Source: Halorientalis persicus
Lineage (GTDB): Archaea > Halobacteriota > Halobacteria > Halobacteriales > Haloarculaceae
Length of the DNA: 64,000 nucleotides
Direction of reading: 5' to 3'
Assembly: GCF_900110215.1 (NCBI RefSeq)
Contig: NZ_FOCX01000020.1
Span: 1-64,000 of the forward strand
Shown here piece after piece: positions 1-64,000 of this stretch (the stretch's first letter is position 1; each line of letters begins with the position of its first letter). Position numbers and translations under genes: made by a program. The notes under the pieces are model-generated. The model was not told the DNA's origin, searched no databases, and saw only the letters and a list, made by a program, of their open reading frames with translations.

Positions 1-274
1 CATTGAGTTGGATCACAGTTTCGTCAACCGCAACGTGATCCGGTTGGCGTCCGTCTTGGGGCTGTAGATCGGCCTTGTGAACCCAGTTATGAACGGTGGA
101 TCGTGCGCGGTGGACACCGAATACCTCAAGAAACGAAACAGTATTCGATAGCGATAGACCAGCCAGATGTAACTGAATACTGAGTTTCATCAGCAGTCGC
201 GGTGTCGCTTCTCGCTCCACAAACTCTAACTCGATCTGGTCTAAACAGCCGTTGAGGCGGTCGGTTTTTGGCAT
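1..274 (-). CDS. IS6-family transposase, N-terminal part (partial)
   Basis: Ninety-one residues can be read from the ATG at 274 to the window edge, beginning MPKTDRLNGCLDQIELEFVE. They include an HTH-like region (TPRLLMKLSIQLHLAGLS) and the segment HVAVDETVIQLN, where the Asp is the expected first acidic residue of the DDE catalytic triad. This is the layout of haloarchaeal IS6 transposases of about 200-240 residues. No frameshift is seen in the visible part, so the copy may be intact. The upstream end lies next to the small gene at 377. Confidence 0.8.
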   Translation of the reverse strand, partial: MPKTDRLNGCLDQIELEFVEREATPRLLMKLSIQLHLAGLSLSNTVSFLEVFGVHRARSTVHNWVHKADLQPQDGRQPDHVAVDETVIQLN

Positions 275-335
275 AGAGCACTAAAAACCGCTCCCGCCTC
301 ACTTTTCAATCTTATCTGAACACCGCCCCTGAACG
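1..335 (-). mobile_element. IS6-family insertion sequence, cut by window edge
   Basis: The window opens inside an IS6-type element: the transposase 5' part (below) plus about 60 bases of AT-richer upstream DNA. A plausible terminal inverted repeat reads GGGGCGGTGTTCAGATAAG on the minus strand near 317-335. The outer end cannot be proven because the other terminus lies outside the window. Confidence 0.5.
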
Positions 336-376
336 CGGGCGGCAATTTAAGCGTGTCCAGCCCCTGGGGCGTGTGT

Positions 377-574
377 ATGTGTCACGGACTCGCACCCGGA
401 TTCATCCTGCGCGACGAGATCGCCGAGGAACTGCTGAAAGAGGCCAGAGAAGCGGCCGAAACTGAGACGCCGACCGAGGGGACGCCGTCGTTCGCGACCG
501 ACGGGGAACCGGCGGGCGACGCCATCACTGGCGGTGCCACGGACCGCGATCGGCCGACCGGCGGCCCGAAGTAA
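377..574 (+). CDS. small conserved-type hypothetical protein
   Basis: Function not recognised. About 65 residues starting MCHGLAPGFILRDEIAEELL, then an acidic, Thr/Pro/Gly-rich tail. Third codon positions are strongly GC-biased, as in neighbouring real genes, which argues for coding. The ATG at 377 was preferred; an in-frame GTG at 353 would add eight residues. The gene starts just beyond the end of the IS6 element, so its promoter or N-terminus may have been altered by the insertion. It converges with the lipid-kinase gene on the minus strand. Confidence 0.5.
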   Translation: MCHGLAPGFILRDEIAEELLKEAREAAETETPTEGTPSFATDGEPAGDAITGGATDRDRPTGGPK

Positions 575-596
575 ACTGCGCGGTTGTGCCGACCAC

Positions 597-1487
597 TCAC
601 TCCGGCGTGGGCTCGTAGTCCGAGCCCACTCGCAAATTCAGTTCTCGCGGGCGGATCGCCATCGTCACTGTCTCGTGTGCGCTGACTTCGCCGTCCCGAC
701 TGAACGTGATCGGGCCGTCCCGGCCGGTGACGGTGATCTGGGCGGCCTGGATGTGGGTGACGCCCTCGGTCCCCTGGCCGAGGACGCGATGGCGGACCGC
801 CTCCGAGACCAGATCACCAGCGGGCATCCGCTCGACGACCGCCACGTCGAACAGCCCGTCGGCCATGTCGGCCTGGCCCCCTTCCTCGACGAACCGACGC
901 GCGTTGCCCACCAGCAGACAGATCGCCTCGCCCTCCCAGGTCTCGGCCTCGGTTTCGAGACGCACGTCCAGCCCGTCGAACGACAGTGCCTGCTGAGCGC
1001 CAGTGAGCAGGAAGGCGAGCGTCCCGAACCGGGCCTTCAGTTCGCTAGAGGTCGCGACACTGGCTTCGGCGGGAAACCCCGCGATACAGGAGACGAGGAA
1101 CGGTTCGTCGCCGGCCATCCCCACGTCGACGGTCGCGATCTCGCCGGTGTCCGCGATGTCGACGGCCGCCTCGATCCCCTCGATTCCGACGGTCCGGGCG
1201 AGGATGTTGGCCGTCCCGGCCGGGATCACCGACAGCGTCACGTCGGCGAGGTGATCGGCGGCGTCGAGACCCCGGAGGACCTCGTTGATCGTCCCGTCGC
1301 CGCCACAGACCGCGAGTTCCGACACGCCCGCCGCGCCGGCCTCGCGGGCCAGCGCCAGCGCGTCCCCTTCCCCCTCGGTGTGGTCGACCGCGAACCCGCG
1401 ACCGCGGAGCAGACGCGTGACGTACTCGGCGTGATCGCCCGTCCCGCTCACGGGGTTGAGGATGCACCGGCGTGACCCGACCTGCAT
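597..1487 (-). CDS. diacylglycerol kinase-like lipid kinase (YegS/DAGK family)
   Basis: 296 residues, a usual length for stand-alone DAGK_cat proteins. The nucleotide-binding signature GGDGTINEVL lies near residue 60, preceded by ILNPVSGTGDH at the N-terminus (the NPxSG motif of the family) and followed by IPAGTANILAR. The C-terminal half matches the beta-sandwich lobe (FSRDGEV near the end). Such enzymes phosphorylate diacylglycerol-like or, in archaea, possibly archaeol-type or sphingoid lipids; the substrate cannot be told from sequence. Start ATG at 1487 is chosen because the longer reading frame has no family similarity. Monocistronic, divergent from the membrane protein at 1641. Confidence 0.85.
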   Translation of the reverse strand: MQVGSRRCILNPVSGTGDHAEYVTRLLRGRGFAVDHTEGEGDALALAREAGAAGVSELAVCGGDGTINEVLRGLDAADHLADVTLSVIPAGTANILARTVGIEGIEAAVDIADTGEIATVDVGMAGDEPFLVSCIAGFPAEASVATSSELKARFGTLAFLLTGAQQALSFDGLDVRLETEAETWEGEAICLLVGNARRFVEEGGQADMADGLFDVAVVERMPAGDLVSEAVRHRVLGQGTEGVTHIQAAQITVTGRDGPITFSRDGEVSAHETVTMAIRPRELNLRVGSDYEPTPE

Positions 1488-1640
1488 ACCGCTCCCCAGG
1501 ACCGCCGCGTATTTTAATCGGCTGGCCCGGCCCGGTCGCAGTGAATTCGACGGTTGGACGCCAAGGGTTTTGCCGCCGTCGCGCCTCGGTCGGACTACCG
1601 TGCGTATCGTGTGCGACCGCGACGACGGGGTGATGGGCGC

Positions 1641-1928
1641 GTGACGCTCGCACAGCTGCTCGAACAGTACGTCAGCCTGGGGATCTTTCTGGTCGCGCTG
1701 GGGCTGGGACTGCTCAGCTTCGTCGCGTGGCGGCGCGAGCGTGACCGGCGGATGGGGATCGTCACTGCCGGCTACGCGATGTTCGCGGTGTACGGGCTCG
1801 TGGTCTTTCTGGAGTACTTCCTCCTGCCGTACGTCCCGTATCGGCTCGTGGAACTGCTCGAACACGGGAGTGCAATCCTCATCCTCGGCGGGTTGCTCGC
1901 CTTCTTCGCCGCTCTCACCAGAGACTGA
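1641..1928 (+). CDS. small three-helix membrane protein (DUF7521-like)
   Basis: 95 residues from a GTG start (VTLAQLLEQYVSLGIFLV). Three hydrophobic segments are visible: about 8-28, 37-60 and 68-90. An RRERDR basic stretch follows the first helix. Only three bases separate it from the double winged-helix gene downstream, so the two are almost certainly co-transcribed. In haloarchaea this membrane-protein/HTH pairing recurs. The membrane protein may act as a sensor or partner for the regulator, but that is inference. Confidence 0.7.
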   Translation: MTLAQLLEQYVSLGIFLVALGLGLLSFVAWRRERDRRMGIVTAGYAMFAVYGLVVFLEYFLLPYVPYRLVELLEHGSAILILGGLLAFFAALTRD

Positions 1929-1931
1929 GCG

Positions 1932-2453
1932 ATGTCGGACACCGACCTCGAGTTGGCCTCGCGCCGGGCGATCTACCAGCGTGTCGCCGCCGAACCGGGC
2001 ATTCACTTCCGGGCCCTGCTGGCGGACCTCGACTACGCGCAGGGAACGCTGCAGTACCACCTTCGGTGGCTGGCCGACGAGAGCCTGATCGAGGAGTCCG
2101 ACGACGGAAAGTACACCCGGTACTACCCGGCCGCCGAGTTCGACGAGGACGACCAGACGGTGATGAACGCCCTCCGCCGAAAGTACAGCCGGCGCGTACT
2201 GGCCCACCTCCTCACCGACGGCCCGCTCTCGACGAGTGAGTTGGCCGACCGACTCGACAAGGCCGACTCGACGATCTCCTGGCACCTCTCGAAACTCGCG
2301 GACGCCGATCTCGTCACGAAAGAGCGGGACGGTCGCAGGGTCGTCTACGAGGTGACCGACCCCGACCGTGTCGCGACCCTCTACACCGTCCACCGGGGGT
2401 CGTTCACCGACCGGATCGTCGACCGACTGCTGGGGCTGTGGGACAGCTACTGA
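1932..2453 (+). CDS. double winged-helix transcriptional regulator
   Basis: 173 residues with two ArsR/MarR-type winged-helix modules. The first (about 10-60) includes GIHFRALLADLDYAQGTLQYHL; the second (about 85-150) includes LSTSELADRLDKADSTISWHL and the wing KERDGRRVVYEV. Tandem wHTH proteins of this type are common haloarchaeal regulators. Linked to the membrane protein upstream. Its 3' end overlaps the end of the convergent ferric-reductase-like gene by seven bases. Target genes are unknown; autoregulation of the pair is the simplest guess. Confidence 0.8.
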   Translation: MSDTDLELASRRAIYQRVAAEPGIHFRALLADLDYAQGTLQYHLRWLADESLIEESDDGKYTRYYPAAEFDEDDQTVMNALRRKYSRRVLAHLLTDGPLSTSELADRLDKADSTISWHLSKLADADLVTKERDGRRVVYEVTDPDRVATLYTVHRGSFTDRIVDRLLGLWDSY

Positions 2454-2992
2454 CCCTTCGTGTCGGTCGGCACGACACCGCGCAGTGCCAGTCCACGCAA
2501 CAGGAGCACGTAGGCCAGAAAGACGAGCGACGGAACTACGAGGGGGCGGACGAGTCCCACCGCGTCGGTGCCGACCGCGACCGCGTGGACCACCCCGAAG
2601 ACGAACCCACCGTAGGCGAACGCGTGGACGGCCCGGGGTCCCCACGGCCGGTCGAACCGTTTCGCGTCGGTGAACCCGAGGACTGCGACGGTCAACAGGA
2701 GGAGCGCGCCGGCACCGACCGCGAGCCCCACGAGGAAGTACGACTGCGTGTAGGCTGGTTCGGGGACCGCGCCGGTGAGGACGAACCACGCGTCGAGTAC
2801 CCCGAGGCCGGCGTGCAACAGCGTCACGAGCATCGCGAACACCGACAGTTCGACGTGGACGCGTCGGGCCGCGTCGTGGAACGGGCCGAAGGACTCGGTG
2901 TTGTAGAAGATGCCGGTCAGCACTGCCAGATACAGCGACGGATAGGCGAGGAGGGCCGCGGCCCGGTCGAGATACCAGACGAGGGTGCTCAT
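2447..2992 (-). CDS. ferric reductase-like transmembrane protein
   Basis: 181 residues, about five hydrophobic helices. Histidines occur in pairs within helices: FHDAARRVHVEL and LLHAGLG in the first half, RAVHAF and VVHAV in the second. That spacing suits a bis-heme cytochrome b fold of the ferric-reductase type. Start ATG at 2992 overlaps the stop of the preceding TSP3-repeat gene (ATGA), so it is the last gene of a four-gene minus-strand operon with ApbE. The inferred role is moving electrons across the membrane; no soluble flavin/NAD domain is attached. Confidence 0.65.
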   Translation of the reverse strand: MSTLVWYLDRAAALLAYPSLYLAVLTGIFYNTESFGPFHDAARRVHVELSVFAMLVTLLHAGLGVLDAWFVLTGAVPEPAYTQSYFLVGLAVGAGALLLLTVAVLGFTDAKRFDRPWGPRAVHAFAYGGFVFGVVHAVAVGTDAVGLVRPLVVPSLVFLAYVLLLRGLALRGVVPTDTKGQ

Positions 2993-3279
2993 CAGGACGC
3001 CCCCGTCGTCTCGACCACGTCCGGACACCCGTCGTCGTCCCGGTATCCGTTGTCCGTCTCCGGCCGCTGGGGACACCGGTCCGTCGAGTCGGAGACGCCG
3101 TCGCCGTCGTAGTCACCTTGCACCTGGCGGGCCGTCACCGTCTGTTCGACCAGTTCCGTCTGCTCGTCCGTGGTCGCCTGTGCGGCCCGAACGTCGCCGA
3201 CCTGCCAGACGAGGGGGACGGCCGCCACGACGACGATTACCGCCGCGACTGTGATCCGCTGTTTAGCGGTCCAGGACAT
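2992..3279 (-). CDS. membrane-anchored protein with a thrombospondin type-3 calcium-binding repeat
   Basis: 95 residues. An N-terminal helix (TVAAVIVVVAAVPLVWQV, about 10-27) serves as a signal anchor. The C-terminal part holds a TSP3-like repeat (DYDGDGVSDSTDRCPQRPET, then YRDDDGCPD) expected to bind Ca2+ outside the cell. It sits between ApbE and the ferric-reductase-like gene, overlapping both, so translation is probably coupled. The DGVSDST stretch is the normal TSP3 core; whether it could be a flavinylation target of ApbE is untested. Confidence 0.7.
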   Translation of the reverse strand: MSWTAKQRITVAAVIVVVAAVPLVWQVGDVRAAQATTDEQTELVEQTVTARQVQGDYDGDGVSDSTDRCPQRPETDNGYRDDDGCPDVVETTGAS

Positions 3280-4135
3280 GGCTATCGAACCCCCGCGTCT
3301 CGTGGAACACGCCGTCGTGGACGACGAGCGCTTCGAGTCCGGTCCAGTCCTCGGCCAGGTCGAGGGCGTCGTCGAGGGGCAGCGCCGACAGCGTCGTCGC
3401 GAGCGCGTCGGCCGCCATGCAGTCCCGGCGGGCCAGCACCGTCACCGACTCGTGGCGCGCGCCGAGCCGTTCGGTCGTCGGCTCGTAGACGTGATCGACA
3501 CCGTCGCGCCGTCGGCGGTAGCTCCCCGAGGTCGCGACTGCCCAGTCGGTGTCGAGCACTCGTAACGGCTTCTCGTCGCCGTAAGGGCTCTCGACGGCGA
3601 CCGGTCCGGTCGGCGGGGACACGTCGCCGCCGCCGCTGACGAACCCGCGACGACCGACCCCGCCGAGTGCCGCGGCCGCCCGGTCCACGATGTACCCCTT
3701 CGCGAGCCCGTTGAGATCCAGCGGGGCCTCGGTGACGATCCGATCACCGTCGATCCGGATCGTTCCGGACTCGAAACGCGCCGGGAGCGAGTCGGCTTCG
3801 CCACGAATGTAGGCCTTGAGGTCGTGCTCGACGGTCCCCTGGTGGATGTCGAACACGCCGTCGGTCCGATCGTAGTATTCCAGCCCCCGGCGGACGACGC
3901 TGGCGACGTGTTCGTCCTCGACGACGCCGCCGCGGTTCAGCTCGCTGACCGCACTCGCGTCGTCGAACGCGTCCAGTCGGGCCTCGAGCCGCCGGGCCGT
4001 ACACCGAGCGGCCCTGGCCGCGGCACTCGCCCGGAATCCCGCCGACTGGATCACGAAATCCGTATCACAGCACCGGAACGTGAGGCGTTCGTCACCGACG
4101 CGTTCGTACACCGAGGTCGGATCAGTCGTCGTCAC
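3263..4135 (-). CDS. apbE: FAD:protein FMN transferase (ApbE family)
   Basis: 290 residues from a GTG start (VTTTDPTSVYERVG) that overlaps the stop of the acidic-protein gene by 14 bases. Family features visible: LDLNGLAKGYIVDRAA (substrate/FAD-binding), FVSGGGDVS, and the metal-site region MAADALATTLSAL. ApbE uses FAD and Mg2+ to attach FMN through a phosphodiester bond to Thr/Ser of extracytoplasmic redox proteins. No lipobox or Tat motif is visible in the chosen start region, so its location is unclear. No FMN-bind domain protein is encoded nearby. Confidence 0.85.
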   Translation of the reverse strand: MTTTDPTSVYERVGDERLTFRCCDTDFVIQSAGFRASAAARAARCTARRLEARLDAFDDASAVSELNRGGVVEDEHVASVVRRGLEYYDRTDGVFDIHQGTVEHDLKAYIRGEADSLPARFESGTIRIDGDRIVTEAPLDLNGLAKGYIVDRAAAALGGVGRRGFVSGGGDVSPPTGPVAVESPYGDEKPLRVLDTDWAVATSGSYRRRRDGVDHVYEPTTERLGARHESVTVLARRDCMAADALATTLSALPLDDALDLAEDWTGLEALVVHDGVFHETRGFDSHVLDR

Positions 4136-4436
4136 CGAACCACTCCTCCTCGTCTTCGTCGGCTTCCTCGTGTTCCGCTTCCTCGTGTTCCTCGTACTCC
4201 TCGTGTTCTTCCTCGTCACCGGACTGTGTCTGGACGGCCGGCGTGAAGTTCTGGTTGGGCGTGGGCGCGTCGCCAGAGGGCTGTGCGTTCGTGGGCGTCG
4301 AGTCGCCGGTCGTCGGGTCGTCGGGCGAGGCGAGTCCACCGACGGGCGCGCCGAGCGCGAGCGCCAGCATCGCCGTCAGGAACGCGCCGGCGAGCGTAAA
4401 CGCCACGAGTCGATTGGTGGGGATCGGGAGCCGCAT
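4122..4436 (-). CDS. exported or anchored acidic protein with a His/Glu-rich tail
   Basis: 104 residues. An N-terminal hydrophobic helix (LVAFTLAGAFLTAMLALALG, about 10-29) is followed by a Pro/Thr/Ser linker. The C-terminal stretch is almost all Glu, Asp and His (EEEHEEYEEHEEAEHEEADE and onward), ending EEWFGDDD. Such a tail could bind metal cations. It is the first gene of the operon acidic protein - ApbE - TSP3 protein - ferric-reductase-like protein. I know no named family for it. Confidence 0.65.
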   Translation of the reverse strand: MRLPIPTNRLVAFTLAGAFLTAMLALALGAPVGGLASPDDPTTGDSTPTNAQPSGDAPTPNQNFTPAVQTQSGDEEEHEEYEEHEEAEHEEADEDEEEWFGDDD

Positions 4437-4648
4437 CGTCAGATCACCCCGAGTCCGGTCGCGAGAGAGTGGTTGCGTGCGATCATACGCGTAGAGCCTG
4501 GCTGGGGCCTCACATAACCGTTCGCGTCCATCGGTCGAATCGTCGTCCAGTCGTCGAATCGTCGGCGAGACGAGCATCGACCCGACGGGTCGACGGTCGA
4601 ACTGGCCCGAATCTTCAAGCCGTCAGCGACGCGACCAGTCGTCGTTCG

Positions 4649-5050
4649 ATGCGAACCGACTACGACGCGATCATGGACGACTTCGGGAGCCGGTCCGGGA
4701 TCGAGAACATGGCCAACGCCGAGCGGGCCGCCATCGAGACCCTGCTCACGCTCGGGGAGTCGATCCCGGCGGCCGAGGCGGACGCACTCGGCGTCGTCCT
4801 CCCGGGCGCGCTCGGGGACGCGATCACCGAACACCGCGACACCCACGAGGAACGGACCGCCGACGAGTTCGTCGTGGTCGTCGCCGACCGCGAAGGCATC
4901 GGCGTCAGCCCCGAAGACGCCGTGCTCCACACCCGGGCCGCCATCGCCACCATCGCCGCCCACGGCGGCGACGACGAACTCCGGCGCGTCCGCGACCACC
5001 TCCCCGAGAGTTTCGACCCACTGTTCGAGACCGCCGAACTCGCGGGCTGA
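4649..5050 (+). CDS. DUF2267 family protein
   Basis: 133 residues, all of it matching the DUF2267 pattern: a tandem pair of similar helical halves, each with a leader such as AERAAIETLLTLGESIPAAEADAL and a central PGALGDAI. The function of the family is not established; members often sit with stress or membrane genes. Start ATG at 4649 gives the expected N-terminus MRTDYDAIMDDFGS. Free-standing on the plus strand between a minus-strand operon and a membrane hydrolase gene. Confidence 0.8.
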   Translation: MRTDYDAIMDDFGSRSGIENMANAERAAIETLLTLGESIPAAEADALGVVLPGALGDAITEHRDTHEERTADEFVVVVADREGIGVSPEDAVLHTRAAIATIAAHGGDDELRRVRDHLPESFDPLFETAELAG

Positions 5051-5124
5051 GTCGGTCGGTCGTGTGACGCCCCCGCACGACCACCGACACACTCATAGTT
5101 TTCTGTCTCTTTCAGTCCAACACG

Positions 5125-5760
5125 ATGATGCTCCCGACCCACGCCCTGGCGGGGATGGCGCTGGCGCTTCCGGTCGCAGCCGTGGCTCCGGAGTTCGCGC
5201 CCGTGGCACTCGCGGCCGGGTTCGCCGGCGGTATCCTGCCGGACCTGGACATATACGTCGGCCACCGGAAGACGCTGCACTACCCGGTGTACTTCTCCGC
5301 ACTCGCGGGCGGGGGACTCGCGCTCGCGCTGGCGGTGCCGACCGCCGCGACCGTGGGGCTCGCCTTCCTCTTGCTGGGCGCGGCTCTCCACAGCGTCACC
5401 GACGTGTTCGGCGGCGGCCTGGAGTTGCGCCCCTGGGAGGGGACCTCGGACCGGGCCGTCTACGACCACTACCGCGGGCGGTGGCTCGCGCCGCGGCGCT
5501 GGGTCGGCTACGACGGCTCCCCCGGCGACCTCCTGCTGTCGAGCCTGCTGGCCGTCCCGTTGCTGGTGACCGTCGACGGCGCGCTCCGGCTGGCCGTCCT
5601 CGCCGGGCTGGTCGTCGCGGTCGTCTACGCCACCGTCCGCCGCATCCTCCCGACGCTGGCCGAACGGCTCGTCGACGAGTTCGGGGCAGTCCTGCCCGCC
5701 GTGGTCCTGGCACAGCTTCCCACGCGCTACCAGCAGGGTGTGAGAATGGAAGACCACTAG
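5125..5760 (+). CDS. membrane-bound metal-dependent hydrolase (YdjM/DUF457 type)
   Basis: 211 residues, four to five hydrophobic segments. The N-terminus MMLPTHALAGMALALP and the segment GGILPDLDIYVGHRKTLHYP carry the His and Asp residues typical of the YdjM/LexA-inducible membrane hydrolase family (THxxxG, PDxD, HR...H). Another His lies in ALHSVTDVFGG. The substrate of the family is unknown. A second, distant member is encoded at 58569-59171. Confidence 0.75.
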   Translation: MMLPTHALAGMALALPVAAVAPEFAPVALAAGFAGGILPDLDIYVGHRKTLHYPVYFSALAGGGLALALAVPTAATVGLAFLLLGAALHSVTDVFGGGLELRPWEGTSDRAVYDHYRGRWLAPRRWVGYDGSPGDLLLSSLLAVPLLVTVDGALRLAVLAGLVVAVVYATVRRILPTLAERLVDEFGAVLPAVVLAQLPTRYQQGVRMEDH

Positions 5761-5856
5761 TTTCTCGTGGTCGGCGATGCTGGGTCGGCGTGAGATGCAA
5801 CGGGCGAGTGCGGCCGTGATTCCCCAGATGGCGACCGTTCAGGACGGAGGGCGAGC

Positions 5857-6519
5857 GTGACAGACGCCGTCGCCGGCCTGGCGCTGGTGTTGCAACTCGC
5901 GATCCTCGGGACCCTCGGCGAGGCCGTGCGTCGGTGGAACGTCGCCGCGATCGTGAACGCGCTGTTCGCCCTCGCCGTCGCCGTTCTTCCAGCGGTGGCC
6001 GCTGTCCTCGTGCCCTCGGTCGTGATCGATCCGACGGTCCCGCTGTGGATCGCGCTGGCCGGCTTCCTCCACTCGCTGGGGATGCTCGGCCTCTACGAGT
6101 CAGTCTGGTGGTGGGACCACCTCACCCACACCGTCTCCGCCGCGCTGGTCGCCGCCCTGCTGTACGCCGCACTCGTCGTCGCCTTCACCCCCTCGACGGG
6201 CGTCCTCGCGATCGCCACGCTCGTTTTCACCTTCGCCGTCGGCGTGTTCTGGGAGTTGATCGAACTCGTGGCCCGCGAGGTCGGCGACCGGCTGGACGTA
6301 GAGCCCGTCCTCGTCCACTACGGCTGGCGCGACACCGCCTTCGACCTCCTCTTCGACGTGGTCGGCGCACTGCTGATCGTCGGCTTCGAGGTGGGCGTGT
6401 TCGTCCCCCTGATCGACCGCTTCCCGCGGGCGGCCGCGACGCTCGTGGTCGGTAGCGGTGGCGTGGTGCTGGTCGGATCGGTGGTGATGACCGCGGTCGT
6501 GTGGCCGGTGGAGAACTGA
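5857..6519 (+). CDS. polytopic membrane protein (DUF2238/YjdF-like)
   Basis: 220 residues with about six hydrophobic helices. The conserved-looking polar segment WWWDHLTHTVSAALVAALL and VGVFWELIELVAREVG resemble YjdF/DUF2238-type integral membrane proteins (WD-x-x-H and FWE motifs). Start is GTG at 5857, preceded by GGAGGGCGA. The function is not known. It may be co-transcribed with the hydrolase gene upstream (96-base gap), but that is not certain. Confidence 0.65.
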   Translation: MTDAVAGLALVLQLAILGTLGEAVRRWNVAAIVNALFALAVAVLPAVAAVLVPSVVIDPTVPLWIALAGFLHSLGMLGLYESVWWWDHLTHTVSAALVAALLYAALVVAFTPSTGVLAIATLVFTFAVGVFWELIELVAREVGDRLDVEPVLVHYGWRDTAFDLLFDVVGALLIVGFEVGVFVPLIDRFPRAAATLVVGSGGVVLVGSVVMTAVVWPVEN

Positions 6520-6537
6520 GAGCGTCGCTTTCGGGAC

Positions 6538-6669
6538 TCACTCGCCGTCCGCCATCCCCACCAGCCGCTCCAGTTGCTCGATCCGTTTCTCGGTACTCGG
6601 ATGGGTCCGGAACACGCCGCCCAGCCCGTCAGCCGCGCCGCGGGTGCTCGTCGCGCGAAACCGCGAGTC
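6538..6669 (-). pseudogene. C-terminal remnant of an HtpX-type M48 peptidase
   Basis: Forty-odd codons read on the minus strand end in GVFRTHPSTEKRIEQLERLV and a short tail before TGA. THPSTEKRI is the hallmark C-terminal segment of HtpX-like zinc metalloproteases. The catalytic HExxH part is missing: directly upstream the frame runs into the 3' end of the Bat-like regulator gene. This is therefore a decayed fragment, not a gene. Confidence 0.6.
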
Positions 6670-8527
6670 AGGCACTGGGCGTCGTGGCGACCCGCGGGCC
6701 GTCGAGGAGTTCGTCGAAGACCTTCCGCTCGGCCGCCCGGAGGTGCTGGAGGAACGTCGACTGGGTGATGTCCATCATCGACGCGATCTCCTCGCCGCTG
6801 CTGTCGCGGGGCCAGGCGAAGAAGCCGGCGGTGTGGGCGGTCCGCAGCGCCTCGCGCTGGCGGTCGGTGAGCGACTCGTCGATTGAGTCGAGCAGCGTGT
6901 CCCGGCCGTCGCGTGGCCGTTCGCGCTCGCGTCGGGCGACGAGATCGACGCCGTCGTGGCGACGCCGCAGCGCCTCGACGAGGACGCGCGGGTTCGCGTC
7001 GCTGGGCAGGTCGACACAGAGGCGGGCGTCCGACGGCGAGACCGAGAGCGACCGGATCGCCGCGGTGCCGTGGGTCGCGAGCGTCGACAGGACGGCCCCG
7101 TCGCCGAGATCGAAGCGCACGACACAGCCCTCGTCGTGGGCGCGTACCACCTCGGCGTCGGCGAGCCGATCGGCCTGGGCCGCGAACGCGGTCACCTCGT
7201 CGCCGCTGGCGCCGGTGATGCTGAAGTACGCGACGAGGTCGTCGCCGCCGGTCGAGACGCGCTGGAGTTCGAGGTCACAGTCCCGGCGGGCCGCCAGCGC
7301 GACCAGCGGGTCGTCGGCGTCGGTCACGCGGAACTCGAGTTCGGTGAAGGCGTCGCTGACCAGCGCCTGCCGGCTCTCGGTCGCGTTGATCGCGTATCCG
7401 ATGGTCTCGCCCAGTTCGGCCAGCACACCCGTCTCGACGGCCTCGAACGCCTCCGCGTCGGGCGCGTGGACGACCAGCGTCCCGTAGGAGACCCCGCGGT
7501 GGGCGAGCGGGATGACCGCGAACGGCGACGGCTCGTCGGTCGGGTACCAGTCGGCGTCGGCGTCGGTCGCGGTGACGACCCGCCCCTCGTGGCGGGCGCG
7601 ATCCAGCGGCGTCGTCTCCGGCGTCTCGTCGAAGGCCGCGGCCAGTTCGCGGACGCTTCCCTCGTCGGTCCCCTCCCAGTCCCGAACGTCGAGACTCTCG
7701 TTGACCATGTTCATCCCGCCGATCCAGGCACAGGAGAAGGGATCCGAGGCGAACGTCTCACAGACGGCGCGTTCGATCTCGGCCTGGGTCGTCGCGCCGA
7801 CCAAGTGCCGGTTCACGTCGCGCAACACCTCGTTGGTGTTGTTCAGCAGGGTGAGCGCCTCGTTTTGCTCGCGGATGCGGAGCTCCCGGCGCTTGCGGTC
7901 GGTCACGTCGGTGTCGACGGCGACGTAGCGCTCGATGTCGCCCGCGTCGTCGGTGATCGGGGCGATCGTCATGTCGACCCAGCACTGTTCGCCGTCCTTG
8001 CGCTCGTTGATGATCTCACCGTCCCAGACGTTGCCCGACGTGATCTCGTCCCACAGCCGGTCGTAGAAGTCCGCGTCGTGTTCGCCGGACTTCCAGAGAC
8101 GCGGGTTCTCGTCGACGACCTCCGCGGGACTGTAGCCGGTCACGTCCTCGATGGCCGGGTTGGCGTAGGTGATCGTCCCGTCGGGATCGGTCAGGAAGAT
8201 GGCGTGTCCGGCGTGTTCGACGGCCTTCCGGAAACTGCGCAGTCGCTCGTTGGCCCGCTGGAGCGAGGCCGTCACCCGGGCTTCCTCTTCGAGGTACTGC
8301 GAGAGGTAAAACACGGTCAGCACGGCGAGGCCGCTCACGACCAGTCCCGGGAGCTCTTCGAGGCCGGTCCGGGTCGTCTGGGCCGTCCAGAGCTGGCGGG
8401 TCGTCATCAGCGCGAGCATCGCCGTGAGGAAGGCAAAGCGGCGGTCGCGGCTCCGGTGGAGCAAGACCAGCGAGTAGCCCGTCCCGAACAGCCGCAGGAG
8501 AATAGAGAGCACGAGGACGGGGTTCAC
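6668..8527 (-). CDS. Bat-like PAS/GAF/HTH_10 regulator, probably of the adjacent molybdoenzyme operon
   Basis: About 619 residues. Two N-terminal hydrophobic segments, then a PAS domain (AVEHAGHAIFLTDPDGTITYANPAI and its PAC part), a GAF domain, the haloarchaeal bacterio-opsin-activator-type GAF/HTH region, and a C-terminal HTH_10 (DRQREALRTAHTAGFFAWPR, MMDITQSTFLQHLRAAERK). The same architecture is known from Bat (bacterio-opsin) and DmsR (DMSO respiration). GTG at 8527 was chosen because it precedes the first helix; an upstream GTG at 8614 is possible. It is divergent from the molybdoenzyme operon, with three dyad sites between, so a local activator role for redox or oxygen sensing is likely. 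Confidence 0.8.
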   Translation of the reverse strand: MNPVLVLSILLRLFGTGYSLVLLHRSRDRRFAFLTAMLALMTTRQLWTAQTTRTGLEELPGLVVSGLAVLTVFYLSQYLEEEARVTASLQRANERLRSFRKAVEHAGHAIFLTDPDGTITYANPAIEDVTGYSPAEVVDENPRLWKSGEHDADFYDRLWDEITSGNVWDGEIINERKDGEQCWVDMTIAPITDDAGDIERYVAVDTDVTDRKRRELRIREQNEALTLLNNTNEVLRDVNRHLVGATTQAEIERAVCETFASDPFSCAWIGGMNMVNESLDVRDWEGTDEGSVRELAAAFDETPETTPLDRARHEGRVVTATDADADWYPTDEPSPFAVIPLAHRGVSYGTLVVHAPDAEAFEAVETGVLAELGETIGYAINATESRQALVSDAFTELEFRVTDADDPLVALAARRDCDLELQRVSTGGDDLVAYFSITGASGDEVTAFAAQADRLADAEVVRAHDEGCVVRFDLGDGAVLSTLATHGTAAIRSLSVSPSDARLCVDLPSDANPRVLVEALRRRHDGVDLVARRERERPRDGRDTLLDSIDESLTDRQREALRTAHTAGFFAWPRDSSGEEIASMMDITQSTFLQHLRAAERKVFDELLDGPRVATTPSA

Positions 8528-8666
8528 CGCGACCCACCCCCGAGAGAGAGACCGGCCGGTGTCGTCGCCACGTGGTACATAGTCGGCGGTACGCCGATGT
8601 GACACAAAAACCACCCTCGAATTCCGAGTGCGTGGGATTCAGCCGCGAGAGCCGCTCAGCCGCGAC

Positions 8667-8776
8667 CCAAACTGTATGGGTGTCCCCATTACCCGGGAAT
8701 CGCCCCCGGCCGTGACCGCCAAACAGTATGGGTAGCATCCACTCCCGGGAGGGGTGTGTAGGTCACACTGTATGAC
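8667..8776. promoter_or_regulatory. three dyad-symmetric sites in the regulator/molybdoenzyme intergenic region
   Basis: Three related 14-mers: CCAAACTGTATGGG (8667-8680), CCAAACAGTATGGG (8719-8732) and TCACACTGTATGAC (8763-8776). All fit the near-palindrome CA-A/T/C-AC-W-GT-A/T/G-TG, and the first two extend to CCNAWACWGTWTNGG. Spacing is 52 and 44 bases, about five and four helical turns. They lie between the divergent Bat-like regulator and the Fe-S gene and are the likely activator sites. Confidence 0.6.
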
Positions 8777-8824
8777 GCCGACCCAGCCCAGCCACGACGC
8801 GTGGCCACAACGGAGGTGGTCTCG

Positions 8825-9862
8825 ATGAGTTCCAACGACGCGATGCCGGGTGTCCCGGACACGCCCGACCGGGCCCAGCTCGACGCGATGGTCGACGCCG
8901 AGCAGGCCGACCCCCGCGCCGAACTCGAAGACGTCGACTTCTCGACGGAGTTGGGCGTGGCGATGGCCGAAGACGCCAAGGCGGTCTCGCGCGGTGAGAT
9001 CACGAGCGAGGAGTACTGGCAACGCTACGACGACCTCGCGGCCGAGGAGTTCGGCGAGGTCTACCACGAGACGCCGAACCCGGCCGTCGACCACGACACC
9101 GCCCAGACCATCGAGGACGACGTGGCCGAGTCGCTGTCCTGTACCGTCGGCTCGATGGCCTCGATCGCCGAGAGCCTCGAGGAACCGGCCGGCGACAGCG
9201 AGGGTGCAAGCGAGGACGGCGAAGACGACGATCACCGCTGGGGCATGGTGATCGACCTGCAGAAGTGCGTCGGCTGTGACTCCTGTTCGGTCGCGTGCAA
9301 GGCCGAGAACCGCACGCCGCCAGGCGTCTCCTACAACGTCGTCATGGAGGAGGAACACGGGGAGTTCCCGAACGTCCAGCGGACGAACGTGCCTCGGCCC
9401 TGTATGCAGTGTGAGAACCCGCCCTGCGTGCAGGTCTGTCCCGTGAGCGCGACCTACAAGATGGACAACGGGGTCGTCAACGTCGACTACGACCGGTGTA
9501 TCGGCTGCCGGTACTGTATGATCGCCTGCCCCTACGGCGCGCGCTACTTCGACTTCGGCGAGAACTACGACGACGAGGTCGAGGGGGCCGGCGAGATTAC
9601 CAGTCCCGAGTACGGCGTCGACCGGGGCGAGCGCGAACCCAAGAAGTCGCCGGTCGGCAACGTCCGGAAGTGTCACTTCTGTCACCACCGGCTGAACCGC
9701 GGCGAGGAACCGGCCTGCGTCGAGACCTGCGTGGGCGACGCCCGCAACATGGGCGATCTCGACGACCCCGACAGCGAGGTGGCGGAGATGGCCGCGTCCA
9801 CGCGTGCGATGCAGTTGAAAGAGGGCGAGGGAACCGATCCGAACGTCTACTACCTGGAGTGA
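8825..9862 (+). CDS. 4Fe-4S electron-transfer subunit of a molybdopterin oxidoreductase (DmsB/PsrB/TtrB type)
   Basis: 345 residues. The first ~140 are a very acidic extension without known motifs. The rest is a classic four-cluster ferredoxin-type subunit: CVGCDSCSVACKAENR, CMQCENPPCVQVCP, CIGCRYCMIACPYGARYF and CHFCHHRLNRGEEPACVETC. ATG at 8825 was chosen over GTG 8801 because GGAGGTG sits six bases before it. It passes electrons between the NrfD-type membrane subunit and the catalytic subunit. It has no Tat signal and probably crosses the membrane in complex with the Tat-bearing catalytic subunit. Confidence 0.88.
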   Translation: MSSNDAMPGVPDTPDRAQLDAMVDAEQADPRAELEDVDFSTELGVAMAEDAKAVSRGEITSEEYWQRYDDLAAEEFGEVYHETPNPAVDHDTAQTIEDDVAESLSCTVGSMASIAESLEEPAGDSEGASEDGEDDDHRWGMVIDLQKCVGCDSCSVACKAENRTPPGVSYNVVMEEEHGEFPNVQRTNVPRPCMQCENPPCVQVCPVSATYKMDNGVVNVDYDRCIGCRYCMIACPYGARYFDFGENYDDEVEGAGEITSPEYGVDRGEREPKKSPVGNVRKCHFCHHRLNRGEEPACVETCVGDARNMGDLDDPDSEVAEMAASTRAMQLKEGEGTDPNVYYLE

Positions 9863-9867
9863 TCACC

Positions 9868-11130
9868 ATGGCAACCGACAGCAAACAGTTCGACTTCGGA
9901 TTCCGGAACGGCCGGCTCCGCGTGGCCTGGTACGCCCTGCTCGCCGTCCTCCTGCTGGTCGGCGGGTACGCGATGTGGCTGCGACTCCAGGGCGGGATGC
10001 GGAGTACCAACCTCACGAGCATCACGCCGTGGGGCGCGTGGGTGGCCTTCTACATCTACTTCGTCGGCCTCTCGGCCGGGGCCTTCCTCGTGAGTACGCT
10101 GGCGAACGTCTTCGGTATCGAGCGCCTGCACCGCGTCGACCGCGACGCGCTGTTCGCGGCGATCGTCAGCATGGTCGTCGCCCTGCTGTTCGTCTGGACC
10201 GACCTCGGCCGGATGGACCGGATGTGGCACCCCTTCGCCTGGCGACAGGTCACGTCCGCGCTCTCCTGGGAGGTCCACGCCTACGTCGCCTACATCTTCG
10301 TGTTGATGACCGAGCTGTACTTCTCGATGCGGTACGACCTCGCCCGCGTCGCCGAGCGCGGGACCGGCCTGCGGGCGCGACTCGCCGGCCTGCTCACGCT
10401 GGGCCGCCGACAGCTCACCGACGAGTCCAGAGAGGCCGACCGCACGTGGCTCAAGCGGGCCGGCATCGTCGGCATCCCGCTAGCCATCTTCATGGTCCAC
10501 GGCGGGACTGGCGTCCTCTTCGCCGTCTCGAAGGCTCGCCCCTACTGGAACAGCGGGCTGTTCCCGGTGATCTTCATCATCTCGGCGGTCCTCTCGGGGA
10601 CGGCGCTGGTGATGTTGCTGTACGTCCTGCGGACGCGGCTGTTCGACGGCGAGCGGGTCGACCGGGACATCCTCGACCGACTCGCGACGTTGCTGGCCGC
10701 GTTCGTCGTCGTCGACGTGGCGCTGACGGCCATCGAGGCGCTGATCGCGATCGTCAGTCTCCACCCCCACGAAGTCGAGACCTGGCGTCTCATCCTGTTC
10801 GGGGAGATGTCGTGGTCGTTCTGGTGGTTCATGGTCGGCATGGGCTGGGTGTTCCCGCTGGTGCTGGTCTCGAAACGGGAGTGGCGGCGCACTCCGTGGC
10901 TGATGGCGGTGGCCGGCCTCAGCGTCGTGATCGGGATCATCGCCGTCCGGTTCAACATCGTCGTCCCGCCGCAGATCCGCCCCGTCATGGAGGGGCTCCC
11001 CCACGGCTCGTACTTCCCCTCCGCTGTCGAGTGGGCGACCAGCGTCGGGATGATGGCGGTCGGCCTGCTGCTGTACACGATCGGCGCGGAACTGCTGCCA
11101 CTGACGCCACTCGACGGAGGTGATCACTGA
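9868..11130 (+). CDS. NrfD/PsrC-type membrane quinol-interacting subunit
   Basis: 420 residues with eight to ten hydrophobic helices. It begins with a cytoplasmic segment, then YALLAVLLLVGGYAMWLRLQ; the core includes TPWGAWVAFYIYFVGLSAGAFLVS, the conserved start of NrfD/PsrC proteins. These anchor Fe-S/molybdo pairs and exchange electrons with the menaquinone pool. Five bases follow the Fe-S gene, and its TGA overlaps the ATG of the catalytic gene, so the operon is tightly coupled. Confidence 0.85.
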   Translation: MATDSKQFDFGFRNGRLRVAWYALLAVLLLVGGYAMWLRLQGGMRSTNLTSITPWGAWVAFYIYFVGLSAGAFLVSTLANVFGIERLHRVDRDALFAAIVSMVVALLFVWTDLGRMDRMWHPFAWRQVTSALSWEVHAYVAYIFVLMTELYFSMRYDLARVAERGTGLRARLAGLLTLGRRQLTDESREADRTWLKRAGIVGIPLAIFMVHGGTGVLFAVSKARPYWNSGLFPVIFIISAVLSGTALVMLLYVLRTRLFDGERVDRDILDRLATLLAAFVVVDVALTAIEALIAIVSLHPHEVETWRLILFGEMSWSFWWFMVGMGWVFPLVLVSKREWRRTPWLMAVAGLSVVIGIIAVRFNIVVPPQIRPVMEGLPHGSYFPSAVEWATSVGMMAVGLLLYTIGAELLPLTPLDGGDH

Positions 11131-14100
11131 TGTCCACCGAACCAGACGACGACGAGCGTACCGACTCCGCAGGCGCATCGCTCACCAGACGCGACCTCGT
11201 GAAAGCGGTCGGCAGCGTCGGCCTCGTGGCCGGGGCCAGCGCCGCGACCGTGAACGTCGACCTCGACGACCTCTGGAGCGACGACCCACACTACGTCGGG
11301 ACCGACTACGGCGAGTACGGCGCGAGCGACGTGATCCACACGACCTGCGGGCAGTGTAACACCTTCTGCCCGATCAAGGTCCGCATCGCCGACGACGGAG
11401 CCGACAGCGGCCAGTACAGTTCGCTGGTCCGCAAACTCGCCGGCAACCCCTACTCGTTCCTCACCACCCAGCCGTTCGCGCAGGTACCCTACGGGAGCGA
11501 CCCCGAGGATGTGGCGACTGGCGACCTCGAGGGGACCGGCGACGTCGACACCGACCGCTGGTCGCTGTCGGGCGGGCGGATCTGCCTGAAGGGCCAGGCC
11601 GGCATCCAGACGGCCTTCGACAGCTACCGGGTCCGCAAGCCGATGAAACGGGTCGGCCCCCGGGGCTCCGGCGAGTGGAAGACCGTCTCCTGGGAGCAGG
11701 CTATCTCTGACATCGTCGAGGGCGACGAGGAACTCGGCCACCCCGGCCTCCGCGACCTGTGGGGGTACGCTCCCCAGGAGGCGGTGATGGCCGACTGGGA
11801 GGCCGTCCAGAACGGCGAGATGGAGAAGGCGGACTTCGACGAGAAGTGGGGTGACGACCTGATCGACACCGACCACCCCGACCTGGGGCCGAAGGCGAAC
11901 CAGATCGTCGACGTGGGCGGGTTCCGGCGCAACTTCATCCGGACCCGGCTGTGGCACCAGGGGCTGGGCTCGATCAACAGCGTCCACCACGCCGGGACCT
12001 GCGGGTTCTCCAGCGTCCTCGGGAACGTCCGCTCCCACGACGCCCCCAAGAAGCGCCAGTACCCCGACATCGAGAACTGCGAGTACCTCCTCGTGTGGGG
12101 GACCAATCCGATGGTCGCCAACAAGGGACCGACCTGGCTCGCGCCGAAACTGACCAACGCCATCGCGGACGGGATGCGGATGGACGTGGTCGACCCGCGG
12201 CTCTCGAAGACCGCCGAGAAGGCCGAGACGTGGGTCCCGGTCGAACCCGGCGCGGACGGCGCGCTCGCGCTCGGGATGGCCCGCTGGATCCTCGAACACG
12301 ACCGCCACGACCGCGAGTACCTCCGTAATCCATCCGAGAGCGCCGCCGAGACCGACGGCGAGCCGACCTGGAGCGACGCGACCCACCTCGTCCTCGTCGA
12401 CGAGGAGGCCGGCCCGAAAGCCCGCGCGTCGGACCTTGGACTGGTCGGCGCGGACCACGAGCTGGCCGACGACTTCGTCGCCGTCGACGCCGACACCGGC
12501 GAGTTGGGGCCGGTCAGCGAGATCGAGACCGCCGTCCTCGACGTGTCGATGACCGTCGACGGGACCGCGGTCGAGAGCGTCTGGAGCCAGTACCGCGACC
12601 GCGTCTTCGAGCACACCGTCGCCGAGTACGCCGAGATGGCAGGTGTCTCGGTCGACCGACTCGCCGAGATCGCCGACGAGTTCACCAGTCACGGCAAGCA
12701 GGCGGCGATCATGGCCTACCGCGGCCCGGCCAAACACACCAACGGCTTCTACAACACCCGCGCCATCGCCACCCTCCAGCACCTCATCGGGAACTACGAC
12801 TGGAAGGGCGGGCAGATCACGCCCTACGCCGGCTACGACACGATGTCCGGCCGCTACGAACTCGGGCAGGTCCCCGACGGCCACTCGCCGTGGGGTATCC
12901 CGCTGTTGCGTGGCGGCGTCAACTACGAGGACACCTCGCTGTTCGAGCGCGACGACGGCTACCCGGCGAAGCGGCCGTGGTTCCCCGTCGCGCCGCCACA
13001 GGCCACCCAGGAACTGTACGGGAGCGCCGCCGACGAGTACCCCTACGGCGTCGAGGCGCTGTTCATCCGGCCGTACTCGAACAACCACGTGATGGCCGTC
13101 GCCGGCGGCGACCGGATCCCAGACATCCTGGGCGACCCCGACACCATCCCGCTGGTCGTCGCCTCTGACACGGTGATCGGCGAGACCAGCAAGTACGCCG
13201 ACTACATCCTCCCGGAGCCGACCTACCTCGAACGCTGGGAGAACTTCGGCACCTACCCGAACAAGCGACTGGCCGACGAGAAGATCAGCCAGCCCGCGGT
13301 CAACGTCGTCCCGGACGCGCGCCCGTTCGAGGACGTGCTGATCGACCTCTGGAAAGAGCTCGACCTCCCCGGCGTCGGCGAGGGTGCGATCCCCGACAGC
13401 GACGGGAAGCTGTGGCCGCTCCACCAGGCGGAGGACTTCTACCTGAAACTGGCGGCGAACATCGCCTACTCCCGGGACCCGGTTCCCGACGCCGGCGAGG
13501 ACGAGCTGCGGGTCTTCCGCGAGAGCCACGAGAAGGGGCTGGGCGAGGCCTTCGACCTCGACCGCTGGAAGCAGGCCGTCACGGCCGCGGAGTGGCCGAA
13601 GGTCGTCACCGTCCTCAACCGCGGTGGACGCTTCGAGGAACCGGTCGAAGACTACGACGACCGCTTCGCCGAGTACGGCCACGACTATGACTACGCCGAG
13701 CGCTTCCCGGATTCGAACGCCTACGACGGCGAGCAGATGCGGTACAAACTCGGCTCGCGCGTTGATTTCTACAGCGAGGTCGTCCCGAACGGCAAACACG
13801 CCTACACCGGCGAGCGCTTCGACCCGCTCCCGCGCGTCGACGACGTGGAACACTACAGCGGCGAGGTGCAGGCGTCGGTCACCGGCGAGGGCGACCCCGA
13901 TCGACCCCTGCGGCTCATCAACTGGAAGCCACGGACCCAGGGGATGCACCGGACCACCAACAGCCCGTGGCTCCGGGAGACCCGCCCGGAGAACCCGGTG
14001 TGGATCAATCCCCGCGACGCCGAGGAACGCGGGATCGAGAACGGCGACGAGATCACCGTCGACGCCGGCCGCCGCGAGGTCGAGGGGATCGCGATGGTCA

Positions 14101-14402
14101 CTGGCGGTATCCGCCCGGGCGTGGTCGGCGCGATGTGGGGCTGGGGCCGGAGCGGCGACGGCGCGACCGCGGAGACGGTCGACGGGACCACCCGCGGCCC
14201 GGTCGAAGCCGACGGGCACACCCCCTACCGGTTCGACGAGCCGATGACCGAGGAGGCGGGGCTGGCGAAGGGCCGGGACGCCGGGTTCGCCATCAACCAC
14301 CTCCAGCCCCTCGACGCGGAACTGGGCGATACCGGCCTGTCGGACCTCGTCGGCGGGAGCAACGCACAGTACGACGCCTTCGTCGAGGTCGAACGGCGGT
14401 GA
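11130..14402 (+). CDS. Tat-exported molybdopterin oxidoreductase, catalytic subunit (PsrA/TtrA/ArrA-like)
   Basis: 1090 residues. A Tat signal is visible at 19-40 (TRRDLVKAVGSVGLVAG). The N-terminal 4Fe-4S site is C73-x2-C76-x3-C80, with C152 as the fourth ligand. The molybdenum ligand is probably Cys291 in HHAGTCGFSS, which places the protein with the Cys-ligated polysulfide/thiosulfate/tetrathionate/arsenate reductases rather than the Ser-ligated DmsA group. The large size and Fe-S/NrfD partners favour a tetrathionate- or polysulfide-type reductase. Several long insertions are seen. The exact electron acceptor cannot be assigned from sequence. A TorD chaperone gene follows after five bases. 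Confidence 0.82.
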   Translation: MSTEPDDDERTDSAGASLTRRDLVKAVGSVGLVAGASAATVNVDLDDLWSDDPHYVGTDYGEYGASDVIHTTCGQCNTFCPIKVRIADDGADSGQYSSLVRKLAGNPYSFLTTQPFAQVPYGSDPEDVATGDLEGTGDVDTDRWSLSGGRICLKGQAGIQTAFDSYRVRKPMKRVGPRGSGEWKTVSWEQAISDIVEGDEELGHPGLRDLWGYAPQEAVMADWEAVQNGEMEKADFDEKWGDDLIDTDHPDLGPKANQIVDVGGFRRNFIRTRLWHQGLGSINSVHHAGTCGFSSVLGNVRSHDAPKKRQYPDIENCEYLLVWGTNPMVANKGPTWLAPKLTNAIADGMRMDVVDPRLSKTAEKAETWVPVEPGADGALALGMARWILEHDRHDREYLRNPSESAAETDGEPTWSDATHLVLVDEEAGPKARASDLGLVGADHELADDFVAVDADTGELGPVSEIETAVLDVSMTVDGTAVESVWSQYRDRVFEHTVAEYAEMAGVSVDRLAEIADEFTSHGKQAAIMAYRGPAKHTNGFYNTRAIATLQHLIGNYDWKGGQITPYAGYDTMSGRYELGQVPDGHSPWGIPLLRGGVNYEDTSLFERDDGYPAKRPWFPVAPPQATQELYGSAADEYPYGVEALFIRPYSNNHVMAVAGGDRIPDILGDPDTIPLVVASDTVIGETSKYADYILPEPTYLERWENFGTYPNKRLADEKISQPAVNVVPDARPFEDVLIDLWKELDLPGVGEGAIPDSDGKLWPLHQAEDFYLKLAANIAYSRDPVPDAGEDELRVFRESHEKGLGEAFDLDRWKQAVTAAEWPKVVTVLNRGGRFEEPVEDYDDRFAEYGHDYDYAERFPDSNAYDGEQMRYKLGSRVDFYSEVVPNGKHAYTGERFDPLPRVDDVEHYSGEVQASVTGEGDPDRPLRLINWKPRTQGMHRTTNSPWLRETRPENPVWINPRDAEERGIENGDEITVDAGRREVEGIAMVTGGIRPGVVGAMWGWGRSGDGATAETVDGTTRGPVEADGHTPYRFDEPMTEEAGLAKGRDAGFAINHLQPLDAELGDTGLSDLVGGSNAQYDAFVEVERR

Positions 14403-14407
14403 TTCCC

Positions 14408-15151
14408 ATGGGAGAACACACCAAGGGCCGGGACGGCCGGCCGGACGACACCATCCCGCCGACACCCGACGCGGACGGCTCGGTCGCCAGGGCGAGAGCG
14501 AACGTGTACGGACTGCTGGCCGCCGCCCTCGACGGCGAGGTCGAGACGCTGGCGACCGCACTCGAAGACGGGACGTTCGCCCGGCTCGGGGCCGAACTCC
14601 CGGCCGAGATACCGACCGACGCGCTCACTCGCGCCGACCTCGACGCCGAGGCGCTCCGGGTCGGCTACGACAACCTGTTCGTGGTCCCGGGCCAGCACTA
14701 CGTCCCGCCGTTCGCGTCGGCGCACGCCGACGACCCCAGCGAGTCCTTCGAGTCGGACTCGCCGTACCACGACGAGGGTGCGGCCGGCGAACTGCTCGGC
14801 GACCCCGCGGCGACGATGGCACGGCTGTACGCTCGGGTGGGCTTCGAGCCCGACCGCGGCGACGGAATCCCGGACCACGTCGCCGCCGAACTGGCGTTCA
14901 TGTCCGCCCTCTGTGCCCGGGAGGCGACGCTCCACCGGGGCGACGGCGACGCAAGCGAGATCGAGACGCTCCGTGACCTCCAGCGGACGGTAGTGAGCGA
15001 ACTCGGCTGGCTCGACGCGTTCGACGACGCCGTCGCCGCGGAAGACACCGTCGAGGGGACCTTCGCCGCGCTGACCCGCCTCACACGGACGTTCGTCGCC
15101 TGGGACGCACGGGACGGCGTCGCGACCGACGCCGAGTCCGACAGGCCGTGA
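14408..15151 (+). CDS. TorD/DmsD-family molybdoenzyme maturation chaperone
   Basis: 247 residues, mostly helical. Family marks: ARANVYGLLAAALDG near the start, LRVGYDNLFVVPGQHYVPPFASAHAD in the middle and PDHVAAELAFMSALCARE in the third quarter, matching the TorD pattern E/D-x-x-R/Y-x-x-L-F and DH-x-x-x-E-L-x-F-M. Such chaperones bind the Tat leader of the catalytic subunit and hold it until cofactor insertion. Last gene of the operon. Confidence 0.85.
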   Translation: MGEHTKGRDGRPDDTIPPTPDADGSVARARANVYGLLAAALDGEVETLATALEDGTFARLGAELPAEIPTDALTRADLDAEALRVGYDNLFVVPGQHYVPPFASAHADDPSESFESDSPYHDEGAAGELLGDPAATMARLYARVGFEPDRGDGIPDHVAAELAFMSALCAREATLHRGDGDASEIETLRDLQRTVVSELGWLDAFDDAVAAEDTVEGTFAALTRLTRTFVAWDARDGVATDAESDRP

Positions 15152-15253
15152 GCGAGTCGCAGTCGGACCGCGTTCGGGGCCAGGCCGTGGTCGGGGTCAG
15201 CACCCGACCCGAGAGTGACGGGCTTATCCGGCTGACCGTCCAGTAAGTTCGTA

Positions 15254-16273
15254 ATGGACCTCTCGATCGTCGACATCGCGCCGGTTCGCGCGGGAGAGAC
15301 AGCCACGGACGCCTACGAGGACACGGTCGCGCTGGCGCAGGCGGCCGAACGGCTCGGCTACTCGCGGTTCTGGGTGGCCGAACACCACGGCCTCGCCGAC
15401 GCCATCGCGAGCACGACCCCCGAAGTGTTGATCTCGCATCTCGCCGCGAAGACCGACGAGATCCGCGTCGGCTCGGGGACGGTCCTCCTCAACCACTACA
15501 GCCCGTTCAAAGTCGCCGAGACGTTCAGCGCGCTCGACGCGCTCGCGCCCGGCCGGGTCGATCTCGGACTCGGCCGCGCGACGGGGATGCCAGCCGTCGA
15601 CCGCGCCCTGCAGTCGGGCCCGCCACGCGGTGGCGACGATCACCCCGAGAAGATCGAGGCCGTCGCCAGCCACGTCTACGACGCCTACCCCGAGGACCAC
15701 CCCTACAGCGACATCGTGCTGCCCCGTTCGGCAGACGGCATCCCAGAGGTCTGGGTCCTCGGGTCCAGCCCGTCCAGCGCCGAGATCGCCGGTGAGCTCG
15801 GGCTACCCTACGCCTTCGCCGCGTTCATCAGGCCGACCGTCGCCGAGCGGGCGCTCGCGACTTACAGACAGTCCTTCCAGTCCTCGCCGTTCGACGGTGG
15901 ACTGGACGAACCACACAGTATGCTCGCCGTCAACGTCGCCTGTGCCGAGACGGACCACGAGGCCGCGCGGCTCCGGGCGTCCTCGGAGGCCGCCTACCGG
16001 CGGATGGCCCGCGGCGCGTTCGGCCCGCCGCCGACCGTCGAGGAAGCCGTCGACGAGATCGGCGGCGTGCCGGACCCGACGCCCGAGTCGCTCGACCCGA
16101 GCGAGTGGCCCCGGGCCATCTCCGGCGGTCCCGAGACCATCGGGACGCTGCTGGAGGGCATGGTCGAGCAGGTCGGAGCCGACGAGGTGATCGTCCAGAA
16201 CCTCATCGAGGACCCCGAGGACCGGATCCGCTCGCACGAACTCATCGCCGAGGGCGTCGGTCTCGGGGAGTGA
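15254..16273 (+). CDS. luciferase-like (LLM) flavin-dependent oxidoreductase
   Basis: 339 residues in a TIM-barrel pattern of the LLM family: LSIVDIAPVRAGETATDAYED, FWVAEHHGLADAIASTTPEVL, VGSGTVLLNHYSP, and GRVDLGLGRATGMP. WVLGSSPSSAEIAGELGLPYAFA is the conserved region near the flavin phosphate. Members use FMN or F420; the WVAEHH form with SAEIAGELG is typical of the YhbW-like MsnO8 subgroup. The substrate is unknown. Monocistronic. Confidence 0.8.
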   Translation: MDLSIVDIAPVRAGETATDAYEDTVALAQAAERLGYSRFWVAEHHGLADAIASTTPEVLISHLAAKTDEIRVGSGTVLLNHYSPFKVAETFSALDALAPGRVDLGLGRATGMPAVDRALQSGPPRGGDDHPEKIEAVASHVYDAYPEDHPYSDIVLPRSADGIPEVWVLGSSPSSAEIAGELGLPYAFAAFIRPTVAERALATYRQSFQSSPFDGGLDEPHSMLAVNVACAETDHEAARLRASSEAAYRRMARGAFGPPPTVEEAVDEIGGVPDPTPESLDPSEWPRAISGGPETIGTLLEGMVEQVGADEVIVQNLIEDPEDRIRSHELIAEGVGLGE

Positions 16274-16352
16274 CGGACGCGCCGCGTGACTTCCGAGACG
16301 ACGGTAGTGTCACTCACAAAATATTCGGAAGTGGAAGAGACACTGCAGGGCA

Positions 16353-16553
16353 ATGTCCGAGTCCCCGTTACAGCATCCAGTACTCGATCCGATCGCGGTG
16401 TGTCTCACCTGGATATCGATCCACTGGGTCATCGATCTCTTCGTCCTGAACGTACTCGTCCCGGATCGATTCACGATCATGGGACTCACCGGGATCGCAG
16501 GCGGGCTTTCGCTTCTCGCCTCCCTGATCTACCTCCACGTGAGAGCGTCCTGA
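16353..16553 (+). CDS. small two-helix membrane protein
   Basis: 66 residues starting MSESPLQHPVLDPIAVCLTW. Two hydrophobic segments (about 13-34 and 42-63) are separated by a short charged loop VPDRFT. Not recognised as a named family. ATG start, high GC3. It stands alone between the LLM oxidoreductase and the TetR-controlled zinc-ribbon gene. Confidence 0.6.
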   Translation: MSESPLQHPVLDPIAVCLTWISIHWVIDLFVLNVLVPDRFTIMGLTGIAGGLSLLASLIYLHVRAS

Positions 16554-16658
16554 TCGAGGGAAACGAGTAGCGGAGCGGACTACCGAGCGGCTCAAAATCC
16601 GTAGCGAGAGCTTCGAGGGCCACCGTCCGATAGTCTCCGGGGAGAAAGTTTATGGCTG

Positions 16659-16672
16659 ACTAACCGGCTAGT
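16659..16672. promoter_or_regulatory. TetR-type operator upstream of the zinc-ribbon membrane protein
   Basis: ACTAACCGGCTAGT is a near-palindrome. The surrounding 20-mer TGACTAACCGGCTAGTAAGT agrees at 17 of 20 positions, in the same phase, with the perfect palindrome at 17859-17872. It lies seven bases before the GTG start, over the expected transcription start and just after a TATA-like AAAGTTTATGG. Confidence 0.65.
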
Positions 16673-16678
16673 AAGTCT

Positions 16679-17110
16679 GTGAGCGATACCCTCTCGCAGA
16701 AGCGACCCTGGCTCGCGGCGCTTTTGGCAGTACTGGCGACCGGGCTCGGCCACCTCTATCTCCGGCGGTGGCGGCGTGCCGTCGGGTGGATCGCCGCGCT
16801 CGTGGCCGTGAGCGTGCTGTTCGTGGATCCGGGGACGGTGGACGCGCTGCTCGCCGGAAACCCGGTCGATCCGCTGACGATCGCGCCGATCGCCGTGATC
16901 GGCGGGTTCAGCGTCGTCGACGCCTACCTGCTCGCCAGCGCGCAGAATGCCCTGGCTCGACGGCGAGCGGCCACCGACAACGGAGAGCTCGCACACTGCC
17001 CCAACTGCGGGAAGGAACTCGACGACGACCTCGAGTTCTGTCACTGGTGTTCGACGGATCTGGAGGCGTTCGGCGAGTCTGGCGACGAGATAGACACAGA
17101 GGACGCCTGA
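16679..17110 (+). CDS. membrane protein with C-terminal zinc ribbon (DUF7575-like)
   Basis: 143 residues from a GTG start. An amphipathic N-terminus is followed by two hydrophobic segments (about 12-45 and 60-85), with the motif ATGLGHLYLRRWRRAVGW common in TM2/DUF-type haloarchaeal proteins. The C-terminus has a zinc ribbon: CPNCGKELDDDLEFCHWC. Function unknown. A TetR operator just upstream and the convergent tetR gene suggest it is repressed together with the MATE exporter. Confidence 0.7.
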   Translation: MSDTLSQKRPWLAALLAVLATGLGHLYLRRWRRAVGWIAALVAVSVLFVDPGTVDALLAGNPVDPLTIAPIAVIGGFSVVDAYLLASAQNALARRRAATDNGELAHCPNCGKELDDDLEFCHWCSTDLEAFGESGDEIDTEDA

Positions 17111-17124
17111 TCGGCGGAGAGAAG

Positions 17125-17712
17125 TTACCGGAGCATCGCGTCGGCGTACTCGGCGGCGGCCTGTCTGGCCGTCTCCAGTTCACCTTCTCCCAGCACTACG
17201 GAGCGGGTCCGTGCACCGTCGACGATGGTCATCAGCGCGCGCGTGACGTGTTCGGCGTCCACGTCCTCGAAGACGCCTTCGTCGATCCCGTGGTTGATGA
17301 CGGCCTTGATCATATAGCGGATGTACTCGTCGTTTTGCTGGAAGCGCTCGCTGAACGCCTCCTTGTAGGGAGCCTGACTCCGCATCTCCAGGAGCGCGAC
17401 CGACAGATCCCGGTTCTCTCGGGGTGCGACGAGCAACTCGTCCAGAAGGAGGTTCAACCGCTGTTCCGGGTCGGTCGTTTCGACCTCGTGGATCGAGTCG
17501 ACGAACCGTTCGAGCAGAAAATCGAGAAAGGCGACGAGGAGGTCCTCTTTCGTGTCGTAGTAGTAGTGGATCGCCGCAGTGGATTTGCCGTACTCGTCGG
17601 CGATCCGCTTGATCGTGAGATCGGCGTACCCGTGCTCCCGGAGCGCTCGATACGTGGCCTGCATGATCTCCTCGTCGGGCTCCGAGAACGACCGGTCCGA
17701 TGGATCAGCCAT
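17125..17712 (-). CDS. TetR/AcrR-family repressor
   Basis: 195 residues. The N-terminal HTH (about 14-60) reads IMQATYRALREHGYADLTIKRIADEYGKSTAAIHYYYDTKEDLL in two overlapping pieces typical of TetR. The rest is a helical ligand-binding domain. ATG at 17712 is the natural start; a longer frame upstream lacks family similarity. It is flanked by two genes carrying matching palindromes (16659 and 17859), so it probably represses the zinc-ribbon membrane protein and the MATE unit in response to a small toxic compound. Confidence 0.85.
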   Translation of the reverse strand: MADPSDRSFSEPDEEIMQATYRALREHGYADLTIKRIADEYGKSTAAIHYYYDTKEDLLVAFLDFLLERFVDSIHEVETTDPEQRLNLLLDELLVAPRENRDLSVALLEMRSQAPYKEAFSERFQQNDEYIRYMIKAVINHGIDEGVFEDVDAEHVTRALMTIVDGARTRSVVLGEGELETARQAAAEYADAMLR

Positions 17713-17858
17713 CGTACGCTGGGTTGCCCCACGATCAGATAACGGTTTTGACCACCCCTCTCGCCAGCCGCCGTCGTACCGCCCAGTCATTCCCCGCGCC
17801 CACGTTCCGATCGTCGTTCGTGCCGTGGAACCGGCTGTCGCCTCACCCAAGCTTTTTG

Positions 17859-17872
17859 ACTAACTAGTTAGT
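17859..17872. promoter_or_regulatory. perfect 14-bp TetR-type palindrome
   Basis: ACTAACTAGTTAGT is a perfect inverted repeat 19 bases before the start of the 44-residue leader gene of the MATE operon, and 146 bases upstream of tetR on the other strand. It follows a T-rich stretch (GCTTTTTG) that may be part of the promoter. The 20-base context matches the site at 16659-16672. Confidence 0.75.
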
Positions 17873-17891
17873 AAGTTGGCGTACGAACGAT

Positions 17892-18026
17892 ATGGACGAC
17901 GATTCAGCGACCGAGATTCTGGAGGCGACCTATCGGACGCTCTGTCGCCACGGTTACGCGGCCCGCACGACCAGTGACATCGACGCCGGGACCGGCGACG
18001 AGCCAGCGGAGGCGATCCAGTCGTGA
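17892..18026 (+). CDS. 44-residue micro-protein resembling a truncated TetR HTH
   Basis: Starts MDDDSATEILEATYRTLCRH and ends AEAIQS. The first 30 residues align with the TetR HTH start of the gene at 17125 (ATEILEATYR.LC.HGYA versus EEIMQATYRALREHGYA), but the recognition helix region is replaced by a short acidic tail. Its TGA overlaps the GTG start of the MATE gene (GTGA), implying coupled translation. Most likely a shrunken tetR gene kept as a translated leader. Alternatives are a functional HTH mini-protein or plain decay. Directly controlled by the 17859 palindrome. Confidence 0.6.
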   Translation: MDDDSATEILEATYRTLCRHGYAARTTSDIDAGTGDEPAEAIQS

Positions 18027-19459
18027 GCCTCCGGACCCGACTCGGGTCGCTGTTTCGCGGCCCCGAGGAGTTCGACCTAACATCGGGCAGCATCGGGAAG
18101 CCGCTCTTTTTCCTCTCGATGCCGATCGTCGTCACGAACCTCTTTCAGACCGCCTACAACCTCGCGGACACCTTCTGGCTCGGCCAGTACAGCACGGACG
18201 CACTGGCGGCCATCTCCTTTGCTTTCCCGATGGTCTTCCTCTTGATCTCGCTCGGCATGGGCATCTCCGTGGCCGGGAGCGTGCTGGTCGCACAGTACAC
18301 CGGGGCCGACGAGACCGACGCGGCCGAGTACGCCGCCTCCCAGACCGTGACCTTCGCCGCCATCGTCTCGCTCGTGCTGGGCGTGATCGGCTACGTCGTC
18401 GTCGGCGACTTCCTCGGCCTCCTGGGTGCCTCGGCGGACGTGTTGCCGATGGCGACCAGCTACATGGAAGTCGTCTCACTGGGCCTCATCTTCATGTTCG
18501 GGTTCATGGTCTTCGTCTCGCTGATGCGGGGCTCCGGCGACACGATCACACCCATGCTCGTCATGTTCGGGTCGGTCGTCCTCAACATCGTCATCGACCC
18601 GTTCCTCATCTTCGGGTGGTGGCTGTTCCCCGAACTCGGAATCGAGGGTGCGGCCATCGCGACCGTCTTCTCCCGGTCGCTCGCGCTGTTCGTCGGCCTC
18701 GCGATCATGCTTCGGGGCGAGCGCGGCGTCCGGATCGACCCTCGTGACATGGTGCCCGACCCCGCCTATCTCCGCCGACTCGTCCGCATCGGCCTGCCCG
18801 CTTCGATCGAGAACATGGGCCGAGCGCTGTCGATGAACCTGCTGTTGGTCATCGTCGCGCTCTTTCCCGACACCGTCGTCGCCGCCTACGGGATCGGGAC
18901 GCGCGTGTTCTCGGTCGTCTTCCTGCCGGCCATCGCCGTCGCCCGCGGTGTCGAGACCATGACCGGCCAGAACATGGGCGCGAACAAACCCGAGCGCGCC
19001 GAGCGAGCGGCTGGCCTCGCGGCGAAAGTCCTCTTCGTCGTGCTCTCGGCCGCCGGCGTGCTGGTCTGGGTCGCCGCCGCCCCCATCGCCGACCTGTTCA
19101 CGACCGATCCCGCCGTCGTCGAGAGCAGCACCAAGTTCCTCCGGTACGTCGCGCTGACCTTCGGGTTCATCGGCATCATGCGGGCCTACACCGGGAGCTT
19201 CCGTGGCGCGGGCCAGACCCTCGTCGCAGCGGCGATCTCCGTGCTGATGCTCGGTGTCGTCCGCTTCCCGATCGCGTGGATCGCGTCCGGCCCGCTCGGT
19301 GAGACCGGTATCTGGCTCTCTTTCGCCGTCTCCAACGTCGTGGGCGCTATCGTCGCCTACACGTGGTATCGCCGCGGCACCTGGCGCGAGAGCGACCTCA
19401 CCGAATCGACCGTCGACGTAGAGGAATCCGCCGTCGAGACCGCGACGGGGGACGACTGA
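18023..19459 (+). CDS. MATE-family multidrug/toxin exporter
   Basis: 478 residues, 12 hydrophobic helices in two homologous halves. Typical MATE signatures: GSIGKPLFFLSMPIVVTNLFQTAYNLADTFW at the start, SLMRGSGDTITPM around residue 165, and FRGAGQT in the second half. These transporters exchange cationic compounds for Na+ or H+. Start GTG overlaps the stop of the micro-protein; its own TGA overlaps the ATG of the next gene. Regulated through the TetR palindrome. Confidence 0.88.
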   Translation: MSLRTRLGSLFRGPEEFDLTSGSIGKPLFFLSMPIVVTNLFQTAYNLADTFWLGQYSTDALAAISFAFPMVFLLISLGMGISVAGSVLVAQYTGADETDAAEYAASQTVTFAAIVSLVLGVIGYVVVGDFLGLLGASADVLPMATSYMEVVSLGLIFMFGFMVFVSLMRGSGDTITPMLVMFGSVVLNIVIDPFLIFGWWLFPELGIEGAAIATVFSRSLALFVGLAIMLRGERGVRIDPRDMVPDPAYLRRLVRIGLPASIENMGRALSMNLLLVIVALFPDTVVAAYGIGTRVFSVVFLPAIAVARGVETMTGQNMGANKPERAERAAGLAAKVLFVVLSAAGVLVWVAAAPIADLFTTDPAVVESSTKFLRYVALTFGFIGIMRAYTGSFRGAGQTLVAAAISVLMLGVVRFPIAWIASGPLGETGIWLSFAVSNVVGAIVAYTWYRRGTWRESDLTESTVDVEESAVETATGDD

Positions 19460-20286
19460 TGGACCGAACCGACGCGCTCGCGACCCGACGCGCGAAGATC
19501 GACAGCCGGATCGAGACGGCACTCGCCGCGGCCGACGAGGACGGACTGGCGGTCGCCCGGGAGACCGTCGACGCGTTCGACGATCGGTGGTACGGCCAGC
19601 TCGTCCTCGGCGCGTACGACGCGACGGTCGACCGGCGAGACACGGCCGTGGTGCTCCCCGCCGCGGCGGCCGTCGAACTCCTGCGCGGGTACTGCCGGCT
19701 CCGCGGCGAGTTGCTCGTCCAGCTTGCCGAGCGGGGAGCCCACTCGATTACGCGGGACCCGACGGCCGCACTGCTGGGTGCGGACTACCTCTACACCGCG
19801 GCCTACTCGGCGCTCGGGTCGGCCGAGCACCCGGATCTCGACGAGGGGTTCGCGACGCTGACGAGCGTGCTGGAGTCGATCACCGGCGCGTTCGCCACCG
19901 TCGAAGGGGCTCCCACCGACGGGTCGGACCAGATCCACAGTATCGAACAGACTGCTGGCAGTCTGGGGGAGGGGGCGGCCGTCATCGGAACGACGCTCGC
20001 GGGCGTGAGCGAGGCCGACGAAGAGCGCTTCAGGGCCCTGGGTCGGGGTGCCAGTACGGCCCGGCGGATCGACCGCGCGCTCGCCTCGGAACACACCGGC
20101 ACGGTCCTCCCACCCGCACTCGACGAGGATACGCTCGAAGCTCACGCGAACACGTGCCACGCAGTCGTCGACCGGACGCTCGACGAACTCGAACGGACCG
20201 CCGACGTGACGGCCCTCCGGGCGCTCCTCGCCAGTGAACGAGGCGACGGACAGCCGCCGCCCTCCCGTGATCGTGCCGCCGAGTGA
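19459..20286 (+). CDS. isoprenoid-synthase-fold-like haloarchaeal protein
   Basis: 275 residues, nearly all alpha-helical. The segments YGQLVLGAYDATVDRRD and VLPAAAAVELLRGYCRLRGELL have the helical pattern of polyprenyl synthetases (class I fold), but I see no DDxxD prenyl-diphosphate motif, so it is probably not a catalytic prenyltransferase. Conserved haloarchaeal family of unknown role. ATG overlaps the MATE stop codon, hence same transcript; whether it is functionally tied to export is unknown. Confidence 0.55.
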   Translation: MDRTDALATRRAKIDSRIETALAAADEDGLAVARETVDAFDDRWYGQLVLGAYDATVDRRDTAVVLPAAAAVELLRGYCRLRGELLVQLAERGAHSITRDPTAALLGADYLYTAAYSALGSAEHPDLDEGFATLTSVLESITGAFATVEGAPTDGSDQIHSIEQTAGSLGEGAAVIGTTLAGVSEADEERFRALGRGASTARRIDRALASEHTGTVLPPALDEDTLEAHANTCHAVVDRTLDELERTADVTALRALLASERGDGQPPPSRDRAAE

Positions 20287-20432
20287 CCGAGTGAGTGGGG
20301 CCCTGTTGGGAGCCGTTCGTGGCCGGGCGTTCCACGACCGGCGAGCGAGGGGGCCAGTCCGCTTCTCGGACGCGGCCGGCCACCTGTCCGTGTCGCCGTC
20401 TTTTTGCCCGCTCACCGCGACTAGTGGCTGCT

Positions 20433-21449
20433 ATGTCCGATACCATGCGTGCCGCGGTCGTTCCGGAAGCGGGCGGCGACTTCGAACTCGTCGAACGCGA
20501 CGTCCCAGATCCCGAGCCCGGCGAGGTCAGGATCGCCGTCGAGGCCTGTGGGATCTGTCACAGCGACGCCTTCGCCAAGGAGGGGACGTATCCGGGGCTC
20601 AGCTATCCCCACGTCCCGGGCCACGAGATCGCCGGTCGCGTCGATGCCGTGGGCGATGACGTCACCACCTGGGCCGAGGGCGACCGGGTCGGCGCAGGCT
20701 GGCACGGCGGCCACTGTTTCACCTGCGAGCCCTGCCGGCGCGGGAACTTCCTCCAGTGTGAGAACGGCGAGATCACCGGCATCACCTTCGACGGCGGCTA
20801 CGCCGAGTACGTGACCGTCCCGAACGAGGCCGTCGCGGCGGTGCCCGACGACCTCGACGCGGCCGACGCCGCGCCGTTGCTCTGTGCCGGCGTCACGACG
20901 TTCAACGCCCTGCGCAACAGCGACGCCCGACCGGGCGACCTCGTCGCCGTGCTGGGCGTGGGTGGCCTCGGCCACCTCGGACTCCAGTACGCCCACGCCG
21001 CCGGCTACGAGACCGTCGCGATCTCGCGAAGCCCCGACAAGGAAGACCTCGCGCGCTCGCTGGGCGCGGACCACTTCGTGAACGCCGCCGAGACCGATCC
21101 CGCAGAACAGTTGCAGGCCCTCGGCGGCGCACGCGTCGTCCTCGCAACGGCACCCTCTAGCGACGCTATCTCGTCGGTGGTCGACGGTATCGGCATCGAC
21201 GGCTCCGTGGTCGTCGTCGGCGTCCCCGGTGCGCCCATCGAAGTGGACGCCAACACGCTCGTCGGGACCCGCGGCGGCGTCGAGGGCTGGGCCTCCGGCC
21301 ACGCCCGCGACTCCCAGGACACCCTGGAGTTCAGCGCCCTGCGAGACGTGCGCCCCGAGATCGAGACCTACCCGCTGGCGGAGGTCGCGGCGGCCTACGA
21401 GCGCATGATCGAGAACGAGGCGCGATTCCGGGTCGTCCTGGAGCCCTGA
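20433..21449 (+). CDS. zinc-dependent alcohol dehydrogenase (MDR family)
   Basis: 338 residues. Catalytic zinc ligands are seen in EACGICHSDAF and VPGHEIAGRV; the structural zinc site is CFTCEPCRRGNFLQC. The Rossmann motif is VLGVGGLGHLGLQYAHAAG. Closest in pattern to NAD(P)-dependent AdhP-like or cinnamyl-type dehydrogenases. Start ATG at 20433 (MSDTMRAAVVPEAGG); a second ATG at 20445 is possible. A T-rich run lies before it at 20400. Monocistronic. Confidence 0.87.
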   Translation: MSDTMRAAVVPEAGGDFELVERDVPDPEPGEVRIAVEACGICHSDAFAKEGTYPGLSYPHVPGHEIAGRVDAVGDDVTTWAEGDRVGAGWHGGHCFTCEPCRRGNFLQCENGEITGITFDGGYAEYVTVPNEAVAAVPDDLDAADAAPLLCAGVTTFNALRNSDARPGDLVAVLGVGGLGHLGLQYAHAAGYETVAISRSPDKEDLARSLGADHFVNAAETDPAEQLQALGGARVVLATAPSSDAISSVVDGIGIDGSVVVVGVPGAPIEVDANTLVGTRGGVEGWASGHARDSQDTLEFSALRDVRPEIETYPLAEVAAAYERMIENEARFRVVLEP

Positions 21450-21561
21450 GCGAGCGGCGGTCCCGTCGCCGACCCGTCGTCGACAATCCCGTGGCGAGAG
21501 TGTCGGCTCCGCCGAGGGATTCCGACGGGAGATTTAATCTCGTAGCGCCCAACGTTAGCCC

Positions 21562-21939
21562 GTGTCACAGACAGCACCATCACGGTTCCTCCTGGTGTCG
21601 GCGGTCGTGTGTGTCCTCGCGTGTGCGGCCGCGGCCGTGGTCCCGCTCGGGACGGGTGCCTTGCCTGCGTTCACGGGCAGTGTCACGTCGAGCGGACTGC
21701 TCGGACTGGTGTTCAGCGTCCGGAGCGTCCAGTTGCTCCGGGCGACCGGGCGACCCGGTCTGCCGGCGGCCGTCCTCACGACGATCTTCGGCGGCTGGTT
21801 CATGCTCGCGCCCCTGCTGTACCGAGACACCGGGTTCCTGCCGACCGCCGGAGTCCAGCTCGCCGGGACGCTCGTCTCGACGTTCGGCCTGTACGTCGTC
21901 GTGGCCGGGCTGACCGGTGAAACCGACGGCGCGTCGTGA
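21562..21939 (+). CDS. four-helix membrane protein, SPW-repeat-like size
   Basis: 125 residues from a GTG start. Four hydrophobic segments at about 8-32, 40-55, 70-90 and 97-118. The segment TIFGGWFMLAPLLYRD resembles the SPW/W-x-x-L-A-P pattern of small bacterial and archaeal membrane proteins. No function can be given. Free-standing, preceded by a short AT-rich promoter-like stretch (GATTTAATC at about 21530). Confidence 0.6.
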   Translation: MSQTAPSRFLLVSAVVCVLACAAAAVVPLGTGALPAFTGSVTSSGLLGLVFSVRSVQLLRATGRPGLPAAVLTTIFGGWFMLAPLLYRDTGFLPTAGVQLAGTLVSTFGLYVVVAGLTGETDGAS

Positions 21940-22047
21940 CCGGGTGCAGGGCTATCGCGGCCGTTCCACCCCCGATCCGAGTGGAGGTTGCCGTGTTCGC
22001 GCCGTAACTGTCCGGACATTGAAGTTGGTCTCAGCTGACGTACCGTC

Positions 22048-23649
22048 GTGACTCGTCGGCTTTCGCGGCGCAGGGCGCTCCAGTTCGCGGGTGGCGTGTG
22101 TGCCACAGGTCTCATCGGTGTTGCCGGAGGCACCCGCGCGACAACGGGATCGTGGCAGACATACGGATTCGACGCCGCAAACACAGCGGCCCCACCCGAT
22201 CACACCGGTCCGGACGACGCCGCCACCGTCCAATGGCGGTTCGAGACCGGAAGCGGTATCGTCCTCTCGTCACCGGTGGTGGATGCAGACACCGTCTACG
22301 TCGGGAGTAACGACGCCAACGTCTACGCTGTCGACCGCCGAACCGGGACCGAACGCTGGCGCTTCCAGACCGGCGACCGAGTGAAATCGTCACCGGCGCT
22401 CGCGAACGGCACGCTCTACATCGGCAGCCACGACGGCACCCTCTATGCACTGGATGCGGCGTCGGGCCGCGAACAGTGGCGGTTCGAGACCGAATCACCA
22501 GTGGTCGCCCCACCGACAGTCGTGGACGGGACCGTCTACACCGGCGGGCACGACGCCACGGCCTACGCGCTGGACGCGGCCGACGGGAGCGAGCGCTGGT
22601 CATACGGACTCGACAGGTTGACTAACACCGCCCCGGCCGTGGTCGATGGAACAGTGGTCATCGGGAGCTGGGGCGACGGTGGCCTGTACGCGCTCGACGC
22701 CGATACCGGGTCCCTGAACTGGCGGTTCGACGACACCGGAACGGTCGATTCGAGCCCGGCTGTCGTCGACGGGACGGTGTACTTCGGGAGTTCGGACACC
22801 AACGTGTACGCGCTCAGTCTCACGGACGGAACCGAACAGTGGCGCTTCGAGACCGGCGACCGGGTGCCGTCCTCACCGGCAGTCACCGGAGACACGGTCT
22901 ACGTCGGGAGCAACGATTCCAGCGTCTACGCTCTAGACGCGAGTGACGGCACCCAGCAGTGGGCCTACGAGACGGGAGATCGCGTACAGTCCTCACCAGC
23001 CGTCGTCGATGGGACGGTTTACGTCGGGAGCGAGGACGCAACACTGTACGCACTGGACGCGGCCGACGGGTCCGAGCGCTGGCTCTTCGAGGAGCCCGGA
23101 TCGATCTACGGGTTGCCGGCGGTGCTGGACGACACCCTCTACATCGGCAGTTCGGACAACACCCTGTACGCGATCGGTCCGCAGTTGCCGGGTTCAGCGA
23201 CGGCATCGCCGACGGCGACCGTCCGTGCGACCGACGCCAGCGGCGACGACACGCCGACTGATGGTTCGAGTGACGGATCCGGATCGCCGAGTCCCCCGGT
23301 CGAACTGCTGGCCGGCGCGCTCCTCACGGCGCTCGGTGTCGGTGCCTACTGGCGACATCGTGGCGACGACACTGTTCCGATTCACCTCTCGAACGCGAGC
23401 GGAACAGCACTCCGGTGCCGCATCTCAGTTCGGGCCGACGACGAGGACGAACTTCGGTTCGATACCAAGGTCGAACTCGACGACGGCGAGGAGCGGACAC
23501 TCGACGGTGAGTTCCCCTCGGGACCGTTCAGTCTCAGGGTCGCCATCCCCCACGGCCAGCCGGTCGTCGAGACTCGCGAGACCGGCGAGGCCGTCTCACG
23601 CACCGTCGTGAACATCACCGCGGACGGCACTGACGTGACTGTCGAGTGA
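22048..23649 (+). CDS. Tat-exported eight-bladed PQQ-type beta-propeller protein
   Basis: 533 residues. A Tat signal is at the N-terminus (SRRRALQFAGG). Eight ~40-residue PQQ-like repeats fill about 50-375, each with the pattern SSPAVVDGTVYVGS..D..VYALDA.DG...WRFE. A Thr/Ser/Asp linker follows, then one membrane helix (LLAGALLTALGVGAYW, about 415-432) and a C-terminal beta-rich domain of about 90 residues. The propeller is therefore extracellular and anchored at its C-terminal side. Similar haloarchaeal proteins are annotated as PQQ-binding, but no dehydrogenase motif is seen; it may be a scaffold. Confidence 0.78.
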   Translation: MTRRLSRRRALQFAGGVCATGLIGVAGGTRATTGSWQTYGFDAANTAAPPDHTGPDDAATVQWRFETGSGIVLSSPVVDADTVYVGSNDANVYAVDRRTGTERWRFQTGDRVKSSPALANGTLYIGSHDGTLYALDAASGREQWRFETESPVVAPPTVVDGTVYTGGHDATAYALDAADGSERWSYGLDRLTNTAPAVVDGTVVIGSWGDGGLYALDADTGSLNWRFDDTGTVDSSPAVVDGTVYFGSSDTNVYALSLTDGTEQWRFETGDRVPSSPAVTGDTVYVGSNDSSVYALDASDGTQQWAYETGDRVQSSPAVVDGTVYVGSEDATLYALDAADGSERWLFEEPGSIYGLPAVLDDTLYIGSSDNTLYAIGPQLPGSATASPTATVRATDASGDDTPTDGSSDGSGSPSPPVELLAGALLTALGVGAYWRHRGDDTVPIHLSNASGTALRCRISVRADDEDELRFDTKVELDDGEERTLDGEFPSGPFSLRVAIPHGQPVVETRETGEAVSRTVVNITADGTDVTVE

Positions 23650-23735
23650 CGACGGGGCGACCCCACCGTTCTTATTCTTGCAGTGGGGAACGTTCGGCAG
23701 TCGGCGGTGAGTTGTTTCTAGGCAGAGTACGTCCC

Positions 23736-23744
23736 TAATTTTAA
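23736..23744 (+). promoter_or_regulatory. likely TATA element of the pilus operon
   Basis: TAATTTTAA centred about 32 bases before the ATG at 23772 is the only AT-rich block in the region. That spacing predicts a transcript starting a few bases before the start codon, as is usual for nearly leaderless haloarchaeal mRNAs. Confidence 0.45.
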
Positions 23745-23771
23745 GTCGGAAAACGCGACCAAGCCCGACAC

Positions 23772-26012
23772 ATGAGCCAACGGGTTGGGGAGCAGGTGCC
23801 AGCGCCGGTCCCGCCGGACGATCCCGACGCCTGGTACGCACCCGACGTGTGCGACCAGCGGGAGATCCACTCCGGCGTGGTCGCGACGATCCGCGAGCGC
23901 CCGGACGGATTCGCCTACGAGGTCCGCGAGCCGAGCATGACGCCCGCCGAGCGGAGCGACTTCGGCCGCGTTCGCGAGCACTTCGCGGACGCCGGCTTCG
24001 CCCGCCCGCTCACCCGCGAGGGAGCCGTCGAACGGATGGCCGACGGGTTCGCCCCGAAATCCCGCCGCGTGATCGACCGACTGACCGACTGCACGCCCGC
24101 GGGTCGTCGCCGTCTGGACTACCACGCGCTCGCCGAGTTGCGCGGTCTGGAAGAACTCACACCGTACGCGCTGGACGAGCGCATCGACGTGGCCGACGCC
24201 GCCGAGGACCGGCTGGTCGTCCACACCGAGGACTACGCGCCCGCCGTCACCGACTTGCCCGCCGATCCCGACCACCTCGAACGGTTCGCCAGCGACCGGC
24301 TGGAACGCCACACCGTCACCTTCCACGGCTTCGAGATTCCCGTCGTGATCTACCGGGAGAACGTGCTGGGTAACGACCCGTTCACCACCAAGTACGCCGT
24401 GCAGGAACCCGACCTCCTGCCGGGCGACGAGGACCTCATCGAGGACTGCAAGGAACGCATCTGGGAGACCAGCACCGACGGCCTCGTCGAGGACGCCGCC
24501 GCGTTCGTCGACGAGCGCGCCCGTGAATTGCTCTCCCGGCAACTGACTGCCCGGAACACCCGCGCGTGGTTGGACGCCCTCTCCTATCGGGTCCGGACGG
24601 CACTGGCCGAGTACGATCTGGCTGTGCCGCCCGTCGATCGCCGGTTCGCCGACGACCGCCTCTCCGATCTGGTCTACTACGTCCTCCGGGATTACGTCGG
24701 CCACGGGAAACTAACCATCCCGATCCGGGACCCGACGCTCGAGGACATCGAGGCCAACCGCGTCGGCGAGCGGGTGAAGGTCGTCCCGCGTACGGACGTG
24801 GGTCACAACGAGCGCATCCCGACGAATCTGACCTTCGAGGACGAGAAGACGTTCGTCAACGTCGTCACGCAACTGGCCGCGGCCGACGGAACGGAGTTGA
24901 ACGCCAGCACGCCCAGCGCGAAGGTGAACCTCCAGCCCGAGGGGGTCGACGAGACGATCCGCTGTGCCGTGGCGCTCCCGACGATCAGCGAGGACGGCCC
25001 GCACATCTCGATCCGCAAGCAAGCCCCCGACGTGTTGACACCCGTGGACCTCCTCCAGCACAACAGCCTCTCGACGGAGCTGGTCGCCCTGCTGTGGTTG
25101 CTGTACGAACACCGTGGCGTCGTCCTCTTCTCGGGCCCGACCGGCGTCGGCAAGACGACGCTGATGAACGCCCACATGCCGTTCGTCCGGTACGACGACC
25201 GGCCGATCAGCATCGACGAGGGGTCCCGGGAAGTTCAGTTGCCTCACGAGACGGGTGTCTCGCTCACCACTCGCGACCACGAGAGCGAGTACAAGCGGGT
25301 CACGATGTCGGATCTGATGACCGAGGCCAACTACCTCAATCCCGACATCGAGGTGATCGCCGAGATCAACACGCCGGCCTCCTTCGAGACCTTCGCCGAG
25401 AGCCTGAACACCGGCCACGGCATCATCGGCACCACGCACGCCGAGGACGTGCGGACGCTGGTCAACCGGATCGTCGAGCAGGGCCTCCCGCCGTACCTGC
25501 TGAAGGAACTCGATCTCGTCGTTTTCCCCCGACACATCGACGGTGACCGCTACGTCGGACGGGTCGTCGAACTGCTGGACGAGTCGGCGTTCCGAGAACT
25601 GGATCGCGAGGCCGACACCTGCGGGACGATCCGCAAGGACGGCACGACGATTTACTACAACACCGTCGTCGAGCGCGGGCACGACGGCGAGTTCCGACTG
25701 GCCTACGATCACCCCCAGCTTGGCGACGACGAACGCTCGATGGGGACGCGCGTGTTCGACCGCCTCGCCGAGCGGACCGACAGACCAGTCGAAGCCGTCG
25801 AGGACGAGTTCCACCGGAAACACCGGTACGTGGAGTACCTCGAACGCGAGGGCGTCACCGACTTCGAGGCGCTGTTCGAGTTCCTCGCGGACCTGCGGAC
25901 CGACGAGGCAGCGACGGTCGAGCGGGCGAGTCGGTCACTCTCCGGCCGCGACGGCACCGGCTACGAACCGGACATCGAGATGGAACTCGGAGGGACCGAT
26001 GGCGACGACTGA
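23772..26012 (+). CDS. type IV pilus assembly ATPase (PilB/TadA-like)
   Basis: 746 residues. The C-terminal ATPase core has Walker A GPTGVGKTTLMN (about 456-467), the Asp-box region SIDEGSREVQLPH, Walker B-like PDIEVIAEINTPAS and the His-box TGHGIIGTTHAED. The long N-terminal ~250 residues are family-typical for archaeal secretion ATPases. It powers pilin polymerisation at the cytoplasmic membrane. First gene of a seven-gene operon; its 3' end overlaps the membrane-core gene by 14 bases. Confidence 0.88.
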   Translation: MSQRVGEQVPAPVPPDDPDAWYAPDVCDQREIHSGVVATIRERPDGFAYEVREPSMTPAERSDFGRVREHFADAGFARPLTREGAVERMADGFAPKSRRVIDRLTDCTPAGRRRLDYHALAELRGLEELTPYALDERIDVADAAEDRLVVHTEDYAPAVTDLPADPDHLERFASDRLERHTVTFHGFEIPVVIYRENVLGNDPFTTKYAVQEPDLLPGDEDLIEDCKERIWETSTDGLVEDAAAFVDERARELLSRQLTARNTRAWLDALSYRVRTALAEYDLAVPPVDRRFADDRLSDLVYYVLRDYVGHGKLTIPIRDPTLEDIEANRVGERVKVVPRTDVGHNERIPTNLTFEDEKTFVNVVTQLAAADGTELNASTPSAKVNLQPEGVDETIRCAVALPTISEDGPHISIRKQAPDVLTPVDLLQHNSLSTELVALLWLLYEHRGVVLFSGPTGVGKTTLMNAHMPFVRYDDRPISIDEGSREVQLPHETGVSLTTRDHESEYKRVTMSDLMTEANYLNPDIEVIAEINTPASFETFAESLNTGHGIIGTTHAEDVRTLVNRIVEQGLPPYLLKELDLVVFPRHIDGDRYVGRVVELLDESAFRELDREADTCGTIRKDGTTIYYNTVVERGHDGEFRLAYDHPQLGDDERSMGTRVFDRLAERTDRPVEAVEDEFHRKHRYVEYLEREGVTDFEALFEFLADLRTDEAATVERASRSLSGRDGTGYEPDIEMELGGTDGDD

Positions 26013-27930
26013 TCACGAGACGGCGGCGAATCCGGCCACCGGCACCCGCTCGCTCTCCGTCCTCGACCGCGGGCTGTACGCGCTCTTTTCTCGCCACGCC
26101 GACCGGCCGCGACACGAACGCGACCGCAAACGCTACCGCGCGGCGAACCTCCCGACCGGGTTCGACGTGTACCTCGCACGGGTCTACGGTGCCTCCTGGG
26201 TCGTACTGGTCGCGCTCGCGGTGCTGACCGGGACGGTCACCGCCGCCTTGCCGGCGACGCTGATCGACGGCATCGTCGGCTTCCTTGGTTCCGGCCTGCC
26301 GGTCGTGAATCGAATCGGCCTGCCCGCGATTCCACGCCTGTACGTCGCGCTCGGGGCCGGACTGGTGACCGGACTGGCCGGCAAACGACTCACCGTCTGG
26401 ACCGGCGGGCTCTACCTCCGGTGGGTCGCGAGCGCCAGACGGTCGAGTATCGAGCGAACCCTGCCGGGTGCGGTCCGGTACTTGCGGGTCCTCGCGACGG
26501 GGACCAGCGACCAGCGCACGATGTTGCGGACCGTCGCCGATCAGGACGCCTACGGTGAGACCGCGGTCGCCTTCCGGACGGCACTGAACAAGGCCGAGTT
26601 GACCGGCAGCGTCGACGAAGGCCTGGAGATGGTCGCCCGCGACACCCCCTCGACGGACCTGCTCGCGCCCTTCCTGCTGAAGTTCCGTGAACACGCCAAT
26701 CAGGGCGGGGATGCACTGGCGAACTACCTCCAGTTGGAAGGACGGATGCTCTCGAACCGGGAGGCACGCGCCCGCGAGCGTACCAGCGGCTTCCTCGAGC
26801 TCCTCTCCGAGCTGTTCGTCGTTTTGCTGGTCCTCCCCGCGCTGTTCGTCCTCATCCTGACGGTGATGAGTGTCCTCGCACCCGGGCTGTCCGAGCCGGT
26901 CGCGACACCCGTCGGACCAGTGGCGACGAGAACGATCCTGGTGTACGGGAGCGGTGCGTTCGTCCTCGCGGTCGGTGCCGGCTCGGCGCTGCTCGTGGAA
27001 TCGCTCCGGCCGGCCGAACACTCCACGGGCCGGTACGACCTGCCCGAGAACGCGCTCTCACTGCTGGAGAGCGTGCCGACGAATCCCGCCAGCGCGGCCG
27101 TCGTGACCGCACCGCTGGCCTGCGGCATCGCTGTCCTGCTGTGGACCTGGAGCTATCGCCCGCTGAACGCCGTCTTGCTGGGGTACGTGGCGTTCGGACT
27201 GCCGGTCGGGATCGTCGCCGTCCGGCGGGCGCGCCTCGACGACGCGAAAGATCGAGAAATCAAAGACTTCGTCCACGCGGTGTCGGGCCACGTCAGCCTC
27301 GGCCGGCCGTTCCCGGACGCCGTCGAGCGGGTCGCCCGCGAGGTCGATCTCGGGGCCCTGCAGGACGACGTTGACGACCTGGCGTTTACGATGAACCTGA
27401 CGACCGGGGGCGACCGGAACGAGGACACGACCGACGTACAGGCGGCCGCACTCGCCCAGTTCGTCGACCAGGTCGGGACACCGATGGCCGAACAGACCAT
27501 GGGACTGGTGACTGGCGCGCTCGACGCCGGAAGCGACTCCGAGGACGTGTTCGAGACGCTCCAGACCGAGATCGGCCGACTCTACCACGCTCGCAAGCAG
27601 TTGCGGTCGTCGCTGCTGGTGTACGTCGCGGTCGGCTGGACGACGGCGCTCCTGGTCGTCGCGATCATGGTCGCTGTCAACGGCTACGTCCTCGACGGGT
27701 TCACCCAGCTGTCGTCGGTCGCCGGATCGAGCGCGGGCCTGGCGATCAGTCCCGACGCCGTCGAGCCGGCGCGGGATCGCTGGCGGTTCTACGTCGTCAC
27801 GCAGGCGACGATGCTCGCGTGTGGCTGGTTCGCCGGCACGGCCTCCCGGGGTCGCTACGAGGCGCTACTCCACTCGGCGGCGCTGGTCGGTGTCGCGTAC
27901 GTCGTCTTCACGGGGGCGGGGATGGTATGA
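25999..27930 (+). CDS. type IV pilus membrane core protein (PilC/TadC-like)
   Basis: 643 residues with two T2SSF-type halves, each having a cytoplasmic helical domain followed by hydrophobic helices. In the first half: LPGAVRYLRVLATGTSDQRTML and KFREHANQGGDALANYLQ. In the second: EIKDFVHAVSGHVSLGRPFPDAV. About eight to ten helices in total. ATG at 25999 gives MATTDHETAANPATG. It partners the ATPase upstream and is coupled to the next gene by an ATGA overlap. Confidence 0.82.
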   Translation: MATTDHETAANPATGTRSLSVLDRGLYALFSRHADRPRHERDRKRYRAANLPTGFDVYLARVYGASWVVLVALAVLTGTVTAALPATLIDGIVGFLGSGLPVVNRIGLPAIPRLYVALGAGLVTGLAGKRLTVWTGGLYLRWVASARRSSIERTLPGAVRYLRVLATGTSDQRTMLRTVADQDAYGETAVAFRTALNKAELTGSVDEGLEMVARDTPSTDLLAPFLLKFREHANQGGDALANYLQLEGRMLSNREARARERTSGFLELLSELFVVLLVLPALFVLILTVMSVLAPGLSEPVATPVGPVATRTILVYGSGAFVLAVGAGSALLVESLRPAEHSTGRYDLPENALSLLESVPTNPASAAVVTAPLACGIAVLLWTWSYRPLNAVLLGYVAFGLPVGIVAVRRARLDDAKDREIKDFVHAVSGHVSLGRPFPDAVERVAREVDLGALQDDVDDLAFTMNLTTGGDRNEDTTDVQAAALAQFVDQVGTPMAEQTMGLVTGALDAGSDSEDVFETLQTEIGRLYHARKQLRSSLLVYVAVGWTTALLVVAIMVAVNGYVLDGFTQLSSVAGSSAGLAISPDAVEPARDRWRFYVVTQATMLACGWFAGTASRGRYEALLHSAALVGVAYVVFTGAGMV

Positions 27931-28643
27931 CCCGCGCACAGTCCAACGTCGTCGGCGTCGCCCTCTTGCTCGGCATCGCGGTCATCTCGATGGCCGCGCT
28001 CACGGCCGCCGTCGGCGCGCTGGTCCAGCACAACGCGGCCAGCGCCGACGCCGCCCGGGTGGCGACAGCACTCGACGACGCGCTCGAACCGGTCGAGACG
28101 ACCGGCCAGCACAGCGACACCGTCCGGTTCACCAGCGGCCGCCTCTCGACCGCCGACCGCGAGATCAGAGTCCTCGACGCCTCGGGCGTCCGCGCCACCG
28201 TCGATGTCGGCGGCCTCGTCTTCGAGGCCGGTGACCGCCGCGTTACCTACGTGGGCGACGCTATCGTCCGGCGGTCCGGCGGGAGCGCGTGGCTCCACGA
28301 CGGACCGCCGATCACTGCCACAGCCCGTGGCGACGTGTTCGTCGCGAGTGTCGCGCGCCTCAACGTGAGCAACGTCGGTGTCGGTGGCACCGGCGAGACC
28401 ACAGTCACCGTCCGCACGCGCGTCACGCACAACCGGACCGCGCTCGGGACTGGCTCCTTCGGAATCGCCGTCGAGACGGCGACCCCAGAACCGCTCGAAC
28501 GCTGGTTCCGCGACCGGAACGCGACCGTCTCGCGGCGGGACTTCGACGGCGACGGGACGGAGAGCGTCGTCGGGCGCTTCCCGGGGAACCGGACGGGATA
28601 CCTCGTCGTTCACGATATGCACGCGGAGGTGAACGGTGGATGA
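27927..28643 (+). CDS. pilin-like exported protein (DUF7289 type)
   Basis: 238 residues. N-terminus MTRAQSNVVGVALLLGIAVISMAALTAAVG is a class III signal-like segment: short basic start, QSNVVG, then one hydrophobic helix as in archaeal pilins. The remainder is beta-rich with several N-glycosylation sequons (NVS, NRT, NAT). It is probably a minor pilin or adhesin of the pilus made by the two genes upstream. All following small genes share the same N-terminal layout. Confidence 0.7.
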   Translation: MTRAQSNVVGVALLLGIAVISMAALTAAVGALVQHNAASADAARVATALDDALEPVETTGQHSDTVRFTSGRLSTADREIRVLDASGVRATVDVGGLVFEAGDRRVTYVGDAIVRRSGGSAWLHDGPPITATARGDVFVASVARLNVSNVGVGGTGETTVTVRTRVTHNRTALGTGSFGIAVETATPEPLERWFRDRNATVSRRDFDGDGTESVVGRFPGNRTGYLVVHDMHAEVNGG

Positions 28644-29107
28644 TGGACGCGTTACGACGGGACGACAGGGGCTTCAGCACGGTCGTCGAGAAGGTGCTGG
28701 CCATCGGGCTGGTGACGCTGTTCATCAGCCTCGTCTCGGTGACGGTCTACGGCGGTGTCGTCCCCGACGCCCGGACGGCGGCCGGCGAGGAACTGAGCGA
28801 GCGGACGCTGGCGACGGCGGCCGAACGGGTCCAGCAGGCCGTCCCGCCGAACGCGACGGCCGCCGACGTGCGGGTGCGGGTCGATCTGCCGCCGACGATC
28901 CGTGGTGCTGGCTACGAGATCCGCGCCGAGAACCGGTCGCTCGTCCTCGACCACCCGCGAGACCGGCTCGACGAGCGAGCGCGCCTCGCGCTCCCCGAGT
29001 CGGTCGTTCGGGTCGACGGGCGATGGGGGAGCGGCGAGACGACGTACGTCCACGTTCGTCGTGTGGACGCGGGACTGGTCGTTCGACTCGAAACGGGGGG
29101 ACGATGA
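28640..29107 (+). CDS. pilin-like protein (DUF7266 type)
   Basis: 155 residues: MMDALRRDDRGFSTVVEKVL, then a hydrophobic helix (IGLVTLFISLVSVTVYGGVV, about 20-40), then a mixed alpha/beta domain. The DRG-F-ST-VE start resembles archaeal pilin N-termini (with Glu near position +5 of the helix). ATG overlaps the previous stop (ATGATG). A minor pilin is inferred; no peptidase gene is seen in the operon. Confidence 0.65.
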   Translation: MMDALRRDDRGFSTVVEKVLAIGLVTLFISLVSVTVYGGVVPDARTAAGEELSERTLATAAERVQQAVPPNATAADVRVRVDLPPTIRGAGYEIRAENRSLVLDHPRDRLDERARLALPESVVRVDGRWGSGETTYVHVRRVDAGLVVRLETGGR

Positions 29108-29784
29108 GCGCCAGAGCCCAGACGAACCTCCCCGCGCTCGCCGTCGCCCTGCTGGTGTTGACCACGACCGCTGCGCTCGGGATGGCACTGGCCGACGGGG
29201 CGTTCGCCAGCGCCGAGCGCGATTCCGGGGAGCGACGGGTCGCCGTCGCGCTCTCGGAACGGCTGGTCGGTCCCGCGGGACCGCTGACGACGCGGGCGAA
29301 CGTCCTGAACGCGACGGCGGTGGAGAATCTCACCGCGAACCGGCTTCAGAACCAGTATCCTGTGGTCGGTGACCGTGCCGTCCGCGTCCGACTCGACGAC
29401 CGCACGCTCGTCGAAACGGGGACCCCCGACGGCGGGACGACGATTCGCCGGATCGTCCTCGTCCGGGAGACACAGACCCGGCGCTACGAGCCCGCACTCG
29501 ATATCGGGAACACGACGACGATTCCACGGCGGACGGATCGCGTTCGCCTGACGCTCGATCCGCCACCGCGGACCGTGCTCCACACGGTCCGTGCGAACGG
29601 TCGGGCCGTGTTCCACAACGCCTCGGGACTCCAGGGGAACGTCACCGCCGACCTCTCCCGGTTCGAGACGACTCGACTGGCCTTTTCGGCCAACCGGACG
29701 CTCTCGACCGGCGACGTGACCGTGACCTACGTCCCGGCCGAGGAGACCAAATCGATCCTGGAGGTGACCGTGGATGCCAGGTGA
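29104..29784 (+). CDS. pilin-like protein (DUF7263 type)
   Basis: 226 residues: MSARAQTNLPALAVALLVLT with a hydrophobic helix from about 9 to 30, then a largely beta domain with many Asn-X-Ser/Thr sequons (NAT, NLT, NTT, NAS, NVT, NRT). Start overlaps the previous stop (ATGA). Role inferred from position in the pilus operon. Confidence 0.65.
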   Translation: MSARAQTNLPALAVALLVLTTTAALGMALADGAFASAERDSGERRVAVALSERLVGPAGPLTTRANVLNATAVENLTANRLQNQYPVVGDRAVRVRLDDRTLVETGTPDGGTTIRRIVLVRETQTRRYEPALDIGNTTTIPRRTDRVRLTLDPPPRTVLHTVRANGRAVFHNASGLQGNVTADLSRFETTRLAFSANRTLSTGDVTVTYVPAEETKSILEVTVDAR

Positions 29785-30184
29785 CCGCGGTCAGCTCTCC
29801 CTGTCGCTGATCGAGGCGGGCGTCGGCGTCGTCTTCCTGTTGACCGTGGCGATGGGGTTCGCGCTTGGCGTCCCACAGCCCGACACGCGAGAGCCCCAAC
29901 TCGACGTGTACGCCGAGGACGCCGCGACGGTCCTGCGCGGCGAAGCGCCGCGCCACCAGGGGACGACCCGACTCGCCGAGGTCGTCGCCTCGGCGGGGAG
30001 TTTCGAGCGCGAGCGAGGATCGTTGGACCGGCGGGTCGAGCGCATCCTCCCGGACAACCTCATGTACCGCGTCGAGACGCCACACGGGGCGGTCGGGTTC
30101 GAGAAACCCGCCGGCGTCCCCGTGGGTCGGGCGACCGTCACGACGGTCAACGGCGACGTGACCATCTGGGTGTGGTACGCATGA
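29774..30184 (+). CDS. pilin-like protein (DUF7262 type)
   Basis: 136 residues: MPGDRGQLSLSLIEAGVGVVFLLTVAMG. The GQLSLSLIEA start followed by a hydrophobic helix strongly resembles a type IV pilin cleavage site with Glu at +5. The rest is a compact, acidic domain ending VTIWVWYA. Overlaps the preceding gene by 11 bases and the next by four. Confidence 0.68.
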   Translation: MPGDRGQLSLSLIEAGVGVVFLLTVAMGFALGVPQPDTREPQLDVYAEDAATVLRGEAPRHQGTTRLAEVVASAGSFERERGSLDRRVERILPDNLMYRVETPHGAVGFEKPAGVPVGRATVTTVNGDVTIWVWYA

Positions 30185-30723
30185 CCGGCACCGAGCAGGC
30201 GGGGCGACGCGACGGCGAGCGCGGGCAACTCGTCCTCGCCGCGGCGGCCGTGCTCGCGGTCGCGCTCGCGCCGGTCGTCCTCGCGTACCTCCAGTTGGGG
30301 TACCACGCCGACGTGGCGGCCAGCACGGAGTACGACGCGCCCGTCGCGAACGCCGAGCGACTGCTGGAGCGGGCCGTCCACGAGGTCGGGACGAACGCGA
30401 CCGGCCGACCCTGGAGCGAGCGCGACCAGACCGTTCGAACTGTTCGCAACCGACTCGACCAACCCCTGTCGATGCTCGCGACCGCCCGGATCGAGTCCGG
30501 GACGGCCTACGAAACGAGCTACAACCAGTCGGCCGCGGCAAACCGGGCGGCCGACCGCTGTCCGGACGGTCCGAATCGAGATTTCGGCGATTGCGTGGCC
30601 GAAGATGGGGTCGTCGTGCAGGAACGCGTCGGCGAAACCCACGTCCTCGCGGTCGCGCTGGACGTGACCGTGACGACCGAGCGCGGCGAGCGAGAGGTGA
30701 CGCTGGTCGTCGAGTCAACGTAG
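30181..30723 (+). CDS. pilin-like protein (DUF7261 type), last gene of pilus operon
   Basis: 180 residues: RRDGERGQLVLAAAAVLAVALAPVVLAYLQLG gives the GQLVLAAA start and a hydrophobic helix at about 14-36. The remainder has two cysteines (DRCPDGP..DFGDCV) that may form a disulfide outside the cell. It closes a seven-gene unit; the next gene is 169 bases away. Confidence 0.68.
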   Translation: MTGTEQAGRRDGERGQLVLAAAAVLAVALAPVVLAYLQLGYHADVAASTEYDAPVANAERLLERAVHEVGTNATGRPWSERDQTVRTVRNRLDQPLSMLATARIESGTAYETSYNQSAAANRAADRCPDGPNRDFGDCVAEDGVVVQERVGETHVLAVALDVTVTTERGEREVTLVVEST

Positions 30724-30892
30724 CGGTCGAACCGGTTCGGGGTCGTTCGAGCCCACGAGAGGCGGGCGGTCCGCTCGAAACGTGCGCCCACACCCCAGTT
30801 CGAACACCGCGACCGCTTGACGATACACGCTCAGTTTCAGAGCCGGAAACACCGAATCCCGTTTTTAGTGGCGTCGCACCGTTTTTGCAACT

Positions 30893-31255
30893 ATGCTGCC
30901 CGACTCGCCCCTCCAACGTCGATCCGCAGTGGATCCGTCGGTTGGCGACGAACGGTTGCTCGTCTCCGACGAGACCCTCGTCCTTCGGAACTACGACAGC
31001 GAAACCACTCACGAAGTCACCGTCGAGTTTCACAACGCCGACGACGAAATCGCGTTCCAGCGGACCTACACCCTCACCCCACAGGCGGTCACGAGCATCC
31101 AGACGCGACTCCCGCGTGCGGTCTACCACGTCGACGTTCGGGTCGACGGTGCCGACAGTTCCAGCGCCGACTGTCTCGTCGGGAGCGCGCCGTCCGAGAC
31201 TGCGCTCGTCGAAGTGGGTAACGGTCTCGTAAGTGTCGCGGAAGGCGTTGCTTGA
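30893..31255 (+). CDS. conserved-type hypothetical protein, beta-rich
   Basis: 120 residues, predicted mainly beta from the alternating pattern (LLVSDETLVLRNYDSETTHEVTVEFHN). No signal peptide or motif. The second half (RLPRAVYHVDVRVDGADSSSADCLVG) has one cysteine. Function unknown. ATG preceded by TTTTTGCAACT. Standing alone after the pilus operon. Confidence 0.55.
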   Translation: MLPDSPLQRRSAVDPSVGDERLLVSDETLVLRNYDSETTHEVTVEFHNADDEIAFQRTYTLTPQAVTSIQTRLPRAVYHVDVRVDGADSSSADCLVGSAPSETALVEVGNGLVSVAEGVA

Positions 31256-31329
31256 CAGTCCCGCGCCCGGGCACGGGTGACGGTACTGCGGTGATGTCTT
31301 TCCCGGGGCTCGATAGCGACCGACACCGC

Positions 31330-31620
31330 GCCAGAGCGTGACCAGTACCTTCAGCGCCTCGCGGTCGGCCATCGCGCGATAGCCCTCCGGTATGCCCGCC
31401 AGATCGACCGTCTTCGTGAAGATCGACGATACCCATGGGTTCGTGGCCGACCCGGGAGCCCTGCTCGCGGTCGCTGTCGCCGTTGTAGAACCAGAGATCG
31501 GAGCCACAGATCGGCGGTGTGAGTGACCCGGACGAGCGCGTCCGTCGGTTCGGTCAGTTCCGGTTTCGGTACGTCCTCGATTCGAACGTCGCCCGGGCCG
31601 TGGAAGATCGCGGCGCGCAT
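31330..31620 (-). pseudogene. zinc-type alcohol dehydrogenase remnant
   Basis: Minus strand from 31620 reads MRAAIFHGPGDVRIEDVPKP and on through TDALVRVTHTADLW, a clear MDR dehydrogenase N-terminus. The frame then shifts. A C-terminal fragment appears in another frame: FTKTVDLAGIPEGYRAMADR and EALKVLV, the usual end of such enzymes. The whole middle, including the cofactor-binding domain, is missing. It is a deletion relic. Confidence 0.7.
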
Positions 31621-31753
31621 ATCCCGTTCAGGGCCAGCAGGCACTTAGCGGTCACGCAGGCGTCGGTCCGCCGTCGTCGGCCGAGTCGGCACGGCCGGGA
31701 CGACTAATTCCGTCCGGATCGAATGGTGAGTGGGGGCGAACGGAGACACAACC

Positions 31754-32104
31754 ATGACCGACCAGCCAGATGACCCACAGACCACCGACCGCTCGTTCAC
31801 CGATCCGGAGTTCGAGACGCTCGCAGTGACCGTCGACGGCGACGAGGCACTCGAGGCGATCCACGACGCCGTGAAGGGGCTCCACGCGACGGCGACACCC
31901 GTCGGCACCAAGATCAGGACGACCAGCGGCGTGCTCGTCGCCGTCGTCCACACACCACAGGCCGCGTCCGACGACGCCGAATCGGTGTTGCACTATCGAA
32001 CGGAGCCCGCGTCCGCACTCGCGACCAGAAAAGCCACCACGCTCCGTCGACGACTCGAACGCCACGAGGCCGAGACAGACGCGGACGCCGTGACGGCCGA
32101 GTGA
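31754..32104 (+). CDS. small acidic hypothetical protein
   Basis: 116 residues, MTDQPDDPQTTDRSFTDPEF at the start. A central VTVDGDEALEAIHDAVKGLHAT and TKIRTTSGVLVAVVHT suggest an alpha/beta fold; the C-terminus is a charged helix (RRRLERHEAETDAD). No family recognised. Gene-like codon bias. Tail to tail with the rhodanese gene. Confidence 0.55.
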   Translation: MTDQPDDPQTTDRSFTDPEFETLAVTVDGDEALEAIHDAVKGLHATATPVGTKIRTTSGVLVAVVHTPQAASDDAESVLHYRTEPASALATRKATTLRRRLERHEAETDADAVTAE

Positions 32105-32134
32105 TCCCCTCGAACCGTCCGGTCAGCGGCAGAT

Positions 32135-32479
32135 CTACTGGAGTTCGTGGTCGAGCCGCTGCCAGGCGCGCATTCCGTTGCGGACGGACTTCGCTTCGAA
32201 GCCGTTCGCTCGCAGGAATTCGGCAGCACGAGCGGACGTGACACCGGCCTTGCAGACGACCGCGATCTCCTCGTTCTCGGGGAGTTCGTCGAGGTGCGTT
32301 TCCAGCGTCGAATACTCGTACTGGAGCAGGTCCTCGTAGACTGGAACGTTCGTACTGTCGGGAATTCGCCGCTGTGCGTAGTCACGCTCCGTGCGAACGT
32401 CGAGAACGAACAGATCCGCCGCGTCGTCGGCCCCGATCCGACGTGCGACCTCGGCGACCTCGATCTCGGTATTGCTCAT
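32135..32479 (-). CDS. single-domain rhodanese-like protein
   Basis: 114 residues from ATG 32479 (MSNTEIEVAEVARRI); ATG 32488 would add three. One rhodanese domain: DLFVLDVRTERDYAQRRIPDSTNVP and the active-site loop VVCKAGVTSARAAEFL with the catalytic Cys. Such proteins carry sulfane sulfur (thiosulfate or persulfide); the partner is unknown. Leaderless-looking promoter, divergent from a methyltransferase region. Confidence 0.85.
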   Translation of the reverse strand: MSNTEIEVAEVARRIGADDAADLFVLDVRTERDYAQRRIPDSTNVPVYEDLLQYEYSTLETHLDELPENEEIAVVCKAGVTSARAAEFLRANGFEAKSVRNGMRAWQRLDHELQ

Positions 32480-32668
32480 CTCGTCCAATACCAGGGCGCG
32501 GTTCGGGCTTAAATATGTTGAAACTGGAACGAGCGGTGACGTTCGTGCCGCGGTGCGAATGTGGCCTTCCCACGCTTTCGAGGGTGCTGGTGCGACCGAG
32601 GGCCCACAGCGGAGGGAGACCGGCCCGATTCAGCAACTATTTCACGTCGCGTACACAACTACGACCAC

Positions 32669-33229
32669 ATGGGACACCACACGTTCGACGCGGGAAAAGC
32701 GGCAAAACTCGAGGACGCCGCGACGCGCTATCGCTCGGTCTCCCGCGAGGAACTCCTCTGGGGACTCGACCTGACGGGGACGGAGACGGTGGTCGACCTC
32801 GGGAGCGGGACTGGCTTCTATACCGACGACATCGCGCCCCACGCCGGCCGCGTGTACGCGGTCGACATCCAGGACGCGATGCACGACCACTACCGGGAGA
32901 AGGGTGTCCCGGCGAACGTCGACCCCGTCACCTCCGGGATCGAGGACCTGCCGTTCGACGACGGCGAACTCGACGCGGCCGTCTCGACGATGACCTACCA
33001 CGAGTTCGCCACGGGCGACGCGCTCGCCGAACTCGCGCGAGTCCTCCACTCGGGCGGCCGCCTCGTCGTGGCCGACTGGTCCGCGGACGGAACCGGCGAG
33101 GACGGGCCGCCACTCGACGAACGGTTCGGCGAGGACGCGGCAGCTACGGCGCTCGACGACGCCGGGTTCGAGGTCGAGTTCCGGGCGACGCGACCGGAGA
33201 CCTTCCTGATCGTCGCCACGAGGCGGTGA
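32669..33229 (+). CDS. class I SAM-dependent methyltransferase
   Basis: 186 residues. SAM motif I VVDLGSGTGFYTDDIA (about 43-58), acidic end of strand 2 VYAVDIQD, motif IV-like AAVSTMTYHEF, then LHSGGRLVVADW. This is the small Methyltransf_11 type; the substrate is unknown. ATG at 32669 (MGHHTFDAGKAAKLED). Confidence 0.83.
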   Translation: MGHHTFDAGKAAKLEDAATRYRSVSREELLWGLDLTGTETVVDLGSGTGFYTDDIAPHAGRVYAVDIQDAMHDHYREKGVPANVDPVTSGIEDLPFDDGELDAAVSTMTYHEFATGDALAELARVLHSGGRLVVADWSADGTGEDGPPLDERFGEDAAATALDDAGFEVEFRATRPETFLIVATRR

Positions 33230-33339
33230 GTGTGAACGCCACAGCGAGGGCCACCCACAAAACACTATCCAGCTGGCCGACCCACGTTTCGGGTGATGCC
33301 AGCCACTCCGTCGCCGACACACTGGCGGACGTGGATTGA

Positions 33340-33588
33340 CCTCCTCCCACCCCTAAAGGGGTGGGATTCCCCGACGGGGATATTCAGGTTGCGCGTTTCC
33401 TCGGCGGCTCAGGGACGCTTTCGCGTGGCCAGCCTCACAGGTCGCCATCCGGTTACGACCCCGGACGTGCTTTCCAGCGCGTACAGCCGGGTCAACGCGG
33501 CCTTCCTCCCCGGTCACGCCGGGCGGCTGCGAAGCAGTCGGTGGAGTGTTCAGTCCACGAGGCCGCACGGGTCGCCGCACCCGAACTG
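33340..33588 (-). ncRNA. candidate omega-RNA / right-end transcript of the tnpB element
   Basis: The 249 bases between the tnpB stop and the right-end hairpin are where guide RNAs of TnpB elements are encoded, in the same direction as tnpB. The strand is GC-rich and can fold, ending in GGGTGGGAGGAGGTCA. This is position-based only; no experiment or alignment supports it here. Confidence 0.35.
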
Positions 33589-34635
<1,047 letters not shown>

Positions 34636-34981
34636 GATTACAGGCGTAATGTATGTCTGAATGACAATAAAACGTGGGAATATCAGGCGGGCCGATATCC
34701 GTGGTTTCCTCCCCAGTTGTCGGCTTCATCCCACCCGTGAACGGGTGGGCTTTCGCCTCGCTACCGCTGTAACGTCGGGGCCGTGTCGGTGTTCGCCTTC
34801 GTCCTGTCGCTGTCCGCGCGGGACCATCTGATGGGCCCGCTCGAATCGGTCGGGATCCCGTTCGGTCTGTTCAGCGGCTTCTTCCTCGGCCTCGCGGTCC
34901 TCTCGGTGTTTCAGTTCCTGTTCCACCTGACCGGAGAGGACATCGCCGACGAGCGGTGACGGCCGACTACTGCTGTCGCGT

Positions 34982-35413
34982 TCAGATCTCGACGACCCAG
35001 GCCCGGTAGCCATCGTCGCGACCGTAGACCGACTGGAACACCCGATCGAAGAAGGCACCCAGTCGGTCCGGGTCGGCGCGGGCCGTGATCCGGACGTTCG
35101 TACCGTGGGCGTCCTCGGGACTCGTCAACTCGTCGATCCGGAAGTCGGGGTACTCCTCCAGCAGGTCCTTCAGTCGGTCCAGTTCCGCGTCCGTGCAGTC
35201 GAGGTTCACCGTCTCGTCGGCGAGCTGGATCCAGGGAATCGTCTGCTCGGGGGCGTCCTCGGGCAGGTCCGGGTCGTCGGCGGCCGCTTTCTCGGCCGGA
35301 GTCGGCTCCGGTTCGATGGTGATGAAGGGACTGTCGCGCTCGCGGTGTGCCGCGACGGCGTCGGCGAACAGGTCGCGTCGATCCGTCGGCGTGTCGGCGT
35401 CGAACCGTGTCAC
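34982..35413 (-). CDS. conserved-type haloarchaeal hypothetical protein
   Basis: 143 residues, acidic: MTRFDADTPTDRRDLFADAV, a disordered-looking middle (EPEPTPAEKAAADDPDLPED), then an alpha/beta C-terminal domain (DRLKDLLEEYPDFRIDELTS, NVRITARADPDRLGAFFDRV, ending AWVVEI). No motif recognised. Same strand as the gene at 35459. Confidence 0.6.
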   Translation of the reverse strand: MTRFDADTPTDRRDLFADAVAAHRERDSPFITIEPEPTPAEKAAADDPDLPEDAPEQTIPWIQLADETVNLDCTDAELDRLKDLLEEYPDFRIDELTSPEDAHGTNVRITARADPDRLGAFFDRVFQSVYGRDDGYRAWVVEI

Positions 35414-35458
35414 GACCCGTCGTTCGTCGGCCAGCGTGAAAAGAGCGGGCGGATGGGG

Positions 35459-35761
35459 TTACTCCACAACGTAGGACTGGTGGTCACCCCGCGTCCGCAC
35501 GTCGACGAACTGGTGGCGGGTCGCGTCGCCGACCGACCCTGCAAAGGACGGGGCCGACTCGCCGGTGTCGTACACCTCGTTGGCTCCGTACAGGTCGTGA
35601 TCGTGCAGTCGCTCGCGGAGGTCCGCGGGCACGCCGGCGTCGGTCGCCAGGTCCACGACGAGCAGGCGGTCGGTGAAGCTCTTGGCGAGCCAGGCGTCCG
35701 CGACCACCTCCCGCTCTCGGAGGTCGGCAGCCAGCCCGCGCAACTCCGCAGTCCGCTCCAT
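35459..35761 (-). CDS. small hypothetical protein
   Basis: 100 residues from ATG 35761 (a GTG immediately before could also start). MERTAELRGLAADLREREVV, then LAKSFTDRLLVVDLATDAGV and a C-terminal VDVRTRGDHQSYVVE. Alternating helix/strand pattern, no known motif. It lies 45 bases upstream of the gene ending at 34982 on the same strand, so a two-gene unit is likely. Confidence 0.58.
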   Translation of the reverse strand: MERTAELRGLAADLREREVVADAWLAKSFTDRLLVVDLATDAGVPADLRERLHDHDLYGANEVYDTGESAPSFAGSVGDATRHQFVDVRTRGDHQSYVVE

Positions 35762-36080
35762 CACCGATCCGTTCGGTCCGTTCCGGGAAAGTCCCGGTCC
35801 CGAACGTCTTCACCCGCGCCTGAGGCGAGGTGCACGAGCGCCTCGGTCGGCGTCGGCCCTGCATCCGCGGATCAGTCTGAGCCGGAACCGGCTGGAACGC
35901 GCCCGCCGCACACGGTCGAGTCACTCGAAAGTACCACTTACCAGTTTAATTATGTTTCCAGAATGTAGCCGTCACATCCGGCAGTTTCACTTTCACTCCG
36001 CGTGGCTCGGGTACATAATCCTCCAGCTAGTACTGATTAGTAGAGGGCGACCAGCCCTCCCCTGTCACACGCTCCTTTCG
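35762..36080. other. intergenic region without a recognisable gene
   Basis: The first part is GC-rich without gene-like codon use. From about 35930 it is AT-richer (CCAGTTTAATTATGTTTCC, TACTGATTAGTAG) and probably holds divergent promoters for the flanking genes. No RNA gene or repeat seen. Confidence 0.4.
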
Positions 36081-36236
36081 ATGTCACGACCCGCCACCCA
36101 CGAGTGTCTCGGAACCTGCCCCCGCTGTGGCACGTCGATCCCGTCTCGCAACCTGCTCATCCGGTACGAGCGGGGCGACGGGCACGCGCGGTACGCGGCG
36201 TGCCCGGACTGCGAGACCCCGGTCCGTCCGGCCTGA
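36081..36236 (+). CDS. small zinc-binding protein (DUF7837-like)
   Basis: 51 residues with two CxxC pairs: TCPRCGTSIPSRNLLIRYER and AACPDCETPVRPA. Such a rubredoxin-like knuckle binds one zinc. Haloarchaea encode many such mini-proteins, some with regulatory roles. ATG at 36081. First of a cluster of four tiny, mostly zinc-binding or DNA-binding proteins. Confidence 0.7.
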   Translation: MSRPATHECLGTCPRCGTSIPSRNLLIRYERGDGHARYAACPDCETPVRPA

Positions 36237-36310
36237 AGACGGGTTTCCCCGTCGAACGGCCGAAACGACGGGGACGTTCATATCGGCGGCCGTCCTACTG
36301 GCAGGTACCC

Positions 36311-36499
36311 GTGAGTTTACCCGCACATCGGTGTGGCGGCTGCGGTGCACTGCTCCAGTCCGTCGACGAACTCGACCGGCAGGACGGGACGGCCGGCCGG
36401 TCGTGGTCCTGTACGTACTGTGGAACGTCGGTTCCGGGCATCGTCGGGGAGAAACTCAGCCACCGACGGGACGGGTCCGCCACCGACCGCCGCTCCTGA
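36311..36499 (+). CDS. small zinc-knuckle protein
   Basis: 62 residues from a GTG start (VSLPAHRCGGCGALLQSVDE). CGGCG and CTYCG form the metal site. High GC3 supports coding. No specific family known. Same strand as its neighbours, with 74 bases to the gene before and 47 to the gene after. Confidence 0.6.
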   Translation: MSLPAHRCGGCGALLQSVDELDRQDGTAGRSWSCTYCGTSVPGIVGEKLSHRRDGSATDRRS

Positions 36500-36546
36500 G
36501 GTGTTTACACGAAGGTAATAAGTCCCCCGGCGGAGTGGACCCGCAT

Positions 36547-36783
36547 ATGCCCGACGCAGGCCGCGAGACGGAGTACACCGAATCGAACGTGCTCGACGTG
36601 TTCACGTCACGCGAGGACTACGCGGAGCCGCTGACGGCGACGGAGATCGCCGACCGACTGGACTGTTCGCGCCGGACAGCACTGAACAAACTCCACGCGC
36701 TCTCGGAGAAGACCGACGTGACGAGCAAGAAGGTCGGTGGACGGAGCCGCGTCTGGTGGATTCCGGTTCACGTCGACGAGTAA
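36547..36783 (+). CDS. small winged-helix DNA-binding protein
   Basis: 78 residues: ATEIADRLDCSRRTALNKLHAL is the HTH, followed by TDVTSKKVGGRSRVWWIPV as the wing. Typical of haloarchaeal mini-wHTH regulators. A TATA-like sequence (GGTAATAAGT, around 36514) lies about 30 bases upstream. Targets unknown. Confidence 0.75.
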   Translation: MPDAGRETEYTESNVLDVFTSREDYAEPLTATEIADRLDCSRRTALNKLHALSEKTDVTSKKVGGRSRVWWIPVHVDE

Positions 36784-36803
36784 AATTCGATATCGCGCCC
36801 GTC

Positions 36804-36920
36804 TCAGTGCACCCAGAGTCCGTGGTCACTCCGGGCGTGCTCCAGCAGTTCTTCGGTGGTGTCGAACTGCTCACCGCAGCCACACGAGTGGTAGGCCATC
36901 GACTGTTGGCGTGTCGCCAT
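36804..36920 (-). CDS. 38-residue C2H2-like zinc finger micro-protein
   Basis: Reads MATRQQSMAYHSCGCGEQFD then TTEELLEHARSDHGLWVH. C-x-C, then H-x4-H, spaced like a C2H2 finger (helix EELLEHARSDH). ATG at 36920 is preceded, on its strand, by an AT-rich promoter-like stretch (CAAACAATTAATACGTTTCG). Too short for usual gene finders but codon use and motif are convincing. Convergent with the wHTH gene. Confidence 0.65.
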   Translation of the reverse strand: MATRQQSMAYHSCGCGEQFDTTEELLEHARSDHGLWVH

Positions 36921-36973
36921 ACGAGAGCACAAACGATACGAAACGTATTAATTGTTTGTACGGTACGGCACGC

Positions 36974-37540
36974 TCACTCACACACGTCGTCGAGGCCCCA
37001 CTCGGACGCACGTTCCCGGGCTTCCTCGCGGGCCTGCTCGCGGATCGCCTCGATCTTCCCTTCGTCCTCCAGGAAAGCCTCGACGGCGCTCTCCTGGGCC
37101 GGTTCGTCGCTATCGGCATCGCCACCCGGAGACTCACGCACGCGGTCGTCGGGGGCGCTGGCTCGCGTCCGGGCCGCGAGGTCGTGGTCGCCCGCGAGGC
37201 GCTCGGCGGGCATCCCCGGCGGGACGCGGAGTGCGGGCGTGTCGTGGAGGTCGGTGAGGACGGCGTCCGAGAGCGCGACGAGTTCCAGTCGGTAGGGACC
37301 GGGCACCGCCAGGTCTGCGAGCGCTGGCGGCCCGCCACGGTCGGTCTCGGTGTGATAGGCCAGCACCGGCACGCCCTCGCTGAAGGTGAGGACGCCCCGC
37401 GCATCCGCGGCCAGGAGCAACGTCTCCTGGGGCTCCAGCACGGCGTAGCCGGTGAGTTCGCGGTCGAGGGCGGCCGCGAGCGCCGACCCGGGGTCGTCGA
37501 CGACCCGGGAGTGCACCAGCCGACCGCTGGGGAGCTTCAT
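36974..37540 (-). CDS. conserved haloarchaeal protein coupled to MinD ATPase
   Basis: 188 residues. N-terminal ~110 residues form an alpha/beta domain (LPSGRLVHSRVVDDPGSALA; GYAVLEPQETLLLAADARGV). The C-terminal part is acidic linker plus a long charged helix (EDEGKIEAIREQAREEARER). Its ATG overlaps the stop of the MinD gene, so they are co-translated. Possibly the partner or effector of that ATPase. Function not known. Confidence 0.6.
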   Translation of the reverse strand: MKLPSGRLVHSRVVDDPGSALAAALDRELTGYAVLEPQETLLLAADARGVLTFSEGVPVLAYHTETDRGGPPALADLAVPGPYRLELVALSDAVLTDLHDTPALRVPPGMPAERLAGDHDLAARTRASAPDDRVRESPGGDADSDEPAQESAVEAFLEDEGKIEAIREQAREEARERASEWGLDDVCE

Positions 37541-38307
37541 CGTGGCTCCGGGATGACGGCGCTGCGAAAGCGGTCGGCCACGTCGTCGGCCGCGCCCGAG
37601 CGCACGTCGAGGTCACGGGCGGCCCCGCGGTAGGCCTCGGCGGCCTCGGCGGCGGGCGCGTACGCGAGCAGAGGCTTCCCGGCGCGGCGTGCCTCCCGGG
37701 CGGCGTCGCTGTCGGGCACGGTCGCCAGCGTCGGCCCGTCGAAGTACCGCCGGGATTTCTCGGCGACCGACTGCACGTCGTCCGGGTCGGTCACCTTGTT
37801 GAAGATCGTCCCCGCCGTCTCGGTCCCGTAAGAGTGGGCGTACTCCTGAACTTTCAGACCGTCAGAGAGCGCGGGGATCGTGGGCTGGAGGACGACGACG
37901 ACCCGGTCGGCCAGCACGATGGGCAGGACGGCGGACTTCGAGCCCAGCGTCGCGGGCGAGTCGAGCAAGATCACGTCGGTGTCGACCGCCAGCGTCGCGA
38001 CCACGTCGCGCAGGCGCTCCGGTTCGGCCGCCTCGAAGCCCGCCAGACTCGTCCCGCAGGGGACGACGGACATCCCGAACCGGTCGTAGACGGCGTCTTC
38101 GACCGGTGCACCGCCCTCGACCAGCACGTCGTGCAACGTCGTGTCGACCGACGAGAGTCCGGCGTGAAAGAGCAGATTCGCCATCCCCGTGTCGGCGTCG
38201 ATCACCGTCACGTCGTACTCCTCCGCCAGCGCCATTCCCAGCGCGAGCGTGCTGGTGGTCTTGCCCGTCCCCCCTTTCCCGCTCGCGACCGCAAACGCCT
38301 CGACCAT
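37537..38307 (-). CDS. MinD/ParA-family P-loop ATPase
   Basis: 256 residues. Deviant Walker A GKGGTGKTTSTLALG (about 10-24), switch I ADTGMANL, Walker B VILLDSPA. No obvious amphipathic C-terminal MinD membrane helix is seen. Haloarchaea have several MinD-like proteins that position archaella, chemosensory arrays or other structures. Here the only linked gene is the following small protein. Confidence 0.85.
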   Translation of the reverse strand: MVEAFAVASGKGGTGKTTSTLALGMALAEEYDVTVIDADTGMANLLFHAGLSSVDTTLHDVLVEGGAPVEDAVYDRFGMSVVPCGTSLAGFEAAEPERLRDVVATLAVDTDVILLDSPATLGSKSAVLPIVLADRVVVVLQPTIPALSDGLKVQEYAHSYGTETAGTIFNKVTDPDDVQSVAEKSRRYFDGPTLATVPDSDAAREARRAGKPLLAYAPAAEAAEAYRGAARDLDVRSGAADDVADRFRSAVIPEPR

Positions 38308-38512
38308 TACGCGAGGATGGCCGCGGTTTCGCACTTAAATCTACGGGTCAGGTCGTCGACGCAACGGGCGGGTCAGAGGTATCCGGGTACAGGTAACCGT
38401 ATCGCCGTCTCGGAGTTCCCTCGCCGCCGTTTCGACCAAATGATGACGGAAAATTAATACTGTAGGACAGGGATCATAGGATAAATGACAGGGCAGCAGG
38501 AGCCACGACGGG

Positions 38513-40768
38513 GTGAGTAGTGTGCGCACCGTCGTCGCCCTCCATTTCGGCTTGCTCGCGCTCTCGGGAGTTACGACCGGTGGGCTCGCGGTGTACGCCT
38601 GGGGTCGGCGATCCGAGCCGGGCACTCGCGAGTTCGCCGCACTGATGGGGGTCCTGACGGCCTATACCGTCACTCACGGTGCTGGCCTATCGCTCAGGGA
38701 CCCGACGCTGCGGATCGCGATGGAGAACGTCCAGTGGATCGCGACGCTGTCGGCCCCGGTCTGCTGGCTCGTCTTCGCGCTCGCGTACACCGGCTACGAG
38801 GAACTCGCGACGCCGCGCTCGGTCGGTGCGCTGGCGGCGTTCCCGGTCGCCGCGAGCCTGCTGATCTGGACGAACGGTCTCCACGGCCTCGTCTGGCCGA
38901 CCAACGAGGTCGTGGTCACGCAGGGGCTGGCGCTGATGGACCAGCAGTTCGGTCCCGGGTTCCAGGTCATCGAGGGCTACGTCTTCGCGCTGACGGGTAT
39001 CGGCGCGCTCCTCTTGCTCCGACTCGTCGTGCTCTCGGATTACCTCTATGCCGACCAGTCAGTGCTGCTGGTCGTCGGCATCGCCACCCTGGTGTTGGCC
39101 GGCGTTCTCTCGACCGCGGCGGCGTCGCCCCTACCCGGCCCACGGCTCGACCTGGTACCGTACGCCGGCAGCGTCACCGGTGTTACCTTCGGCTACGCCC
39201 TCTTTCGCCACCGGCTGTTCGACATCGTGCCTGCGACGCGACAACTGGGCCGGAAAGCCGCGCTGAGTGACTTCGAGGACGGGGTCGTCATCCTCGACGC
39301 CGATCGGCGCGTGGTCTACTGCAACCCCGCGGCCGGGGACCTGTTCGACTGCGAACCGCGCGCGGCACTGGGCGATCGGATCGACCGACTGGTCGACACC
39401 GACGCCGTCGACTTCGACACCGAGGACGTGCTGGGCGAACTGCAGAAGGGCGACAGCACCTACGAGGTCCGCACCTCACCCATCACCGACCGGGAGGGAC
39501 GAAACGTCGGCCACACTGTCATCTTCTCGGACATCACGGGCCGGAAGGCGCGCGAGGAACGGCTCCGCCGCCAGCGGGACGAACTCGAAGAGCTGGATCG
39601 TCTCAACGGACTCATCCGCGACGTGAACCAGGCACTGATCGGCGCGACCACCCGCGAGGAGATCGCCAGCGCCGTCTGTGGCCGACTGGTCGAGGCCGAC
39701 CAGTACGGGGCCGTCTGGATGGGCGACCGCCCGGCCGACGCCCCCGAGGAACTGTACACGTACCACGCGACCGACGGCGGCAGACCGGTCTCGGGGGCCG
39801 GCACCGAAGCTGGCGACACGTCGACAGCGGGGAACGACCACCTTGCAGCCCTGCCCGCCAGATCGGACACTCCCGACGCGGCCACCGCCGCGGCGACGGA
39901 GTGGACCGACGGCGACCCCGACGACGCGCGCCACGGAACCGTCGTCCCCCTGTCGTTCGAGCGGACCGTCTACGGCGCGCTCGCTCTGACGACCGACCGC
40001 GAGGACGGCTTCAAGGCGCGGGAGCTCGACGTGCTCGACGAGCTCGGTGAGATCGTCGGCCACGCCATCGACGCGACCGCCAGCCGGCGACTCCTGACCG
40101 CCGACGGCGTCATCGAACTGGAGTTCGTCGCCACCCGCGACCCCGCCTTCGCCCCCGCTGCCGATCTCGACTGCACCGTTACCCTCGACGGCATCGTCCT
40201 CGCGGCGGCCGACCGCCTCGTGGTCTACCAGCGGATCGACGGCACAGATCCCGAAGTCGCCGCTGAACTGCTCGCCGAGGAACCCGGCATCGGCGACGCC
40301 AGCGTACTCGAACGCGTCGACGACGGTGGCGTCGTCGAGTGTACGGTCGCCGACGAGTCACTGCTGGTCCCGCTGGTCAGACACGGCGCGAACGTCCGCT
40401 TTGCCCGCGCCGACGACGGCGTCCGGGTCGCCGCCGAAGTCGCCCCCGACGTGGACGTGCGATCCGTCGTCGACCGCGTCCAGCGCGTCCAGGCCGACGC
40501 CGACCTCGTGGCAAAGCGCGAACTCGATCAGCCACTGGACGAACACGGCGTCGACGGCAGCCTCGATCCCGACCTGACCGACCGGCAGAACCAGGCGCTG
40601 GAGGTCGCCTACCGGGCCGGCTACTTCGAGTGGCCCCGCGAACACAACGCCGAGGAGGTCGCAGAGCGCATGGACATCACCTCCGCGACCTTCCACAACC
40701 ACCTCCGCAAGGCCGAACAGTCGCTCGTCTCGGCCTTCTTCGAGGCCAGCGACGACGACCGGGCCTAG
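38513..40768 (+). CDS. Bat-like regulator with 7TM sensor, PAS, GAF and HTH_10
   Basis: 751 residues. The N-terminal ~225 residues have seven hydrophobic helices of the histidine-kinase N-terminal 7TM type ([41 protein letters not shown]), followed by PAS ([20 protein letters not shown]), GAF and a C-terminal HTH_10 ([39 protein letters not shown]). There is no kinase domain: sensing and DNA binding are in one protein. GTG 38513 or GTG 38522 may start. It converges with cobQ, overlapping by four bases; targets are unknown. Confidence 0.8.
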
Positions 40769-42291
40769 GGGTCGAACGGCGAGAGATCGACGGACTCGTC
40801 CAGCAGCGCCGCCGCCCGGTCCGCGGCCGCGTCGATGCCGCCCGGAGCGGTCCCGGTCGCGCTGCCGTCCCCGCTCGGCCGGTCCCGATCCACGGCTGCG
40901 AACACCGCCGCGACGAACGCCTCGCGCGCAGTCGGGTTCTCGAACAGCCCGTGGAGGTAGGTCCCCAGCACGCGGTCGGTCGCAGCACCGTCGGGCTCGC
41001 GCCCCTCGTCACCGGGAAAGGGGCGCTTCGCGTCGCCGGTGAGTCGCGTCTTCCCCATATGAATCTCGTAGCCCGTGACCGTGCCCGTGGCGCCCGAGAG
41101 CGGTCCGACGCCGCGTACCTCCCGTGTCACCGGTTCGACCCGCTTGTCGGCCTCGAACCGTGTCTCGACCGGGAGCAGGCCGAAGCCGGCCAGCGTGTCG
41201 AGGTCGTCGGTGCTCTCGACGCCCGCGTTCGTGATCCGCTCGCCGAGGAGCTGGTAGCCGCCACAGAGCCCGACGACCGGTCCGTCGAACGCCGCCAACG
41301 TCGCGCCGAACCCGGCTTCCCGGAGCGCGCGCAGGTCGTCGACGGTGTTTTTCGTCCCTGGGAGGACGACCGCGTCCGCGTCATCGAGGGCGGCATCGAG
41401 TGGCAGGTACGCCACCCGGACACCCGGCTCGCGGGCCAGCGGTTCCAGGTCGGTCATGTTCGACGCGCGCGGGAGCCGCGGGACCCCGACGGTCACGCTT
41501 TGCTCGTCGGGAACCCCGTCGTCGCCGTGGACGGCCCGCTCGCCGACCGGCGGGAGTGACACGCTGTCTTCCTCGGGCAGACCGGGGTCGTCGTACGGGA
41601 GGACACCGAGGATCGACACCCCGGTCCGGTCCTCGAACTCCGCGATCCCGGGGTCGAGCAACGAGCGGTCGCCGCGGAACTTCGTGACGACCGCGCCGAC
41701 CACCTGCTCGCGAAGATCCTCGGGCATCAACTCGATAGTTCCCACGAGGGAAGCGAACACGCCACCGCGTTCGATGTCGGCGACGAGCAGGATGTCCGCG
41801 TTCGAGAATCGGGCCGTCTCGACGTTGGCCAGGTCCCGGTCGCGGAGGTTCGGCTCGGCGATGGAACCTGCGCCTTCGGCGACGATCACGTCGTGTTCGG
41901 CGGCCAGGCGGGCGTGTGACTCGCGGGCGGCCGTGAGCGCATCGTCCCAGTGGTCCGCGTAGTACTCGCCGGCGCTGTAGTGGGCGACGGCCTCGCCCTG
42001 CAGAACGAGCTGGGACTCACCGTCGCCGCGGGGCTTCAGGAGGACGGGATTGTGATCCGTCGTCGCGGGGACGCGTGCGGCGTGGGCCTGGACGTACTGG
42101 GAGACGCCGATCTCGCCGGTCGAGCCGTCGGGGTCGGCCACCGCGCGAGCGTTGTTGCTCATGTTCTGGGCCTTGTAGGGGGCCACGTCGACGCCGCGAT
42201 CAGCGAGCAGGCGACAGAGGCCGGCGGCGACGGTACTCTTGCCGACGTGGCTTGCGGTGCCGGCGACGAGGATGGTCCTGGCCTCGCTCAC
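40765..42291 (-). CDS. cobQ: adenosylcobyric acid synthase
   Basis: 508 residues. Dethiobiotin-synthetase-like ATPase domain first: [20 protein letters not shown] and the Asn-rich [13 protein letters not shown]. The class I glutaminase domain follows, with the nucleophile in [14 protein letters not shown] and catalytic His in [10 protein letters not shown]. It amidates adenosylcobyrinic a,c-diamide at four positions using glutamine. Last gene of the cobalamin operon, about 165 bases after cobA. Confidence 0.92.
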
Positions 42292-42456
42292 ACCCGTCGG
42301 TAGGGGGCGAGCGACTAAACCGATTCGACCGCAGGAGCGTGTGACTGTGGTGGGGAGCGCGTGTCGCGCCCGTCCGCCACGACACTGGAGGGGAGGGGGT
42401 GGATAATGTGTCTTGTGGTGGTGTTCGCCGCGCGTCAGACAGCCGTCCGTCGGTTT

Positions 42457-43119
42457 TCAGAACTCCGTCCCCTTCCGGGCTCCCTGGCCCGCCTCGATGG
42501 GGTGGCGCTCCTTCCCGACCTCCGTGACGAGATCGGCGCGCTCGGTGACGTACTCGGGCCGGTCGTGGCCACCCGTCAGGACGAGTTCCAGATCCTCGGG
42601 TTTGTCCTCGATCAGGTCGATCACGTCCTCGGGATCGATCAGCCCGCGGTTGGCGGCGTACAGCACTTCGTCGAGGACGAGCATATGGACGCCGGCGTCG
42701 GGGTCGCCGTCGAGCGTGAGCGGGTCGTCGAGATCGGCCTCGCGAGCCCCCTCGATCAGGTCGTGCGCTCGCGCGAGCGCGCCCCGAGCGCGGGCTTCGT
42801 GTTCGTCGTCCTCGCTGTCGTCCATGAACCCATGCCAGCCGTAGTGGCCGGCGTTCTCGTAGGAGAGCCCGGGCATCGCCGCCATGGCGTTGTACTCGCC
42901 GCGGACGTCCTCCACAGTACTAGTCCCGCCCTTCATGAACTGCAGGACGTGGACCCGGTAGCCGTGGCCCGCGGCCCGGAACGCCATCCCGAGCGCCGCG
43001 GTCGTCTTCCCCTTGCCGTCGCCCCACCAGACCTGCACGAGGCCGAACTCCTCGGGCGCACTCGGCTCGATCTCCCGAGGGCCGAGCGGGTCGTCGGTCG
43101 CGTCCGTCTCGTCTGTCAT
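42457..43119 (-). CDS. cobA: cob(I)yrinic acid a,c-diamide adenosyltransferase
   Basis: 220 residues. Walker A in VWWGDGKGKTTAALGMAF, then RAAGHGYRVHVLQFMKG; LVLDEVLYAANRGLI and VLTGGHDRPEYVTERADLVTE are the conserved CobA/CobO/BtuR regions. It adenosylates the cobalt of corrinoids. N-terminal 25 residues are an acidic extension. Downstream of cbiZ by 28 bases. Confidence 0.9.
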   Translation of the reverse strand: MTDETDATDDPLGPREIEPSAPEEFGLVQVWWGDGKGKTTAALGMAFRAAGHGYRVHVLQFMKGGTSTVEDVRGEYNAMAAMPGLSYENAGHYGWHGFMDDSEDDEHEARARGALARAHDLIEGAREADLDDPLTLDGDPDAGVHMLVLDEVLYAANRGLIDPEDVIDLIEDKPEDLELVLTGGHDRPEYVTERADLVTEVGKERHPIEAGQGARKGTEF

Positions 43120-43147
43120 ACTCCGCTGTCGGTGCGCGAGGACCGTA

Positions 43148-43864
43148 TCACTCCCGGTCCGTGGGCTCGAAGACGGTCGCTCGCTCGTCGGTCCGGACGC
43201 CGTGGTCGGCGTCGGTCACGCTGTCGGGAATCCCGCGGTCGGCGTATCTGGCGCGGAGGCTCGCCCGGACGGCGTCGCGGACGCAAGCCCGCGTCGCCGC
43301 GCCGACGGGCGTGCCACTGCCCGCGAAGTCGGCGGGCTCGCCGTCGGCGGTCGAGCCCACCACCACGGCGTCCGAGGTGGTGCCCGTGAAGCCGGTCAGT
43401 GACTGGAGGGTCGCGGTCTTGGCTTCGACGGCAGTCGCGAGCAGGGTCGCCAGCGCGCCGCGGTCGAGCGCGCGGGCGGTCCCCACGAGCAGGTTGACCG
43501 TTCCAGTCTCACGGTCGGCAGTCGTGGCCCCGGCCTCGTCGTCGCTCGCCGCCGCGTCCGGGTCCATCGGGAGCGCTGCGGGGTTCGAGAGCCCCGCCGT
43601 GGCGACGACGGTCACGGGCCCGGCCCGGGCACCCCGGGCGTGTGCGAGATCGACGCCGGTCAGCAGGGCCGGGCCCGCCCGCTCGAAGCCGGCCCGCTCG
43701 CGGCGCTCGGCGACGTAGGTATCGAGGTCGGTCCGGTCGAACCCCTCGGGGACGGAGATGTTGTAGGCCGCCGGGGCAGTTCGGTAGCCGCCGTTCGGTC
43801 CCGTGGCGAGCCAGCGGTCAGGGCCCGAGACCCGGAGCACGCCCTCGGCGACGATCGTGTTCAT
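43148..43864 (-). CDS. cbiZ: adenosylcobinamide amidohydrolase
   Basis: 238 residues. Family regions: GGYRTAPAAYNISVPEGFD, ARGARAGPVTVVATAGLSNP and LTGFTGTTSDAVVVGST. CbiZ removes the aminopropanol side chain of adenosylcobinamide so that salvaged corrinoids re-enter at cobyric acid. ATG overlaps the stop of the upstream cobD-like gene (ATGA). Confidence 0.88.
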   Translation of the reverse strand: MNTIVAEGVLRVSGPDRWLATGPNGGYRTAPAAYNISVPEGFDRTDLDTYVAERRERAGFERAGPALLTGVDLAHARGARAGPVTVVATAGLSNPAALPMDPDAAASDDEAGATTADRETGTVNLLVGTARALDRGALATLLATAVEAKTATLQSLTGFTGTTSDAVVVGSTADGEPADFAGSGTPVGAATRACVRDAVRASLRARYADRGIPDSVTDADHGVRTDERATVFEPTDRE

Positions 43865-44913
43865 ACCCCGAGCGCGGCGAGCAGGCGGTCGTTCTCGGCG
43901 GGCATCCGGACGGCGACCCGGAAGTGCGAGTCCAGTCCGCGGAAGGTCCGGGCGTCCCGGATCGCGATGTCGTGGTCGCGGGCCTCGGCGATGGCCGCGT
44001 CGACGGCCTCGCTCGACCCGGCGTCACAGAGGAGGAAGGGAGCGTCCGACTCGAACACGTCGAAGCGGTCGCCCAGTCGCGAGGCCATCCGGGGGCGCTC
44101 GCGGGCGATGCGCTGGCGGGTCTCGGCGACGAACTCCGTCTGTCGCAGACAGTGCGCGCCGACGGCGGCGGCGGGTTCGGATAGCGACCAGGTGAGTCGC
44201 GCGGCCGCGAGGCGCTCGCGGAGCTGGCCCGTCGCGACCGCAAAGCCGGCCCGCAGGCCGGGCAGGCCGAACATCTTGGTGAGCGAGCGGGCGACGATCA
44301 CGCCGTCTTCCCCCGCGAGCGAGGCGTCCTCGGTGAAATCGAGGAAGGCTTCGTCGACGAGCAAGACCGTCTCCGCCCGCCGACAGCGGTCGGCGTACTC
44401 GCGGAGCCGGGCGGGGTCGTACAGTTCGCCCGTGGGATTGTTCGGGTTACAGACCGCGACCATCGCGTGGTCGGCCGGATCGGCGTCGAGCAGTTCGTCG
44501 TGAGGGACGAACTCCGGTTCACCGCCCTGGAGGCGGACCTCGCGGCCGTACTCGCTGAACGACGGCGCGGGCACGAGGACCGACTCGCCGGAGTGGACGA
44601 CCGTGCCCATGGCGAGCCGGATGGCCGCGAGGCCGCCCGCGGTCGGGATCACGGACTCGGGGTCACAACCGACGTACTCGCCGGCAGGGACGCGGAACGC
44701 GGAGTAGTCGTCGGCGGGGTACTCGCGTGCGGTCGGGAGTGCGGTCTCGTAGATCCGCGGGACGGCCGCTGGATACGTCGGATTGGTGTTGGCGCTGAAA
44801 TCGAGCACCTCCCGGTCGTCGGAACTCCCGTGTGGCACTCGCGCATCGTCGGCGACCGGATCGTCGTCGTCGGACTCCCCCGAGAGCAGGGCGTCTACCG
44901 CGTCGGGATCCAT
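43861..44913 (-). CDS. cobD: threonine-phosphate decarboxylase-like PLP enzyme (CobD)
   Basis: 350 residues, class II aminotransferase fold. NTNPTYPAAVPRIYE at the start; VAVCNPNNPTGELYD; the PLP lysine in VARSLTKMFGLPGLRAGFA; Arg in RVAVRMPAENDRLL. The fold overlaps with histidinol-phosphate aminotransferase, but position among cob genes supports making aminopropanol phosphate from threonine phosphate for the nucleotide loop. ATG overlaps nothing upstream; 36 bases to cobY. Confidence 0.85.
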   Translation of the reverse strand: MDPDAVDALLSGESDDDDPVADDARVPHGSSDDREVLDFSANTNPTYPAAVPRIYETALPTAREYPADDYSAFRVPAGEYVGCDPESVIPTAGGLAAIRLAMGTVVHSGESVLVPAPSFSEYGREVRLQGGEPEFVPHDELLDADPADHAMVAVCNPNNPTGELYDPARLREYADRCRRAETVLLVDEAFLDFTEDASLAGEDGVIVARSLTKMFGLPGLRAGFAVATGQLRERLAAARLTWSLSEPAAAVGAHCLRQTEFVAETRQRIARERPRMASRLGDRFDVFESDAPFLLCDAGSSEAVDAAIAEARDHDIAIRDARTFRGLDSHFRVAVRMPAENDRLLAALGV

Positions 44914-44949
44914 CGCCAGTATCCAGTGTCGCCGGTCGAAATATACTTT

Positions 44950-45540
44950 TCATTCTTTCGGCTGGCCGAGCCGTGCAGCCAACCACCCCGCCACGGCCCC
45001 GTCGGTGGGCCGGTTGACGTTGACCGCCAGCCGCGCCGCCGACGTGACCCAGACACCTCCCTCGTCGCCACCCACGACGTTCAGCCCCGTCGGCGCGAGT
45101 TCCCGCCCGCCCTCTCGAAAGCTCGTGTCCACGCTCACCCCCAGCCGCCGTTTCAGGTCGGCGGGAACCGCGACGGTCAGCGAGTCGGCCGCGGCGTTCC
45201 GGGCGGCCTCGCAGGCCTCGTCGACCAGCGCGGACGAGAGCAGGGGGAGGTCGGCCACGCAGGTCACCGCGGGGCGGGAGAGTGTCGAGAGCGCCGCGTC
45301 CAGATCCGCGACGTACCCCTCGCCGGGTGTGTCGACGACCGCGACGCCGCGCTCGCGGAGGGAGGTCGCGGTCTCGGGCGTGTGGGGTGACACCGCGGCG
45401 ACGACCGAGTCAACCTCGCTTCCCGTGAGCGCGTCGTGGACGCGGTCGACCATGGGCCGGCCGGCCACCCGGTACAGGGGTTTCTCGACCGGTACATCGA
45501 GGCGGGTTCCCCGGCCGCCACACATCAGGAGAGCGTCCAC
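44950..45540 (-). CDS. cobY: adenosylcobinamide-phosphate guanylyltransferase
   Basis: 196 residues. N-terminus VDALLMCGGRGTRLDVPVEK is the nucleotidyltransferase signature loop. TCVADLPLLSS has the metal Asp. CobY is the archaeal non-orthologous replacement of bacterial CobU guanylyltransferase. GTG 45540 overlaps the cobS stop by 16 bases; an internal ATG (MCGGRG) is less likely because it would shorten the first strand. Confidence 0.85.
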   Translation of the reverse strand: MDALLMCGGRGTRLDVPVEKPLYRVAGRPMVDRVHDALTGSEVDSVVAAVSPHTPETATSLRERGVAVVDTPGEGYVADLDAALSTLSRPAVTCVADLPLLSSALVDEACEAARNAAADSLTVAVPADLKRRLGVSVDTSFREGGRELAPTGLNVVGGDEGGVWVTSAARLAVNVNRPTDGAVAGWLAARLGQPKE

Positions 45541-46403
45541 GCGATCACCCCCGCGTGGAGCGCGACGACGCGCGCGAGTTCGTTGGCCGCGCCGAACACG
45601 TCGCCGTTGACGCCACCGAGTCGTGCGTCGGCCCACCGCCAGAACACGAGCATCGTGAAGACGCCCCCCGTCAGCGCGACGGCCGCGGCCGGCGACGGCA
45701 CGCTCAGGATCGCGGCGGGCAGGGCCAGCACCACGGGGACGAGCAGGTCCCGGCCGCCGGAGACGCGAGTGAGCTGTGCGCCGAGTCCGTCGGCCGGCGC
45801 GGTCCCGAGACCGGCGAGCAGGGCCATCCCGAGTTTCGCGCTCACCTCCGCGGCGACGACGACGGCGAGTGCCGCGCGCGGTGGGAGACCCGCGAGCGCG
45901 GCCCCGGCAGCGACCAGCGCCGCCACCAGCAGAGCGAGCGCGAGCGTCCCGCCGACGCCGACCGCGCTGTCTTTCAGGACGCGTCGGCGGGCCGCGACGG
46001 GGTCTTCACCGCCGTGGACGACCGCCGCGTCCCCCACGTCCGCGACGCCGTCGGCGTGGTTGATCCCCGTGAGTGTGATCAAGCCGAGCGGAAAGAGGAC
46101 GGCCGCGGTCGCGACCGGGAGCGGGGCGAGAACGGGGACGGCGGCGAGCGCGCCGACGAGGTAGCCGACGGGGACGAACGCGGCCGGCGTCCGCCGGAAC
46201 GCGTCCCAGGATCGCCGGTCGGTGCCGACCGGCAACCGCGTGAGAAAGCCCAGCGACCCGCGGGCGGCGGCGGCGATCCGGGCAGGGAACGAGCCGGCCG
46301 GGTCGACCGACTCGGTGGTCGTCCCCGCCGACGGGTCGCCGTGTGACGAGTCCGACGCGGTGTCGTCGGACGCGTCGTCACGCGTCACACTGTCGTCGGA
46401 CAC
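45525..46403 (-). CDS. cobS: adenosylcobinamide-GDP ribazoletransferase (cobalamin synthase)
   Basis: 292 residues, about seven hydrophobic helices. LGFLTRLPVGT and LITLTGINHADGVADVGDAA (Asp-rich metal site), then RRRVLKDSAVGVGGTLAL, are CobS hallmarks. It joins adenosylcobinamide-GDP with alpha-ribazole in the membrane. GTG start at 46403, one base from the cbiB stop. The first ~40 residues are an acidic Ser/Asp/Thr-rich extension. Confidence 0.88.
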   Translation of the reverse strand: MSDDSVTRDDASDDTASDSSHGDPSAGTTTESVDPAGSFPARIAAAARGSLGFLTRLPVGTDRRSWDAFRRTPAAFVPVGYLVGALAAVPVLAPLPVATAAVLFPLGLITLTGINHADGVADVGDAAVVHGGEDPVAARRRVLKDSAVGVGGTLALALLVAALVAAGAALAGLPPRAALAVVVAAEVSAKLGMALLAGLGTAPADGLGAQLTRVSGGRDLLVPVVLALPAAILSVPSPAAAVALTGGVFTMLVFWRWADARLGGVNGDVFGAANELARVVALHAGVIAWTLS

Positions 46404-46404
46404 G

Positions 46405-47322
46405 TCAGCGCACCTCCGGGAGAACGACGAGCGCGGCCGTGAGCGCGTACGCGAGGCCGCCCGCGACGGCGACGGTCCGGACGGCCGCCCGGGCGTCCGC
46501 GACCGTGGGCAGGTTGGCATCGGCGTTGAGGACGTACACGTCCGGTTTCTCCAATCTGACATCGAGGCCCGCCGCGAGCGCTCCCATCGGCCACCCCGAG
46601 TTCGGCGAGGGGACCGACTCGACCCAGCGCGACGCGCGGCGGGTCGCGGTCGGTGCGCCAGTCGCCACCGCGAGCAACAGCGCACTCGCGCGGGCAGGCA
46701 CCCACATCGCCGCGTCGTCGAGCCGCGCCGGTCCCCAGCCGACGGGCTTTGATCGATAGCCCAGCATCGAGTCCATCGTGTTGACCGCCTTCACCCAGGC
46801 GGCCGCGGCCGCGCCGATCGCCGGTGAGAACTGTGCGCCGACGGCGAACGCCAGCAGCGGCGCGACCAGTCCGTCGGCGAGGTTCTCCGCGGCGCTCTCG
46901 ACGGCCGCGCTCCGGACCTGCCCGGCCGACAGCGCCGACGCGTCACGACCAGCCAGCGCCCGCAGTTCCTCGCGGGCGAGCGTGAGGTCTCGCTCGGTCG
47001 CCTCGCTCACAGTTCGGACCGCCGACAGCAACCGGCGGAGACTCGTCGTGACGAACAGCACCAGTCCCGCGACGGCCGCGCCCGCGAGTGGAGCGAACGC
47101 CGTCGCCGCCGCAACGACGGTCCAGACGAGCACGCCCGCGGCCAGCGGGAACGCCAGCGCGCCGACGAGACCGACCAGCCGCGGCGCGGGCCAGTCCCGG
47201 TCCAGTGCCCCGACCGCGCGGCCGAACCAGGCGACCGGATGGACGGGAGTCGGGAGTTCCGCGACCGCGGCGTCGAGGACGAGTGCCAGTCCGACGGCAC
47301 CGGCGGTCAGCACGGCCCGCAC
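46405..47322 (-). CDS. cbiB: adenosylcobinamide-phosphate synthase
   Basis: 305 residues with four or five hydrophobic helices. PTPVHPVAWFGRAVGALD and the conserved VESAAENLADGLVAPLLAFA plus VNTMDSMLGYRSKP identify CbiB/CobD of the corrinoid pathway. It attaches aminopropanol phosphate to adenosylcobyric acid. GTG start at 47322, seven bases after the HAD gene stop. Confidence 0.9.
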   Translation of the reverse strand: MRAVLTAGAVGLALVLDAAVAELPTPVHPVAWFGRAVGALDRDWPAPRLVGLVGALAFPLAAGVLVWTVVAAATAFAPLAGAAVAGLVLFVTTSLRRLLSAVRTVSEATERDLTLAREELRALAGRDASALSAGQVRSAAVESAAENLADGLVAPLLAFAVGAQFSPAIGAAAAAWVKAVNTMDSMLGYRSKPVGWGPARLDDAAMWVPARASALLLAVATGAPTATRRASRWVESVPSPNSGWPMGALAAGLDVRLEKPDVYVLNADANLPTVADARAAVRTVAVAGGLAYALTAALVVLPEVR

Positions 47323-47329
47323 ACCCCCG

Positions 47330-48010
47330 TCAGTCCCACGCGCGACCCTCCATGTACTCGCCGAACTCGGGGAGGGACACGTCCGCCAGAAGGACGTGGT
47401 TCGGGCCCGCCGCGTCGGACGCGTCGGCCGACGACTCGCGGTCCAGAACGCGACCGTCTGTCCGCGGGTCGTCGCCGACGTGCCACAGGTCCGTGAGGGG
47501 GGCATCAAGCGCCGTCGCGGCCGCCGTGAAGGCGCGGCGGTCGGGCTTGCGCCAGCCACAGCCGATGCTCGTGACCGTGGCGTCCAGCAGGTCCCGATCC
47601 ACAGCCGAGCGCGTGAGCACGCGCGAGACCAGATGCGGAACGCTGCAGTTCGAGAGAACGCCGACCGGGCCGTGAGCCGCGGCCGCGCGCACGACCGCGG
47701 CCGCCCCGTCCCGGGTCTCGACGTCGGGGTCGAACGCCGCGACGACGGCGCGTCTGATGGCCGTCCCGGGTGCGTCGACGCCACGGCTGGCGAGAGCGGC
47801 GCTGACGTGGGCCGGCAGCGGTACCGCCGCCCCGTCGGGCGCGTCGATGTGCCGTTCCCGGTAGGCGCTCGCCCAGTCGTCGGGCACGTCGACGTCCCTG
47901 TCTGACAGCGCCGTCGCGACCGCTGCCGCCGGATCCGAGGATCGGTCGACGTCCACCAGCGTCCCGAAGAGGTCGAACGAAACTGCCACGCGCGAATCCA
48001 CCCGCGGCAC
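47330..48010 (-). CDS. HAD-superfamily hydrolase at the head of the cobalamin operon
   Basis: 226 residues. HAD motif I SFDLFGTLVDVD, motif II VGVLSNCS, motif III near GCGWRKPDRRAF, motif IV LWHVGDDPRTDG. All catalytic positions are present. It is the first gene of the cob operon and only seven bases from cbiB. No alpha-ribazole-5'-phosphate phosphatase (CobC/CobZ) is encoded here, and this enzyme is a candidate for that missing step; that is inference from position. Confidence 0.8.
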   Translation of the reverse strand: MPRVDSRVAVSFDLFGTLVDVDRSSDPAAAVATALSDRDVDVPDDWASAYRERHIDAPDGAAVPLPAHVSAALASRGVDAPGTAIRRAVVAAFDPDVETRDGAAAVVRAAAAHGPVGVLSNCSVPHLVSRVLTRSAVDRDLLDATVTSIGCGWRKPDRRAFTAAATALDAPLTDLWHVGDDPRTDGRVLDRESSADASDAAGPNHVLLADVSLPEFGEYMEGRAWD

Positions 48011-48287
48011 TCACAAAAACGGCGCGGTCATCCGGCGACTACCAGCGACGAAGTGACAACCTACCGGCGCGAACGTCGCCGGGAAACCTCTCGGATTCGA
48101 TATCGGTAGCCGGACCTGCAAACCGCGGGGATACCGCCGCCATCCCCCGATTGAACGGTCTGGTACATTCAATAGTGCGAGGTTCGTCATCCCGTGATAT
48201 GACTGAGGCCCGAGGTCGCTATCCCCCCACCCACAGAACGACAGTGCGGTCTCGTACACACCCCCTGCGGACGGCGAGGTGATCCGG

Positions 48288-48476
48288 ATGGGTACGCTAC
48301 TGCGATTGAAGGAGTACCTGTCCCGCGAACAGTCGGAGGGGACCCAGTACGAGTGTCTCACCTGTCACGCGACGTTCGAGCGGCAACCACAGGTCTGTCC
48401 GGACTGTGGCGGCTACGACATCCGGTCGAGGGAGTGGCTGGACAGCGGTGGGCGTCCGCCAGAGAAGCGCGCGTAG
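48288..48476 (+). CDS. small zinc-ribbon protein
   Basis: 62 residues: MGTLLRLKEYLSREQSEGTQ, then YECLTCHATFERQPQVCPDCGG. The CxxC...CxxC pair marks a rubredoxin-like zinc ribbon. ATG 48288 chosen; GTG 48279 would add three residues. Divergent from the cobalamin operon, tail-to-tail with the HalOD1 gene. Confidence 0.72.
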   Translation: MGTLLRLKEYLSREQSEGTQYECLTCHATFERQPQVCPDCGGYDIRSREWLDSGGRPPEKRA

Positions 48477-48477
48477 C

Positions 48478-48780
48478 TCAGACCCCTTCCCGGAGTTCGA
48501 TCTCGCCGTCGCTGTGGACGACGACGAGCAGTCCCTCGTAGTTGAACGATAGCGACCCGTGGACTCCGGACTGCTCTGTGGTCGGCCCGAACACGTGGTC
48601 GAGCGCGTCCGGATCGACGTACTCGTCGAGCGGATCGAGCGCGGTGGGTTCGGCGTCTCTGACCGCACCCACGGCTTCGAGGACGCGGATGCTCGGGTTC
48701 TGCGTCGACGGGTCGTAGGAGGTCCGGTACGTTCCGGTCTCCGCATCGTACGTGACCTCCCTGTCGTCAGGGGGTGTCAT
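48478..48780 (-). CDS. HalOD1-domain protein
   Basis: 100 residues. The pattern SIRVLEAVGAVRDAEPTALDPL, VDPDALDHVF and GSLSFNYEGLLVVVHSDGEI is the haloarchaeal output domain 1, usually at the end of signalling proteins or alone as here. ATG at 48780. The biochemical role of the domain is not established. Confidence 0.82.
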   Translation of the reverse strand: MTPPDDREVTYDAETGTYRTSYDPSTQNPSIRVLEAVGAVRDAEPTALDPLDEYVDPDALDHVFGPTTEQSGVHGSLSFNYEGLLVVVHSDGEIELREGV

Positions 48781-48962
48781 AGCGATCTGGTTGGGTCTGC
48801 AGCGCCACACGACGACAGAATCCTCTCGTTCCGTGGTTGTCGGTCGGACTATTTAACGTATCGTTCTTCGGTCTGACACCGACACCGCCCGATGGCGCGG
48901 ATGGCGAAAATTGCAACTCGAAGAAGAGTTATCATGTCAGAAGAACTGTCGTGAACACAAGG

Positions 48963-49766
48963 ATGGGAACCGAGGACACGGGTGGGTCACTCCCCAGTTC
49001 GATGCGGCACAGGCGAATTCTGGACGTCGCGCGGCAGAATCCCGACGCGTCGGTCGACGACCTCGCGTCGATGGTCCCGAGCGCGACACCCGATCTGGTC
49101 GAACACGTCTTCGAGGAACACGGTGATCCCGCGGCCGAGGCGGACCCGTCGGACGCGTCGGCCGCCGTAGAGACCGGCACGGACGACCACGAGACGGCGG
49201 ACGACCACGAGACGGCAGGCGACTCGACAACAGCCGACTCGACGACGGACACGGCGTCCGACGGGTATCCCGAGCCGGACGATCTCTCGGAGAAACAACG
49301 TGAAGTGCTCGCTGTCGTCGCGGCCGAGCCGACGGCGACACAGGAGGCGATCGGCGAGCGCGTAGGCGTCTCGCGCGCGACCGTGAACAAACGCGTCAAC
49401 GGGATCGAGGGGTTCGAGTGGAGCAATCGCGAGTCCTTCGTCGACGCCGTCTTCGACGAACCACCGTCCCCCGGTGTGACGACGGACGGCGGCCCCGCGG
49501 CCGGGACACACGCGACAGACACGCGTGAGACGCCACCGCCCGAAGCGGAGGCCGACGACCCGCGCCCTGCGACGACCGAGCTGGAGACTACCCTCGACGA
49601 CCTCCAGAAACGAGTCGCGGCCCTCGAAGCGGCCCAGAGCGACGGGGGCGAGGGGTCGGTGTTCGACGACCCGGACCTCGTCCACAAGGTCGTCCACGCG
49701 TGTATGGACGCCGAGACGATCTCGGAGGACGAGGAACTCCGGATCCTCCAGGCGCTTCTTGAGTGA
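48963..49766 (+). CDS. HTH and coiled-coil putative regulator
   Basis: 267 residues. An N-terminal helical segment (RILDVARQNPDASVDDLASM) looks like a first HTH. A disordered Asp/Thr/His region follows with a DDHETAD repeat. A wHTH is at about 105-150 (LSEKQREVLAVVAAEPTATQ, RVGVSRATVNKRVNGI). A second linker and a coiled coil (LETTLDDLQKRVAALEAAQ) complete it, ending EDEELRILQALLE. Start could be ATG 48963 or GTG 48951. Targets unknown. Confidence 0.65.
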   Translation: MGTEDTGGSLPSSMRHRRILDVARQNPDASVDDLASMVPSATPDLVEHVFEEHGDPAAEADPSDASAAVETGTDDHETADDHETAGDSTTADSTTDTASDGYPEPDDLSEKQREVLAVVAAEPTATQEAIGERVGVSRATVNKRVNGIEGFEWSNRESFVDAVFDEPPSPGVTTDGGPAAGTHATDTRETPPPEAEADDPRPATTELETTLDDLQKRVAALEAAQSDGGEGSVFDDPDLVHKVVHACMDAETISEDEELRILQALLE

Positions 49767-49825
49767 GCGAAGACCGCCGTCCCGAGAGCCCTGTCACCCC
49801 CGGAGCGACACGAGGCTGACCGACC

Positions 49826-50350
49826 CTACTCGACGGCGATTCCGCCTTTCATCCCGAGCGAGAGGTGCGGGGTGCAGTGATACAGCGCGATCCCCTGCTG
49901 GTCCATCGTCGTCGTGAACTTGACGCCGGACCCGTCTTTCATGCCATCGGAGTCGAACGTGTAGTCGGATTCTCCGAGCTGGTCGGCGGGGCGTGCGACG
50001 ACGTCGTGCGGATTGCCGAGCCCGGTCCAGGACCACTCGACGACCGTCCCCGTCGAGACGACCACCGCCGGCGGCCCGTACGCGAAGTTCCCTTCGTTCC
50101 CGTCGGCACCGACCGAGATCGTCACCGTGTCCCGGCCGGTCCAGTCGAGCACTTCGCCGTGGTAGTTCGTCGCCGGTCTCCCGACGTCTGACGTCTGCAG
50201 CCACTCGTCGATCGTCGGATAGTCGCTCCCCGGGAGGGTCGGGGCGTCGTTTCCGGCGGCACGTCCACTGCTGGCGCTACACCCCGCGGTCCCGGCGACC
50301 ACGCCGGTACCGACGGCCCGAAGCAGCCAGCGGCGTGTGGTCTCGTCCAT
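49826..50350 (-). CDS. halocyanin-domain blue copper lipoprotein
   Basis: 174 residues. Tat motif TRRWLLRAVG at 5-14 and lipobox with Cys24 (GTAGC) give an exported lipoprotein. Copper ligands are visible: His in GNPHDVV, then Cys, His and Met in YHCTPHLSLGM. Halocyanins are small mobile electron carriers on the outer face of the membrane. Monocistronic; its promoter lies close to the tRNA-Tyr remnant. Confidence 0.87.
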   Translation of the reverse strand: MDETTRRWLLRAVGTGVVAGTAGCSASSGRAAGNDAPTLPGSDYPTIDEWLQTSDVGRPATNYHGEVLDWTGRDTVTISVGADGNEGNFAYGPPAVVVSTGTVVEWSWTGLGNPHDVVARPADQLGESDYTFDSDGMKDGSGVKFTTTMDQQGIALYHCTPHLSLGMKGGIAVE

Positions 50351-50472
50351 GTCCGTTCCACTGACCCGGGATCGTAAGTATGGCCGAGCGGTCTCCCGGT
50401 TTCTGAGAACGGGACGTTCGGCCCCAGCGCAGGCGGAAGCGGGCGGAGCGGGCGCTCGGAAGTGAGCGCCAC

Positions 50473-50603
50473 GAAAACCAGTCCGCCCTCCCCGATTTGA
50501 ACACCGAAAGACATTCCTGCTCGCTACGCTGCGCGGGCTGTGACTTCCGAGCCCTCGTTCGCTCCGCTCACGAGGACGGGGGACAAGTCGATCTACAGTC
50601 GAC
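50473..50603 (-). repeat. broken partial copy of tRNA-Tyr
   Basis: Two blocks repeat parts of the intact tRNA-Tyr gene. Block 1 (50473-50502) is identical over 30 bases to 50617-50646, covering the 3' flank, acceptor 3' strand and T-arm. Block 2 (50578-50603) matches 50647-50673 with one or two changes, covering the anticodon arm. A 75-base insert separates them and contains an inverted repeat around CTCGTTCGCTCCGCTCACGAG. The 5' half is absent, so no functional tRNA. Confidence 0.75.
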
Positions 50604-50625
50604 GCCGATCCGACGTGAAAACCAG

Positions 50626-50699
50626 TCCGCCCTCCCCGATTTGAACGGGGGGCAAGTCGATCTACAGTCGACTGCTCTACCAGTCTGAGCTAAGGGCGG
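50626..50699 (-). tRNA. tRNA-Tyr (GTA)
   Basis: The minus strand folds as a full cloverleaf: acceptor CCGCCCT / AGGGCGG with discriminator A; D-arm with GCTC...GAGC; anticodon stem GTCGA/TCGAC with loop CTGTAGA (anticodon GTA); T-arm CCCCG/CGGGG with TTCAAAT. C1-G72 and A73 are the identity elements of archaeal tRNA-Tyr. No intron. CCA is not encoded. Confidence 0.93.
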
Positions 50700-50886
50700 A
50701 CGCATTCCAACGTAGGACCACTGTCGGACTTAACCGTTATCATTCGAGAATCGCCCGCGGGCCCGTCTCCAGTACGGATCGGGAAACCGTCTTACTCACG
50801 GCGATCCCGTCGTCGCGGTGGCTGACGCCCGTCTGACACTCGGGAAGATTGAAATAGTTTGCCTGACTTGGTGTATGACAGGTCGA

Positions 50887-51444
50887 ATGAGCAAGATAAC
50901 GTTCCGCGCGGACGACGAACTCATCGAGCAACTCGAGGAGTTCGACGCGTCGAAAAGCGAGGTCATGCGCGAGGCTCTCCGGACGTACCTCGACGGGGCG
51001 ACCGACAGCACGCCCGAGCGTTCGGAGTCGGGCGCGTCGGGGACGCCGACGGAAGACAGCCTCGACGACCTCGTGGCGGAACGTGTGGACGCGATGATCG
51101 CCGACCGGCTGGAGACGGCGTTTACGCCGCGCCAGCCACAGGATATCAACGTAAACATCGCTCTCGACGGCGATTCCACCGAGTCCGACGACGTGAGCGT
51201 CGACGAGCGTAAGACGCCCGCCGAGGAGAGCGAGGACGTGTCAGACGCGGCCGCGGACGAGCGTGGTGCGTGCCAGCAATGCGGCGAAGAGCTGGGCTCT
51301 AACCACGTTTACTGCCCGAACTGCGGTGAGAAGGCAGCCCGGCGCGTCTTCTGTGAGTGCGGCGACGAGCTGCGTTCGGACTGGGCATTCTGCCCCGGCT
51401 GTGGCCGCCGGACCCCCGCAGCGGACGTGTTAGACCAACCGTAA
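50887..51444 (+). CDS. cdrL: RHH protein with double zinc ribbon (CdrL)
   Basis: 185 residues from ATG 50887 (ATG 50875 would add four). N-terminal ribbon-helix-helix MSKITFRADDELIEQLEEFD, then SEVMREALRTYL; an acidic linker; C-terminal double zinc ribbon CQQCGEELGSNHVYCPNCG and CECGDELRSDWAFCPGCG. Size, domains and place upstream of cdrS-ftsZ2 match CdrL of Halobacterium, which regulates the cdrS-ftsZ2 division operon. Confidence 0.82.
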   Translation: MSKITFRADDELIEQLEEFDASKSEVMREALRTYLDGATDSTPERSESGASGTPTEDSLDDLVAERVDAMIADRLETAFTPRQPQDINVNIALDGDSTESDDVSVDERKTPAEESEDVSDAAADERGACQQCGEELGSNHVYCPNCGEKAARRVFCECGDELRSDWAFCPGCGRRTPAADVLDQP

Positions 51445-51494
51445 CCCGCCGTAAACGATAGTTAGGCTGGCGTTTACTCCGATAATACGCCATT

Positions 51495-51657
51495 GTCTTA
51501 CGGTAGGGGAAACCTTTATAACCCAACAGTCTGATGTAAACCCTGCGTAAGACGGTGCGTCTTACACACCGGGCGCGACGCACAACAATCGGCTGCCGTG
51601 GTGCGATTTCCGGTGTGTAAAACACTGGGGCGCGGTGACATACCCCCACCGTCTTAC
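51495..51657. promoter_or_regulatory. cdrS-ftsZ2 control region with four GTCTTAC elements
   Basis: GTCTTAC occurs at 51495-51501, 51559-51565 and 51651-51657, and inverted at 51547-51553. The middle two form the palindrome GTAAGACGGTGCGTCTTAC (51547-51565). A TATA-like ACCTTTATAACC lies at 51512-51523, about 30 bases before that palindrome. GTGTAAAACAC at 51615-51625 is a further dyad. The RHH proteins CdrL and CdrS are the likely binders. Confidence 0.6.
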
Positions 51658-51676
51658 CCTAACAGGGGAACCAAAA

Positions 51677-51859
51677 ATGGAGCGTGTGACACTACGGATT
51701 CCGAAACAGCAGATCGAAGAGGTCGAACGAATGGTCGATTCCGGGGAATACCCGAACCGGAGCGAGGCCATACGGTCGGCCGTCCGCGACATGCTAAACG
51801 AACAGGAGGACTCCCGGGACTCCTCTGACAAACGCAAGCGGTCCTGGGCCAAGGTGTAG
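51677..51859 (+). CDS. cdrS: short RHH regulator (CdrS)
   Basis: 60 residues: [20 protein letters not shown], then [15 protein letters not shown], a clean ribbon-helix-helix domain, and a charged tail. Known in Halobacterium as a switch coordinating cell division, co-transcribed with ftsZ2. Here three bases separate it from ftsZ2. Start ATG 51677 follows GGGGAACC. Confidence 0.88.
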
Positions 51860-51862
51860 ACG

Positions 51863-53080
51863 ATGCAGGACCTCGTAAAGTCGGCACTCGAAAACGACGA
51901 GAAAGAGAAGAAACAGCAGGCAGACGCTGGTGCGGAAGGCTTCGGTGACCCCCGGATCGTCATCGTCGGCGCGGGCGGTGCCGGGAACAACACCGTCAAC
52001 CGGCTGTACAACATCGGCGTCGACGGTGCCGAGACCATCGCCATCAACACCGACCGCCAGCACCTCGAGATGATCGAGGCCGACACGAAGATCCTGGTCG
52101 GGAAGTCCCTCACCAACGGGCTCGGCGCGGGCGGCGACCCCAGCATGGGCGAGCGTGCGACCGAGATGGCCCAGGGCACCATCAAGGAGGTCATCGGTGA
52201 AGCGGACCTCGTCTTCGTGACCGCAGGCATGGGTGGCGGCACCGGGACCGGTGCGGCCCCCGTAGTCTCCAAGATCGCCAAGGAGCAGGGTGCGATCGTC
52301 GTCGGCATGGTGTCGACGCCGTTCAACGTCGAGCGCGCCCGCACGGTGAAAGCCGAGGAAGGTCTCGAGAAGCTGCGCAACGAGGCCGACTCGATCATCG
52401 TGCTGGACAACAACCGCCTGCTCGACTACGTCCCGAACCTGCCGATCGGCAAGGCGTTCTCGGTGATGGACCAGATCATCGCCGAAACAGTGAAAGGGAT
52501 CTCGGAGACGATAACCCAGCCCTCGCTGATCAACCTGGACTACGCCGATATGTCATCCATCATGAACAAGGGTGGCGTCGCAGTGATGCTGGTCGGCGAG
52601 ACCCAGGACAAGAACAAGACCGAGGAGGTCGTCAAGGACGCGATGAACCACCCGCTGCTGGACGTGGACTACCGCGGTGCCTCGGGCGGACTGGTCCACA
52701 TCACCGGCGGCCCCGACCTCACGCTGAAGGAGGCCGAGGGCATCGCCCAGAACATCACCGACCGCCTGGAAGCCGACGCCAACGTCATCTGGGGCGCGCG
52801 GATCCAGGAGGAGTACAAGGGCAAGGTGCGGGTCATGGCCATCATGACCGGCGTCCAGAGCGCCCAGATCCTCGGTCCGACCGCCCAGAAACAGGCCGAC
52901 AAGTCCAAGCAGGCGATGGACACCGACGAGGCCGAGTTCGAGGGTACCTTCGACGCCAGCGACCACGTCGAGAACGGCGCGGGGAACGCCTCCGGTGCGC
53001 AGAGTGACGGCTGGGCCGACGGCGGTCAGGACGAGACCGGCGAGACGAAGAACGGTCTCGACGTCATCCGGACGAACTGA
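51863..53080 (+). CDS. ftsZ2: cell-division GTPase FtsZ2
   Basis: 405 residues. GTP-binding [17 protein letters not shown] (GAGGAGNN at 36-43) and tubulin signature [14 protein letters not shown] (GGGTGTG at 124-130); T7 loop region [12 protein letters not shown]. The N-terminal ~28 residues and C-terminal ~60 acidic residues are variable tails; DGLDVIRTN-like end (LDVIRTN) is the conserved C-terminal peptide. FtsZ2 acts in constriction after FtsZ1. Linkage to cdrS and ncsA matches other haloarchaea and supports FtsZ2 rather than FtsZ1. Confidence 0.92.
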
Positions 53081-53197
53081 GCCACAGCCCACTCGCGAAG
53101 CGACCCACTAAATTTCCGCTTTTCTCACGAAAACGTACGTTTACGTCCGGGTAGCCGGCGGTTTCGCGTGTGACGTGTGTCTGACGCACGGCGGACT

Positions 53198-53350
53198 AGT
53201 CGGCGTCCGCGCGAGTGAAGCGAGCACGGGTTCGACTGACGAACTGAGTGGGTCAGTCGGCATCTGCACGAGCGAGGCGAGTGCAGGCTCGATTGATGGA
53301 CGAAGTCAATCAATCGGCAGCCTGCACCGCGTCGACCAGCGAGCACTTCC
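53198..53350. repeat. 57-bp tandem repeat (about 2.5 copies) at the 3' end of ncsA
   Basis: Units start at 53198 (AGTCGGCGTC), 53255 (AGTCGGCATC) and 53312 (AATCGGCAGC), exactly 57 bases apart, with later divergence. The third copy covers the last codons of ncsA, and the TCA (stop on the minus strand) recurs in register at 53253-53255 and 53310-53312. The extra copies are therefore decayed duplicates of the gene end. Confidence 0.75.
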
Positions 53351-54320
53351 GACAGACATCGCGGGTCGTCGTCGCGCCACAGCGCTCGCACTCGCCGTAC
53401 TCGGGGCCGCCGCCGTCCCGATACGCGCGGGCGGCCATCGCGGCCAGGTCCTCGTAGCCGGCCATGATCGAGTGTCGGACGCCAGGGTGGTTCTCCTCCA
53501 TGTCGAACAGGAGCTGCTGGATCTCCCCGCGGTAGGCTTCGCTGGAATGGGGGCACTCGGTGATATGAGCCGGGAGGTCTTTCAGCTGGGCGTAGAGAGC
53601 GATCTCCTTCTCGGGTACGTCCCGGAGAGGCTTGGCGCGGGGGACGAACGGGCCGTCGGTGCTGACGCGGACGGGCGTGCCGTCGCGGTCGTCGCCGCCG
53701 TCGGCCGCGCCCGGGAATGCGCCCAGACTCGCGTCGAAGTGTTTGGCCATCTGTTCCACGTCGCCCTCGAAGAAGTTCATCAGGGCGGTCTGGGCCTCGT
53801 CGTCGAGGTTGTGGCCGGTCAGTAGTTTGTCGGCGTCGTACTCGGCGGCGTACTTCGAGAGCAGATCGCGGCGAAAGACCCCGCAGTAAGCACAGGGGGC
53901 CATGTCCATCGGGTCCTCGACGGCCACGTCGTCCATCCGGAGGTCGAACTCCTCCTCGTAGGTGACGAGTTCGTGGCGCATATCCAGATCGTCGGTCAGG
54001 TCGAGACAGGCGGCGAGTGACTCGTCGCGGTAGCCCTCGATTCCCTCGTGGATCGTCAGGGAGACGAGTTCGACCCGCGGGTCCTCGGCGAAGGTGTCGT
54101 GGAGGATCTGTGTGAGGACCACGCTGTCCTTGCCGCCGGAGAGGCCGATCAGCCAGGTCTCGGGGTCGTCGGGGCTGGCGTCGTCGGGGAGGAGGTTGTC
54201 CTCGCGGACGCGCCGGCGGGTCCGGCTCTCGACGGACCGACAGAAGTGCTCGGCGCACATATGCAGGCCCGAATAGGCGGCGTGCATCACCGCCTCGTCG
54301 CCGCACTTGTCACAGTCCAT
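53310..54320 (-). CDS. ncsA: tRNA 2-thiolation PP-loop enzyme (NcsA/TtuA family)
   Basis: 336 residues. N-terminal zinc finger CDKCGDEAVMHAAYSGLHMC; PP-loop ATPase motif LIGLSGGKDSVVLTQI; catalytic/Fe-S cysteines in APCAYCGVFRRD; LLTGHNLDDEAQT; C-terminal zinc finger CERCGATTTRDVCRKC. In Haloferax NcsA works with the ubiquitin-like SAMP2 to make 2-thiouridine at tRNA wobble position, and its gene is next to ftsZ2, as here. Confidence 0.88.
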   Translation of the reverse strand: MDCDKCGDEAVMHAAYSGLHMCAEHFCRSVESRTRRRVREDNLLPDDASPDDPETWLIGLSGGKDSVVLTQILHDTFAEDPRVELVSLTIHEGIEGYRDESLAACLDLTDDLDMRHELVTYEEEFDLRMDDVAVEDPMDMAPCAYCGVFRRDLLSKYAAEYDADKLLTGHNLDDEAQTALMNFFEGDVEQMAKHFDASLGAFPGAADGGDDRDGTPVRVSTDGPFVPRAKPLRDVPEKEIALYAQLKDLPAHITECPHSSEAYRGEIQQLLFDMEENHPGVRHSIMAGYEDLAAMAARAYRDGGGPEYGECERCGATTTRDVCRKCSLVDAVQAAD

Positions 54321-54350
54321 TGGCGAGTCCTTGCCGATGGGTGCGGTTGA

Positions 54351-54394
54351 CCGTTTCGGAAACGTACGTCCCGCAGTCGCCCGTTTCGGAAACG
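54351..54394. promoter_or_regulatory. two identical palindromic elements between ncsA and DUF4442 genes
   Basis: CCGTTTCGGAAACG occurs at 54351-54364 and again at 54381-54394, exactly 30 bases apart (about three helical turns on one face). Each is near-palindromic (CGTTTC-G-GAAACG). They lie between divergent start codons 54320 and 54424 and may control either or both genes. Confidence 0.55.
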
Positions 54395-54423
54395 CACTTG
54401 CCGGAGTGGACTGTCCGAGAAGT

Positions 54424-54891
54424 ATGTTCGACCGACTCCGTGCGCGACTGTGGAAGCTGGCCTTTCGACTGTTCCCTGCCTACCGCGGAACCGGCGGGCG
54501 CGTGACACACATCGAACCGGACTGGTCGGAAGTCCGCGTGAAAGTGCCCCGGAACCTGCGGACGCGCAACTACGTCGGCACCATCTTCGGCGGGTCGATG
54601 TACGGCGCGGTCGATCCCATCTATATGCTCATGCTGATCAACCGCCTCGGCGACGACTACGTGGTCTGGGACAAGGCCGCCGAGATCCGGTTCAAGAAAC
54701 CGGGCGAATCAGACCTCTACGCGACGTTCGAGGTGTCCGACGCGGAGGTCGCCGAGATCCAGCAGGCGCTCGAAGACGAGGAGTCCATCGACCGCGAGTA
54801 CACGGTCGACCTCGTCGACGAGGACGGCGTGGTCCACGCGACGGTCGAGAAGACACTCCACGTCAGCACCGACGAGGAGAAGCGAGCCTGA
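54424..54891 (+). CDS. DUF4442 hotdog-fold thioesterase-like protein
   Basis: 155 residues. LWKLAFRLFPAYRGTGGRVT at the start and VGTIFGGSMYGAVDPIYMLML, the hotdog helix region of DUF4442. WDKAAEIRFKKPGESDLYAT is the following strand pair. Related proteins are acyl-CoA thioesterase-like; no substrate can be given. The start ATG 54424 follows a purine-rich GAGAAGT. Confidence 0.8.
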   Translation: MFDRLRARLWKLAFRLFPAYRGTGGRVTHIEPDWSEVRVKVPRNLRTRNYVGTIFGGSMYGAVDPIYMLMLINRLGDDYVVWDKAAEIRFKKPGESDLYATFEVSDAEVAEIQQALEDEESIDREYTVDLVDEDGVVHATVEKTLHVSTDEEKRA

Positions 54892-55593
54892 TCAGTCCAG
54901 CGCGTCGACGCCCGAATCGAGCGCGGCGAGGACGGTGTCGATGTGGTCCTCGCGGCTGGCCGAGCCGAACAGTTCGTGGCCGCCCTCGTAGCTGATCCGG
55001 TTGCGCTCGGGCGTCCGGGCCTCGATGGCGGCGGCGCCGACGACTGGATCCTGCGGTGTGTAGAAGACGACGGTATCCTCGTCGAACGGGGGGAGGCGGT
55101 CCTGTCCCCATCGGGCTTCCCGGAGGAACGTCGGGGCTGCCTTGCTGGGCGTGGCCTCGATCTGGTGGTCCGTGGTGTGGGCACCCAGCGATTCCTTGTC
55201 GATGCCGGCGGGGAGGATCGGCTTCGCGAGCGGGAGTTTCATCGCCAGATTCACCACGGGGTTGTCGAGGTCGTCGTGGAACCCCCACCAGGGGCTCAGG
55301 TGGACCTTGTGGACGGGTTCGGGGTCGTCGAGGAACTCGCCGATGAGGCCGCCGGTCGAGTGGGTGAGGAGACGGTACTCGTCGAAGTCGGCGACGTACT
55401 CGGCGACGGGGGCGAGCCACTCCTCCTCGAAGTCGGTGACGACCGTCGGGATCTGGAAGCCGTGGACGCGATAGCCCGCGTCGGTGAGCTGGTCGAGCAG
55501 CCACTGGACGGTCTCGAACTCGAACTCGTTGCCCCAGCCGAGGATCACGACGAGATCCGGGCCGTCTTCGGGGCCGAACAGTTCGCGGCGCAT
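54892..55593 (-). CDS. alpha/beta hydrolase
   Basis: 233 residues. LVVILGWGNEFEFETVQWLL (oxyanion region), nucleophile Ser in LLTHSTGGLIGEFL (pattern H-S-T-G-G), late Asp in FYTPQDPVVGAAAI and His in YEGGHELFGSASREDH. The catalytic triad is therefore complete. Esterase or lipase-like; substrate unknown. Convergent with the DUF4442 gene without overlap. Confidence 0.8.
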   Translation of the reverse strand: MRRELFGPEDGPDLVVILGWGNEFEFETVQWLLDQLTDAGYRVHGFQIPTVVTDFEEEWLAPVAEYVADFDEYRLLTHSTGGLIGEFLDDPEPVHKVHLSPWWGFHDDLDNPVVNLAMKLPLAKPILPAGIDKESLGAHTTDHQIEATPSKAAPTFLREARWGQDRLPPFDEDTVVFYTPQDPVVGAAAIEARTPERNRISYEGGHELFGSASREDHIDTVLAALDSGVDALD

Positions 55594-55687
55594 ACCAGCG
55601 CGTCGGCAGCGAACGGTAAGTATCCCCGTGCCGACACGGCCGTCGAACCACGGAACCGTTTTGCCCGTCGCGTCGGTAGTGGGACCG

Positions 55688-56341
55688 ATGACCGACTTCG
55701 AGCGCCGGGCGGCCGTCGACCGCGTGACGGACCTCGTCGAGACCGTCGCCACCGAGCCGATGCCCGTACCCGTCCGGGAGGTGTGGGTCTACGGCGACGT
55801 GGCGCTCGGCCTCGACCCCGTCGAGCGGCTCGACGTCTACGTCACCAAGGATATGCTCTTCGGGCGTGACTCCGACCGAGCCGACGAGTTCCGCGAGTCC
55901 CACGGTGTCGAGGGCGTCGGCGAGACCGTCGACGCCGACTGGGCCGACGAGTATCCGGAGTATCTGCGCGCCAACGCCAACGGCCACGCCGCGCCCGAGC
56001 AGTGCCTGGCCGCCCACCTGATCGACGACGACGAACCGATCCACCTGGAAGTGTGCAACGCTTCCTTCGAGGACAACGTCAGACAGCGACTGGAGGGCGC
56101 GATGGCCCGGGAGGACTACACGCAGATCCTCGATCCACGGGGCGTCTGTCTGTGGGCCGAGGGCCAGCGCAGTGACGAGGCGGTCCGGAAACTCCGGGGG
56201 AGCGAGTTCGCCTTCCCACCGCTCTCGGGCGCGCTGGAGATGCTGGGACTCGACGCTGACGAGGCCGAAACGGCCGCCGATGCAGTGAAACAGTACCGCG
56301 CCGAGGCGGAGGGGGCGACCGTCAGAGGGGACGTGGTTTGA
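55688..56341 (+). CDS. conserved haloarchaeal protein (DUF7095-like)
   Basis: 217 residues. MTDFERRAAVDRVTDLVETV, VREVWVYGDVALGLDPVERL and DVYVTKDMLFGRDSDRADEF resemble a nucleotidyltransferase-like strand-loop, but I see no full catalytic motif. Function unknown. ATG at 55688. Divergent from the alpha/beta hydrolase. Confidence 0.62.
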   Translation: MTDFERRAAVDRVTDLVETVATEPMPVPVREVWVYGDVALGLDPVERLDVYVTKDMLFGRDSDRADEFRESHGVEGVGETVDADWADEYPEYLRANANGHAAPEQCLAAHLIDDDEPIHLEVCNASFEDNVRQRLEGAMAREDYTQILDPRGVCLWAEGQRSDEAVRKLRGSEFAFPPLSGALEMLGLDADEAETAADAVKQYRAEAEGATVRGDVV

Positions 56342-56427
56342 TCGTCGGTCGACGCGCCGAAACCGCCCAGGCGACAACCCGAGAACCGCAGGACTGCACA
56401 GCCACCGAGGCTGTATTACGCCCGCAG

Positions 56428-56513
56428 AAATATACGTTATCTGGTATAATACATACCAGATTTCTTATCTAAAAGCGTCAGCCGACCGACAGACAAATAT
56501 GCGTTTTCTGGTA
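56428..56513. repeat. AT-rich direct and inverted repeat in a convergent intergenic gap
   Basis: AAATATACGTTATCTGGTA (56428-56446) and AAATATGCGTTTTCTGGTA (56495-56513) are 17 of 19 identical. The first overlaps a perfect 8-bp inverted repeat, ATCTGGTA (56439-56446) with TACCAGAT (56454-56461). The segment is much AT-richer than its surroundings and lies between two gene 3' ends, so it is not an obvious promoter of either. Confidence 0.6.
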
Positions 56514-56514
56514 G

Positions 56515-57309
56515 TTACTCGGGGACGCGACCGGCGGTGACGAAGAAGGGGACGACCTCGCGGCGGTGGTACTCGTCGGCTTGCATCTGGTCGATCACGT
56601 CCCGACCCATCGCGCGCCAGGCCGTCCGGAGGTCGTCGACCTCCTCGGGTGTGGCGTCGCCGGCGAGCATCGTCTCGCGGTCGGCCTCCAGTCCCTCGCC
56701 GCTGGCCTTCCGACGAGCCGCCTCGACGGCGTGTTCGGAGTAGGGTGGCTCGATCCGGCGTTCGTGATCGTACCGGGTCGTGGTCACGTCGGTCAGGCCG
56801 GCCGACTCGAAGACACTGGCCGCGTCCGCGCCGAGCGTGGCATCGGTCGGGACGCCCTGGAGGTACATCTCACGCGCGCGTCGCGCGAGACTGGCTTCGG
56901 GGTCGGCCGAGGAGGTCACCGACACCGCGGCGTTGTTCGGTTCGATGGCCGCGACCAGGTCCGTCGAGACGCGAGCGAACTCCGCGACCGCCGCGGCCGG
57001 GTCCGGGAGGTTCACCAGCAATGCCTGACAGACCACCAGATCGAAGCTGTCGTCGGCCACCGGCAAGGAGAGTGCGTCGCCCTGCAGTCGGGGCGGGTCG
57101 ACACTTTCGAGCAGGCCGCGGTCGGCGTCGAGACCAACCACCTCGGCGGGACTCTCCGCACGGAGGACACGCGTGAGTTCGCCCGTCCCACAGCCCACGT
57201 CGAGGATCCGCTCCCGGGCCGAGAGGTCGAGGTCGGCGAGCGCCTCCCGGGAGTCGGCCCACATCCCCGCCCGCGTCGTCTCCAGATACTCGGCGCTGAA
57301 CTCGCGCAC
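56515..57309 (-). CDS. class I SAM-dependent methyltransferase
   Basis: 264 residues. Motif I RILDVGCGTGELTRVLRA (about 34-51), then VVGLDADRGLL and FDLVVCQALLVNLPDPAAAV. Methyltransf_11/25 type with a ~100-residue helical C-terminal part. ATG at 57309. Substrate unknown; not evidently linked to neighbours. Confidence 0.83.
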   Translation of the reverse strand: MREFSAEYLETTRAGMWADSREALADLDLSARERILDVGCGTGELTRVLRAESPAEVVGLDADRGLLESVDPPRLQGDALSLPVADDSFDLVVCQALLVNLPDPAAAVAEFARVSTDLVAAIEPNNAAVSVTSSADPEASLARRAREMYLQGVPTDATLGADAASVFESAGLTDVTTTRYDHERRIEPPYSEHAVEAARRKASGEGLEADRETMLAGDATPEEVDDLRTAWRAMGRDVIDQMQADEYHRREVVPFFVTAGRVPE

Positions 57310-57389
57310 GGGCTGACTTCGCCCGACCGCATCAAAAACCGACTGATTCCGCGAGATGAGTCGACGAGTTTGGATACCCTCGTGTGAAT

Positions 57390-58226
57390 TTACTCGCTGT
57401 CCCGCAGTTCGTGGACGCGGTCGATGTTCCAGGCGAAGCCTCGACCGTCCTCGGTCGGCGTTTCCAGCACCAGGGGCACGTCCCGGATGGCTTCGTGGTT
57501 GACGAAGGCAGCCATTCCGTCGTCACCGATCAGTCCCTCGCCGACGTGGGCGTGTTCGTCCTTGTTCGTGCCACAGTCGTGTTTGGAGTCGTTGAGGTGG
57601 ACGCAGGCAAGGTCTTCCAGGCCGACCACGTCGTCGAACTCCGCGAGCGTGTCGTCGACCCCCTCGGGCGTCGAGAGATCGTACCCCGCCGCGAACGCGT
57701 GGGCGGTGTCCAGACAGAACTCGATGTCCTGGTCGGTCCGCTCCCGGACGGTCGCCAGGTGCTCGAACTGCCCGCCGAGTTTCGTCCCGCTGCCCGCGTC
57801 ACTCTCGATCAACACTGTGACGCCGTCGGGTACGTCGAGTTCGTCCAGCGCGCTCGCGGCGTTGTCGAGGCCCTGGTCGACACCGGCCCCGGTGTGGGCA
57901 CCGAGGTGGACGTTGACGTAGTCGATGTCGAGCTCTGCGGCGGCGTCGACTTCCCGTTGCATCGAGTCGATCGACTTCGCCCGGAGGTCGTCTTTGGGTG
58001 TACAGAGGTTGACCAGGTACGAGGAGTGGATCACCCACGGACCCACGTCTTCGGTCTCGGAGCGGTCCCGGAACTGGTTGGCGTTGTCGGCATCGATATT
58101 GGGATCCTGCCAGACCTGCGGCGAGTGCGAGAAGATCTGTCCGCAGTTGCCACCGTAGTCGAGTTGTTCCTCGACGGCGTTGTCGACGCCGCCCGCGATA
58201 GAGGTGTGTGCACCGACTCTGAGCAT
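57390..58226 (-). CDS. nfo: endonuclease IV (AP endonuclease)
   Basis: 278 residues, TIM-barrel with all expected metal residues: [79 protein letters not shown] and [10 protein letters not shown]. It cleaves DNA at abasic sites in base-excision repair. ATG 58226 gives MLRVGAHTS; a longer frame adds non-conserved residues. Confidence 0.92.
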
Positions 58227-58370
58227 ACCGGGACTGGGTGTGTCTGCATCAAAGCGGCTTCGATGCGCGACGGCGAACACACGAGGTGATGTCGTGCGCG
58301 CGAAGAGAACGTTTCAATCTGTGATAATTTGGCCAAAGCGTTTATTGGTAATCTCTCGAACTACGGGGGT

Positions 58371-58568
58371 ATGAGGGAGCATTCCGGTGTGCTGGGGTAC
58401 AGCTACGACGTGGTCAGAATTCTGGTGTTGCTCGCGGTCTACGTCGTCGTGCTGTCCGTCGGGACACTCGCAACCACCGTTGTCCGGCAACTGCACCGGA
58501 TTCGAGCGGCCGGTGGGCGACTCGTCGGGCGCTCGCAGTCGCGACCGAAGACGTCGTCTCGCCCCTGA
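58371..58568 (+). CDS. small single-pass membrane protein
   Basis: 65 residues: a hydrophobic helix (VVRILVLLAVYVVVLSVGTL, about 13-32) and a basic C-terminal tail (RQLHRIRAAGGRLVGRSQSR). ATG at 58371. No family recognised. Convergent with the membrane hydrolase gene (stop to stop, no gap). Confidence 0.5.
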   Translation: MREHSGVLGYSYDVVRILVLLAVYVVVLSVGTLATTVVRQLHRIRAAGGRLVGRSQSRPKTSSRP

Positions 58569-59171
58569 TCACATCGGCTCGTTTTCGACCAGTCGTCCGC
58601 CAGTGAGCAGGTGTACGGTCGTTTTCACACCCGGGAATCCGTCGTAGGCCCAGACCGAGAACGGGACGAGCAGAAACAGTAGCTCCGGGCCGAGAAGAAT
58701 CGACACAAGTTCGACCGGAGAGTTCCACGGGAGCAACTGGAGAGTGGCGAGGAGTACTTCGAAGTGATCCCAGAAACTATCCTTCGGGTACGTCGGTGCG
58801 GGAAAAAGCGGCCAGAGCAGATACGGTGCTCGTTCTGGGACAGTCCCGGTCAGCAGCGCACCCAGTGCGTCCATCGGTAGATGGCTGATGACACCCACGC
58901 CGAACGCGGCACCGAGAGGCCCGCGGTCGTACCGCCGAGCGACCAGATAGGCCGCGACACAGAACGGCACCATCGTCAGGAACGAGTGCCCGATGCCGCG
59001 CCCGTCAAGGATACCGAACCACCAGTTGAGCGGCTTGTCGAGGAGATCGGGGAACTGCGTAGCGAAGGCGAGGACAAGCGTGGGGCCACCGGCTGGCGAC
59101 CGCTGTGACCAGAGGTGTAGGCCTGCCGAATAAATAAGATAGCCAATGACGAGGTGCCCCCAGGGCATCAT
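58569..59171 (-). CDS. membrane-bound metal-dependent hydrolase (YdjM type)
   Basis: 200 residues from ATG 59171 (ATG 59192 possible). MPWGHLVIGYLIYSAG, ATQFPDLLDKPLNWWF, GHSFLTMVPFCVAA and GVISHLPMDALGALLTG contain the conserved H/PD/H/H-x-x-x-D positions of the PF04307-type family; four or five membrane helices. It is divergent from the HPr-kinase-like gene. Membership of the lasso locus is possible but unproven. Confidence 0.78.
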   Translation of the reverse strand: MMPWGHLVIGYLIYSAGLHLWSQRSPAGGPTLVLAFATQFPDLLDKPLNWWFGILDGRGIGHSFLTMVPFCVAAYLVARRYDRGPLGAAFGVGVISHLPMDALGALLTGTVPERAPYLLWPLFPAPTYPKDSFWDHFEVLLATLQLLPWNSPVELVSILLGPELLFLLVPFSVWAYDGFPGVKTTVHLLTGGRLVENEPM

Positions 59172-59344
59172 AGCTGTTTGTTCGAATAACACCTCTGACT
59201 AACCTAAATACCTCGGGACAATAGTAGACACACCAGCTTCAGAGCGAGAAGTGTACGACCGTGGGCATATGTCTGGGGTGTGGCCCACGTTGTGGAGCGA
59301 ACGAATAAGAGGGGCTATCGCCTATCTTTCAATACCCGACGGCC

Positions 59345-60259
59345 ATGCATGACTATCAGGCATACGGGCTCACGGTCAGATCACCGTTCCGGCTCCCAGA
59401 GTTACGAGAACTGGACCAGACCGTCACTGAGCCCGATGTCGCGATCTGTTCGGAAACCCTTGAACCGGCCCAAGCCGAGACGAGTCCTGCCAAATCGGAG
59501 CGCTGGATAGACGCCGAACCCGGTCGCTGTCGTTTTACATACGAGGAGGTTGGGACATTTCTCATCATCGGCGGCGAGCGTGTGCTTGTAGATCCGGTAT
59601 CACCGGATATCACCTCGACGCTCGTGTTCCGGCGACTGCTGGAAGGGCAGGCACTCGGCGTGCTCTGTCACCAGCGAGGGGATCTAGTCCTTCACGGCAG
59701 CGCAGTCGACTTCGGCGGCAATGCTGTTGTCTTCCTCGGGAACTCGGGTGCCGGAAAGTCGACCACTGCCGCAGCCTGTTACGACGCTGGGTACCCGCTA
59801 CTCGACGACGATGTCGTCGTAATCCGTTTCTCAGATGGGGCACCGAAGGTCGTTGCTGGCGTCCCGCAATTGAAGCTCGAACCCGAGACGGCGGTGGCAC
59901 TCGGAATCGAAGCGGTCACCGGAACTGAGGTGGATAGCTTCAGCGGGAAGGCGTTTCATCGAACGCAAAGCGCCGGTGGCTGCGGCGCAGTTCCCCTTTC
60001 ACGGTGTTATATCCTATCCGATGGCGATACGGTCGCCGTCGAACCAGTACCGGCTCGCCAGCGGCTCGTCGAACTTGTCTTGTCCACGTACACGGCGGGA
60101 CTGCTTTCCGACACGGACGCCGCGACCAGAAACTTCGAGGCCTGCTCAAGCGTCGTCAAACACGTCTCGGTCACGAGACTCATTCGCCCACGGCGTCTCG
60201 ACATCTTACCGACACTTGTTCGTTGTGTCGTTAGTGATCTAGACACCGACTCAGAATGA
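59345..60259 (+). CDS. HPr-kinase-like enzyme of RiPP (lasso) loci
   Basis: 304 residues. The N-terminal ~110 residues are a family-typical beta domain; then LHGSAVDFGGNAVVFLGNSG and P-loop GNSGAGKSTTAAACY, the capping DDDVVVIRF and a C-terminal helix set ending LPTLVRCVVSDL. In bacterial paeninodin clusters an HprK homologue phosphorylates the C-terminal serine of the precursor peptide. The gene ends nine bases into the 3' end of the precursor gene (convergent), and the precursor has a Ser next to its C-terminus. Lower GC than the window average, suggesting acquisition. No HPr/PTS gene nearby. Confidence 0.8.
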   Translation: MHDYQAYGLTVRSPFRLPELRELDQTVTEPDVAICSETLEPAQAETSPAKSERWIDAEPGRCRFTYEEVGTFLIIGGERVLVDPVSPDITSTLVFRRLLEGQALGVLCHQRGDLVLHGSAVDFGGNAVVFLGNSGAGKSTTAAACYDAGYPLLDDDVVVIRFSDGAPKVVAGVPQLKLEPETAVALGIEAVTGTEVDSFSGKAFHRTQSAGGCGAVPLSRCYILSDGDTVAVEPVPARQRLVELVLSTYTAGLLSDTDAATRNFEACSSVVKHVSVTRLIRPRRLDILPTLVRCVVSDLDTDSE

Positions 60260-60406
60260 GCCACCACCCAGTATTTGCAGACACCAGTCGGTGTCTTCGC
60301 CATTTCCTTCCTTGAGATCGCCCCACGTCTCGGTGACCGACTCGATAGATCCGTATTCGGTGAGGTGCGGTTTCTCGTACTTACCGCCGCCCTCTTTCTC
60401 CGTCAT
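60251..60406 (-). CDS. putative lasso-peptide precursor
   Basis: 51 residues, ATG 60406. Leader carries YEKPHLTEYGSIESVT, an exact fit to YxxPxLxxxGxxxxxT, the element recognised by lasso B1 proteins. After it comes ETWGDLKEGNGED and a tail WCLQILGGGSF. Two core starts are possible: Gly29 with a nine-residue ring closed on Glu37 (GDLKEGNGE), or Thr27 at the canonical distance with a ring on Glu33. One Cys only, so no disulfide. The C-terminus Gly-Gly-Gly-Ser-Phe offers a kinase target. An AT-rich block (AAATCTTTACG, minus strand, about 60430-60440) may be its own promoter. Very short, easily missed. Confidence 0.75.
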   Translation of the reverse strand: MTEKEGGGKYEKPHLTEYGSIESVTETWGDLKEGNGEDTDWCLQILGGGSF

Positions 60407-60579
60407 ATCTATTTTTTCGTTCCGTAGCCACGTAAAGATTTGTCTGCCAACAATTCTACCGGCTCACTCCGGACAGTCGTTCGAACGGATCGACATCAAG
60501 AGTGATACTCGCCGGACTTTGTGGACGATCTTCGAAGACGGATATCGTGACCAAGACAGGCCGAGTCCGTCGACTCCGG

Positions 60580-62454
60580 TTACTGAGTACCAGCAGTGTT
60601 CTCAAGCCAGGCCGAAAGCGAAAGTGCACGCCAGAGAACACGTGCAGAATGGATGTCTCTTTCCGCCTGAAAACGGTCGTGAGTCTCTCGTAGTGACTCA
60701 GGGTTGAGGTACGGCTCAACCATGCTCGGGTCTTCGACGAGTTCCAAGAGTTGATCGTCCGCTATCGCGAGTGCACCGATGAACGCTGCGTTCATCGTCG
60801 TCTTCCAGGACCGCCACTGGATTTCTTCCGGCAGTAGGTCGTCGAGAGCACGGCGGAGAATCATCCGCGTCCACCCGTCGGTGAGTTGCTGTGTTGGTGG
60901 GATGGCGAGACTGAACTCTACCAATCGTTTGTCGAGAAACGGGTACCGAGGTTCGATGCCGAACACCGCGTGAGTGATATCGTTGGCCTCAAGAAAGTCG
61001 ACGAGGGACCCTGCAGTGACCGATTCATACTGCCACTCTCGTGCGGTACGTGCGATAGCGGACCGTGGATCGGTTAGTCGGTGGTGGCGTGACGCAAGGT
61101 CGATACGGTTAGCAAACCCTTGGTCGAGTGTCGGATTTGCCCTCATTTCGACCGACGGCTTCCGCCGGATCCAGCGATACAGTCGCTCTACCGGATCGGG
61201 AATCAGCCCTGGAAGGACCTGTCGGAGAAAGAGACTTCGCGGTTGTCGGTCGAAAACGTCGCCCATCGCACGAAGTTCTTTCACCAGCTGGATCCACCGA
61301 CCGGTCCGAATCAAATGGGGGAGCAACACGAGTCCATAGCCGACGACGCTGTCGCCGTGAGTTCCTTCCAGTACGACCCCGACTTCGTCGTCGCTGGCGC
61401 GTCGCGCAATCTCCCATTTCATGAAGTGCATCGTGTTGTGGACTGGTGCATCGTAGTAGTCCATGGCCTGGTCGAACCCGGATAAGGCGCTTAGGTCGTC
61501 AGCGAAGACGTACTGGGAGTTGATTCCAGATCTATCGACCAAAGTCTCGATGTACTCCCGTTCGTCGCTCTCCGGCGCGTCCTCGAACACGCCGGAATAC
61601 GTTTTCAGGGGCTCGTCCGGCCACAGTTGTTCGTGCGCGACGGCCGTAACGGACGAAGAGTCCAACCCCCCGCTAAGCGTCGTCGCAGCAGGCTCGTCCG
61701 TCCGGAGCCGACAGTGGACGGCTTGCTCGAACAGGTCACGGAACCGACGTGCATAGTCCTCGTTGGAATCGAGCGTCACTGCTCGGCTCGGGTCAAGGTC
61801 CCAGTACCGCCAGCGTCGGCTGTTCCCCGCACTGACTATCATCGCGTGCGCGGGCGGAAGTCGCCTGATGGACTCGTAGAATGTGTTCTCCTCGTCTTCG
61901 AACAGGTTTGTTAGGAAATCGCCGACTTTCCTTTCGTTTAGCGACGGTTGGATGGACGGATGCGTCAGGATCGCCTTTGGCTCCGAAGCGACGGCGAACA
62001 GCCCGTCGGTGGCGTGGTAATAGAGCGGTTTGACGCCGAAATGATCTCGAGCACAGAACAGTCGGTTCTCGTGAGCGTCCCAGATGACGAAGGCATACGC
62101 TCCAACCAGGTGATCGACACACTGTTGCCCCCACTCACGATACGCCGCCAACAGCAGGTAGCTGTCGGATACCGATTCGTCGTCGCCGGGGGGATCGAGT
62201 CGCTGGCACAACTCGGCGCGGTTGTCGAGACGAACGTCGGCCGATACGACGAGTTCGTCTAGACGTTGCGGCTGGTCGTCGGTCTGTGCGGCTGGGACCG
62301 ACTGGAGATGCTGGTAACCCATCCCGACTGCGTCGTTGATCCACATATCATCTCCGTCTGGCCCGCGGTGATCGAGCGACGTCAGGGCCGTTTCGAGACG
62401 CGCTGGCTCGATTTTGTCCCGCCCCCGCTGAAAAATCGCGACGAGTCCGCTCAT
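60580..62454 (-). CDS. asparagine-synthetase-like macrolactam synthetase (lasso cyclase)
   Basis: 624 residues. N-terminal class II glutamine-amidotransferase-like domain (MSGLVAIFQRGRDKIEPARL; LDHRGPDGDDMW; RDHFGVKPLYY) in which the nucleophile Cys2 is Ser. C-terminal adenylating domain: PP motif TLSGGLDSSSVTAVA, EGTHGDSVVGYG, and PRYPFLDKRLVEFSLAIPPT, then DGWTRMILRRALDDLLPEEI. Loss of Cys2 rules out glutamine-derived ammonia and fits a lasso cyclase, which activates an Asp/Glu side chain for attack by the core N-terminus. It is upstream of the precursor on the same strand, 173 bases away. Confidence 0.8.
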   Translation of the reverse strand: MSGLVAIFQRGRDKIEPARLETALTSLDHRGPDGDDMWINDAVGMGYQHLQSVPAAQTDDQPQRLDELVVSADVRLDNRAELCQRLDPPGDDESVSDSYLLLAAYREWGQQCVDHLVGAYAFVIWDAHENRLFCARDHFGVKPLYYHATDGLFAVASEPKAILTHPSIQPSLNERKVGDFLTNLFEDEENTFYESIRRLPPAHAMIVSAGNSRRWRYWDLDPSRAVTLDSNEDYARRFRDLFEQAVHCRLRTDEPAATTLSGGLDSSSVTAVAHEQLWPDEPLKTYSGVFEDAPESDEREYIETLVDRSGINSQYVFADDLSALSGFDQAMDYYDAPVHNTMHFMKWEIARRASDDEVGVVLEGTHGDSVVGYGLVLLPHLIRTGRWIQLVKELRAMGDVFDRQPRSLFLRQVLPGLIPDPVERLYRWIRRKPSVEMRANPTLDQGFANRIDLASRHHRLTDPRSAIARTAREWQYESVTAGSLVDFLEANDITHAVFGIEPRYPFLDKRLVEFSLAIPPTQQLTDGWTRMILRRALDDLLPEEIQWRSWKTTMNAAFIGALAIADDQLLELVEDPSMVEPYLNPESLRETHDRFQAERDIHSARVLWRALSLSAWLENTAGTQ

Positions 62455-62612
62455 ATCAGCTCGTGTTCGGCTCGTTTCGATGCCCCGATGTGAAGTGCGG
62501 GTCTCACTGAGATACCTCTGTTATCAAGTAAAAATGAGTACAAGAATAAAAGTCCCGAGGCAGAAACGAGACGTTCGGGAGCACTCCCGAAAAGAAGCAG
62601 ACGTTCTGGCGC

Positions 62613-63467
62613 TCACTGGCTCGCGACGCCACCGTATCCCTGCTGTCCGTACCCCTGTTTTCCGAGTGCTCGTCCGGGGAAAGACGTGGGCTGTGAGGTA
62701 GTGCCACTGGTGGGCGTATTGGTTTCCGGTGTCGTCGTTTCGGGCGTCGCTGTCTCAGTCACTGCCGGAGTCGTGCTACCACCGGTTGACCCACTGCCAC
62801 CACTACCGGATCCGCCTCCACTGAATCCACCACCGTTTGCTCTATCGACAGTCGACTCTCCGTCGGTCGTCTCGACGGGTGTGATCGTGGGAGGCTCGGT
62901 CGTATCGACCATGTCCGGTGTGATGATCGTTTCCGTACCGGTCGGTGCGATGGTCGTATCAGTCGCCGTCGTTTCAGTGGTCCGAACAGTGTCAGCAGCG
63001 TCCGTGCCCGATCGCCTGTCAGCCGGGTTCGGTGTCGAGGGTGGGCTTGCTGTCGTCTTCGTAGTCGTTGTCATGGACGACCTGCCATCGGTATCAGTTG
63101 CCGAACCAGCTCCAACTGGTTGTCCTCCGTATCCAAACCGTGTTTCGCTCGATCTGCGTTCTGACTCCGGTTCCACACGCTGTCTGTCGGTGTCCAGGAA
63201 CGGTCCGATCACCAGCGAACCAAAGACGAGAGAGCCAAACTTGAGAACCGTGCGACGGGCCGGCCACGCTGACTCTGACGGGGTGTCCGTTTCAGCCGGT
63301 GAATCCCAGTTCTCGAACGGTATCCCACCGTTCAATTCGTCGGCCGTTATTTCGTCCGATCGCTCTTGCTGAGTGGCACCATCGTCGTCCAGTTCCGCAA
63401 CCGTGTCCCACTCCTCGAACGGCAACTCCGAATCATCCCCGTCGTCAAACAGTTCAGGATCACCCAT
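62613..63467 (-). CDS. Tat-exported Ser/Thr-rich protein with PFExWD motifs
   Basis: 284 residues. The cytoplasmic N-terminus holds two copies of PFExWD: LPFEEWD (15-21) and IPFENWD (49-55). A Tat-like signal follows (ARRTVLKFGSLVFGSLVIG, RR at 71-72). Next are GYGGQPVGAGSA, a long Thr/Ser/Pro-rich stretch, a Gly/Ser block (GGGFSGGGSGSGGSGSTGG) and a tail KQGYGQQGYGGVASQ. No enzyme domain is seen. It precedes the cyclase by 158 bases on the same strand; link to the lasso locus is open. Unknown function. Confidence 0.6.
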   Translation of the reverse strand: MGDPELFDDGDDSELPFEEWDTVAELDDDGATQQERSDEITADELNGGIPFENWDSPAETDTPSESAWPARRTVLKFGSLVFGSLVIGPFLDTDRQRVEPESERRSSETRFGYGGQPVGAGSATDTDGRSSMTTTTKTTASPPSTPNPADRRSGTDAADTVRTTETTATDTTIAPTGTETIITPDMVDTTEPPTITPVETTDGESTVDRANGGGFSGGGSGSGGSGSTGGSTTPAVTETATPETTTPETNTPTSGTTSQPTSFPGRALGKQGYGQQGYGGVASQ

Positions 63468-63824
63468 AGGTCGCTAGAACACGTTCCATGCAGCCGGACA
63501 TTCTGTAGACCGATAACCAAAGACCTGTCGTCACATTCACACTCTCGTGCCCTTTCTTTTCGCTGGAGTTAATTAAGAATTATTATCTGAGAGATCGTGG
63601 GCAAAAAAGATATCTCGAACACTGAGACCATGTTGTCGAAATAACTGCAAACGCGTTCAGGAAGATAGACAGGCGAACCATTAATTACAGCTTGGTTGAA
63701 AATGTCGGATTAGCAAATTATGGTCGGGAACTGAAGAAGGCATGGGGCACGTGTAATCGCTTTCTTCACACGTTTCTGGAAGAACCTGACTAGGGTTGCT
63801 CATGGAGGTCAGCGGACGAAAAGC
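63468..63824. other. AT-rich intergenic region
   Basis: About 350 bases, visibly poorer in GC than the rest of the window (for example TTAATTAAGAATTATTATC near 63568). No open frame with coding bias, no tRNA or clear repeat. It probably carries promoters for the minus-strand gene at 63467 and the plus-strand gene at 63825 and marks the edge of an acquired segment. Confidence 0.4.
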
Positions 63825-64000
63825 GTGGGTTCGGAACACGATTCGAAGGTAGTTGACGACGAGGACAGCGTCAGGAAACAGTCCAGGCTCAGTGATCTGG
63901 AGAGCGAAAACGAGCGGCTCCAATCACGACTGGAGACGAGAGTGACCTACCGGCGCGCCGCGGCGTTACTGCTCGCCTTCGCCGCTGTGGCGGTCGGAGC
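63825..64000 (+). CDS. coiled-coil membrane protein, N-terminal part (partial)
   Basis: 58 codons from GTG 63825 to the window end. A coiled coil (RLSDLESENERLQSRLETRV) precedes a hydrophobic helix that begins RRAAALLLAFAAVAVG. The rest is outside the window. No family assigned. Confidence 0.5.
   Translation, partial: MGSEHDSKVVDDEDSVRKQSRLSDLESENERLQSRLETRVTYRRAAALLLAFAAVAVG

Follow-up and report, generated by a model that had tools for sequence, protein, structure and literature searches.

A lasso peptide module of the haloarchaeon Halorientalis persicus that probably depends on leader-processing genes elsewhere in the genome

The bsf cluster of Bradymonas sediminis (PMC10368454) and the paeninodin clusters contain the gene set A-B1-B2-C-K-D-N that is also seen across the haloarchaeal relatives of the locus described here. 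In the bsf system B1 speeds phosphorylation and helps B2 to remove the leader, K phosphorylates a core Ser, and C cyclises the peptide (PMC10368454). The linear polyphosphorylated peptide (LPP) systems of Bacillota (PMC13381572) share an RRE, an HprK-like kinase, an NTP transferase and an exporter with the haloarchaeal clusters, but their leader peptidase is a SipW-like signal peptidase, and the locus described here has a cyclase. Haloarchaeal clusters lacking a cyclase were also noticed, and it is to these that the LPP systems are relevant.

Archaeal lasso clusters as such are already known. In the available parts of these sources, lassopeptides are among the archaeal RiPP classes listed in an antiSMASH survey (PMC12144867), and a haloarchaeal cluster that has B1, B2 and a kinase is reported as most similar to that of Halopiger xanaduensis (PMC10093198). 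The plasmid pHALXA01 of H. xanaduensis SH-6 (L033/L076) carries a direct relative of our locus, with a cyclase 50% identical. All of these clusters are antiSMASH or PGAP labels, and the available parts of the two papers describe neither a shared B1/B2 pair nor a core rule. An earlier note on this DNA called archaeal lasso peptides little described, which is too strong for the clusters but fair for the products, no description of an archaeal lasso peptide product having been found in the literature searched, where subscription papers were sparse.

The precursor, cyclase and kinase genes

The window (the whole stretch of 64,000 nucleotides that was analysed) contains a locus of three genes, precursor A, cyclase C and kinase K, with A lying between the HprK-like and asparagine synthetase-like reading frames as the earlier note had placed it:

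59345..60259, + strand: HprK-like kinase K, 304 aa, with P-loop GNSGAGKST
60251..60406, - strand: precursor gene A, 51 aa, recognised by its leader motif and a haloarchaeal precursor HMM
60406-60329, - strand: leader of A, residues 1-26
60328-60254, - strand: putative core of A, residues 27-51
60253-60251, - strand: stop codon of A
60332..60379, - strand: leader motif YEKPHLTEYGSIESVT, putatively RRE-binding, the single strict match within the window
60293..60313, - strand: core motif K-x-G-x3-D, K32 to D38, its K-x5-D common to all 28 precursors of the class
60257..60262, - strand: C-terminal Gly-Ser, G49-S50, the GS of the class and a candidate phosphorylation site
60431..60440, - strand: TATA-like element AATCTTTACG, its TTTA lying 27-30 nt before the start codon of A
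60580..62454, - strand: lasso macrolactam cyclase C, 624 aa, scoring 623.6 bits with NF033535 (cut-off 525)

The reading frame at 60251-60406 translates as MTEKEGGGKYEKPHLTEYGSIESVTETWGDLKEGNGEDTDWCLQILGGGSF, exactly as first proposed, and has a [Y/W]xxPxL leader with a Thr close to the cleavage site. Only one strict match to Y..P.L...G.....T is present when all six frames of the window are read, and codon-shuffled windows have a mean of 0.03. The proposed match of the 51-mer to lasso leader models fails for those of NCBI, where it stays narrowly below the cut-offs (NF033521, 17.9 against 19; NF033528, 19.6 against 33), but is borne out with an HMM built from 26 homologous precursors of other haloarchaea, the window and C17 peptides being left out. 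Of the 1,142 ORFs on C96, the contig of the window, and on C17, this model ranks A second (E=1.7e-11), behind only the precursor of a second cluster on contig C17 (E=3.8e-16, see below), with the top unrelated ORF at E=1.3. More than 20 loci have a homologous precursor beside a homologous cyclase. A sequence of TTTA(T) type also lies ~30 nt upstream of most of the 28 precursor genes, at much the same position, and is weak in the window copy.

The system resembles bsf and paeninodin in its YxxPxL leader (Y at -17, conserved Thr), its HprK-like kinase, and its discrete RRE and transglutaminase-like peptidase. It differs in that the window locus lacks B1, B2 and D and that the core is acidic and has a K-x5-D motif. 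The leader motif begins with Tyr, unlike the Trp that is nearly invariant in paeninodin-like leaders (PMC13381572), and no paeninodin precursor model is matched. The kinase gene is convergent with A, their 3' tails overlapping by 9 nt, and its product has the P-loop, His and Asp-Asp of an HprK-like kinase; K138 (in the P-loop), H117 and D155-D156 do not vary among 31 relatives. It scores only 33 bits with HprK_rel_A (cut-off 200), and its Hpr_kinase_C match is below gathering. The C-terminal Ser of the paeninodin type is replaced by Phe, Ser being penultimate (S50 of 51). The paeninodin-type label of the earlier note is thus lost in its strict sense, whereas the pairing of a lasso precursor with a macrolactam cyclase is upheld by the NF033535 score and by the homologous pairs in other haloarchaea.

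Asparagine synthetase B has its catalytic Cys in an MCG start. The window cyclase begins MSG, with Ser2 in place of this glutaminase Cys, while retaining the SGGLDSS PPi loop and K551; nearly all cyclases in our comparison start MSG or MSA, the ATP/PPi-loop residues and K551 are invariant among them, and MCG is found in the two AsnB outgroups, L045 and L046. Its features are those of an asparagine synthetase-like macrolactam cyclase. The predicted structure (pLDDT 90) matches TsnB9 (Z 35.7), AsnB (Z 32.2) and beta-lactam synthetase (Z 28.9); the fold search did not set lasso cyclases apart from AsnB and beta-lactam synthetase, and there was no lasso cyclase structure among the matches listed. 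Superfamily and fold shared with AsnB, together with a score above the cut-off of the general asn_synth_AEB model (295 against 267 bits), would also suit a cellular asparagine synthetase with an unrelated kinase and a small ORF present by chance. We regard this as highly implausible given the missing catalytic Cys, the wide clearance of the lasso cyclase cut-off and the more than 20 loci that pair homologous precursors and cyclases. Scanning contigs with the window cyclase gave bacterial loci only, one of them useful (L011, Chloroflexi), and phage records gave only distant relatives (25-27% identity).

Leader-processing genes and the C17 cluster

A search of contig C96 to its end found near the locus neither B1 (an RRE of the PqqD family) nor the leader peptidase B2 nor an exporter D. 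The assembly has one PqqD and one lasso B2, so that B1 and B2 are present in the genome though not at the window locus. Both are on contig C17 (loci L004 and L005), in a complete B1-B2-C-A-K-D cluster:

15364-15660: B1
15662-16108: B2
16105-18006: C
18063-18212: A
18376-19275: K, convergent
same cluster: D, ABC exporter

Because the leader-processing pair and the exporter are on another contig, the window locus alone cannot be expected to yield a lasso peptide. The earlier note was right about the precursor, cyclase and kinase, which are genuine, but leaves out the absence of B1, B2 and D from the locus. C17 has a GC content of 0.51 and the assembly a contamination estimate of 4.1%. A terminal IS5 fragment of C17 (312 nt) matches copies on C20 and C41 at 100% identity, and the GC content of C20 is chromosome-like (0.66 over the 16.7 kb fetched), which ties C17 to the same genome. 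C17 thus probably belongs to this genome and is not a contaminant, the IS link being suggestive and no proof; it may also be a plasmid that cells sometimes lose, and a second B1/B2 pair could sit in an assembly gap (121 contigs).

The sharing of one B1/B2 pair recurs in other haloarchaea. Of the 391 genomes of the class that were sampled, 16 have cyclases above the NF033535 cut-off. Genome G396 has three lasso cyclases and G000, G345, G104 and G030 have two each, and B1 and B2 are present in exactly one copy in each of the five. In G345 and G104 (L029 and L032) B2 adjoins one cyclase and B1 the other; neither module is complete alone, and the two must therefore share B1 and B2. G396 resembles the window genome in having a module (K-A-C, L057) whose contig is not that of the main cluster. 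On the simplest reading of these gene arrangements, A-C-K modules would be mobile units relying on one leader-processing pair.

We consider it probable that the window carries a satellite lasso module whose leader would be processed in trans by the C17-encoded B1 and B2. This builds on observed gene identities, co-location, the single B1/B2 pair of the assembly and the recurrence of shared pairs. From the bsf roles of B1, B2, C, K, D and N (PMC10368454) and the anatomy of the locus we infer processing in trans, the phosphorylation site, the ring residues and export. The precursor would be transcribed from its own promoter at the TATA-like TTTA element, its leader bound by the C17 RRE protein B1, and a core Ser, most likely that of the conserved C-terminal Gly-Ser, phosphorylated by the kinase of the module. 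The C17 B2 would then cut the leader off, the cyclase of the module would adenylate a core Asp or Glu and close the macrolactam around the tail, and the product would leave through the C17 ABC transporter D. In BsfA it is Ser3 that is phosphorylated, whereas the window candidate is near the C-terminus (S50 of 51).

The window and C17 copies are 51% identical in cyclase and 44% in kinase, and in the cyclase tree the window copy is sister to L037 of genome G355, from another family, with support of 100/100. A recent duplication from C17 to the window is ruled out by this tree, and the module was probably acquired separately and not copied from C17. Since its sister is L037 and not the C17 copy, C17 B1 may or may not recognise the window leader.

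The module lies in variable DNA. With G168, the nearest genome of the genus (~92% identity), synteny runs up to 58273 and resumes at 66642, and none of the same-genus genomes compared has an orthologue of the module. The protein encoded at 62613-63467, which has no family and no relative in the genus, was left out as a cluster member. The halocin-like weapon or signal of the earlier note is a conjectural role that the evidence favours neither way. Glycosyltransferase-like genes and an NTP_transf_5 gene lie ~4-12 kb away on C96; paeninodin clusters of Bacilli are often within capsular polysaccharide loci (PMC13381572).

The position of the module in a lower-GC region (0.59-0.60 against 0.68 in the conserved part), between genes syntenic with same-genus genomes, would also suit a decaying remnant, in which a complete cluster entered the island and lost B1, B2 and D, leaving an intact A-C-K that makes nothing. 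The sister cluster L037 has adjacent B1, B2, D and N, and the weak TATA-like element of A points the same way. We think this unlikely, in that all three reading frames are intact with conserved active-site residues, none of the precursor motifs (leader, GS and K-x-G-x3-D) has been lost, and other genomes repeatedly combine a single B1/B2 pair with modules that are divided or unlinked.

Core sequence and ring register

By the canonical lasso rule Thr is at -2, residue 1 is small and the N-terminal amine is joined to an acid at position 7-9. The nearest bacterial relative found, the Chloroflexi L011 precursor, is canonical (TQ followed by GAGSRTFLD, G1-D9), as are second-class archaeal precursors (TE followed by GRHFSRVD, G1-D8). 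The window core departs from the canonical rules. Counted from Thr at -2 it is TWGDLKEGNGEDTDWCLQILGGGSF, with T1 and Glu7 as acceptor of a 7-residue ring; an alternative register shifted by two residues has T27 at -2, Gly29 as residue 1 and Glu37 as residue 9; and the homologue of the class-invariant Asp is D38, at core position 12 by the Thr(-2) count. Three registers are thus possible for this peptide as encoded, Thr1-Glu7, Gly29-Glu37 or a ring ending at D38. The monoisotopic mass calculated for the cyclised core would be 2679.191 if it starts at T27, 2392.064 at G29, 2335.043 at D30 and 2220.016 at L31, with 79.966 to be added for a phosphate.

Lys-x5-Asp at fixed spacing is found in all 28 cores of the class, where 2.8 would be expected after shuffling each core. 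Gly is at Lys+2 in 26 of 28, Asn or Asp precedes the Lys in 25, and Gly-Ser is near the C-terminus in 26. The precursors were gathered by leader motif and nearness to class-1 cyclases with no use of the core, and the K-x5-D rule is therefore not an artefact of the search pattern. For the window peptide alone K.G...D appears in 2.5% of shuffled cores, a weak control, so the weight of K-x-G-x3-D derives from the family. The pHALXA01 precursor, absent from the gene table of its record (a table known to be incomplete; the record labels its B2), has a core beginning QVNKEGVASDQW that carries the same K-x5-D.

With Thr counted as -2, the Asp is residue 9 in 12 cores, 10 in six, 11 in three, 12 in five and 13 in two, and about a third or more of the cores have no acid at positions 7-9 (e.g. 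L033, L037, L040, L042a/b, L056a/b). With a Thr-to-Asp distance anywhere between 9 and 13, the class follows the canonical rule only in part. By the Thr(-2) rule Asn, Gln or Ser would be the first residue of several haloarchaeal cores of the D9 type, for which metanodin, a lasso peptide whose ring begins with Asn, offers a comparison (PMC12670498); it is bacterial and keeps Thr at -2, and no K-x5-D rule was seen described for it.

A ring between Lys32 and Asp38 would account for both the fixed Lys-Asp spacing and the free spacing to the leader. In such a non-canonical ring the side chain of the invariant Lys would be joined to the invariant Asp and the N-terminal tail, variable in length, would stay free, as might suit the cores without an acid at 7-9. 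By our own count joining Lys(i) to Asp(i+6) makes a ring of 26 atoms, a size within the range of lasso rings from 7-Glu to 9-Glu (23-29), and N-terminal rings to position 12-13 would reach 37-40. We nevertheless hold this chemistry doubtful, with the closest bacterial relative canonical at G1-D9 and 12 of the 28 archaeal cores fitting Thr(-2) with Asp9, and the conservation of the Lys could reflect function or recognition. The lasso cyclases known to us use the N-terminal amine, and we know of no precedent for a Lys-Asp side-chain ring. The question is one of chemistry, and such a ring is compatible with a satellite module. We put forward only tentatively, as a rather improbable general proposition, that class-1 peptides would combine lasso-type cyclases, a Lys-Asp ring and a free N-terminal tail with the sharing of one B1/B2 pair in trans by several A-C-K modules.

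To our knowledge three things are new here: an A-C-K satellite, the recurrence of a single B1/B2 pair, and a K-x5-D rule whose distance to the leader floats. The locus and its relatives supply about 28 concrete precursors, whose core rule (K-x-G-x3-D with a C-terminal GS) may score poorly in rule-based miners. They also indicate, on genetic evidence, that several cyclase modules, some of them unlinked, draw on one RRE/peptidase pair. Haloferax volcanii is a laboratory host that, according to the available part of the survey (PMC12144867), has already been used for archaeal RiPP expression, and processing in trans, ring connectivity and the kinase site are directly testable in it.

Chromosomal setting and neighbors of the lasso module

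The lasso module is contained in a variable segment of lower GC content located between conserved chromosomal blocks, and the counterpart of this segment in the closest same-genus genome (G168) is ~1.5 kb.

Window 58273 to contig (C96) 66642: variable segment
Window 62613-63467, minus strand: orphan 284-aa Ser/Thr-rich protein
Contig 72970-74166 (L003:16971-18167), outside the window: NTP_transf_5 nucleotidyltransferase

The orphan protein has repeated PFE[EN]WD motifs, a hydrophobic segment containing RR, and a GYGQQGYGG tail; a family search gave no match, and relatives were not found in the genus. The nucleotidyltransferase gene, ~10 kb from the module and surrounded by glycosyltransferase-like genes, is of the same kind as that in the lasso clusters of relatives, where it is named N.

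Canonical precursors in related loci

A second class of haloarchaeal lasso precursors has canonical G1-D8 cores (GRHFSRVDGNSGTTGN and similar), adjoining cyclases of a divergent clade and their own kinase.

L029:11192-11350: second-class precursor
L032:9403-9546: second-class precursor
L057:8591-8722: second-class precursor
L011:9326-16489: full lasso cluster in Chloroflexi MAG OHK40

The L011 cluster (RRE, leader peptidase, cyclase, precursor, kinase, exporter and nucleotidyltransferase, or B1-B2-C-A-K-D-N) encodes a canonical G1-D9 precursor, and is the best relative of the haloarchaeal cyclases among the bacterial loci found (39% identity).

Lasso-like clusters lacking a cyclase

Six lasso-like clusters, L061 and L062 (both in genome G323), L063 (G318), L064 (G154), L065 (G051) and L066 (G036), have no cyclase within 18 kb. 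They contain B1, B2, HprK-like kinase and NTP_transf_5 genes, usually with an ABC exporter, and their precursors (~6 in tandem in L061) have a YxxP...G.....T leader and a very short core, e.g. MKEYETPSVETYGTVEEKTNWWDHDDGYGKWS. Among the 31 class genomes with B2, 14 have no cyclase match at E<=1e-60. These clusters resemble those for the linear polyphosphorylated peptides of Bacillota (PMC13381572), although they have B2 where the Bacillota peptides use a signal peptidase. Their products are possibly linear phosphopeptides.
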